Positions 1 through 64,000 of a stretch of DNA of 64,000 nt are shown here, piece by piece (positions within the stretch are counted from its first letter, which is position 1; the number at the start of each line of letters is the position of its first letter). The stretch is from Dillenia suffruticosa (taxonomy: Eukaryota > Streptophyta > Magnoliopsida > Dilleniales > Dilleniaceae): NCBI GenBank assembly GCA_033439265.1, contig JAVTVX010000026.1, positions 9,177,001-9,241,000 on the forward strand, in the 5' to 3' direction. The position numbers and the translations under genes were made by a program. The notes beneath the pieces were generated by a model. The model was given only the letters and a program-made list of their open reading frames with translations. It did no database searches and had not been told where the DNA came from.

Positions 1-345
1 ATTTTAAAAATAAAAAATTTTAACTAAAGATGTGGACATTTTTCATGGGGGTAAAGAATAGATTTTTTTTTTAATTTAAAAACAATTTTGATGGTAGAGA
101 AAATTAAAGAATGGAAATTTCGATATTCGATAAGTGAAAAAAAAAATATAAAGAGGGAATCATAGATGTGCGGAAAGAAAAGAGGTAGCTAAGAGTCAAA
201 GTAGAAATGGAAAGGAGAGGGAAAAAAGAAGATAGGTAAAGAGAGGGAAAACAAAATGGATGGAGAGAGGCTGAAAGGGAGAGGGAGAGGGAAAGTTTGG
301 GGAAGGAGGTGAGGGAAAAGAAAAAGTGTTATAGTAGAGTTATCA

Positions 346-552
346 ATGTCAAATTCATATATCAACAGTTAATTTAATAGGATATGATATTAAATCCTTT
401 AAACAAGTTTTTGAATTCAACTCGCGACTTGGGTATGGAAAAAATTACGTAGGGAGGGTAACTCTTTTAAATGAACCACTATAAGTTTTGAATCGGATTA
501 GTTAGAGTTACGATATCGGTTGATATAGTACAAAAAAAATATCAAATTAATA
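346..552 (+). mobile_element. tRNA-derived SINE with target-site duplication
   Basis: A roughly 180-bp SINE body (about 360-538) ends in a short A-run. It is flanked by imperfect direct repeats, ATGTCAAATTCATA at 346-359 and ATATCAAATTAATA at 539-552, as expected for target-primed retroposition. The body matches the better preserved copy at 7079-7272 along its length, including the GAGTTCAACTC-like box B, the GGTATGGAAAAAA segment and the 3' GGTTGATATAGTACAAAAAA end. It has no coding capacity; mobilisation would depend on a LINE in trans. The family assignment rests on comparison inside this window, not on a database. Confidence 0.7.
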
Positions 553-960
553 TTTCTTGGAGTTGCAATCTTATTTATCTTTCTTTTTTTAGATTTAATT
601 ACTTTTTTATTGATTTAAAATATGTAATAATGATATCATATTTTATTTTTGTTATACGGTGAGTTTTTGGAAAAATGATTTATATAAAATTTAATCAAAT
701 GAATAAATTTTAACAAAGATAAGTGTGACAAAATTATAATTAAATGGATGTAAAATAAATATGGGTCACAAATACTAATTGAATCGTAAAAAATTGAGAG
801 TGCTACTCACCCCAGTCCTTTTTAAGGTCTACCTCTGAGTATGATTCTTGGCTTTTAATTAGTTGTCTGCGTCATGACATATGATCTTATGAACACCCAT
901 GAGGCATGCGTTGTGTTCTATTCTAAAAAATTATGATACGAAGTATACCATATGTGACTT

Positions 961-1076
961 AAGAAATATGGTTTAATTCTCAAGAAAATAGTTTAGTGGT
1001 TAAAATTTTCTTTCCTTGATCTGAAAATCTCATATTCGAATCTTTGTATAATAATAAAAAAAAAGAAATATGGTTT
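961..1076 (+). mobile_element. Minimal 88-bp tRNA-like SINE with perfect 14-bp TSD
   Basis: The body at 975-1062 is bracketed by the identical 14-bp direct repeat AAGAAATATGGTTT at 961-974 and 1063-1076. It holds a pol III box A-like TAGTTTAGTGGTTAA and a box B-like ATTCGAATC about 35 bp later, and ends in an A-rich tail (ATAATAATAAAAAAA). So it is essentially a tRNA-like head plus tail with no unrelated body. It could be a retroposed tRNA-like transcript or a very short SINE family. Box spacing, tail and flanking repeats together make a retroposon call solid, although the source is unknown. Confidence 0.75.
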
Positions 1077-1385
1077 GTGATATAGGATTTCAAGACAACT
1101 ATAGTCATTTGATAATATGAACCTAAGCTAAGGTAGTAGTTATTTTGGTTTAGAAAGAATGCAATAACCCTAATAAGTACTTATTTTATTTGACTCAACT
1201 ATGTATTTGTATGTACTTAAGTTTAAATTTAGGACCTTTGGATTGCATTTTTGAAAGTTAAACACTTTCTTGTTCCTATTAACAAAACATCCCCTTTTTC
1301 TTTGCTCTTTCGGAACCGGTATAGAAACGGGTTTTTATTTTTATATTGTTTACTTTAGTCACCGGAGGGTTTTGAGGAAGACTTA

Positions 1386-2200
1386 GAGCATGTTTGATAC
1401 TATTTTTTTTTTCTCCTTATCTTCTCCGGTTAAGGAGAAACAGAAATTAATTTCTTTCGAAAAAACTAAAAATTATGCGACATTTTTATTTTTAAAAACT
1501 AATTTTATACTCCTTTTTTATAAATAAATTGTCTAACAAAACATTTTTTATAAACTCTTTTTATAATGAAATTATCATAAATGGATAAAAGATATAAATA
1601 CTAATAATTAAAATAAAAATAAATTAATTATTTTTCTAAATAATTAAAATCAAATATTTATAAATATAAAATCATTTTTACATAATATAAAGAATTAAAA
1701 ATTTTGAAAATAACATAAATCATATATTTATGAATACCCAAATCATACAAATAGAATAAGAAATATTTATGAATATATTTGTAATTTATACATATATTTG
1801 GAATTTATAAAAAAATATTTAAATCCACCCAAATTAGATATTTAGGAACACCCAAATCATATAAATGAAATAAAAAAAAAATATCTATGAACATATTTGA
1901 AATTTATAAAAAAAATTATTTTAACCCACCCAAACATAACATTTATGAACACATTTATGCCATGAATATATTTCAACTTTCACATTATTCAAGTGAAGAT
2001 ACAAGTGAAATAAAAAAATAGTTTCAAAAAACCTGGAATATTAAAAAAAAAAAAAGAGAAAAAAAAACAGCTTCTCATTTAAAACTACTTTTTTATTTTT
2101 CTTTATTAAAAAAATTATTTTTAAGAAGAAAAAATTTATTTGATAAGATTTTTTCTTATAAAAAGAAAAGAAACAAAAAAAAATTACCGGGCACTTAATT
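1386..2200. repeat. AT-rich putative MITE with internal ~113-bp tandem repeat
   Basis: This stretch is almost purely A/T. It begins with TAGAGCATGTTTGATA and ends with TTACCGGGCACTTA, which look like the degenerate ends of plant MITEs; the inverted match is weak and no clean target duplication was found. Inside, about 1736-1960, a unit beginning ACCCAAATCATA recurs at about 113-bp spacing, each copy with AATTTATAAAAAAA and a CCACCCAAA tail. There is no coding sequence. It could equally be ordinary AT-rich intergenic DNA. Confidence 0.35.
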
Positions 2201-2708
2201 TTTATTTTGACTTTAAAATTATTTTTGTGTTTAAAATTTTTACTTTTGAAATGTTGAATTTAATTTTTAAAAAATTTTTGGAAGTCTAATTTTGATAATT
2301 GAAATTTAAATTTATTTTAATTGGAGCCAACTGATTGGTTTAATTTTAGCCATCAGATCATCTTGGAGAAGACGTAAATAAGTTCAAATAGCAATTTAAT
2401 TTCGAAACATTATAATTTTCTATAAAGATTGTCGACTTTTTTGGGAAAAAAATAGAAAAAAAAAAAGAATAAAGAGAAAACCACGCCACCGGGTCATTTG
2501 GAGAAACTGCCAACGGGTTGCCCGTTTAGGATTTAGTAGAAAAATCTACGATCAGGATTTGGGAGAGACAGATCCAAGGGATGAAATGAAAGAGGGTAAC
2601 GTCCAAAGCTCCATTTTAAGGAAAAAATGCGATGAAAAGGTTTCAAATTGACACCTAAAACAATCAGATCTCGTCGATTCGATACACGAAACTCGAAAGA
2701 GAGTCATC

Positions 2709-2713
2709 GAGAG

Positions 2714-2749
<36 letters not shown>
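2709..2749 (+). repeat. (GA)n microsatellite in the DREB2 5' leader or promoter
   Basis: A nearly pure GA dinucleotide run lies about 80 bp upstream of the DREB2 start codon. GA/CT runs are common in plant core promoters and 5' leaders and can bind BPC/GAGA-type factors (established for the class). Whether this one is transcribed cannot be told from sequence alone. The flanking 2500-2827 sequence shows no longer ORF and is the likely promoter and leader. Confidence 0.8.
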
Positions 2750-2756
<7 letters not shown>

Positions 2757-2827
2757 ACGTAAAACAAAAAACCCTAGTTGAAGTTCGGATAATTTGATTT
2801 TGGGGGTTTTGATTTCTATCGGCCCGC

Positions 2828-5800
2828 ATGTCGTCCGAAGCAGTCGAAAGGTCGGGTGTTTATAATTCTCTTTTTCTTGCTTTCGCGGTTTTCACTTCTC
2901 TTCTTTCGTAACTCGTATGTTTCGACTGTGAACAATTCATGTGGATTTACATTGGCATTGGTCTTCACATGAACATGTCGGTTGGTGGGTTTTTTCTTTA
3001 TAACAAACTTCTGTGAGAATCTGTTTAAGGTTTTTGCAGAGTTAATTTGAATTTATGGGAAACTATTGAGTTTTTCCGTCTTGAGTTTGGAGATATTTAG
3101 GTGAGGTTTTGAGGGCTGGACTTGAAATTCTTGGTGGGTTCTGTCTCATTTCTGTGAATTCCCTGTTATGGCTTCATCATGTGTTTCCTAGTGTTGTAGC
3201 TGTTGTATTGTAAGAGGTTTTTGCTGGGTTCATATTGCATTACTTTGTCTAGTAGTTTGAAGTTTTAACTGATGCTTTGTGTTTAGGTTTGCTGAATGGT
3301 TGTTTTAGGAGTTTCTAGTTTCTATCTTGTGTGTTTGAAGTACCTAGTTTTGCATGTTACCTTGGGAGCGCTCACTTCCAACTTAAATTCTACCTCATTT
3401 TTGTCATCCACTTCAATCTCTTCTTTTTTCTTTTTTTATCCTGTTAGTAATTGAAAATGTAAGAGTTGTCTTTTATCATTTTTTTTTTCTTTTTTTTTAT
3501 TTGATAATGTTCTAATGGTCTACCAGTTTTCTGATTCATAACGTGATGTTGTCACTGTTGTATTTTATATTGGGCGATCTGTCCTGAACTTGTTTATTGA
3601 TTGAAGTAGGGTTAATTATGAGAAGAGAAGCTAAAATTTCACTTAAGTAACTCATAGTAGCCTTTTATATAGACTACGGAAACTAATAAAAAAGTAAAGT
3701 AAGATAGGTTCTATATGTGGTGCACATTACCATAGTTTTTGCCTCCAATATTCTGCCATGTAAAAACATATTGCACATCAACAAAGTAGAAATGAGCAGG
3801 AGAGTCTCTCCACCAAGTTACTTATAATATGACTTCAAGTCCAAGAGAAGTCTTATGCTAATTGAGGTTCTCTAGTTTACTGGCTTGAGAGAATGTCCCT
3901 CGGTTTTGGTCACTTGCAAAGTAACCACAAATTTCGATGTGCATTTTTTGAGTATGAACAAGCGGGATTCCTTGCTAATGCATGGCAATTTTGCTGTCAC
4001 AATTCATAGATATACTGCTTTGCTAAACATCAGTCTCCAATTAATCGTTTGCATGCAATAGCTTGTTTGCTTGCATATCCTGCAGAACTGTACTTGGCTT
4101 TAGTTGCTGGTAAATCCAATACTGATTGCAATTTTCATTCCCAACTAACAGTAATACTTCTATGAAGAAAACTTAACCTGTGGTGGACCTTTTTGTTTCC
4201 ATCTTTTGTCACATGACTATCTCCTTTTATGATAGTTGTTCCGGTATGATCCTCTATGAAACAGACATCAAACCCTAATACAATTCGTATGAGGCTTGAA
4301 AGATGTCTTGTAATATTCATACCTTGCAGACATTCTGTACCCACTTACCATCATCAGGGCATTAGTATCTGTAGTCTTCTCATGAGGCAGATATGGAGTT
4401 ATAGGATTATTTTCATATTTTCTCTTGAATTTTATTGTTATGTCATTATGTTGCTTGAGATTCCTGAATACATTCAGCTAAGCTGAAATTTGTTTGGTTG
4501 ATCTCGGTGGGAACCTACAGTCAAGCCCATGGAGTACATGCAATGGCACACAAGCCATGTGACCTGGCAGGCATACAGATTATCCTTGTGTGGTCTCATC
4601 TTACAAAGGAGAAGCCCAAGGATCAAACCTGGTCCTCCTTGTTTGATTTGTTGCTTGTTCATACTTCCTTGAGTCTCTCATTAAAAACAGGTACTTGACC
4701 AATACCTAAAATTTTGTGGGCTGTAGAATCCTACAATTTATTCCTTCAACATTGCTAAGAAAAATACATTTTTTGAATACATGTCAATTTTTGTCCTGTT
4801 ATCGTTAAGAGTCCTAATATTGGCATCAAAACCACAAATGGAGGACTACCACACCAAAACGTCTTCTGGATTTTTAATCCAAAAGAGGTATAGTGCAATC
4901 AATTTAGCAAAAGCTTAAGGTCTTTACAGCTTTACACCCCCCAAAAAAAAAAAAAAAAAAAAAAAAGACTTTCTACTGCGCAATATGCTTCTAGGACATT
5001 TCAGTAAAGTACAACTGATCCTCTTCAGAATGTCATTTTCCTTTGGTGTCCCATGAACTGCTCGGTGGTGTTTAACGTGTTGTTCAGTGCAAAGAGACTT
5101 TCTACTGCTTGAACAAAACGCCATTTTTTTATCTGTTCGTAGATACTTTTATTAAGCTTTTTTAAATGTCCTTGTACTCATGTCCATTTCTTTTATATGT
5201 ATCCAAAAATTTAGGATTCTTCCAAACACTTGGATACATCCCCATGTTCACTACTTGTAACCAAGTCTCGGTAACAGAAATCTGGAGAAATTTTCGTAAA
5301 ACTAAGTGAGAACAGCCTCATAGTGGCATCCTAGGAGCTGCAAAAGTATAGACCTGGATCAATTCCTTGGAGAATCTGTATCTCTTGGAAGTTTTTGGTC
5401 TCGGCCAAGAGTACTTGGGATTTTCCCAGTTTTTGCATCCCATTTCACATGGTCTGCTCACTGTAGCCCTATGTTTATATCTCTTCCCTTTTTGGGGATT
5501 TTGATCTCAATTTTCCTTTTGAAGCATTTTCTCAGGCCATGGATCTGCCTTGTGACAACATGACACTACCAATAACAGAATAACAAGAGTTTCATCTTTT
5601 TCCTTTGTTAGAAGAAATGCCACCATAAAATTTATGCTAAAATATATATTTTTTTAACTCAAATTCATAATCAAGTTATCCCCTGTTTTCGGCACAGAAT
5701 GATGTTATGTGCTAACTTTATTCTCATCTTTAGTTCAAAGGAAAGAGCCTTTGGATTAGATAAATTAATAATTTAGTGACGTATAGGTGCACCGTCTTAC

Positions 5801-8267
5801 ATCTTCAGATTTTGTTGGGTTGGCATCGGTGAAGATTTTGATCATCGATATTTTATAAATATTTTTCAGTTTAGCTTATAACCCTTCCCCTTTTGTTTTA
5901 TTTTATCTCAGTTTTGGCCTGGACAAAATGATATCCTGCAAGCCATGAACAACATTCACGACGCCATGTCATTGTTCATCTTTCTGTGCAAAACTGTTTT
6001 TGACATTCCTTCTGCCCAAGAGAGCAACAATGAAACCACCCTTCAAAAGAATTGCATGCCCTTTGATTTCGATGTGACAAAGTTCTGCCCATCAAAATTC
6101 AAGATCATAAATCTAGCTGCATTATTTGTTGCTGTTTTAAACACACACACAAAAGAAAAAAAAAAAAGGCCCATTGACACAAAGTCTAAAACTAACACTG
6201 GATGCACAGATTAGGCATTGATACCAATTGGCATGAAATTGCATTTCTTATGAAGAAGAATTCTTGAAAAATGAAGGAAAATGACTGGGAATAACAATTG
6301 AACAACACGAGATATTAGTTCCAACAGGCAAGACCTTTGGAGGATTTACACTGGTAGTATCAAAGTGGGGGTTGGGGAGCAGTATATGATCTCTTTCTTT
6401 TCCCTTTTTATTGTAGTTTTATTTGTGGTGGATTTCTTATAATTTTTATTTTCAAGTTCCTTTTCCTATTAAGAAGTCTTCTTTTCTTGTTAAAAAGTCA
6501 TTACCTTTCAATGTGGACTCTTTCTTCTGGTTAGCAGTGGACATTACATCCAACTGCAAGGGTTTTAAACTGGACCAGCTGGTTAGACTGTTAACCAGTC
6601 CCTATTATGGTGGAGAAGATTCCCTAGAATTGGATAGAGTCAAATACCTCATAATTGTACAAAAGGCTGAACACGCTGGTTGGACTGAACAAGGGAATTG
6701 GAGCTGGTCTAACTATCTTAACCAACATAAAAACTAGTTAAAAACTTAGCAACAAGAAGAATCCTGTCACTGACAGAAAGGAAACACAGTCAAGCCAAGC
6801 CCAAAAAAACTCATTTTTTCTCCATCTCTAGTTCTCTTAATAGTCCTAGCCAAAGCCATTGATACGTCTTCTTTTCTCTTCCTCTGAGTTTTCTCTCTCC
6901 TTTTCTTTTCCTCCTGTGTTGCTGCTTTCCTTTTCGTCTTCCTTTTTCTTCTTCAGTGATTGCTGCTGATCTTCTTTTTTTTGGTACTGCCGCTGCAGAA
7001 TTTCTGCAATTATTGCTGAAAGCAGTCTCTCTTGCACATTAACACCCATTACTGTTTGTATTTAAGGTTGAGATCGGGGACCAACGGACCGTTGGCTTAG
7101 TAGGATGTGGTGTTAGGTCCCTTAACCAAGTTCTTGAGTTCAACTCACGGCTTGAGTATGGAAAAAACTACGTTAGGAGAGTAGTCCCCTTAAATGGGCC
7201 ACTGCCAGTCCCGAATCAGATTAATCGAAGTATGGCTTTGAATACCAGTTGGTATAGTACCAAAAAAAAAATGTTGAGATCAGGGTTGTGAACTATACAG
7301 TTTTGGTTTTATTCACTCTATCATCTAATGTTAAGAAATTGGACTGACAAAATTATGAATTCCAGTTCTGATTGCTGGATAATTAGGCTTGAATGTATTT
7401 CTAGAACAATAACAAATATTTATTTATGATGTTACATCACACTAGCATCAGCAATTCTATCAGTGATTGGATCATGGTTGAACCAGTGGACTGTGAACCA
7501 GTGCCCGCTTGGTTTGAAACCTTTGTTGCTTGCTTTGATTTAGGTTTGTTCGTGGCGTTTTGGTTTCTGAACTTTTCACATTCAGTGTATGATTTGCTGG
7601 GAAACATGTGCTTTCCGACATATTGTGGATGTTATGTATTTCCTTGGTGTCTTCATGTTGTCTCCTTGAGAAATTTTCATGGTTTCCTATGTAAATTTTT
7701 TTTTTTGGGGGGGGGGGGTGATAGGTTGAAATTTTAGTTGATTTAGTGCAGAAGTTCAGTTCTGAAGTTGTTTGCCGCCTGAGGGTTGGAATTACTAATC
7801 TTGGTCATGGGCCATTTTTCTTGTCATTAATTCTTTTTAGGAAGAGGAAATCACGGAGCACACGCGATGTTTCTAAATCCATAGCAGAAATTCTTGCAAA
7901 GTGGAAAGAGTACAATGATCAGCTTGATTCCTCGGCTGAGGGTGATGGCGCTAAACCCCTGCGGAGAGTTCCAGCCAAGGGATCCAAAAAGGGATGTATG
8001 AAAGGAAAGGGAGGCCCTGAGAACTCAAGGTGCAACTACAGAGGAGTTAGACAGAGGACATGGGGTAAATGGGTTGCTGAAATTCGAGAACCAAACAAAG
8101 GAAGTAGGCTTTGGCTGGGTACCTTTGCAACTGCTATTGAAGCTGCACTTGCGTATGATGAAGCTGCAAGGGCTATGTATGGTTCATCTGCCAGATTAAA
8201 CTTTCCCAACTATAATCCGTCCAAAGGATCCTCAAAGGACTCGTTGTGTACCAACAATCCTGTGTAG
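2828..8267 (+). CDS. DREB2: DREB2-type AP2/ERF transcription factor, short form (2 exons)
   Basis: Predicted CDS is join(2828..2850, 7841..8267), 149 residues. Exon 1 encodes MSSEAVE plus two bases of an Arg codon and ends at AG|GT; exon 2 begins after TTCTTTTTAG|G, giving [18 protein letters not shown]. This reproduces the DREB2C-type N-terminus (MPSEIVDRKRKSRGTRDV in Arabidopsis, from memory), which fixes the start and both splice sites. Visible parts: basic KRKSR nuclear signal (residues 9-13), the DREB2 signature [17 protein letters not shown] (about 54-70), and an AP2 domain (about 73-130) with [17 protein letters not shown] and the DREB-specific Val14/Glu19. The family binds DRE/CRT (A/GCCGAC) elements in drought and heat responses in the nucleus. 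The protein stops about 20 residues after the AP2 domain, whereas full DREB2A/2C proteins run to about 335-340 residues with an acidic activation region. It may be a short DREB2H-like paralogue or a truncated allele. Confidence 0.85.
2851..7840 (+). other. Long DREB2 intron 1 (about 5.0 kb)
   Basis: Bounded by AG|GTCGGG and TTCTTTTTAG|G. It is T-rich and shows only short ORFs with no recognisable domain. It holds homopolymer runs (an A-tract at 4929-4965, a T/G run near 7699-7720), the SINE at 7079-7272, and two stretches near 6545-6730 and 7290-7510 rich in CCAGT/ACTGG words that may be degenerate repeat copies. No host exon could be supported inside it. An intron right after a tiny first coding exon is typical of DREB2 genes, but 5 kb is long. 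Confidence 0.75.
7067..7285 (+). mobile_element. Full-length tRNA-derived SINE in the DREB2 intron
   Basis: A 194-bp SINE (7079-7272) with box A-like TTGGCTTAGTAGG, box B-like GAGTTCAACTC, a unique 3' part and a terminal A10 run. Flanking repeats are GTTGAGATCGGG (7067-7078) and GTTGAGATCAGGG (7273-7285), one mismatch. It is the best preserved of at least six related copies in this window (360-538, 36045-36318, 37500-37640, 40505-40615 and inverted fragments near 27.3, 27.8, 28.8 and 37.2 kb). It lies in sense orientation in the intron. Confidence 0.8.
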
Positions 8268-10258
8268 TGCAGGGGATCAAGGAATAATTATTGATGTAGT
8301 GAAGATTTGTGAATTGTGTCCAAAGTTAGGGTCCTTCTGTACTGGTTTTTTTCTTTGGAAAGGACTGTCGATGGGAGTCTGCGTTCTTAGCACTGGAAAC
8401 TCAAACTGAACTCTCCTTGCAGAAGGGAATTAGGTTCACATGTTGCTTAGACCAATGAATTGGGTCAATGTCCTAACTTATGGTCACGAGACCACATGGC
8501 AAAGTGGGAAACCAAGAATATCTATTATGTGATGGATACTTGCACGGTAAAATCTTGGGAGATTCCCGTGTTACACAGCACAGCTTATCAAATTTTTCTA
8601 GTTGGGCGAATGCAACGAGCTTTGTTTCAGTGACCGAAAAATTCATAAATGAATTGAATCGACTATGCTTTAAAACGAAATTGTTATAATTAACAATAGT
8701 TTTCATTAAGCAATTAGATAATCTCAACTCTGGAGAGATTATCAAATTAAATGGCCAATTTTGCCCTTCCGAATGTTAAATTACAAAATGTGCCTCCTAT
8801 AAAGTGGAAAATAATACGTTCTCACTAATATACTCTGAGTCAATATGTCGGCTTTAGAGAGTAATTAGCATGGATTAGAATAGGCAAATTCGAGTTGTTT
8901 TGTGGGGGCAAGAAAAAAGAGAATGACTCACGAAAGGTCGACTTGCAAGAATGAAGTTGTACACGACGAGTTGATTTGTTTCAGAGTTGTTCATATTCAA
9001 TATATTATTTAGGTTGAGCCCATTTAAACCAAAATCTTAGGATAAATTTAAAGCTTGTGATCAAAATCAATTCATAAACTAACAAAATGAGACGAACAAA
9101 TCAAATCAATTTGTTTTGGTATATGTGTACCTGATTAGTTTCTTTTAAAAGATAGATTCGAGTTTTAATAATTTTAATTTATTGTGTTACCGTTTAGAAA
9201 GAGTTACTCCTTTGCAAAATCCCTAAATCTACGAGATCTCTTAATAAACAAAAAGGAAGATTCATTCAACAAATAAGTATAAAGATTATGATTTCGTATA
9301 ATTTATTTAACTAAATAAATAAGATACGCCATGAAACTTTTCATAAATAGTTCATATGATTTCAAATTATATGTAGGTAAACGAATTGAGGCACCAGCCA
9401 CTAAAGGGGCATATAGGATTGGAGTGACGGTCTCCATTGAAATTTTGGCAGTGTGACTGGTAAGCTATTGTAGTTTGCGGGTGAATCAATGGTATGGACT
9501 TTTTTTTTTGGGTCCTTATGGCTAGATCATTGTCTGGTATCGAAATTTCATCCCAATTAATTTAAACTGACCGATTGTAGGACACAACTATTGTGGAGGC
9601 GGGTCTCCTAACAAAGGGCTCTCCATGCCCATGCCGAGATTCGAATCCCTACATGGTTAAGGGACGAAGATGTCCTTACCCATCTACTCCACCGATTGTT
9701 GACATTATTGAGGGTATGGACTTGACCGAGGGCAAGGATCACGGATCGCGAATGAAAGTGGAGGGAGCGAGAGCCCAAGGCTTTCGAAGGTAAGACTTAA
9801 GTTAGGCTACTAAACGAATCCTATGGTTTATGAGAGAGAGAGAGAGAGATCCTCAAGCGGACAGTCTGGTGGTCACAATCCCCCTCCTCCAACTTTGAGA
9901 TCTAAGACTCGAATTTTTATGTAAAAAAAAAAAAACAGAGAGAGAGAGAGCTTAACCTATTTTCTGGGTTTATTAGTAAAATCTCTCTTCAATTGCAGCA
10001 GAAAGATAGTTTGGTTTTAGATTATCTCACCATCATACAATAGCTAGAACTCCTCTGGGTTACATTTTTAGGGGACCTGCAATATTAAAAATAGCATTAA
10101 AACATTAGATCCTTCAAAAAATAAGAAAGGGCAAGTGGGTAATAAGTTATGGGTTCCATTACAACCTCTCTATCCATTTCCCCACTAGAATAACATTCAA
10201 CAGCTATTGAAACTTTCCCCACTCTAATTATGCTATCCTCTAGCTCTACTTTTGCTCC
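8268..10258. other. DREB2 3' flank and intergenic DNA
   Basis: AT-rich, with no supportable gene. The first few hundred bases are probably 3' UTR. At about 9580-9700 a stretch contains GAGATTCGAATCCC, a box B-like sequence that may be a degenerate SINE in either orientation. Short GA runs occur at 9832-9849 and about 9938-9949. Confidence 0.5.
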
Positions 10259-10321
10259 TTTTTTTTTTTTTGTAAGAAAGAAGAAAACACAAAGGCCGAG
10301 AGGCCCAAAAACAAAAATCAT

Positions 10322-13300
10322 GGACCCGAAGGCCACTCACCGGTGGGCCTACTGCCACTTTTCCTAAGAATCTCGACACCTCTCAACTCTTCCATCAAGA
10401 TGCTAACCAATCCCTGGGGAGGGTGATCCAGCACTGTGACTCCAGGCGCATCACTTAGGCTCTTCTTGGCAAGGAAATCAGCACTCATATTCATCTCACG
10501 AAAGATATGAGACACTTTGACTACTCCCAACTCAACCATCAAGTGCTTACAATCAAGACAAATAAAGTGGAGAGGATGGTCCACTTCCTCTTCACCCTCC
10601 AGCAAGTTAACCAAAGAAAGGCTATCCACTTCCACCTGCAAGTGCTATAAACCCAAGTTTTTTGCAAGCTTAAGTCCTTCCCTCAGACCCCATAACTCAG
10701 CTGTGACATGTCTGCATTGCCAATATGTATGGTGTAACCTCTCACCCAGCTACCATCGTCCCTTCTTAGGAGACCTTCCGCGCCTGCCTTTCTAGTAGCT
10801 TGAGAAACAGCTCCATCCGAATTGAGCTTGATTTTCCTTGCGTTGGGAGGAGACCATTTGACCCACAAACTTCCTCTGGTCTTAGTACTTGCATAGTCCG
10901 CAAAGGCGTTCCTCCAATCGCTACTCAACCGATGAATCTCACTATTGAGTGTCTTGATTTTTGTTCTCTATGGCAACTTTACACCTCTTCTTCCACAAAG
11001 ACTAGATGACAGCTGGGAAGGAAGGGGTGACCTTGGTTTCCATACTTTTCTTCAACCAGTTTCTCACCTGTCCTTCCCAAAACCAACAGACATCTTCACG
11101 GTTTCTCAAAGCCTCCTCCAGATGTCCCTTGTCTCTCCACAGTCATGAAGGACATGCAGGAAAGTTTCAGCATGCTGACTACACTGCGGACAGAGATCAT
11201 CCATCGTAAAGCCCCTATTCCTTCTCTCCACGTTTGTGAGACACTTCTCCAGGCTTGCTATCCATATAAAGAACTTGACTCTCTTCGGGATTCTTGCCTT
11301 CCAGATCCAATTCCATCCCTCCATGTCCTGAGAGACTGTATCGTATCTATTCTACATTAACCCATAAGCATTACTCACAAACTACCATTATTGGTTAGCA
11401 TCCAAAAGACTGAATCCTTGACTTCAATTCTCTGAGGGATCATAACTCCAGAAATCTCATCTACTTTCTCATCAATAACCCACTCTTTGAGGTCCTGAAC
11501 TTTCCAATTGCCATCCGTGTTGATGAAGTCTGCCACTTTAAAATGAGGAAGCTCTCCCGAAGGAGGAATCTACACATGATCAGATAAACATCCCTCTCCA
11601 AACCTACTTGTCCCTCCAAAAATCTATGTCCCTTCCATTCCCTACTCTTCATTTTAAACCCCCCATGATGCAACCCCAGCAATTTAGGATTCCTTGCCAA
11701 ACAACAGAACCTATAAAGGACTTTCTAGAGTTTAACAGACCGGTCCTCCTGAGATATTTGGTCCTCAGGATATTACAACAATGGGACTCCTCTCCCTTCA
11801 AAACCCTCCATCCTAATTTAGACAACATAGCTACATTCTTCTCTAGTTTTCCTCACTCCTAGACCCTCCAAACTCTTAGGGCTGCAGACCAACTCCCAAT
11901 TTTCAAGATACACTTTCATTTTCTCTTCATCGCTGCCCCCACAAAAAATCCCTGTTGATCTTGTCCAATTTGTTGCAAGTATTCCTCGATAATCAAGCCA
12001 TTTGCATGACATATATAGGGATAGCAAAATTTACTAACTGAATGAGAGTCTTCCTACCAACCGCACTGAGAACTTTAGCTTTCCAACCCTTCAACTTGCC
12101 TTGAACTTTCTCTACCAAGTGGTTATAAAAGTCCCTCTTCACTCTTTTATGGATAGTAGGCACACCCAAGTACCTTCCCAAATTCTCAAAAGGAGCAAAT
12201 CTACTAGTGACAGTTAAAGTGCTCTTGGTAGTCCAAGGAGTTTTAGGAGAGAACCAAATCCTAGACTTAGAAGAATTTATCTCTAGACCAATTTCTCTTG
12301 AGAACTCTTTTAAGTAATCAAGGATGGTACTCAGATTTAGTTGGTCCGCTTCCACAAATAGCAACAGGTCATCAGCAATAAACGGGTAGGAAACTGGAGG
12401 ACTGTCCTTGTTCACTTTAATTGATCTCCATCTCCCTTTGCTAATCCTCTCTTAGATCATATAGGCCAGTCTCTCTATAACAAAAATGAATAAATAGGGA
12501 GACAAAGGGTTTCCTTGTCTCAACCCATGACCCATTTTCGTGGAAGGGAGCACTTCTCTATTCCAAATTAAATACACTTCTTCGTAGCTAACTGAATGCG
12601 TGATCAATTTTATAAGAGCCAAATGCATATTGATATCTAGCATGACTTTACCCAGGTAGCTCCAACTCACATTATCATAGGTTTTTTTAAGATTAATTTT
12701 AAGGATCATGCCATTTTTTTTTTTTTTTTGCTCTTGGATCTACAGAGAGAGTGGATGATCTCTTGAACCACTACAATGTTCCCTACAGTACCTCTCCTCG
12801 GGAGAAAGCTGGTCTAGTGCTCTCCAATCAGATTCTGCAGCAGGGGACGAAGCCTGTGAAATAACTTTTGAGAGGATCTTGTAAGATGTATTCAGAAGAC
12901 TAATAGGTCTCATGTCATTTACTAATTTTGGATTGTCATTTTTGGGAATGAGAACCATATGAGCATCGGCTACCACAGGAAAAAAGTAGCCTTCCTTGAT
13001 GGTAGTATTGATGAACCTGTAGACTTCATCCTTAACAACCATCCAATTCTTATGGTAGAACACCGGTTGCAGCTCATCAGGGCCAGGGGCCTTGAAGCCC
13101 TGCATAGAGAAAACCGCATACTTGATTTCTTCTTCATTCGCCTCTTTACACAAATCTTCGTGAATATACCTATCCAACTTCCTAATCCTCATCATATATT
13201 TATCACTGGGATGGCTCACCTCCTTACCCTTGAAAAGCTCTAGGAAATAGCTTCTCACATGATTCTTTAGCTCTACCGATCAGTGCTCCAATTATCCCCA

Positions 13301-14425
13301 ATCATGAGAGCAACAATCATGTTGCTTTGTCTCCTAATCTTAGTTGTGATGTGGTAGAACTTTGTATTTCTATCATCCTTGGTGATCCAATTCGACCAAG
13401 ATTTTTGGAACCAATACATCTCCTTCTGGTCTAAAACTTTATTTTATTTCTTTAGCAACTCATTTTTAAGTCTCTGCAGAGGAGCTGAATGCATGTAGTT
13501 TTTAGATCTCTAGATACCTTTCAATCCAACTTCTAACTGCCTCTTCCTACAAAAAATATTCCCAAAAACCAATTTGTTCTAGGCCTTTAGTTCATCAATA
13601 GTAAGCTTAATAGCCTAGAGAAGAAAACCCTCCCTAGTCTCCCATGTCTTTTTGAAAACTGCATTGAAATCAGGATGAGAAAACCAAGCTGCCTTACACC
13701 TAAAAGGCTTACCCACTGGCTTAGGGGGAGTGGATAGTCTCGTATGGAGAATGACTGAGTTATAATCCCCATGGAGTCGGGGTAAGATAATCACTTTCAT
13801 TACATGGAAAGCTAGTTTAGCTTCTATATTCCCTAAAACTCTATATAATTTTTCCTATAGAACAACCTTACCTTCCTTCTTTCGGACCCAAGTGAATCTA
13901 GCTCCCAAAGACCTATAGTCTTGAAGGTTGTAGAGGGCCCATCTCTCCCGGAACTTGTTGCATCTCCTCCAACTTCTTCAGTAACTGTTAGTAGATTTAC
14001 TACATCCGACTATATCATTTAAGTCACCCATTAAAAACCAAGGTGCCCTTATCTCTTTTGACAGTTTGTGCATCTCACTCTAGAAGACAACCTTGTCCTG
14101 CTCACAAGGTTGAACATAAGCAAAAGTAACCCACCACTTGGAGTTACCTTCCCTGACCTCTCCATGAATCCACTAATAAGCATGATTCACTACCTGCATA
14201 TCAAGCTTACACTTGTCCCACTTAAGCCAAAGACCTCCCTTGAGACCATTAGTGTCAACCATGAACTCACCTTCAAGGCCTTGCTTTGAGAGAAATTAAG
14301 GAAACTTACTAGAACCCGCCTTCGTCTCAAGCAAGCAAATGATGTCTGGCCTTTGGGTGTGAACTAATTCACTACAAACTCTTCTGAAACTCGTGTTTCC
14401 AATGCCTCTACTATTCCAAGAAATT
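10322..14425 (-). pseudogene. LINE ORF2 remnant: endonuclease, RT, zf-RVT, RNase H
   Basis: Minus strand. The frame opens near 14425 with IISWNSRGIGN and then LLETK, typical of the APE endonuclease N-terminus, followed by GDYNSVILH (13.7-13.8 kb). The RT part shows GFKAPGPDELQPVFYH and MRPISLLNTSYKILSK (about 12.85-13.26 kb), MGHGLRQGNPLSPYLF (12.45-12.7 kb), and FIADDLLLF with both catalytic aspartates (about 12.37 kb). A zf-RVT block WKARIPKRVKFFIW ... CPQCSQHAETFLHVLHDC lies at 11.1-11.32 kb. The RNase H block KLNSDGAVSQ ... ADFLAKKSL lies at 10.4-10.9 kb. These pieces sit in different frames with stops between them, and a T-run at 12714-12729 interrupts the RT region. Not functional. Confidence 0.88.
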
Positions 14426-14456
14426 ATAATAAATGAAGAAGATAGCAAAACACAGC

Positions 14457-16173
14457 TCAATAGGCATCACGGTCCATGCCCTCCTCTCTTCTCCTGTCAT
14501 CTCTCTTCCCCTGGTGGAGCTTGGTCTCCCACACCATATTTCCCTCCCCAGCGTCGCACTCTTGCTGCTGCTTGGGCGGGATAAATGAGACCGTTTGATT
14601 TAAAAAGTCCAAGCCTAAGCTGTTCCGCCTGTCTCCTGGGTCTAAAGTGAGAATTGCAGGCCCGTTCATGCTAATCGGGCTTCTTGGGCTATACCAATCC
14701 TCCATGTCTCCAGCATCGTCTTCCGAACCTTCAAGCCACTTTAAAAGGCTTCTAGGCCCAGACATTCCCTTACTGCCTATTGATTCTAGTCTACCTCTAC
14801 TTCATTCTTTCATTTGTTTGGCCCAACGGATGGTCCAGCTGCACTTGGCCCAGACACTCTACCGACCCCATTAGTAGCTTTCCCTTCTCGAATTGTCTCC
14901 ATCTCACCCCTGAACTCTGAAGCCATTGTCTGACGCCCTCTTCTCATCCTTTGTATCTGCCTATCTATCTGATTGTATATTCTTCCTCGTAAGTACACCT
15001 CTCCTTTCTTCTTCCCTTTCCCGTGTAACCCCTCTGCAAGCTGTCCCCTCCGCTCTCTCTCCATTTTTCCCTCTGTCGACTCCCTGTCCAAAGGGATTTT
15101 GATCTCTAACATATCGTTGACTTTCCTTAAATTTGCAAATCTGTTGGTCTGACCTCTTTCCTTCCCACCATGGTCCTTTTGATTGCTATATTTGGAAAAT
15201 CTCTGCTTTCGTGTCACTAACATCTACGGTCCCAAACCCTCATCCCTACTGTCCTTTCTGGTTGTCGGAGATCCATTCAACGTTGTGCCTTCTACCCCTC
15301 CCGTGTGTTGCTTTTGAACTTTCCTACACTAATTTCCTCACAATTTTTGCTATTGTGTCCTACTCTGTCGCAGACAAAACATATTGTGTGCAAACCCTCA
15401 TACTCCATCCTTTGAATCCTGTTACGGATGCAAATCCTAGACACCAGAGGTTTACCTAAATAGATTTCAACACATATTCTAGCAAACTTACCTCTGAGGG
15501 CGTTGGCAGTGTTGTCGTCTACCGTGATAGGTTTTCCTATGGCCTTCCCAATTTCAAATAGGATTTCCTTCTCAAAGAACTCAATCGGGAGTTGCGGGAG
15601 GCGGACCCAAACTGTAGTAGAGGTAATTTTCGCTAACTGAGCTTGAAACCATAGTTTCCATTTTCTTACCGTTAAGTAATGATCATGGATCATCCATGGT
15701 CCCCCTGTCAAAGCATGGTAAAAGTCCTGCTTGAGGGCGAATTTTGCTAAGAAGAATCCCTCACCTAGATCTAGAAGTTCTATGGCCCCTTCATTCTTCC
15801 ACATTAGATTTATTTTTGTGAATATCAACCTATAACCGATCTCTTTTCCAAATAATTTAATTATCAAGGAATTCTTCCAAGGCTTCCACAATTCCCTCAA
15901 TTTTTTCTCAGATACTGTGATTATTGGCATGTTTCCTGCCGAATTTACAACCCCATCCTCTTCCAACAAAACCTCAAATTCAAAATCTGATGTTATTTCA
16001 TCCTCCATCTAAACGTTTTTACCCTCATTTGACTGACCTATTAGCATGTCCTTGAAGGACAACTTAAATCGGGTATCTTCATTGTTCAAGCTTTGTTTAA
16101 CTTTTTTATTACTTTTCATTAGTAAATCGATCTCCTCACTTATCTCATCAGGGTTGCAGAACTCTCCGTCCAT
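14457..16173 (-). pseudogene. LINE ORF1 remnant: DUF4283 plus CCHC zinc knuckle
   Basis: Minus strand. The start ATG at 16171-16173 opens MDGEFCNPDEISEEIDLL and runs through FKLSFKDML, a motif frequent in plant LINE ORF1. A TAG at 16009-16011 interrupts it, after which the same frame continues from 16008 for 238 residues: GGPWMIHDHYL and WVRLPQLPIEF (DUF4283 hallmarks), then the zinc knuckle CFVCDRVGHNSKNC. Low-complexity charged stretches follow (14810-15223 and 14457-14765), read in other frames. Family knowledge: ORF1 proteins bind LINE RNA in the ribonucleoprotein particle. The upstream start was chosen because the residues before the TAG still look like ORF1. Confidence 0.85.
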
Positions 16174-16199
16174 TGTTGGAAGTTTCACTTAAGAACGAA

Positions 16200-17365
16200 T
16201 TTAAATGGCATCGAAAACGAAAGCAAGTTTGTTTTCCATTCACAACAAAAATTACTTTTTTATGCAGGAAGAATGAAGCTGAGATGAATCTTTCACACAT
16301 GTTCACACGTGTTCTGCAAAAGGCAACATATGTACACATATATTACATAAAAATAGAAAAAAAAAAACTGTCGATTGCATGCTTGTTCTCTGACATGCAA
16401 CCCCACTTCCTTCAAAGTGGAACAAACTCGTAAAATAAATTTGGGAAATTTATGAAATAAGTAAATAAATAAGAGAAAAAAAAAGGGGTGTTGTGTACCC
16501 TAGCTAGTCACATGCTGCAGCAAGTACCTCAAGTGACTGTTCACTTTATGCGCGCTTTTGACCCATGTTTGGGGCCCTAAGTCAATGATTGAAACTGCAT
16601 TACACTGTATTTGAACTTATGCGCTACCAACATATGCAGCACAATTTTAAACTGTTGTGCAATTGTTCATAGTTGAGATTTCCTTCTATTTACTTATTTA
16701 TTTATTTTTTCTCATTGAAACTTGAGACATATTTGTTGGGAGATGAAAATTTCAAGAAAAGAATTACATGGATAATGTTTCAAGAGGCAAATGTGACTCA
16801 GATAATATTTCCTCTTTCTTCTTGTTTGATAAATAAATTAAATATTTGGTATATGATAGAAAAGATTAGCGAGAGTACTGTTTTGATGGTAAAATTAATT
16901 TAATTTTTATTTTTTCTAAACATATTCATTAAGTTTTTTATTAAAAAAACAAAATTTAATTTTTCTCAACTATACACATTAATTTTCTCAATCTAAGTAA
17001 ATCAATAAAATTTGTATTTTTTCTATTCAAACACATTGATTTTAAGTTTATATGTCTAAAAAAATAAAATGCTTTTCTTTTTCTAAAATAAATATATTAA
17101 GTTTTCTCTTTAAAAATTAATTTAATTTTCATTCTCTTTCAACAAACACTAAATTCACTTTTTCTATCTCTAAAATTAAACATATTAATTTTCTCTTTTT
17201 AAATGTATTCATTTTAAGTTTCATGATCAAATTTTATTCAGATATGAAATGATAAATTTCTATAACAAGAAAGTAAAATTTTTGAAATATATAAAGCTTT
17301 TCATAAATAAGTACAAAATGTTTATCCAAAATTGAGAAAAGTTAGCAAAAGCAAAAAATTAGGTT
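16200..17365. other. AT-rich intergenic DNA
   Basis: Only short ORFs without recognisable domains. From about 16870 to 17230 a loose T-rich pattern recurs (TTAATTTTTCTC or TTTTCTCAA... with ACACATTAATTTT), which looks like a very diverged AT-rich tandem repeat. No gene or promoter could be supported. Confidence 0.5.
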
Positions 17366-19383
17366 TGATGGAGCTGGATTTTGCTCCACAGATAATTGTT
17401 CTGCTAACCCAAGTTTGGAACTCGTGCTGAGGAATTTTTCAGATCTTCGTGAACTACAGGAGGGTATTCTGACGGGGGAGACTCTAACACTCAAGTAAAA
17501 AAAACGATTGTGAAAAAATGAGAAACATACTTAAAAGAGCCGTAACATAACCTTATGTTATCTCTGTACGATAAGTGTAGGGTTGACGAACATACCTAGC
17601 TAGATGTCTGTGTTAAACATATATAGCCTGGATGTATGGCAAATCCCCTATGTGCTTAGCAGTGTAGAAATCTTAATTTCTGTGTAGAGAGGTTACTGAA
17701 TCTCCTGAGATTACGGGAACTATAGTTAAAGATTTTCTTAGAGATTTAGGAGCCTGTTGATTAAGGAAAATCTAAGTTGCCGCATAAATTCCCTGCTAAG
17801 TCGGGATGGTGTGTGAAGATTTGTTTGCTCATTGAAACAGATTTATTTGAAATTAGAAAATATTCATATCAGATTAAGAAAAGTTTAAATTTGTTAGAGA
17901 TTTCCTTCATTACTAGATGATTTCAAGTTGAATTTATCACGTAACGGGGATTACTTCTATATTAACGAAACGTATCCATTGAGAAGTAGGATAGCTGAGA
18001 GGCCTAGAGACCGAGAGCTATAATGACCAAGAGTTCAAGGAATAATTAGCTTCTCGAGAGAATAAAACCAAGAGGGTCGAGAGGCGTAAGCTAGAGCATT
18101 TGATTGAGTGAGCATTCAGTTGTTCATGGGCTTTATTACCTAATGGGCTCGAGTCTTGTGGTAATGGACTGTTGGACGATAAACCATCATTTGACCCCTA
18201 TACATAATGCTAGTTCGAAGATGTAGTGTTAGAAGTAAAGTAAACATGATAAGACTTGAGTAATTTGAAAGATCACAAAGAGGAAGCAGTTTTGGGTAAA
18301 TTGAATGGACGTGAAAGTGAAACATTAAATGTGGTGGATAATGAGATTTCAAAAAGTTGCAGAGTTGAAAGGACACAAAAGTAGTGTGTGTTAATGTAGC
18401 GGAAAGGATGCCAAAGTTGGACGGTTGTGTGTAAGTGGCATTAAATTGGGAACCGACTATTTTAGTTTCGAAGCATGTCGCTTCGTTTGCTGGAAGTCAT
18501 ATTCCAAACGCTGGTAATTGTTATAAATAGCGAAGGGCTATCAGTAAAGCTTCATCAGTTCATTGGATGAGGTAAGGTTGTAGACTAAGGGTGTTATGAC
18601 ACCCAGGTCGAGCTCGGGTATCACAATATCTGAGCTTGAGCTCGATGTACTTTAGGTGAGCTCGAGCTCGAGCTCGCCGAGTTTGTATTTTTCGAGCTCG
18701 AGCTCGAGCTCGAAATGTCGTTGGGTATTATCGGGTAGTGTCGTCGAATAATATCATTGGGTAGTATTGATAATATATTTTAAAAATATATCTAAAAATA
18801 TAATTTTATATATAAATTTTTTAAAAATATATATATAATTATATATAAAAATTAATTTTAAAAAAATTAAAATATTTCGGATAGTTCGTCGAGCTTTCGA
18901 GCTCGACACAGTTGGGCTCGAGCTCGAGCTCGGTACCCAGCTACCCAAGCCTGAGCTCTGGCTTGAGCTCGGTTTGACTGAGCCCGGACTCGAGCTTTGA
19001 CCGGGTAGTGTCACGGGTACCCGTGACACTACCCGGTGTTATTAACACTCCTATTGTAGACTTGAGTTTTGATTCATGGATGACGAAGTGTGTGAAGAAT
19101 AAGGATTGTGAGGGTTTGTGAATCACAATAATGTTTTAGTATTGCGAGTTCAAGAACGGAGGGTTTTGTGTGGTGATTTTCTACATCCTGTTGCTAGTGT
19201 GATATGTTGAAAAATTCTTTGTGGTATTGGATTGTGCAGTGTAGTTGTGGAGAGGGTGTAAAAACTATCAATACGAGATTCCATCAATAGAAAAACTATC
19301 GATGTCAGTTTTCATCACGGTATTCAAAAACCTGAACCGTGATGGCCTATGTCAGTGTGTCAAGGGACCTTGTAGTGGTTGCA
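17366..19383 (-). repeat. 3' LTR of the Tat-like element (with nested MITE)
   Basis: Starts TGATGGAGCTGG on the plus strand and aligns with 24478-25290 over the first 800 bp or so. The right edge is placed at GTTGCA (19383) because the next bases, AATGTTCCCCTTTCCTTC, would be a purine-rich tract on the element strand, as expected next to a 3' LTR. Without the 468-bp MITE and its duplicated 8-bp target it is about 1.54 kb. The right boundary is an inference. Confidence 0.65.
18578..19061. mobile_element. Non-autonomous hAT MITE rich in GAGCTCGAGCTC
   Basis: Element 18586-19053 (468 bp) lies between identical 8-bp duplications TTGTAGAC (18578-18585 and 19054-19061), the hAT target-site length. 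Its ends are inverted: TAAGGGTGTTATGACACC at the left against TAGGAGTGTTAATAACACC read inward from the right. The flanks inside these ends are packed with the self-complementary word GAGCTCGAGCTC, and the middle is AT-rich (about 18770-18875). It encodes nothing. It is younger than the LTR it sits in, and its perfect target duplication supports that. Confidence 0.88.
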
Positions 19384-20239
19384 AATGTTCCCCTTTCCTT
19401 CTTTGTATTCCAAATTAGAAGGTGGACTGCAAGATTGTTAGGGACAGTCAGCTAATAGGTACAACAAGTAGCTGATAATTAAGACCTGTCAACATTCCTT
19501 GGACCAAGGAGTAGAGAGAATGGGGGAACTAGATATGAAAAGATGGAATTTGAAGAAAGAACCCGGTCGGTTGAGGCTTATTGGTTGTTGAGTTATCCCG
19601 TCCTCTCCCTTGTTTCATCAACCACTCTAATTGCAACACAAATGAAGGAAGCAAAGGAGAAACACCTTAACCCAGCTAATATTTCTCTTTCTTCGTAATT
19701 TTTGCTTTGTATATTTTATTTTCTTTATATTTCTCCCTTCCCAACTTATATGTTCTTGATATGTGAACATTATATTGTATTGAATACCTTTGTTTTCTCT
19801 ACTTTTGCTTGTACTCTTGATATGTAAAGATGTTGATGAATAATATAGGAGTCATTTTTGTATCATGTGATGTTCTCATTACAAATGCTAGATTCGTTTC
19901 TATGTTGATGAAGTCTCGGGGAGACTGGAACTTCAAGTTGTTTCCGATCATGTCAAAACTGAGGAATGGACTTTTAGAGTCTTCTTGATCACATCAAACT
20001 TATCTTTCATATTGGGACCTATGTGTTGAGAAGCAATGGTGGCAAGCTATTACTAGCTCCATAGGACATTGAACTAATAATGAGAGTATAGCTGAGAGAA
20101 GGTGTAGAACCCTATTGAGGCATGTAACTGAGAGAATGAGCCGTGTCTAGCTGGCTAGGAGTTGCATCCCGTGTTGTCGGTATGTTTAAAGACATAGAAC
20201 CAAGAGAGTAAGGTTACGAGACCTTTTTTTATGTTGTGC

Positions 20240-20492
20240 CTTGAGTGGTCATTGGCATTGCGCCAAGAGAGATTTTAGTGGCATTATATCAAGAGTGTTC
20301 GTCAGCGTTGCACCAAGAGAGATTTCGGTGGTATTGAACTCAGAGTGCCCATTGGCATTGCACCAAGAGAGATTTTCGTAGCATTGCGCTAGAGTGCTCA
20401 TTGACATTACGCCAAGAGAAATTTCAGTGGCATTGCACCGAGAGTGCTCGTTTGCATTGCATCAAGAGAGATTTCAGTGGCATTGCACTGTG
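20240..20492. repeat. ~50-bp tandem repeat, about 5 copies, inside the retroelement
   Basis: The unit reads roughly GCATTGCACCAAGAGAGATT, then TCAGTGGCATTGCACC, then GAGTGCTCATTG. Five diverged copies begin near 20254, 20305, 20355, 20405 and 20454, giving a period near 50 bp. It lies between pol and the 3' LTR, a region where Tat-lineage elements are known to carry extra sequence and tandem repeats. Confidence 0.75.
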
Positions 20493-20999
20493 AGAGTAGG
20501 TCGTGTCAGCTCAGTTGGGAGTTGTTTCCCGTACTGATGATATGCTTAGAGGCCCAAAGCTAAAAGAATTTGAGTCTGCAAAGGAGAAGTAATAGATTAG
20601 GAGCTTACGAGTGCAAAGGCCCAAGTTGCTTGTTATAGCATTAGATAGATAGTAGCATACAAAAGGAATGCTGTTGTGATTTGATAAATTAAAAGATAAC
20701 AAGTATCAACACTAATAAAAGTGATAAAGATTACTGATAGTAGAAGCGTAGGTTCTTCGCATTCCATGTTTTGGGTATAGCAGAGCCATTTAAATGATTG
20801 AGATGATATGTTCTTGGGTGAATTACTGAACAGACTAGATAAGAGCCTTCACACTTTAGTACAAGTTTGCCCCCTGCTGGGGCTGTCTTGTGACTTTCAC
20901 TCTTCGAAATACCAAATCTCCCGATTTGAAATTTCTAATTTTGACTCTTGTTGTAGTATTGGGCCATTTGTTGTTGGTTGGCCACCATTCGAGTGAACA

Positions 21000-23900
21000 T
21001 AGTGTCCCACAATTCTAGAAGATCTAGTTATTCTCGTAGTGCCTACTCATTCAATTTCGGCCGGTATTGATCAACACGCAATGAGTAGATTCCAATTTCC
21101 ACTAGAGTAACGGCTTTGCATCTGTAAGTAAGGCTAAATGGTGTCTCCCTGGTGGCCTTGTGGAGCGCAGTCCGATAGGCCTAAAAAATACTGTGGAGTT
21201 CATCTATCCATAGGCTTTTTGCATCCTCTAGTGCATTTTTGAGTCCTTGAAGGATTGTTCGGTTGGTAAACTCAGTGTGGTCATTGGCTTGCCGATAAAT
21301 GACAAAAGTTAAGACGATGTTGTCTCACCAGCTTGTTGCAAAATTCCTAAAAATTTTTGTTATCAAACTGCTTAACGTTATCAGTGATAAGAATATGGGT
21401 TAGGCCAAATCTCGTAATGATAGATGTCCACAAGAAAATCCGTACCTTGTCAGTTGTGATTTGGGTCAATAGTTTGGTTCTATCCACTTAATGAAGTAAT
21501 CTATAGCCATGATGAGGAACTTTTGTTGTCTAGTGGTTTGTAGGAATGGTCCTAAAATGCCTATCCCCCCATTGTGTGAATAGCTATAGATTTGTGATTG
21601 GGCAAAACTCAGAAGAAGGTTGGTGTGGTATCGAGGAGAATCATCGGCTAGGTTTCGAACACCTACATGGTTGTTACATATCCCTTCATGAATTTCTCTA
21701 AGGATATAATTTCCCTCCTTTGACGTCAAGCATTTGAGGTATAGGTATGTGAAGGACTTCTTGTAGAGGGAGCCATCAATGATGGCATGATGTGCATTTT
21801 GGCGTCTAATCTTCGCTGCTTCCTACGATGAATATGATAATCGACCTCTCCATAAGAACTTTTGGATAGGGGCTTTCCAACTCAGTGTGTCGTCAGCCAT
21901 CAGAATTTGCTGTGGTTCATCAATGCTTGAATATAGGAAGCTCTCGACATTGATTGTTCAACTAGTTTCCGTCGAGTCAGAGCTAGCAAGTTTAGATAGC
22001 GTGTTAACTCTAAAATTTTCAAATCTATGAATCTGTTAGACTTTATCGAACTTGTTCATCTCGCCCCTGAGCTTGGAGAGGTACTTCACCATCATTGGCT
22101 CGTTGGTCTCGCATGTCCTTTTGATTTGTTTGACCACGAGTTTGCTATCGATAAAGACCCAAACATCTTTGGCTCCCTGTGACATTGCAATCCCCAGTTT
22201 TATCAAAATTGTTTTGTATTCGACTTGTTTATTGGTGGCTTGGAAATCGAAGTAGAGTGCATATTCCGCTTTGAAGTCATCGGGACCTATTAAGATAAGG
22301 TCATTGTCGCCTCTTAATAAATTAAAGGACCTATCTACGTGTAAGGTCCAGGATGGTGGGAAGCACTCTTTCGAATAATCGTCAATTGCTTGCTTAGCAA
22401 GACTTGGGAAGGTACATTCAAGAATGAAGTAGGCTTGTCCCTTGATTGCGAGTCTTAGTTAGTATTGAATGTTGAATTCACCAAGTTCAACACTCCATTT
22501 GATGAGCCAGCTTGAAATGTCTCTTTTCTGTAGGATCTACTTTAAGGGCTAGTTAGTTAGCACCATGATAGTGTGCTCCTAGAAATATCATCTGAGGCAC
22601 CAGATAGTTATGACAAGAGTGAATGTCAGTTTCTCTATAGGCTTATAGTTGATTTCTACTTCATGTAGTACTTTGCTAACATGGTATACCAACGTTGTAC
22701 GTCGGCATCTTGTCTTACAATTGCATAGCAAAGGGCTCGATCAAAAATAGACAGGTAAAGATAGAGTTTCTCATCGAGAATGGACAGAGAAAATAGAGGA
22801 TATGATGAGAGGTAGTCCTTGAGCTGGTCAAATGTGGCTTGACATTCTAGTATCCATACAAACTTTTGAGACTTCTTTAAATCATCAAAGAAAGGTTTGT
22901 ATTTTCCCTTCACTTTGACATGAATCGGTTCAAGGGCACAATCCGTCCCGTGAAACTTGCACCTCTTTCAGTGTTCTAGGTGACTCCATGTCTGAGATGG
23001 TTTCAATTTTCTCTAGAATGGCCTCAATTCCTTGATGGCTAATCATGAAGCCTAGGAATTTACCGAATGTAATCCTGAAGGTACACTTAGCTGGGTTTAA
23101 CTTTATGTTGTAATACTCTAATGTTTGGAATGTCTCTTCAAGTTCCGCTGCATGATTCTCTATATTGGTACTCTTGACTAACATGTCATCCACGTAGGTT
23201 TCAACGTTTCTGCTAAGCTCAGGGCTTCTACATTTTTCAAACCAAAAGGCATGATCTTATGACAGTAGCTACCAAACCTCGTAATGAAGTTGGTCTTTTC
23301 TTCGTCTTCTAGGGCCATGTATACCCAATTGTAACTGGAATACGCATCCATGAAGTTTAGAAGCTGATGGCCTAATGAATTGTGTATGAGTTCTCAATAT
23401 TGGAAAGTAGATAGTTATCCTTTGGATATGCCTTGTTGAGCTTGTGAAGTTGACACACATTCTCCAATTGTCATTTGTCTTTTTCATTATAACTATGTTT
23501 GCTAACCATGTGGGATATTTCACATCTCAGATGAAATTTGTCGCCAGAAGTTTTTGGACTTTCTTCTATATTGCTCATTGGCATTCTAATACAAAAACTG
23601 TCTTCTTTTGTTCATTGGTTTGTGATTCGAATCCATCGTCAATTTATGAACAATCACTGAATGGTAATTTCCATAAATTTTTTTAAGAAACCATGCAAAG
23701 ACTCCAGAATGTTAGCATAAATAGTTGATGATAGCATCATGAAAAGTAGTTGGCAGGGGGCTCTAATTTGGACGGTCTAACCAAGTGTATTTGTGATGGG
23801 AATTGTGATCACCTTTTCGCTCTATTCGAATTTAGCAACTTGTTTGATGTTGTCTCTGAATTCCATGGTTTCAGTCGAAAGATCATTTTTTTCTTCCTTC

Positions 23901-24414
23901 GATACAGGGATGATTGGATGATTGGATGATTGGGATCACAGTTAAAAGTCGCAATACCAAGAGAGATTCTGAATTTGATTTTCAAATATTTTGCATTTCG
24001 TAAGGCTTTTAGGCCATCCAAACTGGGATGACTTAGGATGACATTATATAAAGATAGAAGTTTAACCACGTTGAATTTGGTTGTGGAGGTAGCATGATTA
24101 AAGGGTATCCCTAAGGTCGCTGGGAGTGATATAGCACCTTCAGAGAACAATCATTCATCCAAAAGTCCCTTTAAGGATCCATTGCAAAGTTGGAGTTGTA
24201 TTTGTGTGAAACCCATTCGTTGGAAGGCATTCTAATAGAGAAGGTTACAGTCTGCTCCTTGATCAATAAAGAATCTCTTCACAAGATATTGGCTTATCCT
24301 AGTGGTGATAACTACAGGGTCGTATTGTTTGGGATCGATCCCGACCAAATCTTTATCGTCAAAACCTACAAGAGGTCTCTTTGTCTTTGATAGCATGGTT
24401 AATAAAGAATACAT
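21000..24414 (-). mobile_element. Pol remnant of the Tat-like element
   Basis: Minus-strand fragments, right to left: a protease-like block GFDDKDLVGIDPKQYDP ... FFIDQGADCNLLY (24.23-24.41 kb); RT pieces YPTWLANIVIMKKTND (about 23.5 kb) and MDDMLVKSTNIENHAAELEE (about 23.1 kb); an RNase H block with WILECQATFDQLKDYL and VSKVLHEVEINYKPIEKL (22.6-22.9 kb); and integrase-region fragments including IHEGICNNHVG and MAIDYFIKWIE (21.4-21.8 kb). Motif wording is that of Tat-clade Ty3/gypsy polyproteins. The coding region is broken in many places and serves only for classification. Confidence 0.82.
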
Positions 24415-24477
24415 GGAGATAGGGTATGAAATACGTTTAGCAGAGGAGTCAATTTGTTCTCACGGATGATATCAATC

Positions 24478-25300
24478 TGATGGAGGTGGGTTTTGTTCCA
24501 TAGATAATTATTTTGTAGACCCAAATATGGAACTAGTGTTGAAGAATCTTCTCTGTCTTCATAAATGATGGGACCTGACACCCTTCGACTGGGAGTTTTC
24601 AATGCTCAAATCAGAAAGAATGGTTGTAAAAGAATAAGAACTAGATTGAGAAAAGCTGTAAGATAACTCTATGTTGTCTTTGCATAATAAGTGTAGGGTT
24701 AATGAACATGCTTGGCCAGTTGCTTAGGTTGAACATATATATAGCCTGCATGTATGGCAAGTCTCATATATGTTTAGGAGTATAGAAATCTTAGTTTACT
24801 TATAGAGAAATTACTAAATCTCCCAAAATCAAGGAAATTACAATCAAAGATTTCTCAAGGAATTAGGATTGTAGTGATTAAAGGAAACTCAAATTGTCAC
24901 GTAGATTCCTTGCCATATCAGGATAGTATGTGAATATTTTGTTTTCTCATTGAGAAAAATTTGTCCATGAGCAGAGAAGGTTCATAGTTTATTAAAAACG
25001 TTTAGATTTTGATAGAAATTTTCATTTTTAATAAATGATCTCAAGTTAAATATATCATGTAATGAGAATTATTTCTATATTAATAAAACATATTCAATGT
25101 GGAGTGGGATCACTGAAAGATCCAGAAGTCGAGAGCTATGATTACTGAGAGGTGAAGAGTAAATGGGCTCCTTGAGAGAGTATGAGAGAGAGAGAGCAAG
25201 ATTCAAAGAGTATTCAATTGTTATTCAATGGTCTTGAATTTTGTGATAATGGGTCGTTAAATTATATACTTTCAAATTTTGTGATAATGGGTCGTTAAAT
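24478..25300 (-). repeat. 5' LTR of the Tat-like element
   Basis: Begins TGATGGAGGTGG on the plus strand and is collinear with the left LTR through GTGTAGGGTTAATGAAC and ATATATATAGCCTGCATG, up to about 25250. A 40-bp unit containing TTTTGTGATAATGGGTCG is then repeated twice (25230-25315), and similarity to the left LTR fades, so the outer part is missing or unrecognisable. Confidence 0.7.
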
Positions 25301-28300
25301 TATATATTTTCAAAGTTCATTCAAACGCTCTATCAAAGCAAGGATATTAGAAAAAAAAATCAAAAAATCATGACCGCCCGGAGGAAGTCCTCGTTAATGG
25401 CATTACTGGAACGTAACTTTGGTAAGACCCTGGAGAGAGAGAGAGAGAGAGAGATAAAAACCAGCTTAATCCTGAAGACGTGCACGCCAAGAGAATCATC
25501 TTTCCATCATAATCATTTGAAAAGGCTTTTCAACGTTAATATCATGAGAGAGAAAGAGAGAGAGAGATGCAATCATTTGGATTCGGGAAAGAAAAAGAGT
25601 TTAGTGGGAAGTGATATGGGCCGGCTCTTTGGCGTGCCATTGACGATTGTTGTCCCACTTTCCCATCAATTTACATCAAAATACTCACTCCCAACCCAGG
25701 TCTCCAACTGCAACCAAACATTACTGCCTTTACCCATTTACATGACCTATTCATATTCCTCCCAACTCAATTAACGGCTTCCCTTCTTGATGCAAATGGC
25801 GATTTCTTTCGTAATTATACAAGTATTTTTCAACTATAAAATACTTTAATTTAAATTATAATCATATTGAAGGAACATTGTATAATCATATTCTACGAGT
25901 GGAAGACCAAATTGAATCCATCATGTAGTGTATGAATCCATCTTTTTACAGTCTTGTTGACCTAAAGAGGGTTTGAGCATAGAGAGTATTACAAAGTCAT
26001 GGTAAATTCTTGATGGCCATGGGCTCTCATTCATGAGTAAGCAATGGGCTATGGCAATGGCTTTTCATGAGCCAAACCGCACTGAGAAATAGTCGGCTCT
26101 GGTCTCCCACCTCCGCCAGCGCGCATACCGTAAAATTTAGTTTAAATAGCATTGATCATATGATTGATTTGATGTGGACTTGGCGGAAGTTACAACTTAC
26201 CTTGAGAATGGAGTTGTTAAACACCTGTAACTACCGGTCAAAATATTATTTTTTTAAAGTTAAATTGAAAAAGTTAAATGTAAAATTATTAAATTCTGAA
26301 TTTAAATTTAAATTTTATTTATAAGATTTTTGTAATTAAGATTTTAAATTTCAAAAGTGCATTTTACTTGGAATTTTATTTTATTTTTTTTTTGTCTGTG
26401 CCATCGATGATATAACAATTATCTACTTATTTGACATTAATAATTTGCTGAGTTATCAATTAAGTAGATATATATTATTACTGTGGTAACTGACATATCA
26501 ACAAATATCTCACACGCTCGCTTCTGACACAAGGGTAAACATCTCCCCCCGCTGCCTGCCGCCCGCCGCCCGCCCGCCGCCCGCCCACACACACACACAC
26601 ACTCTCTCTCTTCGTCTCTCCCTCTCTTTCTCTCCTTTTTCTCGACACGTGCACCCACGCGAAAAACTCTCCATGTTGTTATAATTAAGAGTTTAATAAT
26701 TTAATAATAATAAAATAAATTTTAAATATTCAATTGAAGATTTAGTTTAAAATTTAAAAATTTTACATATAATTTCTCCATTTAAATTTTGTTTATTATT
26801 TTTAATAGAAATGATATTTAAAATCAAATTTATTAATATAATAATTAATTTATATATATTTAAAAGAAATTTTGTGTCTCTTTTTAAATCTATATTTTAT
26901 ACTCATTTATTTGTCATGCATTTTACCATATTGGGACAAAAATATTTATGTTTGCCGCGCCAAAAAGAGTATCACATCATTGATGTGGGCCGGACAAAAA
27001 TATCTTCTAGAATTAACCATAACATATACCATGTAACAAAGAAAACAAAGTACATTCAAGAAAAAATAATTAGACGATGGATGGTTCCACTCCTTGGCGC
27101 AAGAATACCAAACTAAGAAAATAAACCCAAATCTGTCTTTTATTTTTTTAAATTTAAATTTTGTAATGATCCAGAACTCTCAAATAATACACAATATCTT
27201 ATAAATTATCTATGTTAAATAAGTGTACAGAGAATTGGTTTATCATGAGGCAAAATAAATTTTTTTTATATATTATACTAATCAGTATTTAGAATCATAT
27301 TCCGATTAATCTGGTTTCGCACTTATAGTTTCCCATTTAGAGAATTACCTTTCCGATATAATTTACTTTATATTTAACTCGTGAGTTAAACTTAAAATTT
27401 TAGTTAAGAGATATAACGTCACATTTCACTAAATAAACTGATTGTTAGTTTTTGAGCCAAAATAATGAATAAAAATATTTTAAGACAAAAAATTTAAAAG
27501 GGAAAATGAAGTTCAACAAACTGGAATATATTTTATAATTTCATAGAAATAAATAACATTATAAAAGATTTTAATAATATTTTAACATCCTTAATGACAT
27601 ATTTAAAAAGTTTTAGCTAATTTCTAAAATTTTTAATATTTATTAAAATACTGTTTAATAAATAATATACATTAAATAATTGTCTTAAAAATTCACGGGG
27701 CCCGCGCCTTCTTCCTTTGCCTCAGTAAACATAAAACGAAGATCCGCTTTGATTTATTTTTTTTACCCGACTAACCGATATTTAAATTATTCGATTAATT
27801 TAATTTAAATACTATAAAATTTATTTAGAGATTGAATCTCTCAGTATCTATTTTTTTATTCTTAAATTTTAAATTTTAATTAAAAAAAATTAGTATTTGA
27901 TTACCACACTCATAAAACGTTGATAATAAAAATGAAGTTATGTGAAGAACAATGAATCAAAAAACAATGGAGATCTAGAACCCAAGGCAATGGGGTAAAA
28001 TAATTTTATGAAACAGAATGATATATTTTTAAGGCACATGCACAATATAGTGGGGATAATATCTTGAATTGAATGAGATAATATTTATTTGATATATCAA
28101 AATTAATAAAATTATTTAGATTTATTGGGAGTAATTGTCCACCTCCTTTCCATGTAACTCTGTCACAGGATATAATTTAGCTTTAAAATTTTCTAAAAAA
28201 AAAATCCTCGGCATTGTAATGTAAATTTGAAGCGTCGAAAGTCTTGAGGATTAAAAGGTGGGCCCTAAATAGGTCCAACCGCTGAATACAGAAGTCAATA

Positions 28301-30390
28301 TTAGAAATGGGTTAGAGTCCTGGCTTGATGCTGTGACCTGTAAGGTGGCATGGAAGCAAATATCAGCAGGAAATGCAAAAAGAAAAAAAAAAAAAGGTGG
28401 GGGGCCGGGGGGAAGCCAAGAAGGTAGAGAGAAATCATCATTTCCAATGCCATTGACCACCAAGCTATTGATGTTGTGGGCCACCATTTTTATTTCACTC
28501 CTTCACATAGAGTACAGCATTGCAAATTCGGGCCATGGAGCCCGGTGTACAAATGTATTTTTTGGTTTCCAGCACCTTTTACTCGGATTAATTTTTATCA
28601 AGTTATTATCAAATCTTAATTAAGAAAAATCATTCTCAATGTTAATTTTATTACTATCAAAACTTAAATCTTGATTATTTGTGTGAGATGTTAATATTCT
28701 TCCCATAAAATCAATGAAGTATTGATAGTGTATAATTTTTTTTACGGTTTTAATAATTACGTATTTAGAGAATGAATTTTTTTCACTAATTTTACTTAAT
28801 TTTTATCCGATTAATCTAATTTAAATATTATAAACTTATTTTAAGATTAATTTTCTTAATTTTTTTTTATCACTTCTAATACTTAAATTTGAGACCTTTA
28901 TTTAAAAGAGTAACATATACGATCACTCGACCAAAGAAATTTAATGCATTTAAAAAATAAGGATTCTAATGAAACCTTTTTTATTTATGGATTTCAAAGT
29001 CAAAACTTTAATTTAATATTTTATTTTATTTCCCGTACATTTTTAAAGAGTCACCCTCTTTTCATTAACTAACCTTTAATGCTACTCCTGTTGGATTTGA
29101 TGCATCAAGTGTTGGACTTCTTGTCACCAAGCTTTTGTATTTTGCAAGTTTTCCCTGCTTTTCTTTTCGTTTCCATCTCTCATTTTATTTTTTCTGCTAT
29201 ATTAAATTAAAGAAATCAGAAAATATAAGTATAGATATTCCCCTCATCTCAAGAAAACAAGTGACCATACCACCACCACTGTTAAATATTTCAAATTTTT
29301 TTTCCTTATTTTTTTTATATAAAAAAATATAATCAAACAAAATCATATAAAAAAAAGAGAAAATATCTTCAAGAAATATAAGAATATAAATTATTCTCTT
29401 TAATTTAGTGATTTCAAATTTAAATTTTTATATAATAAAAAAAAATAAAGAGAAAAAAAATGATAAAATTCTATCGCCGTCACGGTAATGCTAAAATGAT
29501 AGAAATTCAGCGCTCCTTTACGAAGCATCTGTGAATATATTGAATTAAGTGAAACTTTTAAAGTAGAAAAGGAGTATGATAACATACAACTTATGGATCT
29601 ATTCTAATATTATCATAAATTTTACAAAAAAATTATTCATTCCAAAAATCGAACTTTATAGATGGAAATATTATTAATTGTTTTATATTTTAAAAGTTAT
29701 TTCTATTGTGATGTCCATCTAATTCTTTTGAGAAACATTTCCTAATTTTTATATGCCATATCTCCACGTGATTTCTAAAATCAACGGATAGGAAGATCCA
29801 AAAAGGAATTCACTCTTTAAATTCACTTAGATATTTGGGGATATAAATCCAGCGGGATGGAAATGAGAAATCAAAATTATATGCACAACCAAAAACCCAT
29901 AGGAAACATTTTCCGTGCTTTGTAGTTCGTACATCTTTAACATTGTCGGAAGTGCCTAATGCTCAAAATACGATGTTATATGATCCCAAAAAAAAAAAAA
30001 AAATAAAAGAAAAGAAAAAAGAAGCCGATCAAGGGTGGAAGCCAAACGAATTCCCTTTTTTTGTTATGATGTTTGAATATATGCTGGCAAAACATTCTGA
30101 ATCGTCACGCTCACTGATGGAGTTAATGACTCTTGGATCAAACAAAGTCTGCTTTTTCCTATTCTCTTTCCTTTTCTTAAAGAGCCAATACTTAGATCAC
30201 ATGGACCAACAATGCATCTTTAATGGACCCTACCCTCTTGACCAAAAATCATTTTTATCCATTCACTGTCTACACTCAACTCCAAAATTGTATTTCAGCC
30301 ACCGACTTCAATCCAATTCCCTTCTTTTCTTTCTTATTCCCTTCCCACGTTCCCTCCTTTTTCCCTTCATTTTTATAAACTAATTTAGAA
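25300..30390. other. Intergenic DNA with microsatellites and SINE remnants
   Basis: No supportable host gene. Contents: (GA)n runs at about 25434-25455 and 25546-25568; a short GC/CA/CT-rich island at about 26547-26640 with CCGCCCGCC repeats, (CA)n and (CT)n, followed by a G-box core CACGTG near 26646; and inverted fragments of the window's SINE family near 27290-27420, 27765-27900 and 28795-28950, recognisable by the GATTAATCT/ATTTAAATA and ...AATTTGAGAC words. ORFs of 134 aa (25370-25774) and 146 aa (29943-30383) are low-complexity or repeat-derived and were not accepted. Confidence 0.5.
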
Positions 30391-30526
30391 ATGCTACCTC
30401 TTTTCTTCAAGCTTTCTCTCACCTCTTCTGCTTTGCAACATTCTCATCATACTCACCGCATTCTCTCTCTAAAGATATATTCTGCATTCTGCTTCTCGTC
30501 TTCCTGCACGCACGCTTGTTTCTCCA

Positions 30527-33500
30527 ATGGAAAACAACCCACTTCAGCTTTTCTTTTACTCTGCTGTTCTAAATCTTCTTCTCTGCTTCATATTATGCGC
30601 CCCTGTTTCCGTAACAGAGCAAGCTCTGTTTTCAACAATCAAGACAGATGCAGAAGCCCTGATAAATTTCAAGAAGATGATTCAAAAAGACGCAAATGGT
30701 GTATTATCCTCTTGGTACCTAAAGAAAAATCTATGCTCATGGCAAGGCGTGTCCTGCTCGCTCGGACGAGTGACCCAGCTCGATCTCAGCGGATCAAATC
30801 TAGTAGGAACCCTGTTTTTCAATCCTCTATCTTCTGTAGAAATGTTGTCTGTTCTAAATCTCTCTGGTAATTCGTTCTACATAAACTTAACATCTCTTCT
30901 TCAACTCCCATTCGGATTGAAACAGCTTGAATTGTCTTCTTCAGGACCCACAGGTCTAGTCCCAGAAAACTTCTTCTCAGAGTATCCGAATCTTCTCTAT
31001 GCGGGTCTTTCTCATAACAATCTATCAGGCTCTTTACCTGAAAACATATTTTTGAATTCTGAAAAACTCCAAGTTGTAGACTTGTCGTACAACAACATTA
31101 CCGGTTCAATTTCAAGTCTCAGAATTGATGGTTTAAGCAATTCTTTGCTGCAAATTGATCTCTCAGGAAACCATATAGGTGATTCCATTCCTTATTCTCT
31201 CTCAAATTGCACAAACCTGAAAAGTCTCAATCTGTCTTACAATTCATTCACTGGAGAGATTCCTCAGTCATTTAACCAACTCAAAAACCTCCAGAAGTTG
31301 GATCTTTCGCACAATCAAATCACGGGTTGGATTCCATCTGGATTGGGAAGTGCTTGTAATTCACTTCTGGAGCTAAGGCTTTGTTACAATAACATTTCAG
31401 GCTCGATTCCTGATTCGCTCTCCTCATGTTCTTGGCTTCAAATACTGGATCTCTCAAACAACAACATATCTGGAGATTTTCCAGATTCAATCCTGAAAAA
31501 TCTTGCTTCTCTACAGATACTTTTGTTAAGCAATAACATCATATCTGGATCATTTCCTTCTTCTGTTTCTTCCTGTAAAAGACTGAGAATTGTGGACTTC
31601 AGCTCAAACAGGCTTTCGGGAATTATCCCACCTGATATATGCCTGGGAGCTACTGCTCTGGAAGAGCTTAGAATTCCAGACAATCTCATCACAGGTGAAA
31701 TCCCACCAGAATTATCGCAATGCTCGCAGTTAAAAACTATCGATTTTAGCCTGAATTATCTTAAAGGTTCGATACCTGCAGAATTTGGCAATCTTGAGAA
31801 CTTGGAGCAGTTCATGGCTTGGTTCAATGGCTTGGATGGGGAAATCCCACCAGAGTTGGGAAAATGCAGCAATCTAAAGGATCTGATTCTCAACAATAAT
31901 TACATAAGTGGTGAAATCCCGGTTGAGTTGTTCAACTGCACTAATCTGGAATGGATTTCATTCACAAGAAATGGCCTAACCGGCCCAATCCCACGTGAAT
32001 TCGGGCTTCTGTCAAGGCTTGCTGTTCTACAACTGGCGAATAACAGCTTGAGCGGTCAGATTCCGTGTGAATTGGAAAATTGCAGTAGTTTGATTTGGTT
32101 AGACCTCAACAGCAACAGGCTGAATGGGGAAATCCCGCCTCGACTTGGAAGGCAGCTTGGAGCAAAAGCATTGGGTGGAATTCTAACAGGAAATACTCTC
32201 GTGTTTGTCAGAAACGTTGGAAATTCATGCAGAGGAGTCGGAGGTTTGTTGGAATTCGCAGGCATTCGACCAGAAAGGCTTCAACAGATTCCCACATTGA
32301 AAAGTTGTGATTTCACCAGGTTATACTCTGGTCCTGTTCTCAGTCTTTTTACTCAGTATCAGACGGTGGAGTACCTTGATCTTTCCTACAACGAACTTCG
32401 AGGGAAAATTCCAGATGAATTTGGGGAAATGTTCGCACTACAGGTTCTGGAATTGTCGCACAATCAACTTTCTGGAGAAATTCCTTCTACACTTGGGCAG
32501 CTGAGGAACTTGGGAGTGTTCGACGCGTCACATAACAGATTGCAGGGGCAGATACCGGAGTCTTTCTCAAATCTGTCATTTTTGGTTCAGATTGATCTGT
32601 CATATAATGAGTTAACTGGACAGATCCCATCAAGAGGTCAACTTAGTACTCTCCCTGCAAGCCAGTATGCGAATAATCCTGGACTTTGTGGAGTTCCATT
32701 GCCAGAGTGTCAGAGTAGTAGCAACCAACCGGCAACAGATCAGGTTACAAATTCTGAAAGACAAGGTCATAAACCAGCTGCTGCTTCATGGGCTAATAGC
32801 ATCGTGCTAGGAATTCTAATCACCATTGCTTCTGCCTGCATTGTCATTGTGTGGGCAATTGTGTTTCGCACAAGGAGGAAGGAGGCAGAGGATGCTAAAA
32901 TGCTTAATAGCTTGCAAGCTTCTCATGCTGCTACAACTTGGAAGATTGAAAAGGAAAAAGAGCCCTTGAGTATCAATGTTGCTACTTTCCAAAGGCAGTT
33001 GAGAAAGCTTAGGTTTTCACAGCTCATTGAGGCCACCAATGGCTTTTCAGCTGCCAGTCTTATTGGGAGCGGGGGATTTGGAGAAGTTTTCAAGGCTACA
33101 TTGAAAGATGGGTCTTGTGTTGCAATCAAGAAGCTCATAAGATTGAGTTGTCAGGGTGACCGAGAATTCATGGCTGAGATGGAGACTTTAGGGAAGATCA
33201 AGCATAGGAACCTTGTTCCTCTTTTGGGCTATTGCAAGGTTGGCGAAGAGAGGCTTTTGGTTTATGAATTCATGGAATTCGGAAGCCTTGAAGAGATGCT
33301 TCATGGAAGAGGAAAAATGTGCGACAGGCGGATTCTCACATGGGAAGAAAGGAAAAAGATAGTGAGAGGTGCAGCCGAAGGACTATGTTTTCTACACTAT
33401 AACTGCATCCCACACATCATACATAGAGACATGAAATCAAGCAATGTACTGTTGGACCATGAAATGGAAGCTTGAGTCTCTGATTTTGGAATGGCCAGGC

Positions 33501-33931
33501 TCATAAGTGCTCTTGACACACATCTAAGTGTAAGCACACTTGCAGGCACACCAGGCTATGTCCCTCCAGAGTACTACCAGAGCTTCCGATGCACGGCAAG
33601 AGGAGATGTCTACTCTTTTGGTGTTGTTCTATTAGAACTTTTGACAGGTAAGCGGCCAACAGACAAAGAAGACTTTGGAGACACCAATTTGGTAGGTTGG
33701 GTGAAGATGAAAGTGAGAGAAGGGAAAGGAATGGAAGTGATCGACCCAGAGTTGCTATCAGTGACCAAGGGAACGGATAAACCTGAGGCAGAGGAGGTTA
33801 AGGAGATGGTGAGGTACCTGGAGACAACAATGCAGTGCGTCGAGGACTTCCCTTCCAAGAGGCCTACAATGTTGCAGGTTGTGGCTATGTTAAGGGGACT
33901 AATGCCTGGAAATAGTAACAATAGTGCTTGA
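30527..33931 (+). CDS. BRL2: BRL2/VH1-like LRR receptor kinase, with in-frame TGA in the kinase domain
   Basis: A single-exon frame of 1,134 codons interrupted only by TGA at 33473-33475 (codon 983). Parts: signal peptide (about 1-28), Cys-rich N-cap around CSWQGVSC, about twenty extracellular LRRs ([12 protein letters not shown] type), a BRI1-class island (about 541-605, [15 protein letters not shown]), a transmembrane helix (about 758-782), and a Ser/Thr kinase with [14 protein letters not shown] (Lys868), HRDMKSSN (Asp968), then, past the stop, [20 protein letters not shown] and [19 protein letters not shown]. Wording and length (Arabidopsis VH1/BRL2 is 1,143 aa) match BRL2, a plasma-membrane receptor of provascular cells that, unlike BRL1/BRL3, is not a proven brassinosteroid receptor. 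In homologues the stop position is Arg (EARVSDFG). A one-base change CGA to TGA would explain it. The predicted product lacks DFG, activation loop and C-lobe, so kinase activity should be lost if the stop is real. Confidence 0.93.
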
Positions 33932-34624
33932 ATTATAAGGGTATTTTCCTTGGCTTTTTTTTTTCCTTTTTTTTTTTTTAATTAATGCCTACTGTTAAAA
34001 AGAAAATGATTTTGTTCTTTATATATCTATTGTTCGGATGTTCAAAGTGTTACAGCTTGTACCTAATTTGTCTCCTGCACTAATACTATTGTGTCACATT
34101 CACTCATCTACGGTGATTACTGCCTATTAGCACAACCATCATGTAATTTTCTCGTCAAGCAAACAAGTGAATATCTTATTTCATAGACGAGAAGAAACCA
34201 TATTAGCAAGCGATCAGGTACCCAACAGTTGGAGTTTGTCTCAAGGACTATCCAAAGATTCGCCACAGACCAGTAGTTAGTCTGAAGAACATTGACTTTT
34301 TAGAACGTTGTTGTTGTTTATAATTACAACAATTCTTCTTTGGAAACACAAATTGGCTGGCTTTCTTCCAAAATATTATAAGCAAATCACATCTCATTGG
34401 AGACTTTCTGTTCAGTCTGTTCCTTGTTACCCCAAGATTTCATCCGGCATATATTCGACTTAGCACTATTATTATTATTTTTTTAACCAAATTAGACATG
34501 AACGAGGGTGACGGGTCAAGAGACCTATAAAATCATGATTCGAACACAAGGGAGAGCACCGGTATTACACATAAAGAGGCAAAAGAGACAGCTGAGACTT
34601 TGAATTTCAATTTATTCTAAAGAA

Positions 34625-35359
34625 ATGGCTTCAAAGAGTAGTCTAGTCTGGATTTGCATTTTGAGGTACCTAACCCTTGTCTCGTTAGCAGCTTCAGCGG
34701 TTGTCATGGCCGTAAATAACTTCAAACTCAGCGATGGTACCAAAATTCACTTTTACGATGTTATAGGTTATAGGTAATTCAGTTTTTTTATGCTTTTTAA
34801 TGTATACTTATATGATGTATATAATGATATATAATGAACGCAATAATTTGCAGATACGTGATTGCAACCACTATAATAGGTTTTATCTATTCAGCGTTCC
34901 AGATACCTTTAGCTACATATCATGCCATCAAAGAAAGGAGGCTGATCAGGCATGATTGTATGTCTGACTTTGATTTTTATGCTGATAAGGTACCGCATTT
35001 TTTCTTTTCCATTCACTACTTTACCTACTAATTATTGGGTACAATAGTTATACCATTTCCTGTGCATTTGGGGGGGGGGGGGGAATCAGATTATTGCGTT
35101 TCTTTTGGCCACGGGTGTTGGTGCTGGATTTGCACTCTCCTTCGAGCTTAAGAAGATTTTCAATGATTTGATCGATGGCTTTGCATCGCTAGCTGGATTT
35201 GATGAATTGGAAGTTGAGGAAGCAAAATCCAAGACTCGTAGTTTCTATGACAAGGCTTATATTTCCACAGGATTGCTCTCTCTTGGATTTCTTTGCATGG
35301 CGATGATCTCTGTGTCGACATCCGTCAACAAGACCAGCAGAAGCAAACTATTTGGATAG
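34625..35359 (+). CDS. CASPL4D1: CASP-like membrane protein, subfamily 4D (3 exons)
   Basis: Predicted CDS is join(34625..34773, 34854..34989, 35090..35359), 184 residues, with GT-AG junctions TAG|GTAATT, TTTGCAG|ATACG, AAG|GTACCG and AATCAG|ATTATT that keep the frame. The protein starts MASKSSLVWICILRYLTL and has four hydrophobic helices at about residues 10-30, 51-70, 96-116 and 151-171, with a DVIGYRYVIAT loop-to-TM2 motif and IIAFLLATGVGAGF in TM3. Length and motifs match the DUF588/CASP-like family, group 4D (CASPL4D1 of grape, from memory). Casparian-strip CASPs scaffold membrane domains and polymerise at the plasma membrane; roles of 4D members are largely unknown. Intron 2 ends in a G14 run (35070-35083), six bases before the acceptor AG. 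A broken tandem copy follows downstream. Confidence 0.88.
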
Positions 35360-35789
35360 AAAATTCATGGACCATACAAATATAATGATCTATTTCATCA
35401 TTCAACTTGTGCTTTTCTTAGTTGAATTGAAAGATAGGTTGTTTAATAAGAGCATTGTGTTGTAGGCTAGCTCCTTGGATGATTGTTGATTCTTATGTGA
35501 ATTTAATAGAAAGATGAATAAACTTCCCTGTTTGTAACTTGTCAATTTCATCCCAAAAAATTGTTACATTCTCTCAATGATGTTCAAAATGTGGGAAAAA
35601 TAGTGATCTACTACTATATTGCAGATTTAAGCGGGTATATACTGATATGTATAAGAATTAGAGTTGCCTAGTATGCGATATAATCAAACATTGGAACTTT
35701 GGGAGGTTTAAGGTTCTTTAGGCTCGTTTGAGAAAATCAAAACTTAATTAAGATTTGATAGATTTTTTAAAGTGAACTATAAGGTGCAT

Positions 35790-36700
35790 AGATGAGTACC
35801 TAGACAGGAAGAAACCATATTAGGACAATTATTGGGTACTTTAAGAGTGGATGTTTGTCCCAAGAGCCTGAATTTCAATAAGGTTTTGTTTATGATTACA
35901 ACAATGTTCTTTGGAAATATAAATTGGCCGGTTTGGCGTTGACATCCATAAACGGAATGAGGTGGCGATCTGTGTGTTGACATCCATCAACAGGACAAGC
36001 ACCGGTAGAAGCAAATTTTTTGGATAGAAGATACATTCATCACCTCTCACGATTGATTTAATAGCATATGATACTAAATCTCTTAATTAATATTTTAAAT
36101 TTAATTTATGATTTGGATAGACTACGTTAGGAGGATAACCCCTTAAATGAGTCACTATAAATTTTAAACCCTCTCAATTAAGATCTCAAATTCAACTCAT
36201 ATTTTGGGTATGAAACAAATTATGTTAGGAGAATAGCTCCCTAAATAGATTACTGTATATTTCAAACCGAATTAATCAAAATATAATTTCAAATACCGAT
36301 CGATATAATATAAAAATAAAAAATCTATTTCATCATTTACACTCGTTGTTTTTCTCGGTTAAACTGCCAAATAAGTGTTTAATAAGACCATTGTATTGTA
36401 GTGTCCAACCTTTTTGGGGCCAGACCTCCATCCACCACATCGTATGAGTGAAATATAAAAGGTAAAATGGTGCATTCTTCAAAATGAACCAAGTGTATCA
36501 AGGAAACGGAAACAAGAACTCTTAATCAGAGTTAGTATTTTTTGGTGATAAGGTTTCTTTCTTTCAAAGGGGGAAAGGTAGTGAAAAACGCACACGGCCG
36601 TGAAGGATGAGGCTAGCTCATCGGGTGATTGTCGATGCTAAAGTGAATTTAATGAAACGGTGAATTTTCCTCTTCCTAACATGTTTATTTCATTCAATAA
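35790..36700 (+). pseudogene. Broken tandem duplicate of the CASP-like locus
   Basis: Four blocks repeat the neighbouring locus in the same order. 35790-35940 matches the upstream flank 34190-34370 (GAAGAAACCATATTAG; TTTATGATTACAACAAT). 35965-36032 matches the last codons and stop of exon 3 (GACATCCATCAACAGGACAAGC; AAATTTTTTGGATAG against 35330-35359). 36318-36403 matches the 3' flank 35385-35463. 36608-36700 matches 35465-35555 (GGCTAGCTC; GTGAATTTAAT). Exons 1, 2 and most of exon 3 are missing from this copy, a SINE array (36045-36318) and a 200-bp unknown segment are inserted, and no protein can be made. Confidence 0.78.
36033..36320 (+). mobile_element. Two overlapping SINE copies in tandem
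   Basis: Two partial copies of the same SINE family follow one another. Each has the AACTCATATTTTGGGTATG or TTTATGATTTGGATAG middle, the ACTACGTTAGGAGGATAAC / AATTATGTTAGGAGAATAGC block and the AAATGAGTCACTATAAATTTT block. Only the second has the 3' end ACCGATCGATATAATATAAAAA. One copy inserted into, or recombined with, another. The insertion splits the CASP-like duplicate's 3' flank. Confidence 0.65.
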
Positions 36701-37194
36701 AATCCGATAATAAGATTCAAACCATGAACACTTAACAAAGATATTCTTATTGTCGTTTTGTATGAGTTTAGCATAGTAATTCTCGTTGAAGCCTTGCTTT
36801 ATATTTAAGCTTATTAAGTCTTTGTTGAAATTTACAAAAAGATTTGGAGGACCATTAATTGAATTGATTTGTGCACATTTTGTCTGTACTGTTTTGGAGA
36901 GGGGGGGGGGGGACCTCCCTTCGGCCCCGTTGCGAGAGCACTCGGTACAAGCTTGAAATCTCAACTTTCCGGTTCAAAATCAATTATAAACGGGGCTAGA
37001 CTTCCAAACATTCTTGGGCCCCTTACATTATATAAGCAGCCCGAGATATATATATATTTATATTTGTTGTACAAATATTTAAACGTAGAATTATCAAATT
37101 GGGAAGGAGATTTTATACCATTAGACTGTCTCTTTGGAGATATTGGTTTTTCGGTACCTCACTTTGCTCGAGATATTGACCACTTGTAACTTAT

Positions 37195-37645
37195 TTATTT
37201 ATTTTTTGACCGGAATAATCTGTATTTAGAATTATATTTCAATTAATTCGATTCGAAATACTATCAGACTCATTTTTAAGAGGAACTCTCCCAATATAAT
37301 TCTTTACATTTCAAAAATTCGAATCCAAATTTTAATTAAAAAATTTAATGCACTTCCCATAAAACTATCTGTGTGCTGGTATATTGACCACTCGTATCAA
37401 TTAGCTTTTCTTGCATATAATAGACTCATATATATATTAGACTTATATATATATAAGTGTATGAACATCATGTGAACTTAGTGGCAGCACACTTAACTTT
37501 TTTTATCAACGTCTTGATTTCGAGTTTAGGAAATAGAAAAATAGACATTGCAAGAGTCAGCCTTCTAAATTAAATTTCATAACTGTTCGAATTGGATTAA
37601 TTAGATTTCCAAATCCCAGTAGTCAAGTATCAATATATATATATG
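37195..37645. mobile_element. Two further SINE remnants, opposite orientations
   Basis: 37200-37370 carries the SINE in reverse (…GACCGGAATAATCTGTATTT … TTCGAATCC…), and 37500-37640 carries a forward copy (GTCTTGATTTCGAGTTTAGG … TTCGAATTGGATTAATTAG … CAGTAGTCAAGTATCAA). Both are truncated and diverged; no clean target duplications were found. Confidence 0.5.
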
Positions 37646-37979
37646 GTTGGTGTGTTTATTGTTCTTTTGTGATAGATTTTGTATCCAATATATGGTTTCA
37701 TAATTAATTCTCACACAAATTTCAATCTAGTTCAGCTTCAATGAATCTTTGGCAGGGATTATTCTTGTTTGAGTGATTTTTAGTATTTTTTTTTCATTTT
37801 CTGTGGAAAGAAAAGAAAATAGAAAAGATATAGAAAAGGAAGGAAAAAAGGGGGAAATGCAAGGTTTTTTTTTATTATTTTTATTTTTATTTTAATGAAA
37901 TGTAAGTAGTTACAGTCTGATATTTGTATATAGTTGTAACTTTTTTACTGGAGCAAGTTCAAGTTCTATTGGTTTCGGT

Positions 37980-38543
37980 TTGTCTAATGTATTAAATAAA
38001 TTTGAACATGAAAAACAATAAAAAATATATAAAACTTAATTATCAATTGTTTTAATAATGTGTTGTATTTATATAGAAAATATATTATTATAAATATGAA
38101 AATATATAAAAATTAAATAATTTTAAAATTAAATCAATTATTGATTTATTTAAATATGCAATATTCTCAAATAATTTGATTTGATTTAAATATATAATAT
38201 TTTTTAATATTCTCTCTTAAACTAAATGGGATTCATAAAAATCATTTGAATTTAGAAAATATCGTACCCTACCAAGAAACCAATGGATTTCACCAATACC
38301 GCTACAGGTTTGATAAATGTAATGACACGGGGGGGGGATCATATTAGAAAGGTCAACAAAAATTGGTGAGTCTAATCTAATAACACGTCAAATTTGAACA
38401 TGCAAAACAATATAAAATATACAAAATATAATAATTTATTATTTTAATAAATTATTACAATAGATTAGATTTATATATAAAATTCATTATTACAAATACA
38501 AAAATAAAAAAATAAAAAAATCAAATATTTTTAAAACCAAACC

Positions 38544-38579
<36 letters not shown>

Positions 38580-38632
38580 TAATACACAATATTTTCTCAC
38601 AATTGATTTGAGTTGGATATATAATATTTTCT
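37980..38632. repeat. AT-rich duplicated segment with (TA)n expansion
   Basis: 37,980-38,212 and 38,360-38,632 are direct repeats: TTTGAACATG(A/C)AAAACAAT, a TTATATA(G/A)AAAATATATTATTA-like block and TTTGATTTGA(T/G)TT(A/G)…ATATAATATTTT recur in order. The second copy has a perfect (AT)n run at about 38548-38577. The pair could be retroelement ends or a simple segmental duplication; the spacer (38,213-38,359) contains a G9 run. No coding sequence. Confidence 0.6.
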
Positions 38633-38639
38633 AGCATAA

Positions 38640-39140
38640 TGATCGTGTAACATCACAACTAGCATCCCAAATTGGTTATGGGTGTGAAATGCAATGGTGG
38701 TGCAGCTTAAATCCCATATAAGTTAGCGTTATAATGATCGTTGCTTACATATAGTGAGGTGTCTTTTGTTGCAAGAAATCTTGATCCATTTGGATCAATT
38801 GAAAGAATGTTATATTTGGTATCAGAGCATTAATCTAACCACCAGCATGTAAGCCACTTTTTGTGGAAAATATTCTTGAACGTGAGGAAGAGGATTTGGG
38901 AGGGGAATTTATAAGGTCCACATGGGTTGAAAGGGCGTGATGTTGGTGTGGTGGAGGTTGAATCCCTCAGTAACAAGCGTTAGATGGCTTTGGCCATATG
39001 CAACTGACTAAATACACCTCCCACACAGTGAGAGATCTTTTGTGGGGCAGAATCGTGGTCTTTCATGTCAAGGAGATACTACCTCACAAGTTGCGGGAGG
39101 TCCTTATAGAACGTAACTATATATTAGGAATTACCCCCAT
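38640..39140 (+). mobile_element. LTR-retroelement remnant with tRNA-iMet primer-binding site
   Basis: TGGTATCAGAGC at 38817-38828 is the classic plant primer-binding site complementary to initiator tRNA-Met. Upstream, 38640-38815 would be the end of an LTR, and downstream the leader. The block around GTGAGG/GTCTTTTGTTGCAAGAAATCTTG (38757-38785) has a weak second version at AGTGAGAGATCTTTTGTGGGGCAGAATCGTGGT (39027-39060, in two stretches). No gag or pol follows, so this is a fossil or a short non-autonomous element such as a TRIM. Confidence 0.5.
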
Positions 39141-40504
39141 TGTATGACTATAAACAATATATTAAAAATTGATCCCAATGTCTCAAAATTATACTGAACT
39201 TTAAATTACACATATGCCCCTCCGAGCTAAATGAGAATGCCCCCACTATGCTCACAAATTTACCCTAGTTTACTCCTTTCCAGCGTCTCTAACTGGAGTG
39301 TTCTTCACTTCCTTTGATGAGTGACCTTAACCACCATAAACGCAGGAGTTTCAATTATGGTGCAAAATTTGAAAATCCTTTCTTAATATTTTGTTTGAGA
39401 TATTTTACTTGGATTTCTTTGTCTTCGTCTTTAATTGTCATGGGAATTCGATCTAGGGTTTTCAACATTTTTTGAATCACTGATATTTATGATCGACTAT
39501 GTGATATTTGAGAACGGTTTTATAGAATAGAGGTGTTATATTGGAGCCCATGTGGAGGATATGTTTGCCAAGGTCTCATTTTCTTGAGCCATGCCATAAG
39601 TGTACTAAAAATTTGTTGATTTCGGACTAACGATCCTTAGAGTCACGACATTGAGAAAAAAAAAAAAAAAAAAACAGGCTGACGCAAAGATGAAAAAAAA
39701 AGAAAGAAAATTAAATGAATGCTTGTAAATTCAAACAATGAAGACACCCCGGGAGCATTTGTAAAATGAATATTGTAATATTTTACATTATTGATGGTTT
39801 TTTTAGAAGAAAAAGAATTAATTTGTTTTTGATGTCAAATGTTAGTTGCATGTGTAATATGTATATATATATATATTATGTTCATAATCTTCCGCTATTG
39901 AAAACCATTTCTCGATCTGCCGCTGTCTAGACTCAGAGATCTTCTAATAAATGAAAAAAAGGGTGAGCATGAAAAGAAAAGTCCCTTTTGCGGCTGGGGT
40001 TGCAAGTTGCAAACCTGGAGCTAGATTTGTGGACTTGTGGAAAGCTAGTTGTGAGGTGAGTGGCTTGACTTGAACAGAAATTCAAGTTTTTGTAATCTCC
40101 GACTATGAATGTTGATTGACAGTGAACTATTTTGGCTACCGAGTTGACGTTAGATGATTCCTTGTGTTAAGGCATTGCCATGAGGCATTGCCATGTTAAA
40201 ATAAATAAATAAATTGTCTGTGTAAACTAGGAAAGAGGAGTAGTAGACAAACTGCCAGCCTTAATTCTGTTTCAATGATGCATTAACATTGAATAAAAAG
40301 GCAAGTTTGTAATTTCTGAGAAATATCAACTCAGCCACTATCAAAGGGATTAAAGAAATACCGAAGAAACAATCATAGGAGCAAGAGGTTGATGTTTGTG
40401 TCACAGTCTAAGGATGTGCTGTACCTTTATAATGTATTAAAATTATTTGAACGAAATGTTTGCATTTGGAATTTTCATATGGTACTGAATTGGTATTGAA
40501 GCAT
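39141..40504. other. Intergenic DNA
   Basis: No gene supported. It contains an A-run at 39656-39674, a short (AT)n run at 39862-39876, and AT-rich sequence with scattered short ORFs. Nothing else was recognised. Confidence 0.45.
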
Positions 40505-40615
40505 CAATAGACAGTTGGACCAGTGAGAAAGACGCTGGATCTTTTAACTAAAACTCAAGTTTGAATTTTGGAAATGAAAAAAATTATGTTGGAGAGTTCC
40601 TCCCTCTAACGTTTC
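40505..40615 (+). mobile_element. Truncated SINE
   Basis: Contains a box A-like CAGTTGGACCAGTGAG, then AACTAAAACTCAAGTTTGAATTTTGG and AAAAAATTATGTTGGAGAGTTCC in the same order as the full copy at 7079-7272. The 3' third is missing and the sequence abuts the CACTA-type sequence that begins near 40617. Confidence 0.5.
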
Positions 40616-40616
40616 T

Positions 40617-41190
40617 TTGATAAAATGTCGGCAAAAAAAAATCACAATGTTTACCGACAAAAATATCAGGAAAAGAAGTCATTTTCATGCAAATTCGGGT
40701 GGTGATGGAACTTTTGTCGACATTTTAGCACTGGATGTTGGTAAAACCTTTTTATATAATCGACATTTTCCCCTAAGCATCAATAAAATATTTTACTTTT
40801 ACCGACGTTTAATGAAACGCCGGGATAAGGTAGAGAGAGATGTCGACGTTTATATTTGTAAACATTGGGAAAGAGTAGGGAGATAGAGAGGATAGCTGAC
40901 GTTTTACTTAAAAATGTTAGCATAGTAGGGTTTTTCTTGACATTTCGGGTGAAATGTCAGAAAATTTTGGGTTCAACACCCATAGGCCCCTCTCATCTCC
41001 TTTCTCTTTTCTCTCTTCTCATACCGCTTTAAATGCTCCTCCGACACCAATCTTGCCGCTGTTGTTGCCTCATCATTGACGAAAGCTGTCGGATGTAGCA
41101 CTTTGCTAGAGGTTGCTCCCTCTCCTTACCTTCTGCTTCATTCTTCTCACTGCTCTCACTCCACACAACCACCTCCGACAACAACAGGTA
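40617..41190 (+). repeat. CACTA-type subterminal repeat region
   Basis: Short words with a CCGACATTT / GTCGACATTT / CCGACGTTT core recur about ten times in both orientations between 40620 and 40960, followed by CT-rich sequence. Such subterminal arrays are typical of plant CACTA (En/Spm) transposons. No intact CACTA terminus was seen at the left edge, where a SINE fragment abuts. It may be the 5' end of the element whose Tnp2 remnant lies at 46.6-49.1 kb, but that link is an inference. Confidence 0.5.
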
Positions 41191-41284
41191 AGTTCCTTTC
41201 TTTCCCTTGAATCTGATTATGTTTAATGATGTTATCTATGTCTGAGTAAACTGATTTTGGTAGAGAGATATGATTAGAGCATGA

Positions 41285-41790
41285 TTAAGGCAATATTATG
41301 ACAAATTCAAGGTAAAATTAGAGCAAAATTAGAGCAGAATTAGAACAAAATTGGATTAAAAATTGACCAAATTAAGGATAATTTATGATAAAATAAATTT
41401 ATATTATGCTAAAATTAGACAAAATGATGGCACAATTATGATAATATTAATTTATATTAGAGTAAAATTAGGGCACAATTAGAGTAAAATTAATTTATAT
41501 TAGGATAAATTAGGGCACATTTAGAACAAGATTAACTTATATTAGGGTAAAATTTTGCCAACATTAGGACACAATTAGAGAAGAATTAATTTATTATAAA
41601 ATAACATTTCGGCAAATTTAAGACATTAATCAGAAAAATTAATTTATGTTAGGGCAAACTAATTAATAATTCATTAGGACAATTAGAGCACAATTAGTGT
41701 AAAATTAATTTATGTTAGGGTAAAATTTTGACAAAAATAATTTATATTAGGATAAAGTTTGGCAAAATTAGTGGGACACTTAACACAAAA
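41285..41790 (+). repeat. Diverged AT-rich tandem repeat (AATTAGGGCACAATTAGAGTA unit)
   Basis: Units built from AAAATTAGAGCACAATTAG and TAATTTATATTAGGGTAAAA recur about ten times with variable spacing of about 40-60 bp. No ORF. Position inside CACTA-type sequence suggests a repeat in an intron or untranslated part of that element. Confidence 0.6.
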
Positions 41791-41894
41791 TTAAAATATG
41801 TATATTTCTCATTTTTATATGTTTGGCATGCATATAATTATTTGTTTTTAAGGAATTAGTGGAAAGTATTTGTTTATATTAATATGTAAATATT

Positions 41895-42510
41895 CTATCA
41901 TGTTTTTAGCAAAATGAGATCATGAAGAGTATTTATTTATACCAATATGCAAATATTGGATCATCTTTCTAACAATATGTTTTACGAGAAAACGTTTATT
42001 TATGGTAAATCTATTTTTGCATGAAACAAAACTTTGACATATTTGTCATTCAAAGGAAACAGATTATTATGAGATATTTGAAGAAATGGATATATCTTGG
42101 ATGTTAAAATCAAAGTTGAGTACTAATATGAAATCGAAATATAAAGATTTTTGGATTTTGTGTTTGAAAATTCAAGTAAGGGTAGAAAATATGATGACCT
42201 ACTATCCGGGCGTCATACTCCCTAGCAAAGGGAGACAGATATGCAAATGTAGAAATCACTAACATGATTAAAATACAATATTAGGATTTGTGACGGTTAT
42301 CCTCCCCATGTATAATGACACGAAAGGATATTTATAATAAAATAAAATAAATTACTTGTTCTTTTTAAAAAAAAATTAGCAAAGTTTCCCCTATTTAGTA
42401 ACCATTTAGCTATCTAAGGTTGGCATAGAAACCTGATAAAACAAATATAATACTTTTATTATCAAACAAGTTGATATCAATGACCCTTCTGACCGCCAGC
42501 ATAACACATC
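41895..42510 (+). repeat. Long direct repeat, copy 1
   Basis: About 615 bp collinear with 45782-46395. Shared landmarks in order: TTCTATCATGTTTTTAGC, TTTATGGTAAATCTATTTTT, GATTTTTGGATTTTGTGTTT, AGTAAGGGTAGAAAATATG, CCTCCCCATGTAT, TTTATTATCAA. By eye identity is roughly 80-85 %. No protein coding. The intervening 3.3 kb holds a CACTA-like MITE, unassigned sequence and an hAT-like fragment. Confidence 0.8.
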
Positions 42511-42731
42511 ATAGTATATAAATATAATATAAACAAATTTGTACATAATGCTCTCCTTGACCAATAGCTATACATGTAAACATATAATATAACTCATACA
42601 AGTCAAAAGAATACAAATATTACATGCTTTAACCAAAACAAAAGGTAAAAAATGAGCAGAGATCTATATCCTTTAGTTCAAAGGCTTTTACCCGCTGGTT
42701 CCCCTTAGCTCTTGGATCACTTGAAGATAAG

Positions 42732-44734
42732 GACTACTATAAAAAAAATACAGTTTTTGCGACGAAATTTAGCGACAAATTTCTTTTGTTGTTATTTTGC
42801 GACGAATTTACTAACGAAAGCTTTTTTTATCGCTATTTGCAACGAAATTTACAACGAAAAAATAGTCGTAGTTAGGTTTGCGACGAATTTTGAAATTCGT
42901 CGCTAATTTTGCTACGAATTCCGAATTCGTTGCTAAATTTGAAAAATAATAAAATAAAATAAAATATTAATATATCTTTATTAAATAATAAATTAATTTT
43001 ACGACGAATTTCGAAATTCGTCGTAAAATTTAGTGACGAATTTGAATTTGTCACAAATTTAGCGATGAATTTCGGAATTCGTCGCTAATTTTGTGACGGA
43101 TCCGAATTCGTCGCTAATTTTTCGACGAATTCCGAATTCGTCGCTAATTTTGCGATGAATTTCAGAATTCGACGCTAAATTTGAAAAATAATTTAATAAA
43201 ATAAAATATTAATATATATTTATTAAATAATAAATTAATTTAGCGACGAATTTCGGAATTCGTCACAAAATTTAGCAACGAATTTGAATTTGTCACAAAT
43301 TTAGCGACGAATTCAATTTGTCGCAAATTTAGCGACGAATTCAATTTGTCGCAAATTTAGCGACAAATTTCAAAATTCGTCGCTAAATTTGAAAAAAAAA
43401 TATATATATATATTAATATATATTTATTAAATAATCAATTAATTTAGCGACGAATTTCGGATTTTATCACTAATTTAGTGACGAATTCAGCGATGAATTC
43501 CAATTTGTCGCAAAATTAGCGACGAATTTGGAATTCGTCGCTAAATTTGAAAATAATAAAATAAAATAAAATATTAATATATATTTATTAAATAATAAAT
43601 TAATTTAGCGATGAATTTCAAAATTCGTCGCTAATTTTACGACGAGTTCAGCGATGAATTCATAATTCATCGCAAAATTAGCGACGAATTCAGGGACAAA
43701 TTTCTAGTTCGTCGCTAATTTTGCGACAAATTTCGGAATTAATTGCTAATTTTGTGACAAATTTCGGAATTCGTCGCTAAATTTGAAATATAATTAAATA
43801 AAATAAAATATTAATATATATTTATTATTTTTTATTTAAAAAAATTATCATATTTATTATTTTTAATTAATATGTTATATTTTATTTTTATTTTTATTTT
43901 ATCTTTTTAAAAAATAGTATTATTATTTTTTATATCTTTTATTATTTTATTTTAAACTAATATTTTATTATTTTATAATAAATTGTTATTTTATATTGTT
44001 TTATTATTATTAAAAAAATGTGAAGAAAATATAATAAGTAAAAAAAAAAAAACTTATAATAGATACTAACATTTAGTTTGGTGCTTATAGGACCTTAAAG
44101 GTTTACGAAAGTGCAGAGGTTCGAACCATAGTGAGAGCAAAGCGGAGGCACTTTTCAAGAATTAAGTGAGGGAGGGCGTGTGGGCGCTGGCTTAGGCGGG
44201 CGGAAGCTAGCTCGGGCGGATGGGTGGGCTCGGGTTCAAGCGGGAGCGTATTTTTTTTCCTTGCTAATTTAGCGACGGGTTTTTTTCATCCATAAATTAC
44301 CGATAGATAATTTTTCGTAGCTAAATTTTCGACGAATTTGGCGACAAAAAATTATCCGTCGCTAAATTTAGCGACGAATTTTAGATTTTGTCGCTAAATT
44401 TAGCGACGGATAATTTTTTGTCGTTAAATCCGTCGTAAATTTAGCGATGAAAATTTATTCGTCGCTAAATTTAGTGACGAATTTTAGATTTTTGTCGCTA
44501 AATGTAGCGACGAATAATTTTTCATCGCTAAATTTGCGACGGATTTAACGACAAAAAATTATCCGTTGCTAAATTTAGCGACGAATTTCTAATTTTCGTC
44601 GCTAAATTTTTGTGACGCGTTATTAGCGACAAAAAATTTTTCGTCGCTAACTTCGTCGTTAACATTTTTAGCGACGAATTTTTATTAAATTTTCGTCACT
44701 AAATTTGTGGTTAAAAGCTTATTTTTTTGTAGTG
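42732..44734. mobile_element. Foldback CACTA-like MITE built from GCGACGAATTT repeats
   Basis: About 2.0 kb. The right end is TATTTTTTTGTAGTG, the inverse of CACTACAAAAAAATA; the left end GACTACTATAAAAAAAATA is a degenerate version. The interior is dominated by GCGACGAATT, CGAAATTCGTCGC and similar palindromic words in both orientations. A unit with AATAAAATAAAATATTAATATA and TTATTAAATAATAAATTAATTT recurs five times near 42945, 43175, 43395, 43555 and 43790. At 44085-44250 a unique, GC-richer segment holds AGGTTCGAACC, a tRNA box B-like word. It encodes no transposase; mobilisation would be in trans. The terminal trinucleotide duplication could not be settled. Confidence 0.75.
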
Positions 44735-45053
44735 GACAACAGGATCAGCACAACCTGAGCAAGTACATGGGGACCAATAGCATGTACGAGAAAATCATTA
44801 TTATCATATAAAGTACGTGAAATATAATACTTGAATGTATCACAACTTAACATAAAGGAAGGTGCAAAGAAGTGTGCATTATTCCAAAGCATTTTCAAGA
44901 AAATATGTGCAGATGTCTTATCTTAAGTGATACATTTATGGATTCTCAAGTTTCACCTACAGACTTTGCAAAGCTTTAGGAATCACTTGCAGGTTTTGCA
45001 AAGCTTTTGGACATATATACACCAACTATGTTTCTCAAGTTTTGTCTATATGC
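44735..45053. other. Unassigned sequence between two MITEs
   Basis: AT-rich. A short duplicated phrase, CTTTGCAAAGCTTTAGGAATCAC and TTTTGCAAAGCTTTTGGAC (44953-45012), is the only structure seen. Confidence 0.4.
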
Positions 45054-45781
45054 TTAGGGGTGTGCAATATTTGGCTATAACCAAATATCCAACTGAATCG
45101 AATTCAACCAAATTCGAACGCATTCGGTTTTTAGATTACAAATTGGTTTTTGGTTAAAACCAAGTTCCAAATTTGGTTTTTAGTTCGAGTTTTGAATTGA
45201 GATTTTTAATATGAATTCAAACCAAAAACCAAATTCAAATTCGACTATGGTTTTTGGATACTAAACAGAGCCGAATTCAAATTTGAGTTAGGGTTTCATT
45301 CTTCACCAACGAAAGTACAAAAGAATCCCTTAGAAATTAATTCATTAAGTTTTATGTCAAAGGGCATATAAGTCTTTGATTAACAAGAATGTATAGATTA
45401 ATCACTGTGTACTATGATATGGCATTAAAATCAAGTTATAAGAATTTTATGTATTCTTCTTAATGCATTTTTCAATTCCTAATGTGTTTTTTGCAAAGCT
45501 AAATATTCAACCGATGTTTACTAAGTTTTAATATGTTCTTTTTAAATTATTTTACTTATCATCAAAATGTAAATATATGCCAATATCAGTAATTTTCATA
45601 TATTTGTCGTTTATGCTGTCCCTGTGCTTGTTTCGGTTTATTCGGTTCAATTCAAGTCAAACCAAAAATCAAAATTTGAATTCGGTCGGATAGAATTCAA
45701 ATTTAATCGAATTTGATTCGGCTTTCAGTTTGGGGTTCAAAAAATGTCAAACTGAATTAATCGAAGAACTCAAAAACCGAT
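45054..45781 (+). mobile_element. hAT-like MITE fragment, right end missing
   Basis: Starts TAGGGGTGTGCAATATTTGG, a common terminus of plant hAT MITEs, and is filled with AACCAAAA / TTGGTTTTTGG / GAATTCAAAT words on both flanks (45070-45290 and 45630-45780). The expected inverted GCACACCCCTA right terminus is absent: the sequence runs straight into the second copy of the long direct repeat at 45782. Confidence 0.6.
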
Positions 45782-46395
45782 TCTATCATGTTTCTAGCAA
45801 AATGAGATCATGAAGAGTATTTGTTTAACTAATATGCGTATATTGTATCGTATTTCTAATAACATGTTTTGCATGAAAACATTTATTTATGGTAAATCTA
45901 TTTTTGCATGAAACAAAACTTTGACATATTTGTAAATAGGAACCGATTATTATAAAATATTTTAAGAAATGGATAAATCTTGGATGTTAAAATAAAGGTT
46001 GAGTACTAAATAAGAAATCAGAATATAAAGATTTTTGGATTTTGTGTTTGAAAATTCAAGTAAGGGTAGAAAATATGATAACTTGCTATCTAGGTATCGT
46101 ACCTCCTAGCAAAAAGAGATAGGTATGCAAATGTAGAAGTAACTAACATGATTAAAATGCAACATCTGGGTTCTCAACAGTCGTCCTCCCCATGTATGAT
46201 GACAAAAAAGGAAATTTATAATAAAATAAAATCAATTATTTATTCTTTCAAAAAAAATTGACAAAGTCTCTTCTATTTAGTGACCATTTAACCACCTAGA
46301 GTTGGCATAAAAACCTAATAAAATAAATAGAACACTTTTATTATCAAGTAAGTTAGCATCAATGACCCTCCTGTCCGTCCAACTAAACATATCAT
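45782..46395 (+). repeat. Long direct repeat, copy 2
   Basis: Second copy of the 615-bp segment at 41895-42510, same orientation. Its left edge coincides with the truncated edge of the hAT-like MITE, which points to a duplication or recombination junction there. The Tnp2 remnant begins about 220 bp to its right. Confidence 0.8.
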
Positions 46396-46599
46396 GGTAG
46401 AGATTTGGATTAGTGAGTGATTGTTTCAATTTATTCAAACTTATGATCATTACCTATAGCATTTGACTAATTGTTATTATTTTATATAACTTATTACTAT
46501 AGCTGTGTATGAAGTAGAATTTTTTTTTTTGTTTTTATTGATGATTATTTATGATAAAAAGGGATCAGGTAATGATATTACTATTTATTTATAACCACT

Positions 46600-49085
46600 G
46601 ATTGAAGAGTTTAATTGGCTATGGCAAAGAGTTAGTATCTAAGATGCTTCAAAGAAAGAGTCATTTTGTCTGTATGCCGCCATGTTGTGGACTATTAATG
46701 ACTTTTCAACATATGCTGACTTGTCTGGGTAGAGTACAAAGGGTCGTTATACTTGTCTGACCTGTGATCTTAATATTTCCTCAAAATGGTTATCTAATGG
46801 TTGAAAATTTTGTTACATGGGTCATCAATAGTATTTGGATATGGATAATAGATTTTGATATCATAACCAGTTGTTTGATAGGATTGAAGAGTGGAGATAA
46901 ACACTTAACTTGGTTTTTGGTTTAGAGATATTGAAAAGATTGCAAGGCTGTTCTTTTATTGTTGGAAAACACGTGACTCATTAGATTTGAGAGAGAACAG
47001 TGGACAAGCAAGGAAAAAGAGCTAGTGTGAATCGGACTGAGAATCATGGTGAGGCAGAAATAGAAGACACAAAGATGAAGATAATCCAAATGATGTTGAA
47101 CTATGGAAGAAAAGAAACATTTTTTTGAGTTATCCTATTAGAAGTACAACTTATTGCATAATAATATTGACATTATGCATGTTGAGACGAATGTTTACGA
47201 AATTGCAGTTGTGACAATTCTTAATGGTTCTCAAAAATCCAAAGATAATTTAAAGGCACGTCTTGATTTGAAGGAAATAGTTATCAAACCTGAATTGAAC
47301 ATGCTTGCTTCCTAATAGAAAAATACATATACTAGCAGTTTGTTACTTCTTGAGAGAATGATAAAAAACATTTCTGCAAAATTTTAAAAGAAATTAAGGT
47401 GTCTTATACTTATAGTTTAAATATTTCGAGGGTGTGTAAGTGTGAAAAAGGCTAAACTTGTGAATCTTAAGTCTCATGATTATCATGTTTTGATGCAAGA
47501 TCTCCTTCCAATTGCCTTATGAGCTTCTATACAAAAAAAGGTTGCGTCAGTGCTGGTTGAACTTTCTAACATTTTCAAAACATTTTGTGTAAAAGATTTG
47601 AATATTGGGAATTTACAAAAGGTTCAATCTCGTATAGCAATTACTTTATGTAATATGGAAAAAAATGCTCCCTTATTCCTTCTTTACTATTATTGTCCAT
47701 TTGGAGATTCATCTTCCAAGTGAGGCAATCTTAGGTGGATTAGTTCATTATTAATGGATGTATTTAATCAAGAGGCATTTTCTATATTTAGATCTCAAAT
47801 TCCATTAGTATACACCTTTTTAATCTATAAAGATATCTAAAAACAATTATATTCTTTTAAGGTGTTATGCAGTATTTAAATCTTATGTGCATAATAAGGC
47901 TCATCCTGAGAGTTTAATTGCAGAAGGATATATTGTAGAAGAGTGTTTAACCTTTTGTTTGAGGTACTTCGATGGAATTGAGACAAGATTTACAAGGAAG
48001 CCTCAAAATCCTAACTTAATGGATGATGAAGAGTCAAACATGTATTTATTCAACACTTATGGAAAGATAATTGGAAGAACTGATGTTATAAAGTTGGATA
48101 ACATCACATGGAGGCAATCACATCGTTGTATTCTCAATCACCATGAAAGCATGATCCCTTTATGCATGTAAGTAAGTAAATTAAATAGGTTTATATGTTT
48201 AATATTTTAAGTCCAAATAATTCTAATTTAATGAATTTTCTGAGTAAATTTCAACAATTTATAAGGAGGTAATATTGGAGACGTTTGTCCAATCGTGAGA
48301 TTGATACACTCACTTATGAAAACTTTCATGGTTGAGGGAAATCATTAGATATACACTAATTAGGATAAAGTTTCATATTTCATGCAATGTTTACCTTAAT
48401 TATATTAATTTGAATTATCCACATTTTATTTCATTTATGGTTTCAAATTGAGCTACCTATACGAAAGAAACAAAATTGTTAGATCAAAAGTTTGTCCTTA
48501 TTGCAAAGAGATACATAGGACTTGCAATTGATGGTTTTAGATTTTTTACTAAGACCATGAGAAAAATAAATGGACTCAAAATTCCATAGTAGTTGTGAGT
48601 TCATCAATAACAAACTATACAAATATTAGAGATGCGAATCTAAGGTAAGGAAGTGTAGACTACAATGACATTTTGATTGACATTATTGAGATAGATTATT
48701 ATGGAAAAGTAAAGGCTATTCTATTTTGATGTGATTGGGCTAATGTTCTTTGTGGCAGAGGTATTAGAGAAAATGACTTGGGTTTTACACTTGTGAGTTT
48801 TTATTGGTTAATACACACCGTTGAACAATTGGTCTATAAGTCTTTTACGTTTTCATCAAAAGTGAAACATGTGTTCTATTCACAATATCCTAAAGATGAG
48901 AAATAGGTTGTTAATATCCATAATACACCAACAGATTCGATTGATATGGGTAATAAAGCGAGTAGTAGTAACTTAGAGATGGATTTTGAATGCTTATCTT
49001 TTCTTGCCTAGTCACTAAATAAGAACATAGATGGAGATTCTAGTCAACTTGGGTTTGGGATGATATGATTGAAGATTTATACGAT
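46600..49085 (+). pseudogene. Degenerate CACTA (En/Spm) Tnp2 transposase
   Basis: Plus-strand fragments in several frames follow plant CACTA Tnp2 in order: LWTINDFSTYADLSG and TKGRYTCLTCD (46.68-46.78 kb), CYMGHQ (46.81 kb), NIDIMHVETNVYE (47.16-47.2 kb), KSKDNLKARLDLKE (47.24-47.28 kb), LKSHDYHVLMQDLLPIAL (47.47-47.52 kb), then the best block 47887-48171 (HPESLIAEGYIVEECLTFCLRYFDGIETRF, quoted in parts; DUF4218 region end), and a DUF4216-like stretch near 48.64-48.9 kb (DIIEIDYYGKVKAILFDCDW region, FYSQYPKDEK). Stops such as that at 48172-48174 and frame shifts separate them. The family catalyses cut-and-paste transposition; this copy cannot. AT-rich sequence 49086-49730 with short ORFs may be further CACTA sequence. 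Confidence 0.85.
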
Positions 49086-49734
49086 GATTAGCAGGTTGTT
49101 AACTCTATATGTATCTCTCTACATGTATTTCTCAAATTTGTATCGAATTTTTTATGTTCAAATTTATTGTGAGTTATATATACCTTGTTATTATACTAAG
49201 AGGAACCTTCATATTTATATTTATAATCTACTTATTTTTTATTGATTTAGTTATTATTATGTGTCAACATAGAGAGAATCTAAAAGGTATATGGATTGTG
49301 AAAACATCTAAAGAAATACCATGATTAGCTATTGATGAGTATCTGAATGTAGATAGAAATGATATTTTACATGAGACCACCTTTGATAATATTGTACAAA
49401 GTTCTATCCACACATACGTATTCATTTAGAAGTATAGTAGATAAGACAATTATCTTGGGAAAAGTTCTTATATTTTATGAATTTGGGTAGACTTTTTGAA
49501 CAGTTTTATAAAAACTAGAAAAAAAGGGGGTACTATTGATGATGTATCAACAATATGTGGTGGCGATATGTCTCCATATGTTTTGCAACTAATTTTTATG
49601 ATAGAATATTGTGTGTAAGGTAGTTTATGGTGTTGTACAAATAGTGTTTCGATGATAATCATGTAATATAGTTTGAAGAAACAAAGGCTGAACAAACTGT
49701 AAATACGTAGGCAATTGAGCACTAGGTGTCTAGA

Positions 49735-52700
49735 TCGACCTACTAATTGTACAAGTTGATCTATCAAGGGTTATGTCTTAGGAAAACGAGCTCATTCGAC
49801 TTACAAATACCATTAGGTCGATCCACATAGACCAACATGTCAACCTAGGCTATGACAATTGTAACGCCGACTCTATGATGCCGTACTTTTGCACTCCTGT
49901 TCCTAAATTAAATAAAATATTCCTCAGTTTATATACATGGAGAGATTTTAATTTTATTGATATTTGATTTTGAGTTATTTAAATTGAATTTTTGATATAT
50001 TTAAAATTTTCCCGTATCCGCGAATTTTAGTTTAAAATGAATATAAAAATAGATATAAATAATAATAATAATAAGAGTGTAAAAAAAAAAAAAAAACAGC
50101 GAGTGTTGCGTTTTGAGGCAAAACGCAGCACCCCATCACCTAAATTAGATTAGGGCTTTTAGCCTTAATCTTTCTTTCTCTCTCTCTCTCTCTCTCTCCG
50201 CCTCTTCCCCTTCCTGTGGCCGATTCACCTTCTTCCTCCTCCGCCGCTGCTCTCTCGCTTCACCATTGTTCCTCCCTCCCGTGAGCACCACCTCCCGGTG
50301 AGCGCGCCATTGCGTGTGACCTTTTGCGAGCGCGCGCCTCAGCTTGCAAGCTCGCCAGCTTGCAGCGCAATCCTCCTCGCGTGAGCGCGATCCTCCTACC
50401 AGCGCGCCACAGTACAAGCGTGAGCGCGCAGCTGCCCTAGCGTACCACAGCGTGGGTGCGCCTACTCGGGAGCGCACTTGCGCATGAGCATGCGCTAGCC
50501 CGCTAGCGCGCACAACCCCCCAGCGCGTACTGCCCGCGAGCCACTGTGACCCGCAAAGCCCACTGCGGCCCGCAAGTCCGCTAGCATGTAGACCCGCAAG
50601 CCCCTTGCTGACCCATGAGCCCACTGCGGCCCGCTAGCCTGTTGACCCACGAGCCCACGAACTTCTACGCAGGTAACTGACTTAGGGTTTTGATCCAAAT
50701 CTAAGTGTTTATGACATAGTTAATAAATCTTGTTTTGATAGGAAGCAGTGCAGATTTTGGAGTGTCGAGAAGACATTCAGACGAAAGTCTGCACTCCGAG
50801 AAAACCCTAGGTGAGAGAAATGCAATCTCTTCAACATTTGAAATAAATTTTATCAAATTTAGGTTTCAATACCTGTAAGATGACATTGGTGTATATTTAT
50901 ATATTAAGGAATTAAGATTTATATAAACTTAGGGAAGATGATAAACCCTAAGAATAATTGAAAATTTGATGACAATTGTGATAATCTGATTATGTTGACT
51001 TTCTTGGAGATTTGAAGAGTCGATTTGGTTTGATTTTGGAAAATAGGGAGTGATCACTCTCCCTAGAAATGTGAGTGAGACCCTAATCTCTTGCATGAAA
51101 TAGTGAAACCTGATTTTATCGTGTTTTTTTAAATAAAATATGCTTTTGATATGCATTGTCTCGACGTATGGAATTGAAATTCAAATTTGTTTTGTGATTA
51201 TTGGAGTGTCGTACTTATGTTTTCTATGATTATGCATTCATGTTTGAAATGAAATGAAATTGTGCCATGATTTAAGAAATGGAATGTTTTCTATTCTACC
51301 GTCGCATTGGCATGGATTTGAAATGATTTAATAATTGTATTGGCACACGGATTTAAAATGTTTTGATGATCTGTATGGGCCGGGTGCCCATTTGTGATGA
51401 GATGATCTGTATAGGCCGGGTGCCCACTTTTGATGAGATGATATTTTTTGATAAATTCCGTAGCTACGAATGAGGTTTTGTAGAGGCACCGGGTTGCCAT
51501 AATACGCTTCTGTAGGAGGTATCCGCAAACGTTTTATGTCTAATAGTTATAGGCGCGGCCGGTTGAACCCAATGTAAGGGGGAGGACGTGTGTGACGCCA
51601 CCGTCTAGCACTGAGTGGGGTCCTATACACGATGATGAGCTAGCCCCAGCGAACTCATGGCTAATGTCGGGGTAGAGAGCTATTTTTGAAAACTCTTTGC
51701 ATAATAAAACTCCCGATGCGTCTGTCCTTAGTCATGGTTGACCTTTGCCAGGATCCTTTCGGCTTGCTCTATGGTCTACTTGATTTTAAATGGATGCATA
51801 TATGTATGTTATCGTGTGAATGATTTAATGAGTTCATTTGAGCGAACATATCATGATTTACTGTAAAATTTAAATTATTGGTTATGAATGATATTATTTG
51901 ACACTCCAATGTTCACCTATATTATTAGTACTTGAGATTAATCCCCTCACTCACTGGGTATCTTTTTTGATACTTACCCCTCTTCTTTCCCTCCTCAGAC
52001 AGGATATTGTGCTAGAGTCGTCGTTTCGGGCTCTAGAGGATTTGGTAGCTCATTGGTGGATTTGAGTGTTTTTCGATGGTGAGATTTAAATTAAGTTGAG
52101 ATATGAGCTCCGCACCTTATTTTCAACCCTATGAGGTCTTGACCTTGAGATCCGTAGTTGACCGTGTATTTATTATGGGATTGACTGTATAATTTATGTA
52201 CATTTATTTGCAAAACTCTCAAATTTCATTTGCATTGAGGCAAATTGTAGTATTTGAATGTCAATTTGGGAAAATTAGTTATAAATTGTATAAAACTTAG
52301 ACCCGCTCAGTGTGGCGGTTGTTCATGCTTTAGTTGGGCATGACAGTAGAAGTCTGTGTCTAGAATTGTTGAAAATTTACTTAGCCTGGCGTTGTTCTGG
52401 ATATCTGCTATGGTTGGTGGGTTGTTGTGAGGCAGGAATGTCCATTTTATTTTATTTACAGGATGATTTTAAATTATATAGGTTTAAACATGTTTATTTG
52501 TACATAGGAGACCTCCGATTTATGGGGAGGTTCTGTCCGATTTTCTATAAAAATATAGCCTGCATTCAGGGTAACGGACGGCTGCTTACGACCTCGGTTC
52601 GGGGCGTGACGACAATACTGGTTTACTAACACAAACCTGTCAACCTATAAGAAGAACAATTGACCTAGGGACATATACATGTCGATCTCTTGAATGAACA

Positions 52701-53790
52701 AGTCAACCTAAACATAGCTTAGCCCTTGGACACACTTAGAATATTTTGCTTGAAATTGAACAAGTCGACCCTAAGGAAGGAGTTGTCGACCCAGATAATA
52801 CACCTCACTATGGTTAAGGATCGAATGAGATCAGATCGACCTTTAGAGTAAAACATGTCGAACTAAGCTTGCACTAACACAAAACAAGGATAAGATTTAG
52901 ATAGGTCAACCCATACATGGATCAGGTCAACCTTCCTTAATGAAATCACAAAACATGTTGACCAGAAGACAAACGTGTCGACATAGAGGCATAAATAGAC
53001 CTACGAAGACAAACATGTCGACCAATTGGAAGTTCAGGGCAACCAATTGAAGAACCCTATTGACCTAAGATCATTTAACTCTTAGGATGAGCCACAATAG
53101 GTTGACCTACACACAAAGAATAGGTCAACCTATCTATAGTCAAAGTGAAAGGATAGGGTAACCTTCATTGAACATGTTGATCTATCATGAGTTAAAGCAA
53201 TACATCCATTCGACTTAACAACATATTTGTTGACCTAGGAACTTTAATGAGTCGACCTTTGACTATAATATTACATTGAATTGTCAACCTATTCAATGAT
53301 GAGTTGAATGTTCCCTTTCAGTCAATTGAAACTAGGAGTTAAATTGGCTAACCTATAGATACAAGCCGACTTGAGAACTAACTTGTTGGCACAAGAATCA
53401 AAGTTTTAAGGAAATTCAAAGCAAAGGTCGATCCATGAAGGAAGAAAGGTCGACCCTATTTTACTTTACATAGGTCGACCTAGGGAGAGAAGCATGTCGA
53501 TCTAAACCTAGACTAAGTAGTTCTCACAACACATAAGTTGATCTAGGGGACATATATGTTGACCAAGACCAAAACAAAATTGTTTCTAAAACTATAGAGT
53601 CAACCCAAGAGATGTATATGTCGATCTAAACCTTTGCATATAAGACTTCTCAAAACATAGGTCGACTAGGATCACACACATATCTACCTATACCCTTTAA
53701 TGAGTTGATGCAAGAAATTGACAGGTCGACCTACACTCACATTTTGTATCTTATGGATAAATATCTTTTTGAAATTATGTCAACCTATAC
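49735..53790 (+). repeat. Left GTCGAC-motif array, split by a solo LTR
   Basis: About 49735-49859 and 52617-53790 (some 1.3 kb after removing the inserted LTR) hold several dozen copies or one-base variants of GTCGACC or GGTCGAC, e.g. CATAGGTCGACCTAGG and AGCATGTCGATCTAAACC near 53.46-53.52 kb. Many come in pairs about 25 bp apart with the pattern GTCGACCTA … ACATGTCGACC. Mutated copies are mostly GTCAACC, GTTGACC or GTCGATC, as expected from CpG decay. No ORF follows the repeats. Facing, inverted motifs lie at 55.24-55.92 kb. Confidence 0.7.
49855..52616. mobile_element. Solo LTR, Ty3/gypsy type (about 2.75 kb)
   Basis: A single long terminal repeat with no internal region: it begins TGTAACGCCG (49860) and ends GGGGCGTGACG (52611), close to the inverted TGTAACGCCCC/GGGGCGTTACA termini common in plant chromovirus (Tekay-like) LTRs. 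A perfect 5-bp duplication ACAAT flanks it (49855-49859 and 52612-52616). It has a CpG-rich stretch at about 50280-50660, a duplicated GATCTGTATGGGCCGGGTGCC phrase (51368 and 51410, second with one change), and a CCCCTCACTCACTGGG segment near 51940. Family is from memory of LTR features; the solo structure and duplication are seen directly. Confidence 0.78.
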
Positions 53791-53799
53791 AACTTAATG

Positions 53800-55235
53800 A
53801 TGTCTTCCTAAGACAACTACTTTTCAAATTTCAAAATGGTTAAACTTTCGAATGTTTAATACAATCATGATTAACACTTATTAACCAAACTTAACACAAC
53901 ATATAATGTTTGATTAAAGTGTCTGTTTAGTCTAACCACTCTTTTGTAGCAAAAGCAAAATATTTGATTGGTTAGTAGATTGTAGCGCAAAATCAAATGT
54001 GCAGAGAGCAATAGGTAAAGCATTAAATGAAAAGCGATGAAGAGCATCAATGAGAAACATTCGAATTCAACCACCACACAACTGCTCTCTTCAATCCATC
54101 TACAAATGCCAAAATGAAGAAGAAGAGGATGAAAAATGACTCATTGATGAACTAAACGATAAACAAATTGAATGCATTAATTGTTTTATTTCTGAAACAC
54201 TACACTATGTTCTTTTATTTTTTCATCTTTTATTGAGTTTAGTCTCTAGTAAGCTCATATCTATTACATCTGTGGATTGAAGTCTCTTTCTCTATAACAT
54301 TTTTCTTCTCTTATACTGAAAGTTACAACGATTGTTATGGGATTCACGGTCTGGTATTTAGAGAGAGAAAGAGTAAACCTATGTTAGGTTGGGAAGTTAG
54401 TGTTTGTGGAGAAACAATGTAATAGGCCTGTTATTCAGTTAGAGCGGGGTAAATAGTTGAATATAAATAATTTTTAAAAATAAAAATTGGATGTACATGT
54501 ATAAAAAAAATGTTTGGATCTTGATAGTAGAATAAAGAACATATAGAGATTTTTATAGAGGTTTAACCAAACCTGATATATGTCTACCCTTAGACTCTCT
54601 CTGGATTTTTTACTAATAATTCAATGATATAAACTTGATTACAGGTTCAAGTTAAAACTTTACAGTTTTTCTACACAACATCATTCTTTAATTTTATATA
54701 GATTGATTTCTCACTTACAAGACCTAAGACAGTAACACTTACTCTTTGGTCTTTTGAACAATTAACACAAGCAAGAACAAAATGTCAAAGATGAGAGGCT
54801 TTAATCATCTGATTTGACAGAATTGAGTTCAATCTTCAAATACTCGAAAAGGATTAGGAATTAAGAAAACAGAGTATGACAAGCAATAAATACAAGTAAT
54901 GAAGTTGTTAAGAAATTCAATTGGTCATTCACTCTTATGTTTTTCTTCATACCTCTTCTTTGGTATTTATTGTGGATTTGAAGAGATCTGTTGAAGGGTT
55001 GTTGTATCCAAACGTTACATATTTAATGTCAATGTCCTCCATTAATGCTCTATGCAACAGTACCAATTTTTACACCGAACCTCCATCCTTTTACTGGCGT
55101 CACTTTCTTGTTAACTAATCAATGCTTGTTTTTCGCTGCATTTAAACATTAGATTTGATCGAAATGAAAATATTCAGAGAATAAAAAAAAAATGACCGTT
55201 GAGTTCAAATCTATTTTGAAAATTTATTTTCTGAC
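53800..55235. other. Core between the two GTCGAC arrays
   Basis: About 1.4 kb, AT-rich, with no ORF above 70 codons. Two phrases, GAGCGGGGTAAATAG (about 54443) and AGAGATTTTTATAGAGGTTTAACC (54545-54568, in two stretches), resemble from memory a dispersed plant repeat with GGGGTGAATAG and TTTATAGTGGTT words. Whether it ever coded for anything is not visible. Confidence 0.45.
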
Positions 55236-55239
55236 AACT

Positions 55240-55925
55240 TTGAGTTGATACGTTTAAATGGCACATCGACCTGAATTCAAAATTCTGTGTTATGTTCTTG
55301 ACTAAATAAGTCGACAAGATTGTATCAAGATCAACAAGAGCATGTACCAAATTAAATAAGTGGACATACAGAGTTAAATTGGTCGATGTGTTCTGATATG
55401 TCGACATGTTTCTAGTGGACATCGATATGACATTCTTTGAAAATCAATATCCTAGATTGACAAGCTTTAACTATATATCGATACAGTCCTGTGTACCTAT
55501 AAAATTTGTGGACCTATTTAAGTGAATTGGTCGATGTGCTTATGCATGTCGACAAGATTGATGGTAGGTCATTGTGTGATATTAAGGAATCAATAAATAT
55601 CAGGTCGACAAGTTTACTATATACATCGATATGTTACTATACAGATAAAGATTGGTGGACCAGTCTTTTAAAATTGGTCGATATGTTAAGTTATGTTGAC
55701 AAGGCTGGTCATTAAGTCGATGTGTGATATTTAAGCAACATTATATCAGGTTGACATGTTTTAGTCTTACATCGACATGTTTCTGTGCTAGTATAAAATT
55801 GGTGGACATGACTCATAAAATAGATTGATGTGTGTTTCATGTTGACACGGTCAATAGCACAGGTTAGAAAAGTAATTATATGTATTAGGAAATATTACAA
55901 TATTTTATCGACATGTGATTGATTT
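55240..55925 (-). repeat. Right GTCGAC-motif array, inverted relative to the left one
   Basis: Repeated AATTGGTCGATGTG … ATGTCGACAAG units about 60-80 bp apart (e.g. near 55315, 55380, 55528, 55605, 55675, 55710). Read on the minus strand they give GTCGACAT … ACATCGACCAATT, parallel to the left array's GTCGACCTA … ACATGTCGACC. The arrays thus face each other like subterminal repeats of one DNA element. Confidence 0.6.
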
Positions 55926-55929
55926 ATAG

Positions 55930-56505
55930 TGACGATTAGAAAAGTATTGGTAAAATTACTATTTTTTATCATCGGTTTCAAAAGTATTGATAAAAATTAT
56001 TACATTTTATCGTCAGTTATTATATGTATTAGGAAATATTACTATATTTTATCGTCAGTTACCACAATTGTTAAGAAATATTACTATCATTTATCGTCGA
56101 TTATCACATATGTTAAGAAATGTTACTACCTATATTGTCGATTACCACTCAGTTATTATATGTGTTAATATAATTTATTGCTTATATTATCGATGACTAC
56201 AAGTGAGGAAAAATTACTGTTTTTATCGTCGGGTTGGAAAAAGTTATAATAATACTGTCAGTTACCACATGGTTACTGTTTTGTATCGTTATGGTTACTG
56301 TCTTGTATCGTTAGTTACACAAGTGTTAGAAAATATTACTCTCTTAAGAAATGTTACTCTCTTTTATCATCATGTTAGGTTAGGAATGTTATTCTCTTTT
56401 ATACTCGGTTATCACAAGTGTCAAAAACAAATTACTATTTTATCGTTGGTTATCACTAAGTTACTGCCCGTTACCACTGTTACCACATGATATCAATAGT
56501 GACAA
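55930..56505 (+). repeat. Diverged tandem repeat (TTATCGTCAGTTACCACA unit)
   Basis: About ten units carry TTTTATCGTCRGTTA, then CCACA(A/T)GTGTTA and GAAATATTACT, at a mean spacing of about 55 bp. A T-run (56507-56524) closes it. ORFs of 69-95 aa across it are repeat translations. It directly adjoins the right GTCGAC array and shares the ATCGWC core, so it may be the outermost subterminal part of the same element. Confidence 0.65.
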
Positions 56506-58574
56506 TTTTTTTTTTTTTTTTTTTAAAGATGGTAGGTAAATTAAAAGACTAAAAAATAAAGAAATTACAAAAATAATATAAACGTAATAAAGATTATAAT
56601 TGATACAAAGTAGAATGATTAATACATATAAGACAAAAAAGAGAAAAGATTACATGTCCCACAACTATATGCCATCTGAGATGTTCCAAACAAAAAATGT
56701 TCATCACAGTTTGAAGGTATCTCTATTCACAATCTTTTGTGTCAATCTATTCATTAAAAACCAATAGTGAAATAGTGAAATCATTGTAAATAATAAATAA
56801 TGATTGTATTTCTTTTCTTTTCTTTTCTTTAAACCCAAAACATTTTGATAGCGTTGATATCTATATTTCTTCACAATTATTCAAAATAAAAAATTAAAAA
56901 CGGTATTTTAATATTAAATTTCAAATTAAAATAATATGTTTATTTTAAAAACAGGGATGCTCATCCGTTGTTCGACCAAATCTTTCAAATACTCAATGTG
57001 ATTAATTTTTTTATAAAACTTTGCAAAGTGAGTGAGAGGCTTAAATGTGTTAGGGGAGAAGATCTTTCAAGGGAACGATGGAGAAACTTTGATGTTGGAG
57101 CTTTCGCCGCTTTTGATTTATAATATATCATTTTCATAAACAAATTTTTAAATTCCTTCCCAATTTTTCTTTTGCATTTTTGCTCCCACCTCTTTTTCCA
57201 TTACTACATTTCTTAATTCCTCACAATTTTTTTTTTATACTTTTAATCAATACCACCATGTGTCTTTCATATGTGTGTTGAAAAAATTACTTCATTTCAG
57301 TAATTTTTACTACTTATTATTACATTTCTTGCAAACTACTTACTACATTTCCTGCAAGCGCATGCCTATGCGGATCCTTGCTATAACCTTTGTGCTGTGT
57401 TAATTATATCTATTTGATTAATTAAAAATTACGTATATTCTATATTAGATGACAATAAATTTATTAATATTATTATTTTAAATAATGTAATGATATGAAA
57501 TTAGTAATTTATATAATATAATATCATAGTTTTGAAAATTTATTGAGCAATTATTAGATAATATAGTGTTGTAATTTAAAAATATGACAATGTAATGTAA
57601 TTGTATGTAATGGTGTAATTAATTATGTTGACATAATTAATTAAGAACACTAAATCTTGTATCTATTGTATCGACAGAGACTGAGTCTCAACTTCGATCA
57701 AAATTTATAATTACAAAGCATTATCAGCAATGAATAAAAATTTAATCTCTCATATTTCCACACTCCACACAATTTCCACACACACAACTTCTACACATCA
57801 CACACATGTACCACCAACTCCAACCATATCTCAATCACTAATATTTCATATGTAATATTATTTAAAATTAGTATAGTACACTTTGATTTGCATATATTAG
57901 TTTTTCTGAAATAATTTATGAAACTTATCTTCATCCACATTAAATGCATGAGAAGTTGGTTCATCTACGATCATGCAAATGTGTGAATGATTATGTAAAT
58001 CTGTGAATGAATCATGTAACATGCGAAACATATCATGGTCAAAAAATTATCATGTAGTTGGATACATTAGATTCATATAAATTTTTATTACTCTCTCCAT
58101 GATTAACAAGTAATTGAAAACCGTGTGTGTAGTATAGGAAATCTTAATGTGTTGTATTAGATTGAAATTTGCACATGCAAATTCAAGAAATACAATCACC
58201 CATCAATATATTCATCACTTCCTTAGAATATCTGTCTATCATATTAAATACAAATCAAATCATTTGCACAAATTTGTATTGAAATAACTCATTTGCACAA
58301 ATTTGCATTGGCGCCAAAATGAGAAATCTTTTTTCTGGAGTTACTATTCAAATGTTTGTAAAAGTTAAAAGAGTAAATCTTCTAAATTAAGTACGAATTA
58401 AAATAAATTAATATTAATGTTGCTATTTTTTTTAATTTATATAAAGTTATATAATATTGATAATTACTAATTTAATATTATTACATTTTTTAAATTAATA
58501 ATATTAACAATTTAAATTAATAAATTCATATCATTATATTATTTAAATTAAGAATATTAATAATTTAAATTAAC
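56506..58574. other. AT-rich intergenic DNA
   Basis: Very AT-rich, with no ORF of interest. A CTTTT run (56812-56831), a CACACA-rich patch (57757-57810) and two ATTTGCACAAATTTG phrases (58260-58310) are the only repeats noticed. Confidence 0.5.
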
Positions 58575-59465
58575 AATATGCCACTCAAGACAGTGGTAGC
58601 ACCGCGCATGCAAGTGCGCAAGCAAGCGCTCGCGCAGGCACCCAACTCTGCCCGTGCAGTCTCCCGCGCATGCTACCGCTCGCATGCAAGTGCGCAAGAA
58701 AGTGCCCGCACGGGTGCTTGCCCCTACCTATGCAGTTGCCCACGCATGCCACCACTCACATGCACAACATATGCCCATGCGGGGCAAGCACGAGGCCATT
58801 GCGCATGCTTGCTCGGGGTAAGCGCGAATGCAATGCCCGTACATGCTCATGCGGGCGCCCGCGCTGGCAAGCATGAAGCAAGTGCCCGCGTGGGTGCCCA
58901 CCCAAGCCTATACGATCACCCACGCATGCCACCGCTCACATGCATGGCATATGTCAATGCCTGCACAGGGCAAGCGTGCATTCAAGTACCCCTATGGGTG
59001 CCTGCCCATGCCTGCAAGGGTGCCTACTCATACCATCACTCAGGCAAACGCGGGGCCATCGCGCATGCCGGCATGTGGCAAGCATGCATGCAAGCGCTCG
59101 CACAGGCACCCAACCTTGCCCGCATGAGCTACCGTATAGGTGCTAGTGTGTGCAAGCCGCATGCCCCTGCATGCGCATGGTAAGAGCCCGCACGGGGGCC
59201 CGCACGTGCCCGTGCCGGCGCTCATATAAGCCACTATGCAAGCGAGCACCTACGCAGGCTACTACTTTGGCGCACAAGACATGGCACGCATGCCTTCTGG
59301 GTGCCTGTGCACGTAGCATGGCCGCGCATGTGTGGGCGATTGGAGCATGCCGCGTGGTAAGCACGTGCTGGGCGCCCAGGCATGCATTCGCGAGCTACCG
59401 TGCGGGCGTGCTACACATGCTGGCATGCCTTACGGGTGCCTGTGCAAGCAACATGTCCGTAGACT
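58575..59465. repeat. GC-rich GCATGC/GCGC array with higher-order repeats
   Basis: An abrupt GC-rich island in AT-rich surroundings. CCCACGCATGCCACC recurs near 58739 and 58919 (about 180 bp apart), each followed by CTCACATGCA and a GCAAGC end. GCGCTCGCGCAGGCACCCAAC (58627, first 20 bases compared) recurs near 59092. GGGGCCATCGCGCATGCCGG (59050) parallels GAGGCCATTGCGCATGC (58793). Open frames of 201 and 110 aa across it are Cys/Ala/His-rich translations of the repeat and have no domain. Alternating purine-pyrimidine GCGCATGCATGC stretches could favour Z-DNA (inference). A related block starts at 63590. Confidence 0.7.
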
Positions 59466-59564
59466 CTTATTGCATTAACTAATTCTAATAACTATCAAGC
59501 AGTTACTTGCCTTTATTATAATACTCGAAAGACATGGAAAAATAAAGGAATTTATTCAGAATAA

Positions 59565-60447
59565 TAGTTGTTGCTTGGAGAGACTGATGGCCCCTCGGCT
59601 ACACTGCATGTGCACTACATGTGTGTGCTGGCGCACGCTGCTCTTGCCTACTCGAGCAGTGGCCCTATCTCGCTGCACCCTAGCCCATGTTCTGTTATGC
59701 ACTTATCGAGCCATGGTCCTATTCTATCGAGCCATGATGGAATCTCCTTGAGCATTGGTGAGTCTTCTTGCATTTCCTTGCCTGCGGCTTCCTTAGAACT
59801 ATACTTTGGCTCATGGTGTGCTATGCCATGGGCTGTATTGTCTTGATCATGCTGAAACTCGTGCTAGTGCATTAAGGGTTGCATCTCTACATGCATTAAC
59901 GACTCATGTGCGTAGGCTACTAGGGATCTCTATATGCAGAGGCGTCACTTTGCTCATGTCTTGCTCAAGCATATTTGAAAACTGCTCGTGACATGGTGCA
60001 ATCGCATGTACTGGTTGCTTGAGCCATGGTTACTCTTCGCATGGTACCCTTTTGAGTGGGGGCTTTCTAGATCTCTCTTTCTCCTGAGCAATGGTTTTCT
60101 TTACTGAATTGGAGACATTTTCATGATGATTGCTTGGGGTTGCACGAAAGGTCATGACCTTTGCTTGAAGGGTCGCGTCCTTTGGTATGAGAGTGCTCGG
60201 TTGGCACTTGTCCTGCATGTCTTTGCTTGAGTGGACTGGTGCCTTCTCAAGTAATGCCTTAGGTAGTTGCTCCTTGGTATGGAGGGAATGTGACTCTTCA
60301 GTGGTGACCTTTGGTGTACTATGAGGAATTGTGTCCAAGTGAACTTCCCTTGGAGTTGTATCTGTGCAAGCCTCATTTACTTCCTTTGGCGTGTGCTGAG
60401 TTACCTTGACATGAGCACTGCATGTTGCATCGTGCAATGCTGCAACA
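59565..60447 (-). repeat. 3' LTR (truncated) of the 59.6-63.6 kb element
   Basis: Collinear with 62707-63589: TGCTTGGAGAGACT(G/A)AT, CTACTCGAGCAGTGGCCC, ATCTCCTTGAGCATTGGTGAG, GGGATCTCTA(T/C)ATGCAGAGG, GTTGCTCCTTGGTATGGAGGG. The last 390 bp present in the right LTR (62313-62706) are missing here. The border at 60447 abuts the purine tract. ORFs read from it are LTR translations. Confidence 0.8.
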
Positions 60448-62312
60448 TTTGCCCCTCCTTGAAAAGGAACCTTGTCCTCAAGGTTCTCTTGAGTTCTTCC
60501 CTTTTTCTTTTGCTTCTTCTTAACCTTGGTCTTCTTTCTTTCGGGCAGGGTCTTTGGATGGTACTCTTGTTGAGAATTGGACTCAAGTCTCTTGGGCTCC
60601 TTCGATTGCATCCTTTGCTGATTTGTTTTGCACCATTAGAACTTTTCATTCCGATCAATGTTAGAGAATAAAGATTGGTGGTGAATACATACCCTTGGAT
60701 ATTTATGGTGACCTAAGGATGGACTTCGAATCATTATAACTTTTCATCAGTTGCAACCTTGACTTCAAATGGTATGATCCGCTGCATGGGTAACTTGAGT
60801 GCAGTTGCCAATTCAGCATCGATGTAGTTGAGGGATAAACCATTATCGATCAAGAGAATGAATTCCTTTCCTCCAATGTATGCCCTAGTACACATGGTAC
60901 TTGGTCCTTCAAATTCGGTGGAGGATAGGGAGGATTCTTCCTTACTTAGAGAGTCTTTGGATGGATCTTCTTCAAGAGACTCTACCTTATCACTTGAATC
61001 AATAATAATAAGCCATGGCCTTTTTCTCTCAATTGAATCTTCTTCAAGAGACTCTACCTCATCACTTGAATCAATTATAATGAGTCATAGCCTTTTGCTC
61101 TCAATTAAATCTTCTTCATGTGACTCTCCTTCATCAATGGGCTCTTCATCATCACCTGACTCAATAAAGATGAGTTGTAGCCTTTTGCTCTCATGGTCTA
61201 GTGCAGATTTTTCATCACATGAGAAACGTTTGCCTCGCTTCTCTCTCTGCATATGTGAGCTTTTGAGGAGGTAAAGGGTTCTCCTTGACTTAAGGGGTTT
61301 CATGGTTTGTTGCTCGTACCCTTTTGGTTGGTATCTCTTTTGTTGAGGTGGTGTATGTTTGAGGTTGAGGAGGTATGTATGTGGATAAGGAATTGAAAGG
61401 TTGGGTGCTTGGGTAGGTAGGCAAAGGGCTATTTGTTTGAATTGCAGGATAAAGGGTTGTGTTTGTGGGTGAATGAATGAATGGGTATGTTTTTGGGTTT
61501 GAAGGTGAAAGGTCATAAGTTTGAAGGGGTATGTGAGTTTGGGCAGTCGATTGGACAAGTTTGGGATGAAAGGGGGTAAGTACTGGTGGCACATGACCTA
61601 TGGCACTATGGTTCACGGCTGTACCATGGTAGCTTGGAGAGAGGTCACTACTTGTGGCATGCTAGCCCGGTGCTGTAACATAGCAACCTAATGCGATGGT
61701 GCTGTCTTTTGGCACTATGGCTCGGCTTGCTGCTGGTCCTTGATTCGGAGGCTTGACCTGTAGAGACACCTTTCCAATGTTAAGGAAGGGCTTCTTAAGA
61801 TGCTGCAGCTGACCCACTATTTGTTGGTTAAAAGTAGCCTTTTGTAGCATATTTTGAAGGATACTAGTTATGGAAGCAGCGTTTTGATCTATTCAATCAA
61901 AACATTGATTCATGTAGGCTATCTGTTCCATTTCTCTCCTTTGAAGGTTGGCTTTGAGGTTTTGAAATTTATTTTGGGAATTCATGATGGTTAGGGTGAA
62001 AGGGTTTGAAGTTGAAAGGTTGCTTCAGATGACAACTTTTCAATAAAGGTCTCTTGATCGAATACAAGAATGACTTTTCAATGAAAGTGCACATGAAGGG
62101 GTGTATTTTGGTATGGTGGACAGAAGATTTTCTTTAAGAATTCAAATGGACCTCTTGATGGAAAAGGATGAATAAATGATCAATGGAATGGTGGAAACAA
62201 TTCTTAATGAAATTCTTCCCTAAGGGAATCTCTCAATGAAATGGCAGAAGGATGGATAGACTATCAATGGAGGGAATCGAATGGATACCCTCTCAACGAC
62301 AACACCAAAAAA
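60448..62312 (-). mobile_element. Internal region with gag-like and protease-like remnants
   Basis: Minus strand. Near 61985 a gag-like N-terminus opens MNSQNKFQNLKANLQRREME, followed by proline/threonine-rich linker sequence (61290-61616). A retropepsin-like block LLIDNGLSLNYIDAELATAL and PFEVKVATDEKL lies at about 60735-60865. The final part PFQGGANV overlaps the purine tract. The region is broken and far too short for a full pol. Confidence 0.72.
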
Positions 62313-63589
62313 TGTTGCGTTCTCTTGATGGTGGGTATGCAACACTTGGGTTTACTTCTCACACAAAGGCTGTGAGAAGGGCAAGAGACCTTGGCTTGGC
62401 ATTAGGATGGCCAAGAGTACCTTAAATCCTTGCACGACTATGGGTCTTGGGAGGTTTGAGTGGTTGGTTCAAGTGTCTCCTTATGCAAGGTACCAAAATA
62501 CCCTTTGCACAATGCCTTTTCTTGCAGAGAAGTAGGTGGAAATAAGGAAGAAGATGAAGAAGATGGAAGAGGATTAGAACTTGCCTTGATGGGTCTTCAA
62601 GGGACAAGAGCCTATCATGCAAGGGTGATGTTACCTAAGGAATTATTATGCACCCTTAAACCCTAAACTCTTACTCACGTAGGAGAAGAAGTATGCACTC
62701 ATGTGTATGCTGCTATTGCTTGGAGAGACTAATAGCCCTTCGGCTGCACTGCATGTGCGCTACATGTGTATGCTGGTGTGCACTGCTCCTGCCTACTCGA
62801 GCAGTGGCCCTATCTCGCTACACCCTGGCCCATATTCTATTATGCACTCATCGAGCCATGGTCCTATTTCATCGAGCCAGATGCAATCTCCTTGAGCATT
62901 GGTGAGTCTTCTTGCATTTCCTTGCCTGCAGCTTCCTTAGCACTATGCCTTGGCTCATGGTGTGCTATGTTGTGGGCTGCATTGTCTTGATCATGCTAAA
63001 GCTCGTGCTGGTGCATTAAGGGTTGCATCTCTTCATGCATTAATGACTCATGGCGTAGGCTGCTAGGGATCTCTACATGCAGAGGCGTCACTTTGCTCTT
63101 GTCTTACTCAAGTATATTCGAAAACTACTCGTGACATGGTGCTATCGCATGTGCTGGTTGCTTAAGCCATGGTGACTCTTTGTATGGTACCCTTTCGAGT
63201 GGGGGCCTTCTAAATCGCTCTTTATCCTGAGCAATGGTCTTATCTACTACCTTGGACACATTTGAATGATGATTGCTCAGGGTTGCCCGAAAGGTCGTAA
63301 CCTTTGCGTGAAGGTTCACGTCATTTGGTATGGCGTGCTCGGTTGGCACTTGTCCTGCATGTTTTTGCTCGAGTGGACTAGTGCCTTCTCAAGTAATGTC
63401 TTAAGTAGTTGCTCCTTGGTATGGAGGGAAGGTGACTCTTCAGTGGTAACCTTTGGTGCATTACGAGGAATTGTGTCCAAGAGAACTTCCCTTGGAGTTG
63501 TGTCCGTGCAAGCCTCATTTGCTTCCTTTGGCGTTTGCTGAGGTGCCATGACATGAGTACTGCATGTTGCATCATGCAATGCTTCAACA
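62313..63589 (-). repeat. 5' LTR of the 59.6-63.6 kb element
   Basis: Full-length copy with TGTTG … CAACA termini, 1,277 bp. Its inner edge adjoins the primer-binding-like TTTTTTGGTGTTGTCG (minus strand); its outer edge (63589) adjoins GC-rich array sequence beginning CCATGCCACT. Confidence 0.78.
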
Positions 63590-64000
63590 CCATGCCACTG
63601 TATAGGTAGGCACCCTCACGGGTGTCTATTCATGCATGCATGGGCTACCATGTGGGCGCCTGCTCGCGCAGCATGCTTGTGCATTCGTGGGTGTCTAGAG
63701 CATGTTGCGTGGGCATGCGTGCATGCAAGCGTCAACACAGGTGCCCACCCATGCCACTGTGTAGGTAGACGGGCGCCTGCGTGCTCATGCGTGGGCTACT
63801 GCACAAATACGCGACACATGCCATACATGTATTGCAGGGGCCTGTGTCCGCTGCATGCCCGCGCTTACGAAGGCGACCGAAGCATGTTGCACGGGTGGCC
63901 GGGCGTACATGCGCGGGTTGTCACACAGGCATGCGGCACATGCCACACATGCATTGAGGGCGTTCGTGTGAGAAGCATGCCCGTGGTGCCCGAGTGTGCC
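63590..64000. repeat. GC-rich array, second block (runs off the window)
   Basis: Same character as 58575-59465: GCATGC, GGTGCCCACCCATGCCAC, GGGTGCCTG/GGGCGCCTG and GCGCGGG words, with TGCCACTGTRTAGGTAG repeated at about 63594 and 63751. Continues past the end of the window. The LTR element seems to have inserted into, or to be part of, this array. Confidence 0.65.

Follow-up and report, generated by a model that had tools for sequence, protein, structure and literature searches.

A premature stop codon between the HRD and DFG motifs of a BRL2/VH1-like receptor kinase gene in Dillenia suffruticosa

The closest precedent for the gene described here is bri1-107, an induced laboratory allele with a premature stop in the kinase of BRI1, a close paralogue of BRL2. 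This stop, at BRI1 codon 1059, removes 138 C-terminal residues and with them the last three kinase subdomains, and the passages on receptor alleles in PMC11312156 count it among the lesions that leave BRI1 inactive in vivo. The same passages call the early stops bri1-3, bri1-4, bri1-201, and tomato cu3 null, and give no outcome for bri1-114, a stop in the island domain (PMC11312156). In rice, d61-4 is described within a wheat paper as a stop placed in the kinase that results in extreme dwarfism and sterility (PMC12105372). The wheat stops themselves are severe there only when all three gene copies are hit (PMC12105372); since they also remove the membrane helix, they have little bearing on a membrane-bound fragment. 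For the receptor ERECTA, part of another paper describes a kinase-deleted form that is dominant-negative and a kinase-dead form that is partly functional (PMC5441908).

BRL2/VH1 itself (Arabidopsis At2g01950) is a receptor kinase of the BRI1 family. Arabidopsis plants that lack it senesce prematurely, show defects in vascular transport, and form cotyledon veins that are interrupted or fail to connect, as summarized from other work in a section of PMC11637768. According to a passage of PMC9570414, BRL2 does not bind brassinolide specifically and does not rescue bri1 mutants.

A BRL2/VH1-like gene interrupted at one codon

Within the window, the whole 64,000-nt stretch of Dillenia DNA analysed here, a BRL2/VH1-like gene occupies positions 30527-33931 of the forward strand (+) as a single frame of 1,134 codons, an internal TGA included, plus the normal stop. 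Translation from the start ATG at 30527 yields 982 residues, a stop, 151 further residues, and the normal stop codon TGA (33929-33931, +). The internal TGA is codon 983 (33473-33475, +) and is the sole interruption of the frame, as neither a second stop nor a frameshift is present. It falls in a stretch reading EA-stop-VSDFG (33467-33490), after the catalytic-loop HRD (residues 966-968; 33422-33430, +) and before the DFG magnesium-binding motif (33482-33490, +). The initial annotation, which had placed a single nonsense codon between these two motifs and predicted a kinase cut ahead of the DFG loop, was exact on both points, and its gene call was right. The part still encoded comprises the ectodomain, the membrane stretch, and the first half of the kinase (982 aa; 30527-33472, +), while the remainder of the kinase, with DFG, activation segment, and C-lobe, stays open and in frame 3′ of the stop (151 aa; 33476-33928, +). 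The first base of the TGA is also the last base of a HindIII site, AAGCTT (33468-33473, +), a possible genotyping marker; two further HindIII sites lie inside the frame, at 32916 and 33005.

The assignment to BRL2 is carried by the ectodomain. The gene product aligns over residues 21-739 with two solved ectodomain chains of BRI1-like 2, 9u0g_A and 9s9c_A, at 1,086 and 1,085 bits, and when the best chain of each receptor is compared, BRL2 (1,085.9 bits) scores about twice as high as BRL3 (552.7), BRL1 (550.1), or BRI1 (511.7), so that by bit score the gene is nearer to BRL2 than to any of these, in agreement with the identity first proposed for it. Pfam searches with the 982 residues before the stop recovered leucine-rich repeats, the island domain that lies between them, and the first half of the kinase. 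The brassinosteroid receptor island domain itself (PF20141, E 9.6e-22) spans residues 550-608 (32174-32350, +). A hydrophobic stretch at residues 759-780 (32801-32866, +) is, by its composition and place, a putative single membrane helix. Both halves of the kinase match Pkinase, with the TGA at codon 983 between them, and no complete kinase lies in one frame. Thus, the gene resembles Arabidopsis BRL2/VH1 in its matching ectodomain and island domain, yet differs from it in a kinase broken ahead of DFG. Judged by its sequence, it may be called a BRL2/VH1 orthologue by descent, yet one that codes for an incomplete receptor kinase.

With X in place of the TGA, the kinase can be aligned to that of BRI1 over residues 1-305 of 309 (434.5 bits), with small gaps elsewhere and none at the site, and in this one alignment X lies opposite R in the E-A-R-V-S-D-F-G of chain 5lpz_A. 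Residues 820-982, before the stop, match the BRI1 kinase, and after it 147 of the 151 residues align with its second half (E 9.5e-52); with matches to BRL2 or BRI1 on both sides of the stop, a chance match is not an issue. Identity to BRI1 is 113/157 for the kinase residues before the stop and 89/147 for those aligned after it. The lower overall value after the stop comes from the distal part, as 66 of the first 75 residues are identical and only 23 of the 72 beyond. The proposal that homologues carry Arg at this codon therefore holds for the BRI1 kinase 5lpz_A. For BRL2 orthologues themselves it is an assumption, as no BRL2 kinase chain was among the best 60 of 226 and the best 60 of 2,562 matches listed.

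Searches for relatives were made at several scales. In the 64,000-nt window, tblastn with both halves (E 0.01) returned only the gene itself and no second BRL2 copy. A collection of viral contigs contained no match to the exact DNA pattern, and none of three stretches matching the protein pattern was confirmed. With the 157-residue first half of the kinase as query, 47 stretches in a genome contig collection matched the pattern and seven were confirmed as kinases, all bacterial by title, 26-33% identical, and uninformative for BRL2.

Other parts of the window contain a mixture of gene and repeat remnants. Just downstream of the BRL2-like gene, 34625-34774 and 35048-35356 (+) are presumably exons of a CASP-like membrane protein; the latter has no Pfam match. 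The open frame at 7725-8264 (+), which encodes an AP2 domain (PF00847) and which we take to resemble DREB2 factors, seems to have an intron before its start and to stop shortly past AP2, and may be a shortened DREB2 gene. On the reverse strand, a decayed LINE-like element (11996-16008, −) comprises, at 15295-16008, DUF4283 together with a zinc knuckle below threshold and, at 11996-12451, a reverse transcriptase also below threshold, with no Pfam match at 12743-13279. Further decayed retroelement pieces (22039-23256, −) carry RVT_1 (22933-23256) and RVT_3 (22039-22458), and the adjoining frame at 21469-21822 has no Pfam match. The overlapping open frames at 58569-59479 and 63557-64000 (+), with repetitive translations rich in Ala, His, Cys, and Pro, are probably repeat and not genes; 58569-59180 (+) has no Pfam match.

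Age and origin of the premature stop

A single disabling change, flanked on either side by translation in the BRL2/BRI1 frame, rules out an old or decayed pseudogene. As the frame has no further stop and no frameshift, the TGA is of recent date, still segregating as a polymorphism, or an error of sequencing; this supports the three options originally put forward. A Poisson estimate bounds the age of the loss: with 3.4% of substitutions creating a stop (transition-weighted) and no selection assumed following the loss, neutral divergence since then is below 1.05%, 0.66%, or 0.38% for assumed indel:substitution ratios of 0.05, 0.1, and 0.2, respectively (95% Poisson bound).

The stop would have arisen in a single step, most simply by a C-to-T change at the CpG of an Arg codon. 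Observed/expected CpG is 0.41 in the gene, 0.31 in the kinase, and 0.63 in the window, and the corresponding TpG/CpA values are 1.22, 1.29, and 1.11. Such depletion is as expected where CpG has long been methylated and C has changed to T, the common route from Arg CGA to TGA, and in human data CGA-to-TGA change is reported, in the relevant passage of PMC10471768, to exceed the rate of other codons by an order of magnitude. The depletion is a record of past mutation pressure in the gene and says nothing about the origin of the T at 33473; an AGA codon could also have given rise to TGA, by transversion. HindIII star activity was considered as a source of the T and rejected in thought, because cutting and religation do not alter the outer base of the site.

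The same observations bear on an artefactual origin, in which the plant would carry the Arg codon and an ordinary functional BRL2 and the T would stem from a consensus or base-call error in sequencing or polishing, possibly favoured by a methylated CpG. A lone stop in 1,134 codons that are otherwise open, followed by conserved kinase motifs, would be expected from such an error, and a gene with no further defect is as compatible with an error as with a real allele. Nevertheless, isolated substitutions are generally rarer than indels among modern assembly errors, and a scan for A and T runs of at least 9 nt across 30001-35000 found these only at 33955 and 33967, beyond the gene. We consider an error a possible, though doubtful, source of the T. 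In all, we judge it likely that the allele is real, and the reading we lean towards, with somewhat less assurance, is a real nonsense allele, recent and probably polymorphic, that acts as a loss of function in an otherwise ordinary orthologue of BRL2/VH1.

Expected effect on transcript and receptor

If real, the TGA allele would work as a loss of function, at the level of its mRNA, its protein, or both. The 456 nt that begin with the TGA and run up to the normal stop become 3′UTR, on top of the native one. Plant mRNAs are subject to decay when introns lie >50 nt after the stop and also when their 3′UTRs are long, and the passages of PMC3711448 describe the long-3′UTR route as needing neither introns nor the core exon junction complex proteins that were tested. 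The earlier view that a single-exon structure makes decay less certain is thus half right: it applies to the intron route, but because plants also decay mRNAs with long 3′UTRs, the lack of introns protects this mRNA less than was implied. With 456 nt added to the 3′UTR, decay is plausible without introns, and the transcript would be exposed to it. Any protein made would consist of the ectodomain, the membrane stretch, and a portion of the kinase that reaches no further than the catalytic loop. A kinase that lacks DFG, the activation segment, and the remaining C-lobe cannot be active, and for want of these parts the truncated product would not phosphorylate. Restart of translation after the stop was rejected as a rescue, as the next in-frame ATG, at 33491, is already past DFG and could give at most a C-lobe fragment.

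Two departures from this loss-of-function reading were weighed on the transcript and the protein. The stop might be tolerated through recoding or splicing, either by read-through or by an exitron that removes the TGA. As many as 300 GT..AG pairs of 60-900 nt, each a multiple of three, span the stop within 33001-33920, a count that has no weight of its own because it comes without a shuffled control. The ten pairs with the highest combined scores have donors that agree with the consensus at no more than five of eight positions, so that rescue by splicing was set aside with weak candidates only among these ten, and by position any intron of at least 60 nt over the stop would remove HRD or DFG. 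The TGA is followed by GTCTCT, which is unlike the usual read-through contexts. Tolerance by either means seems to us very improbable.

The truncated protein might instead escape mRNA decay, reach the membrane, and titrate ligand or co-receptors from intact BRL2 as a dominant-negative receptor. The intact ectodomain and hydrophobic stretch would allow this, and ERECTA without its cytoplasmic domain acts in this way in the part of PMC5441908 that describes it. The Dillenia product is comparable in being a receptor without a working kinase; it would differ in keeping half of the kinase where the whole cytoplasmic domain of ERECTA is gone, and such a half kinase is not a clean deletion and could misfold. 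The 456 nt added to the 3′UTR also speak against it, long 3′UTRs being a trigger of mRNA decay in plants (PMC3711448), and so does bri1-107, which is cut inside the kinase, though later than the Dillenia product, whose cut lies before DFG, and which is grouped with activity-abolishing lesions in passages silent on dominance (PMC11312156). Accordingly, the dominant-negative co-receptor action suggested by the initial annotation is possible and gained no specific support, and we regard it as unlikely. More far-fetched still is a TGA allele that is common or fixed and is kept since the kinase-less BRL2 ectodomain serves as a natural membrane decoy tuning vein patterning. Given the nonsense alleles of BRI1 and rice and the ERECTA precedents, plain loss of function is predicted as the most likely outcome, with dominant-negative action possible but minor.

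Significance for BRL2/VH1 in Dillenia

Carriers of a loss-of-function allele would rely on a second allele or copy, or would show defects like those of Arabidopsis vh1. As BRL2 neither binds brassinolide specifically nor rescues bri1, its loss would be expected to be milder than the bri1 dwarf, and such an allele could remain in a population. Loss-of-function variants are common in natural Arabidopsis: passages of a 2026 study count 91,751, of which premature stops make up 24.98% (PMC13089410). On the other hand, the same study finds 10,999 genes without a loss-of-function allele across 1,113 accessions, of which BRL2 may or may not be one, and the string "BRL" does not occur in its main text (PMC13089410).

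The phenomenon looks like one of a known and common kind, an ordinary variant or a single base-call error, and not a new type of receptor; whether real or an error, it leaves knowledge of the receptor family unchanged. If the T is an error, the site needs a flag, lest BRL2 be annotated as lost or as two fragments in Dillenia. If the allele is real, it would be a natural BRL2 knock-out outside Arabidopsis, usable for the study of vein and senescence traits and already provided with a HindIII marker.
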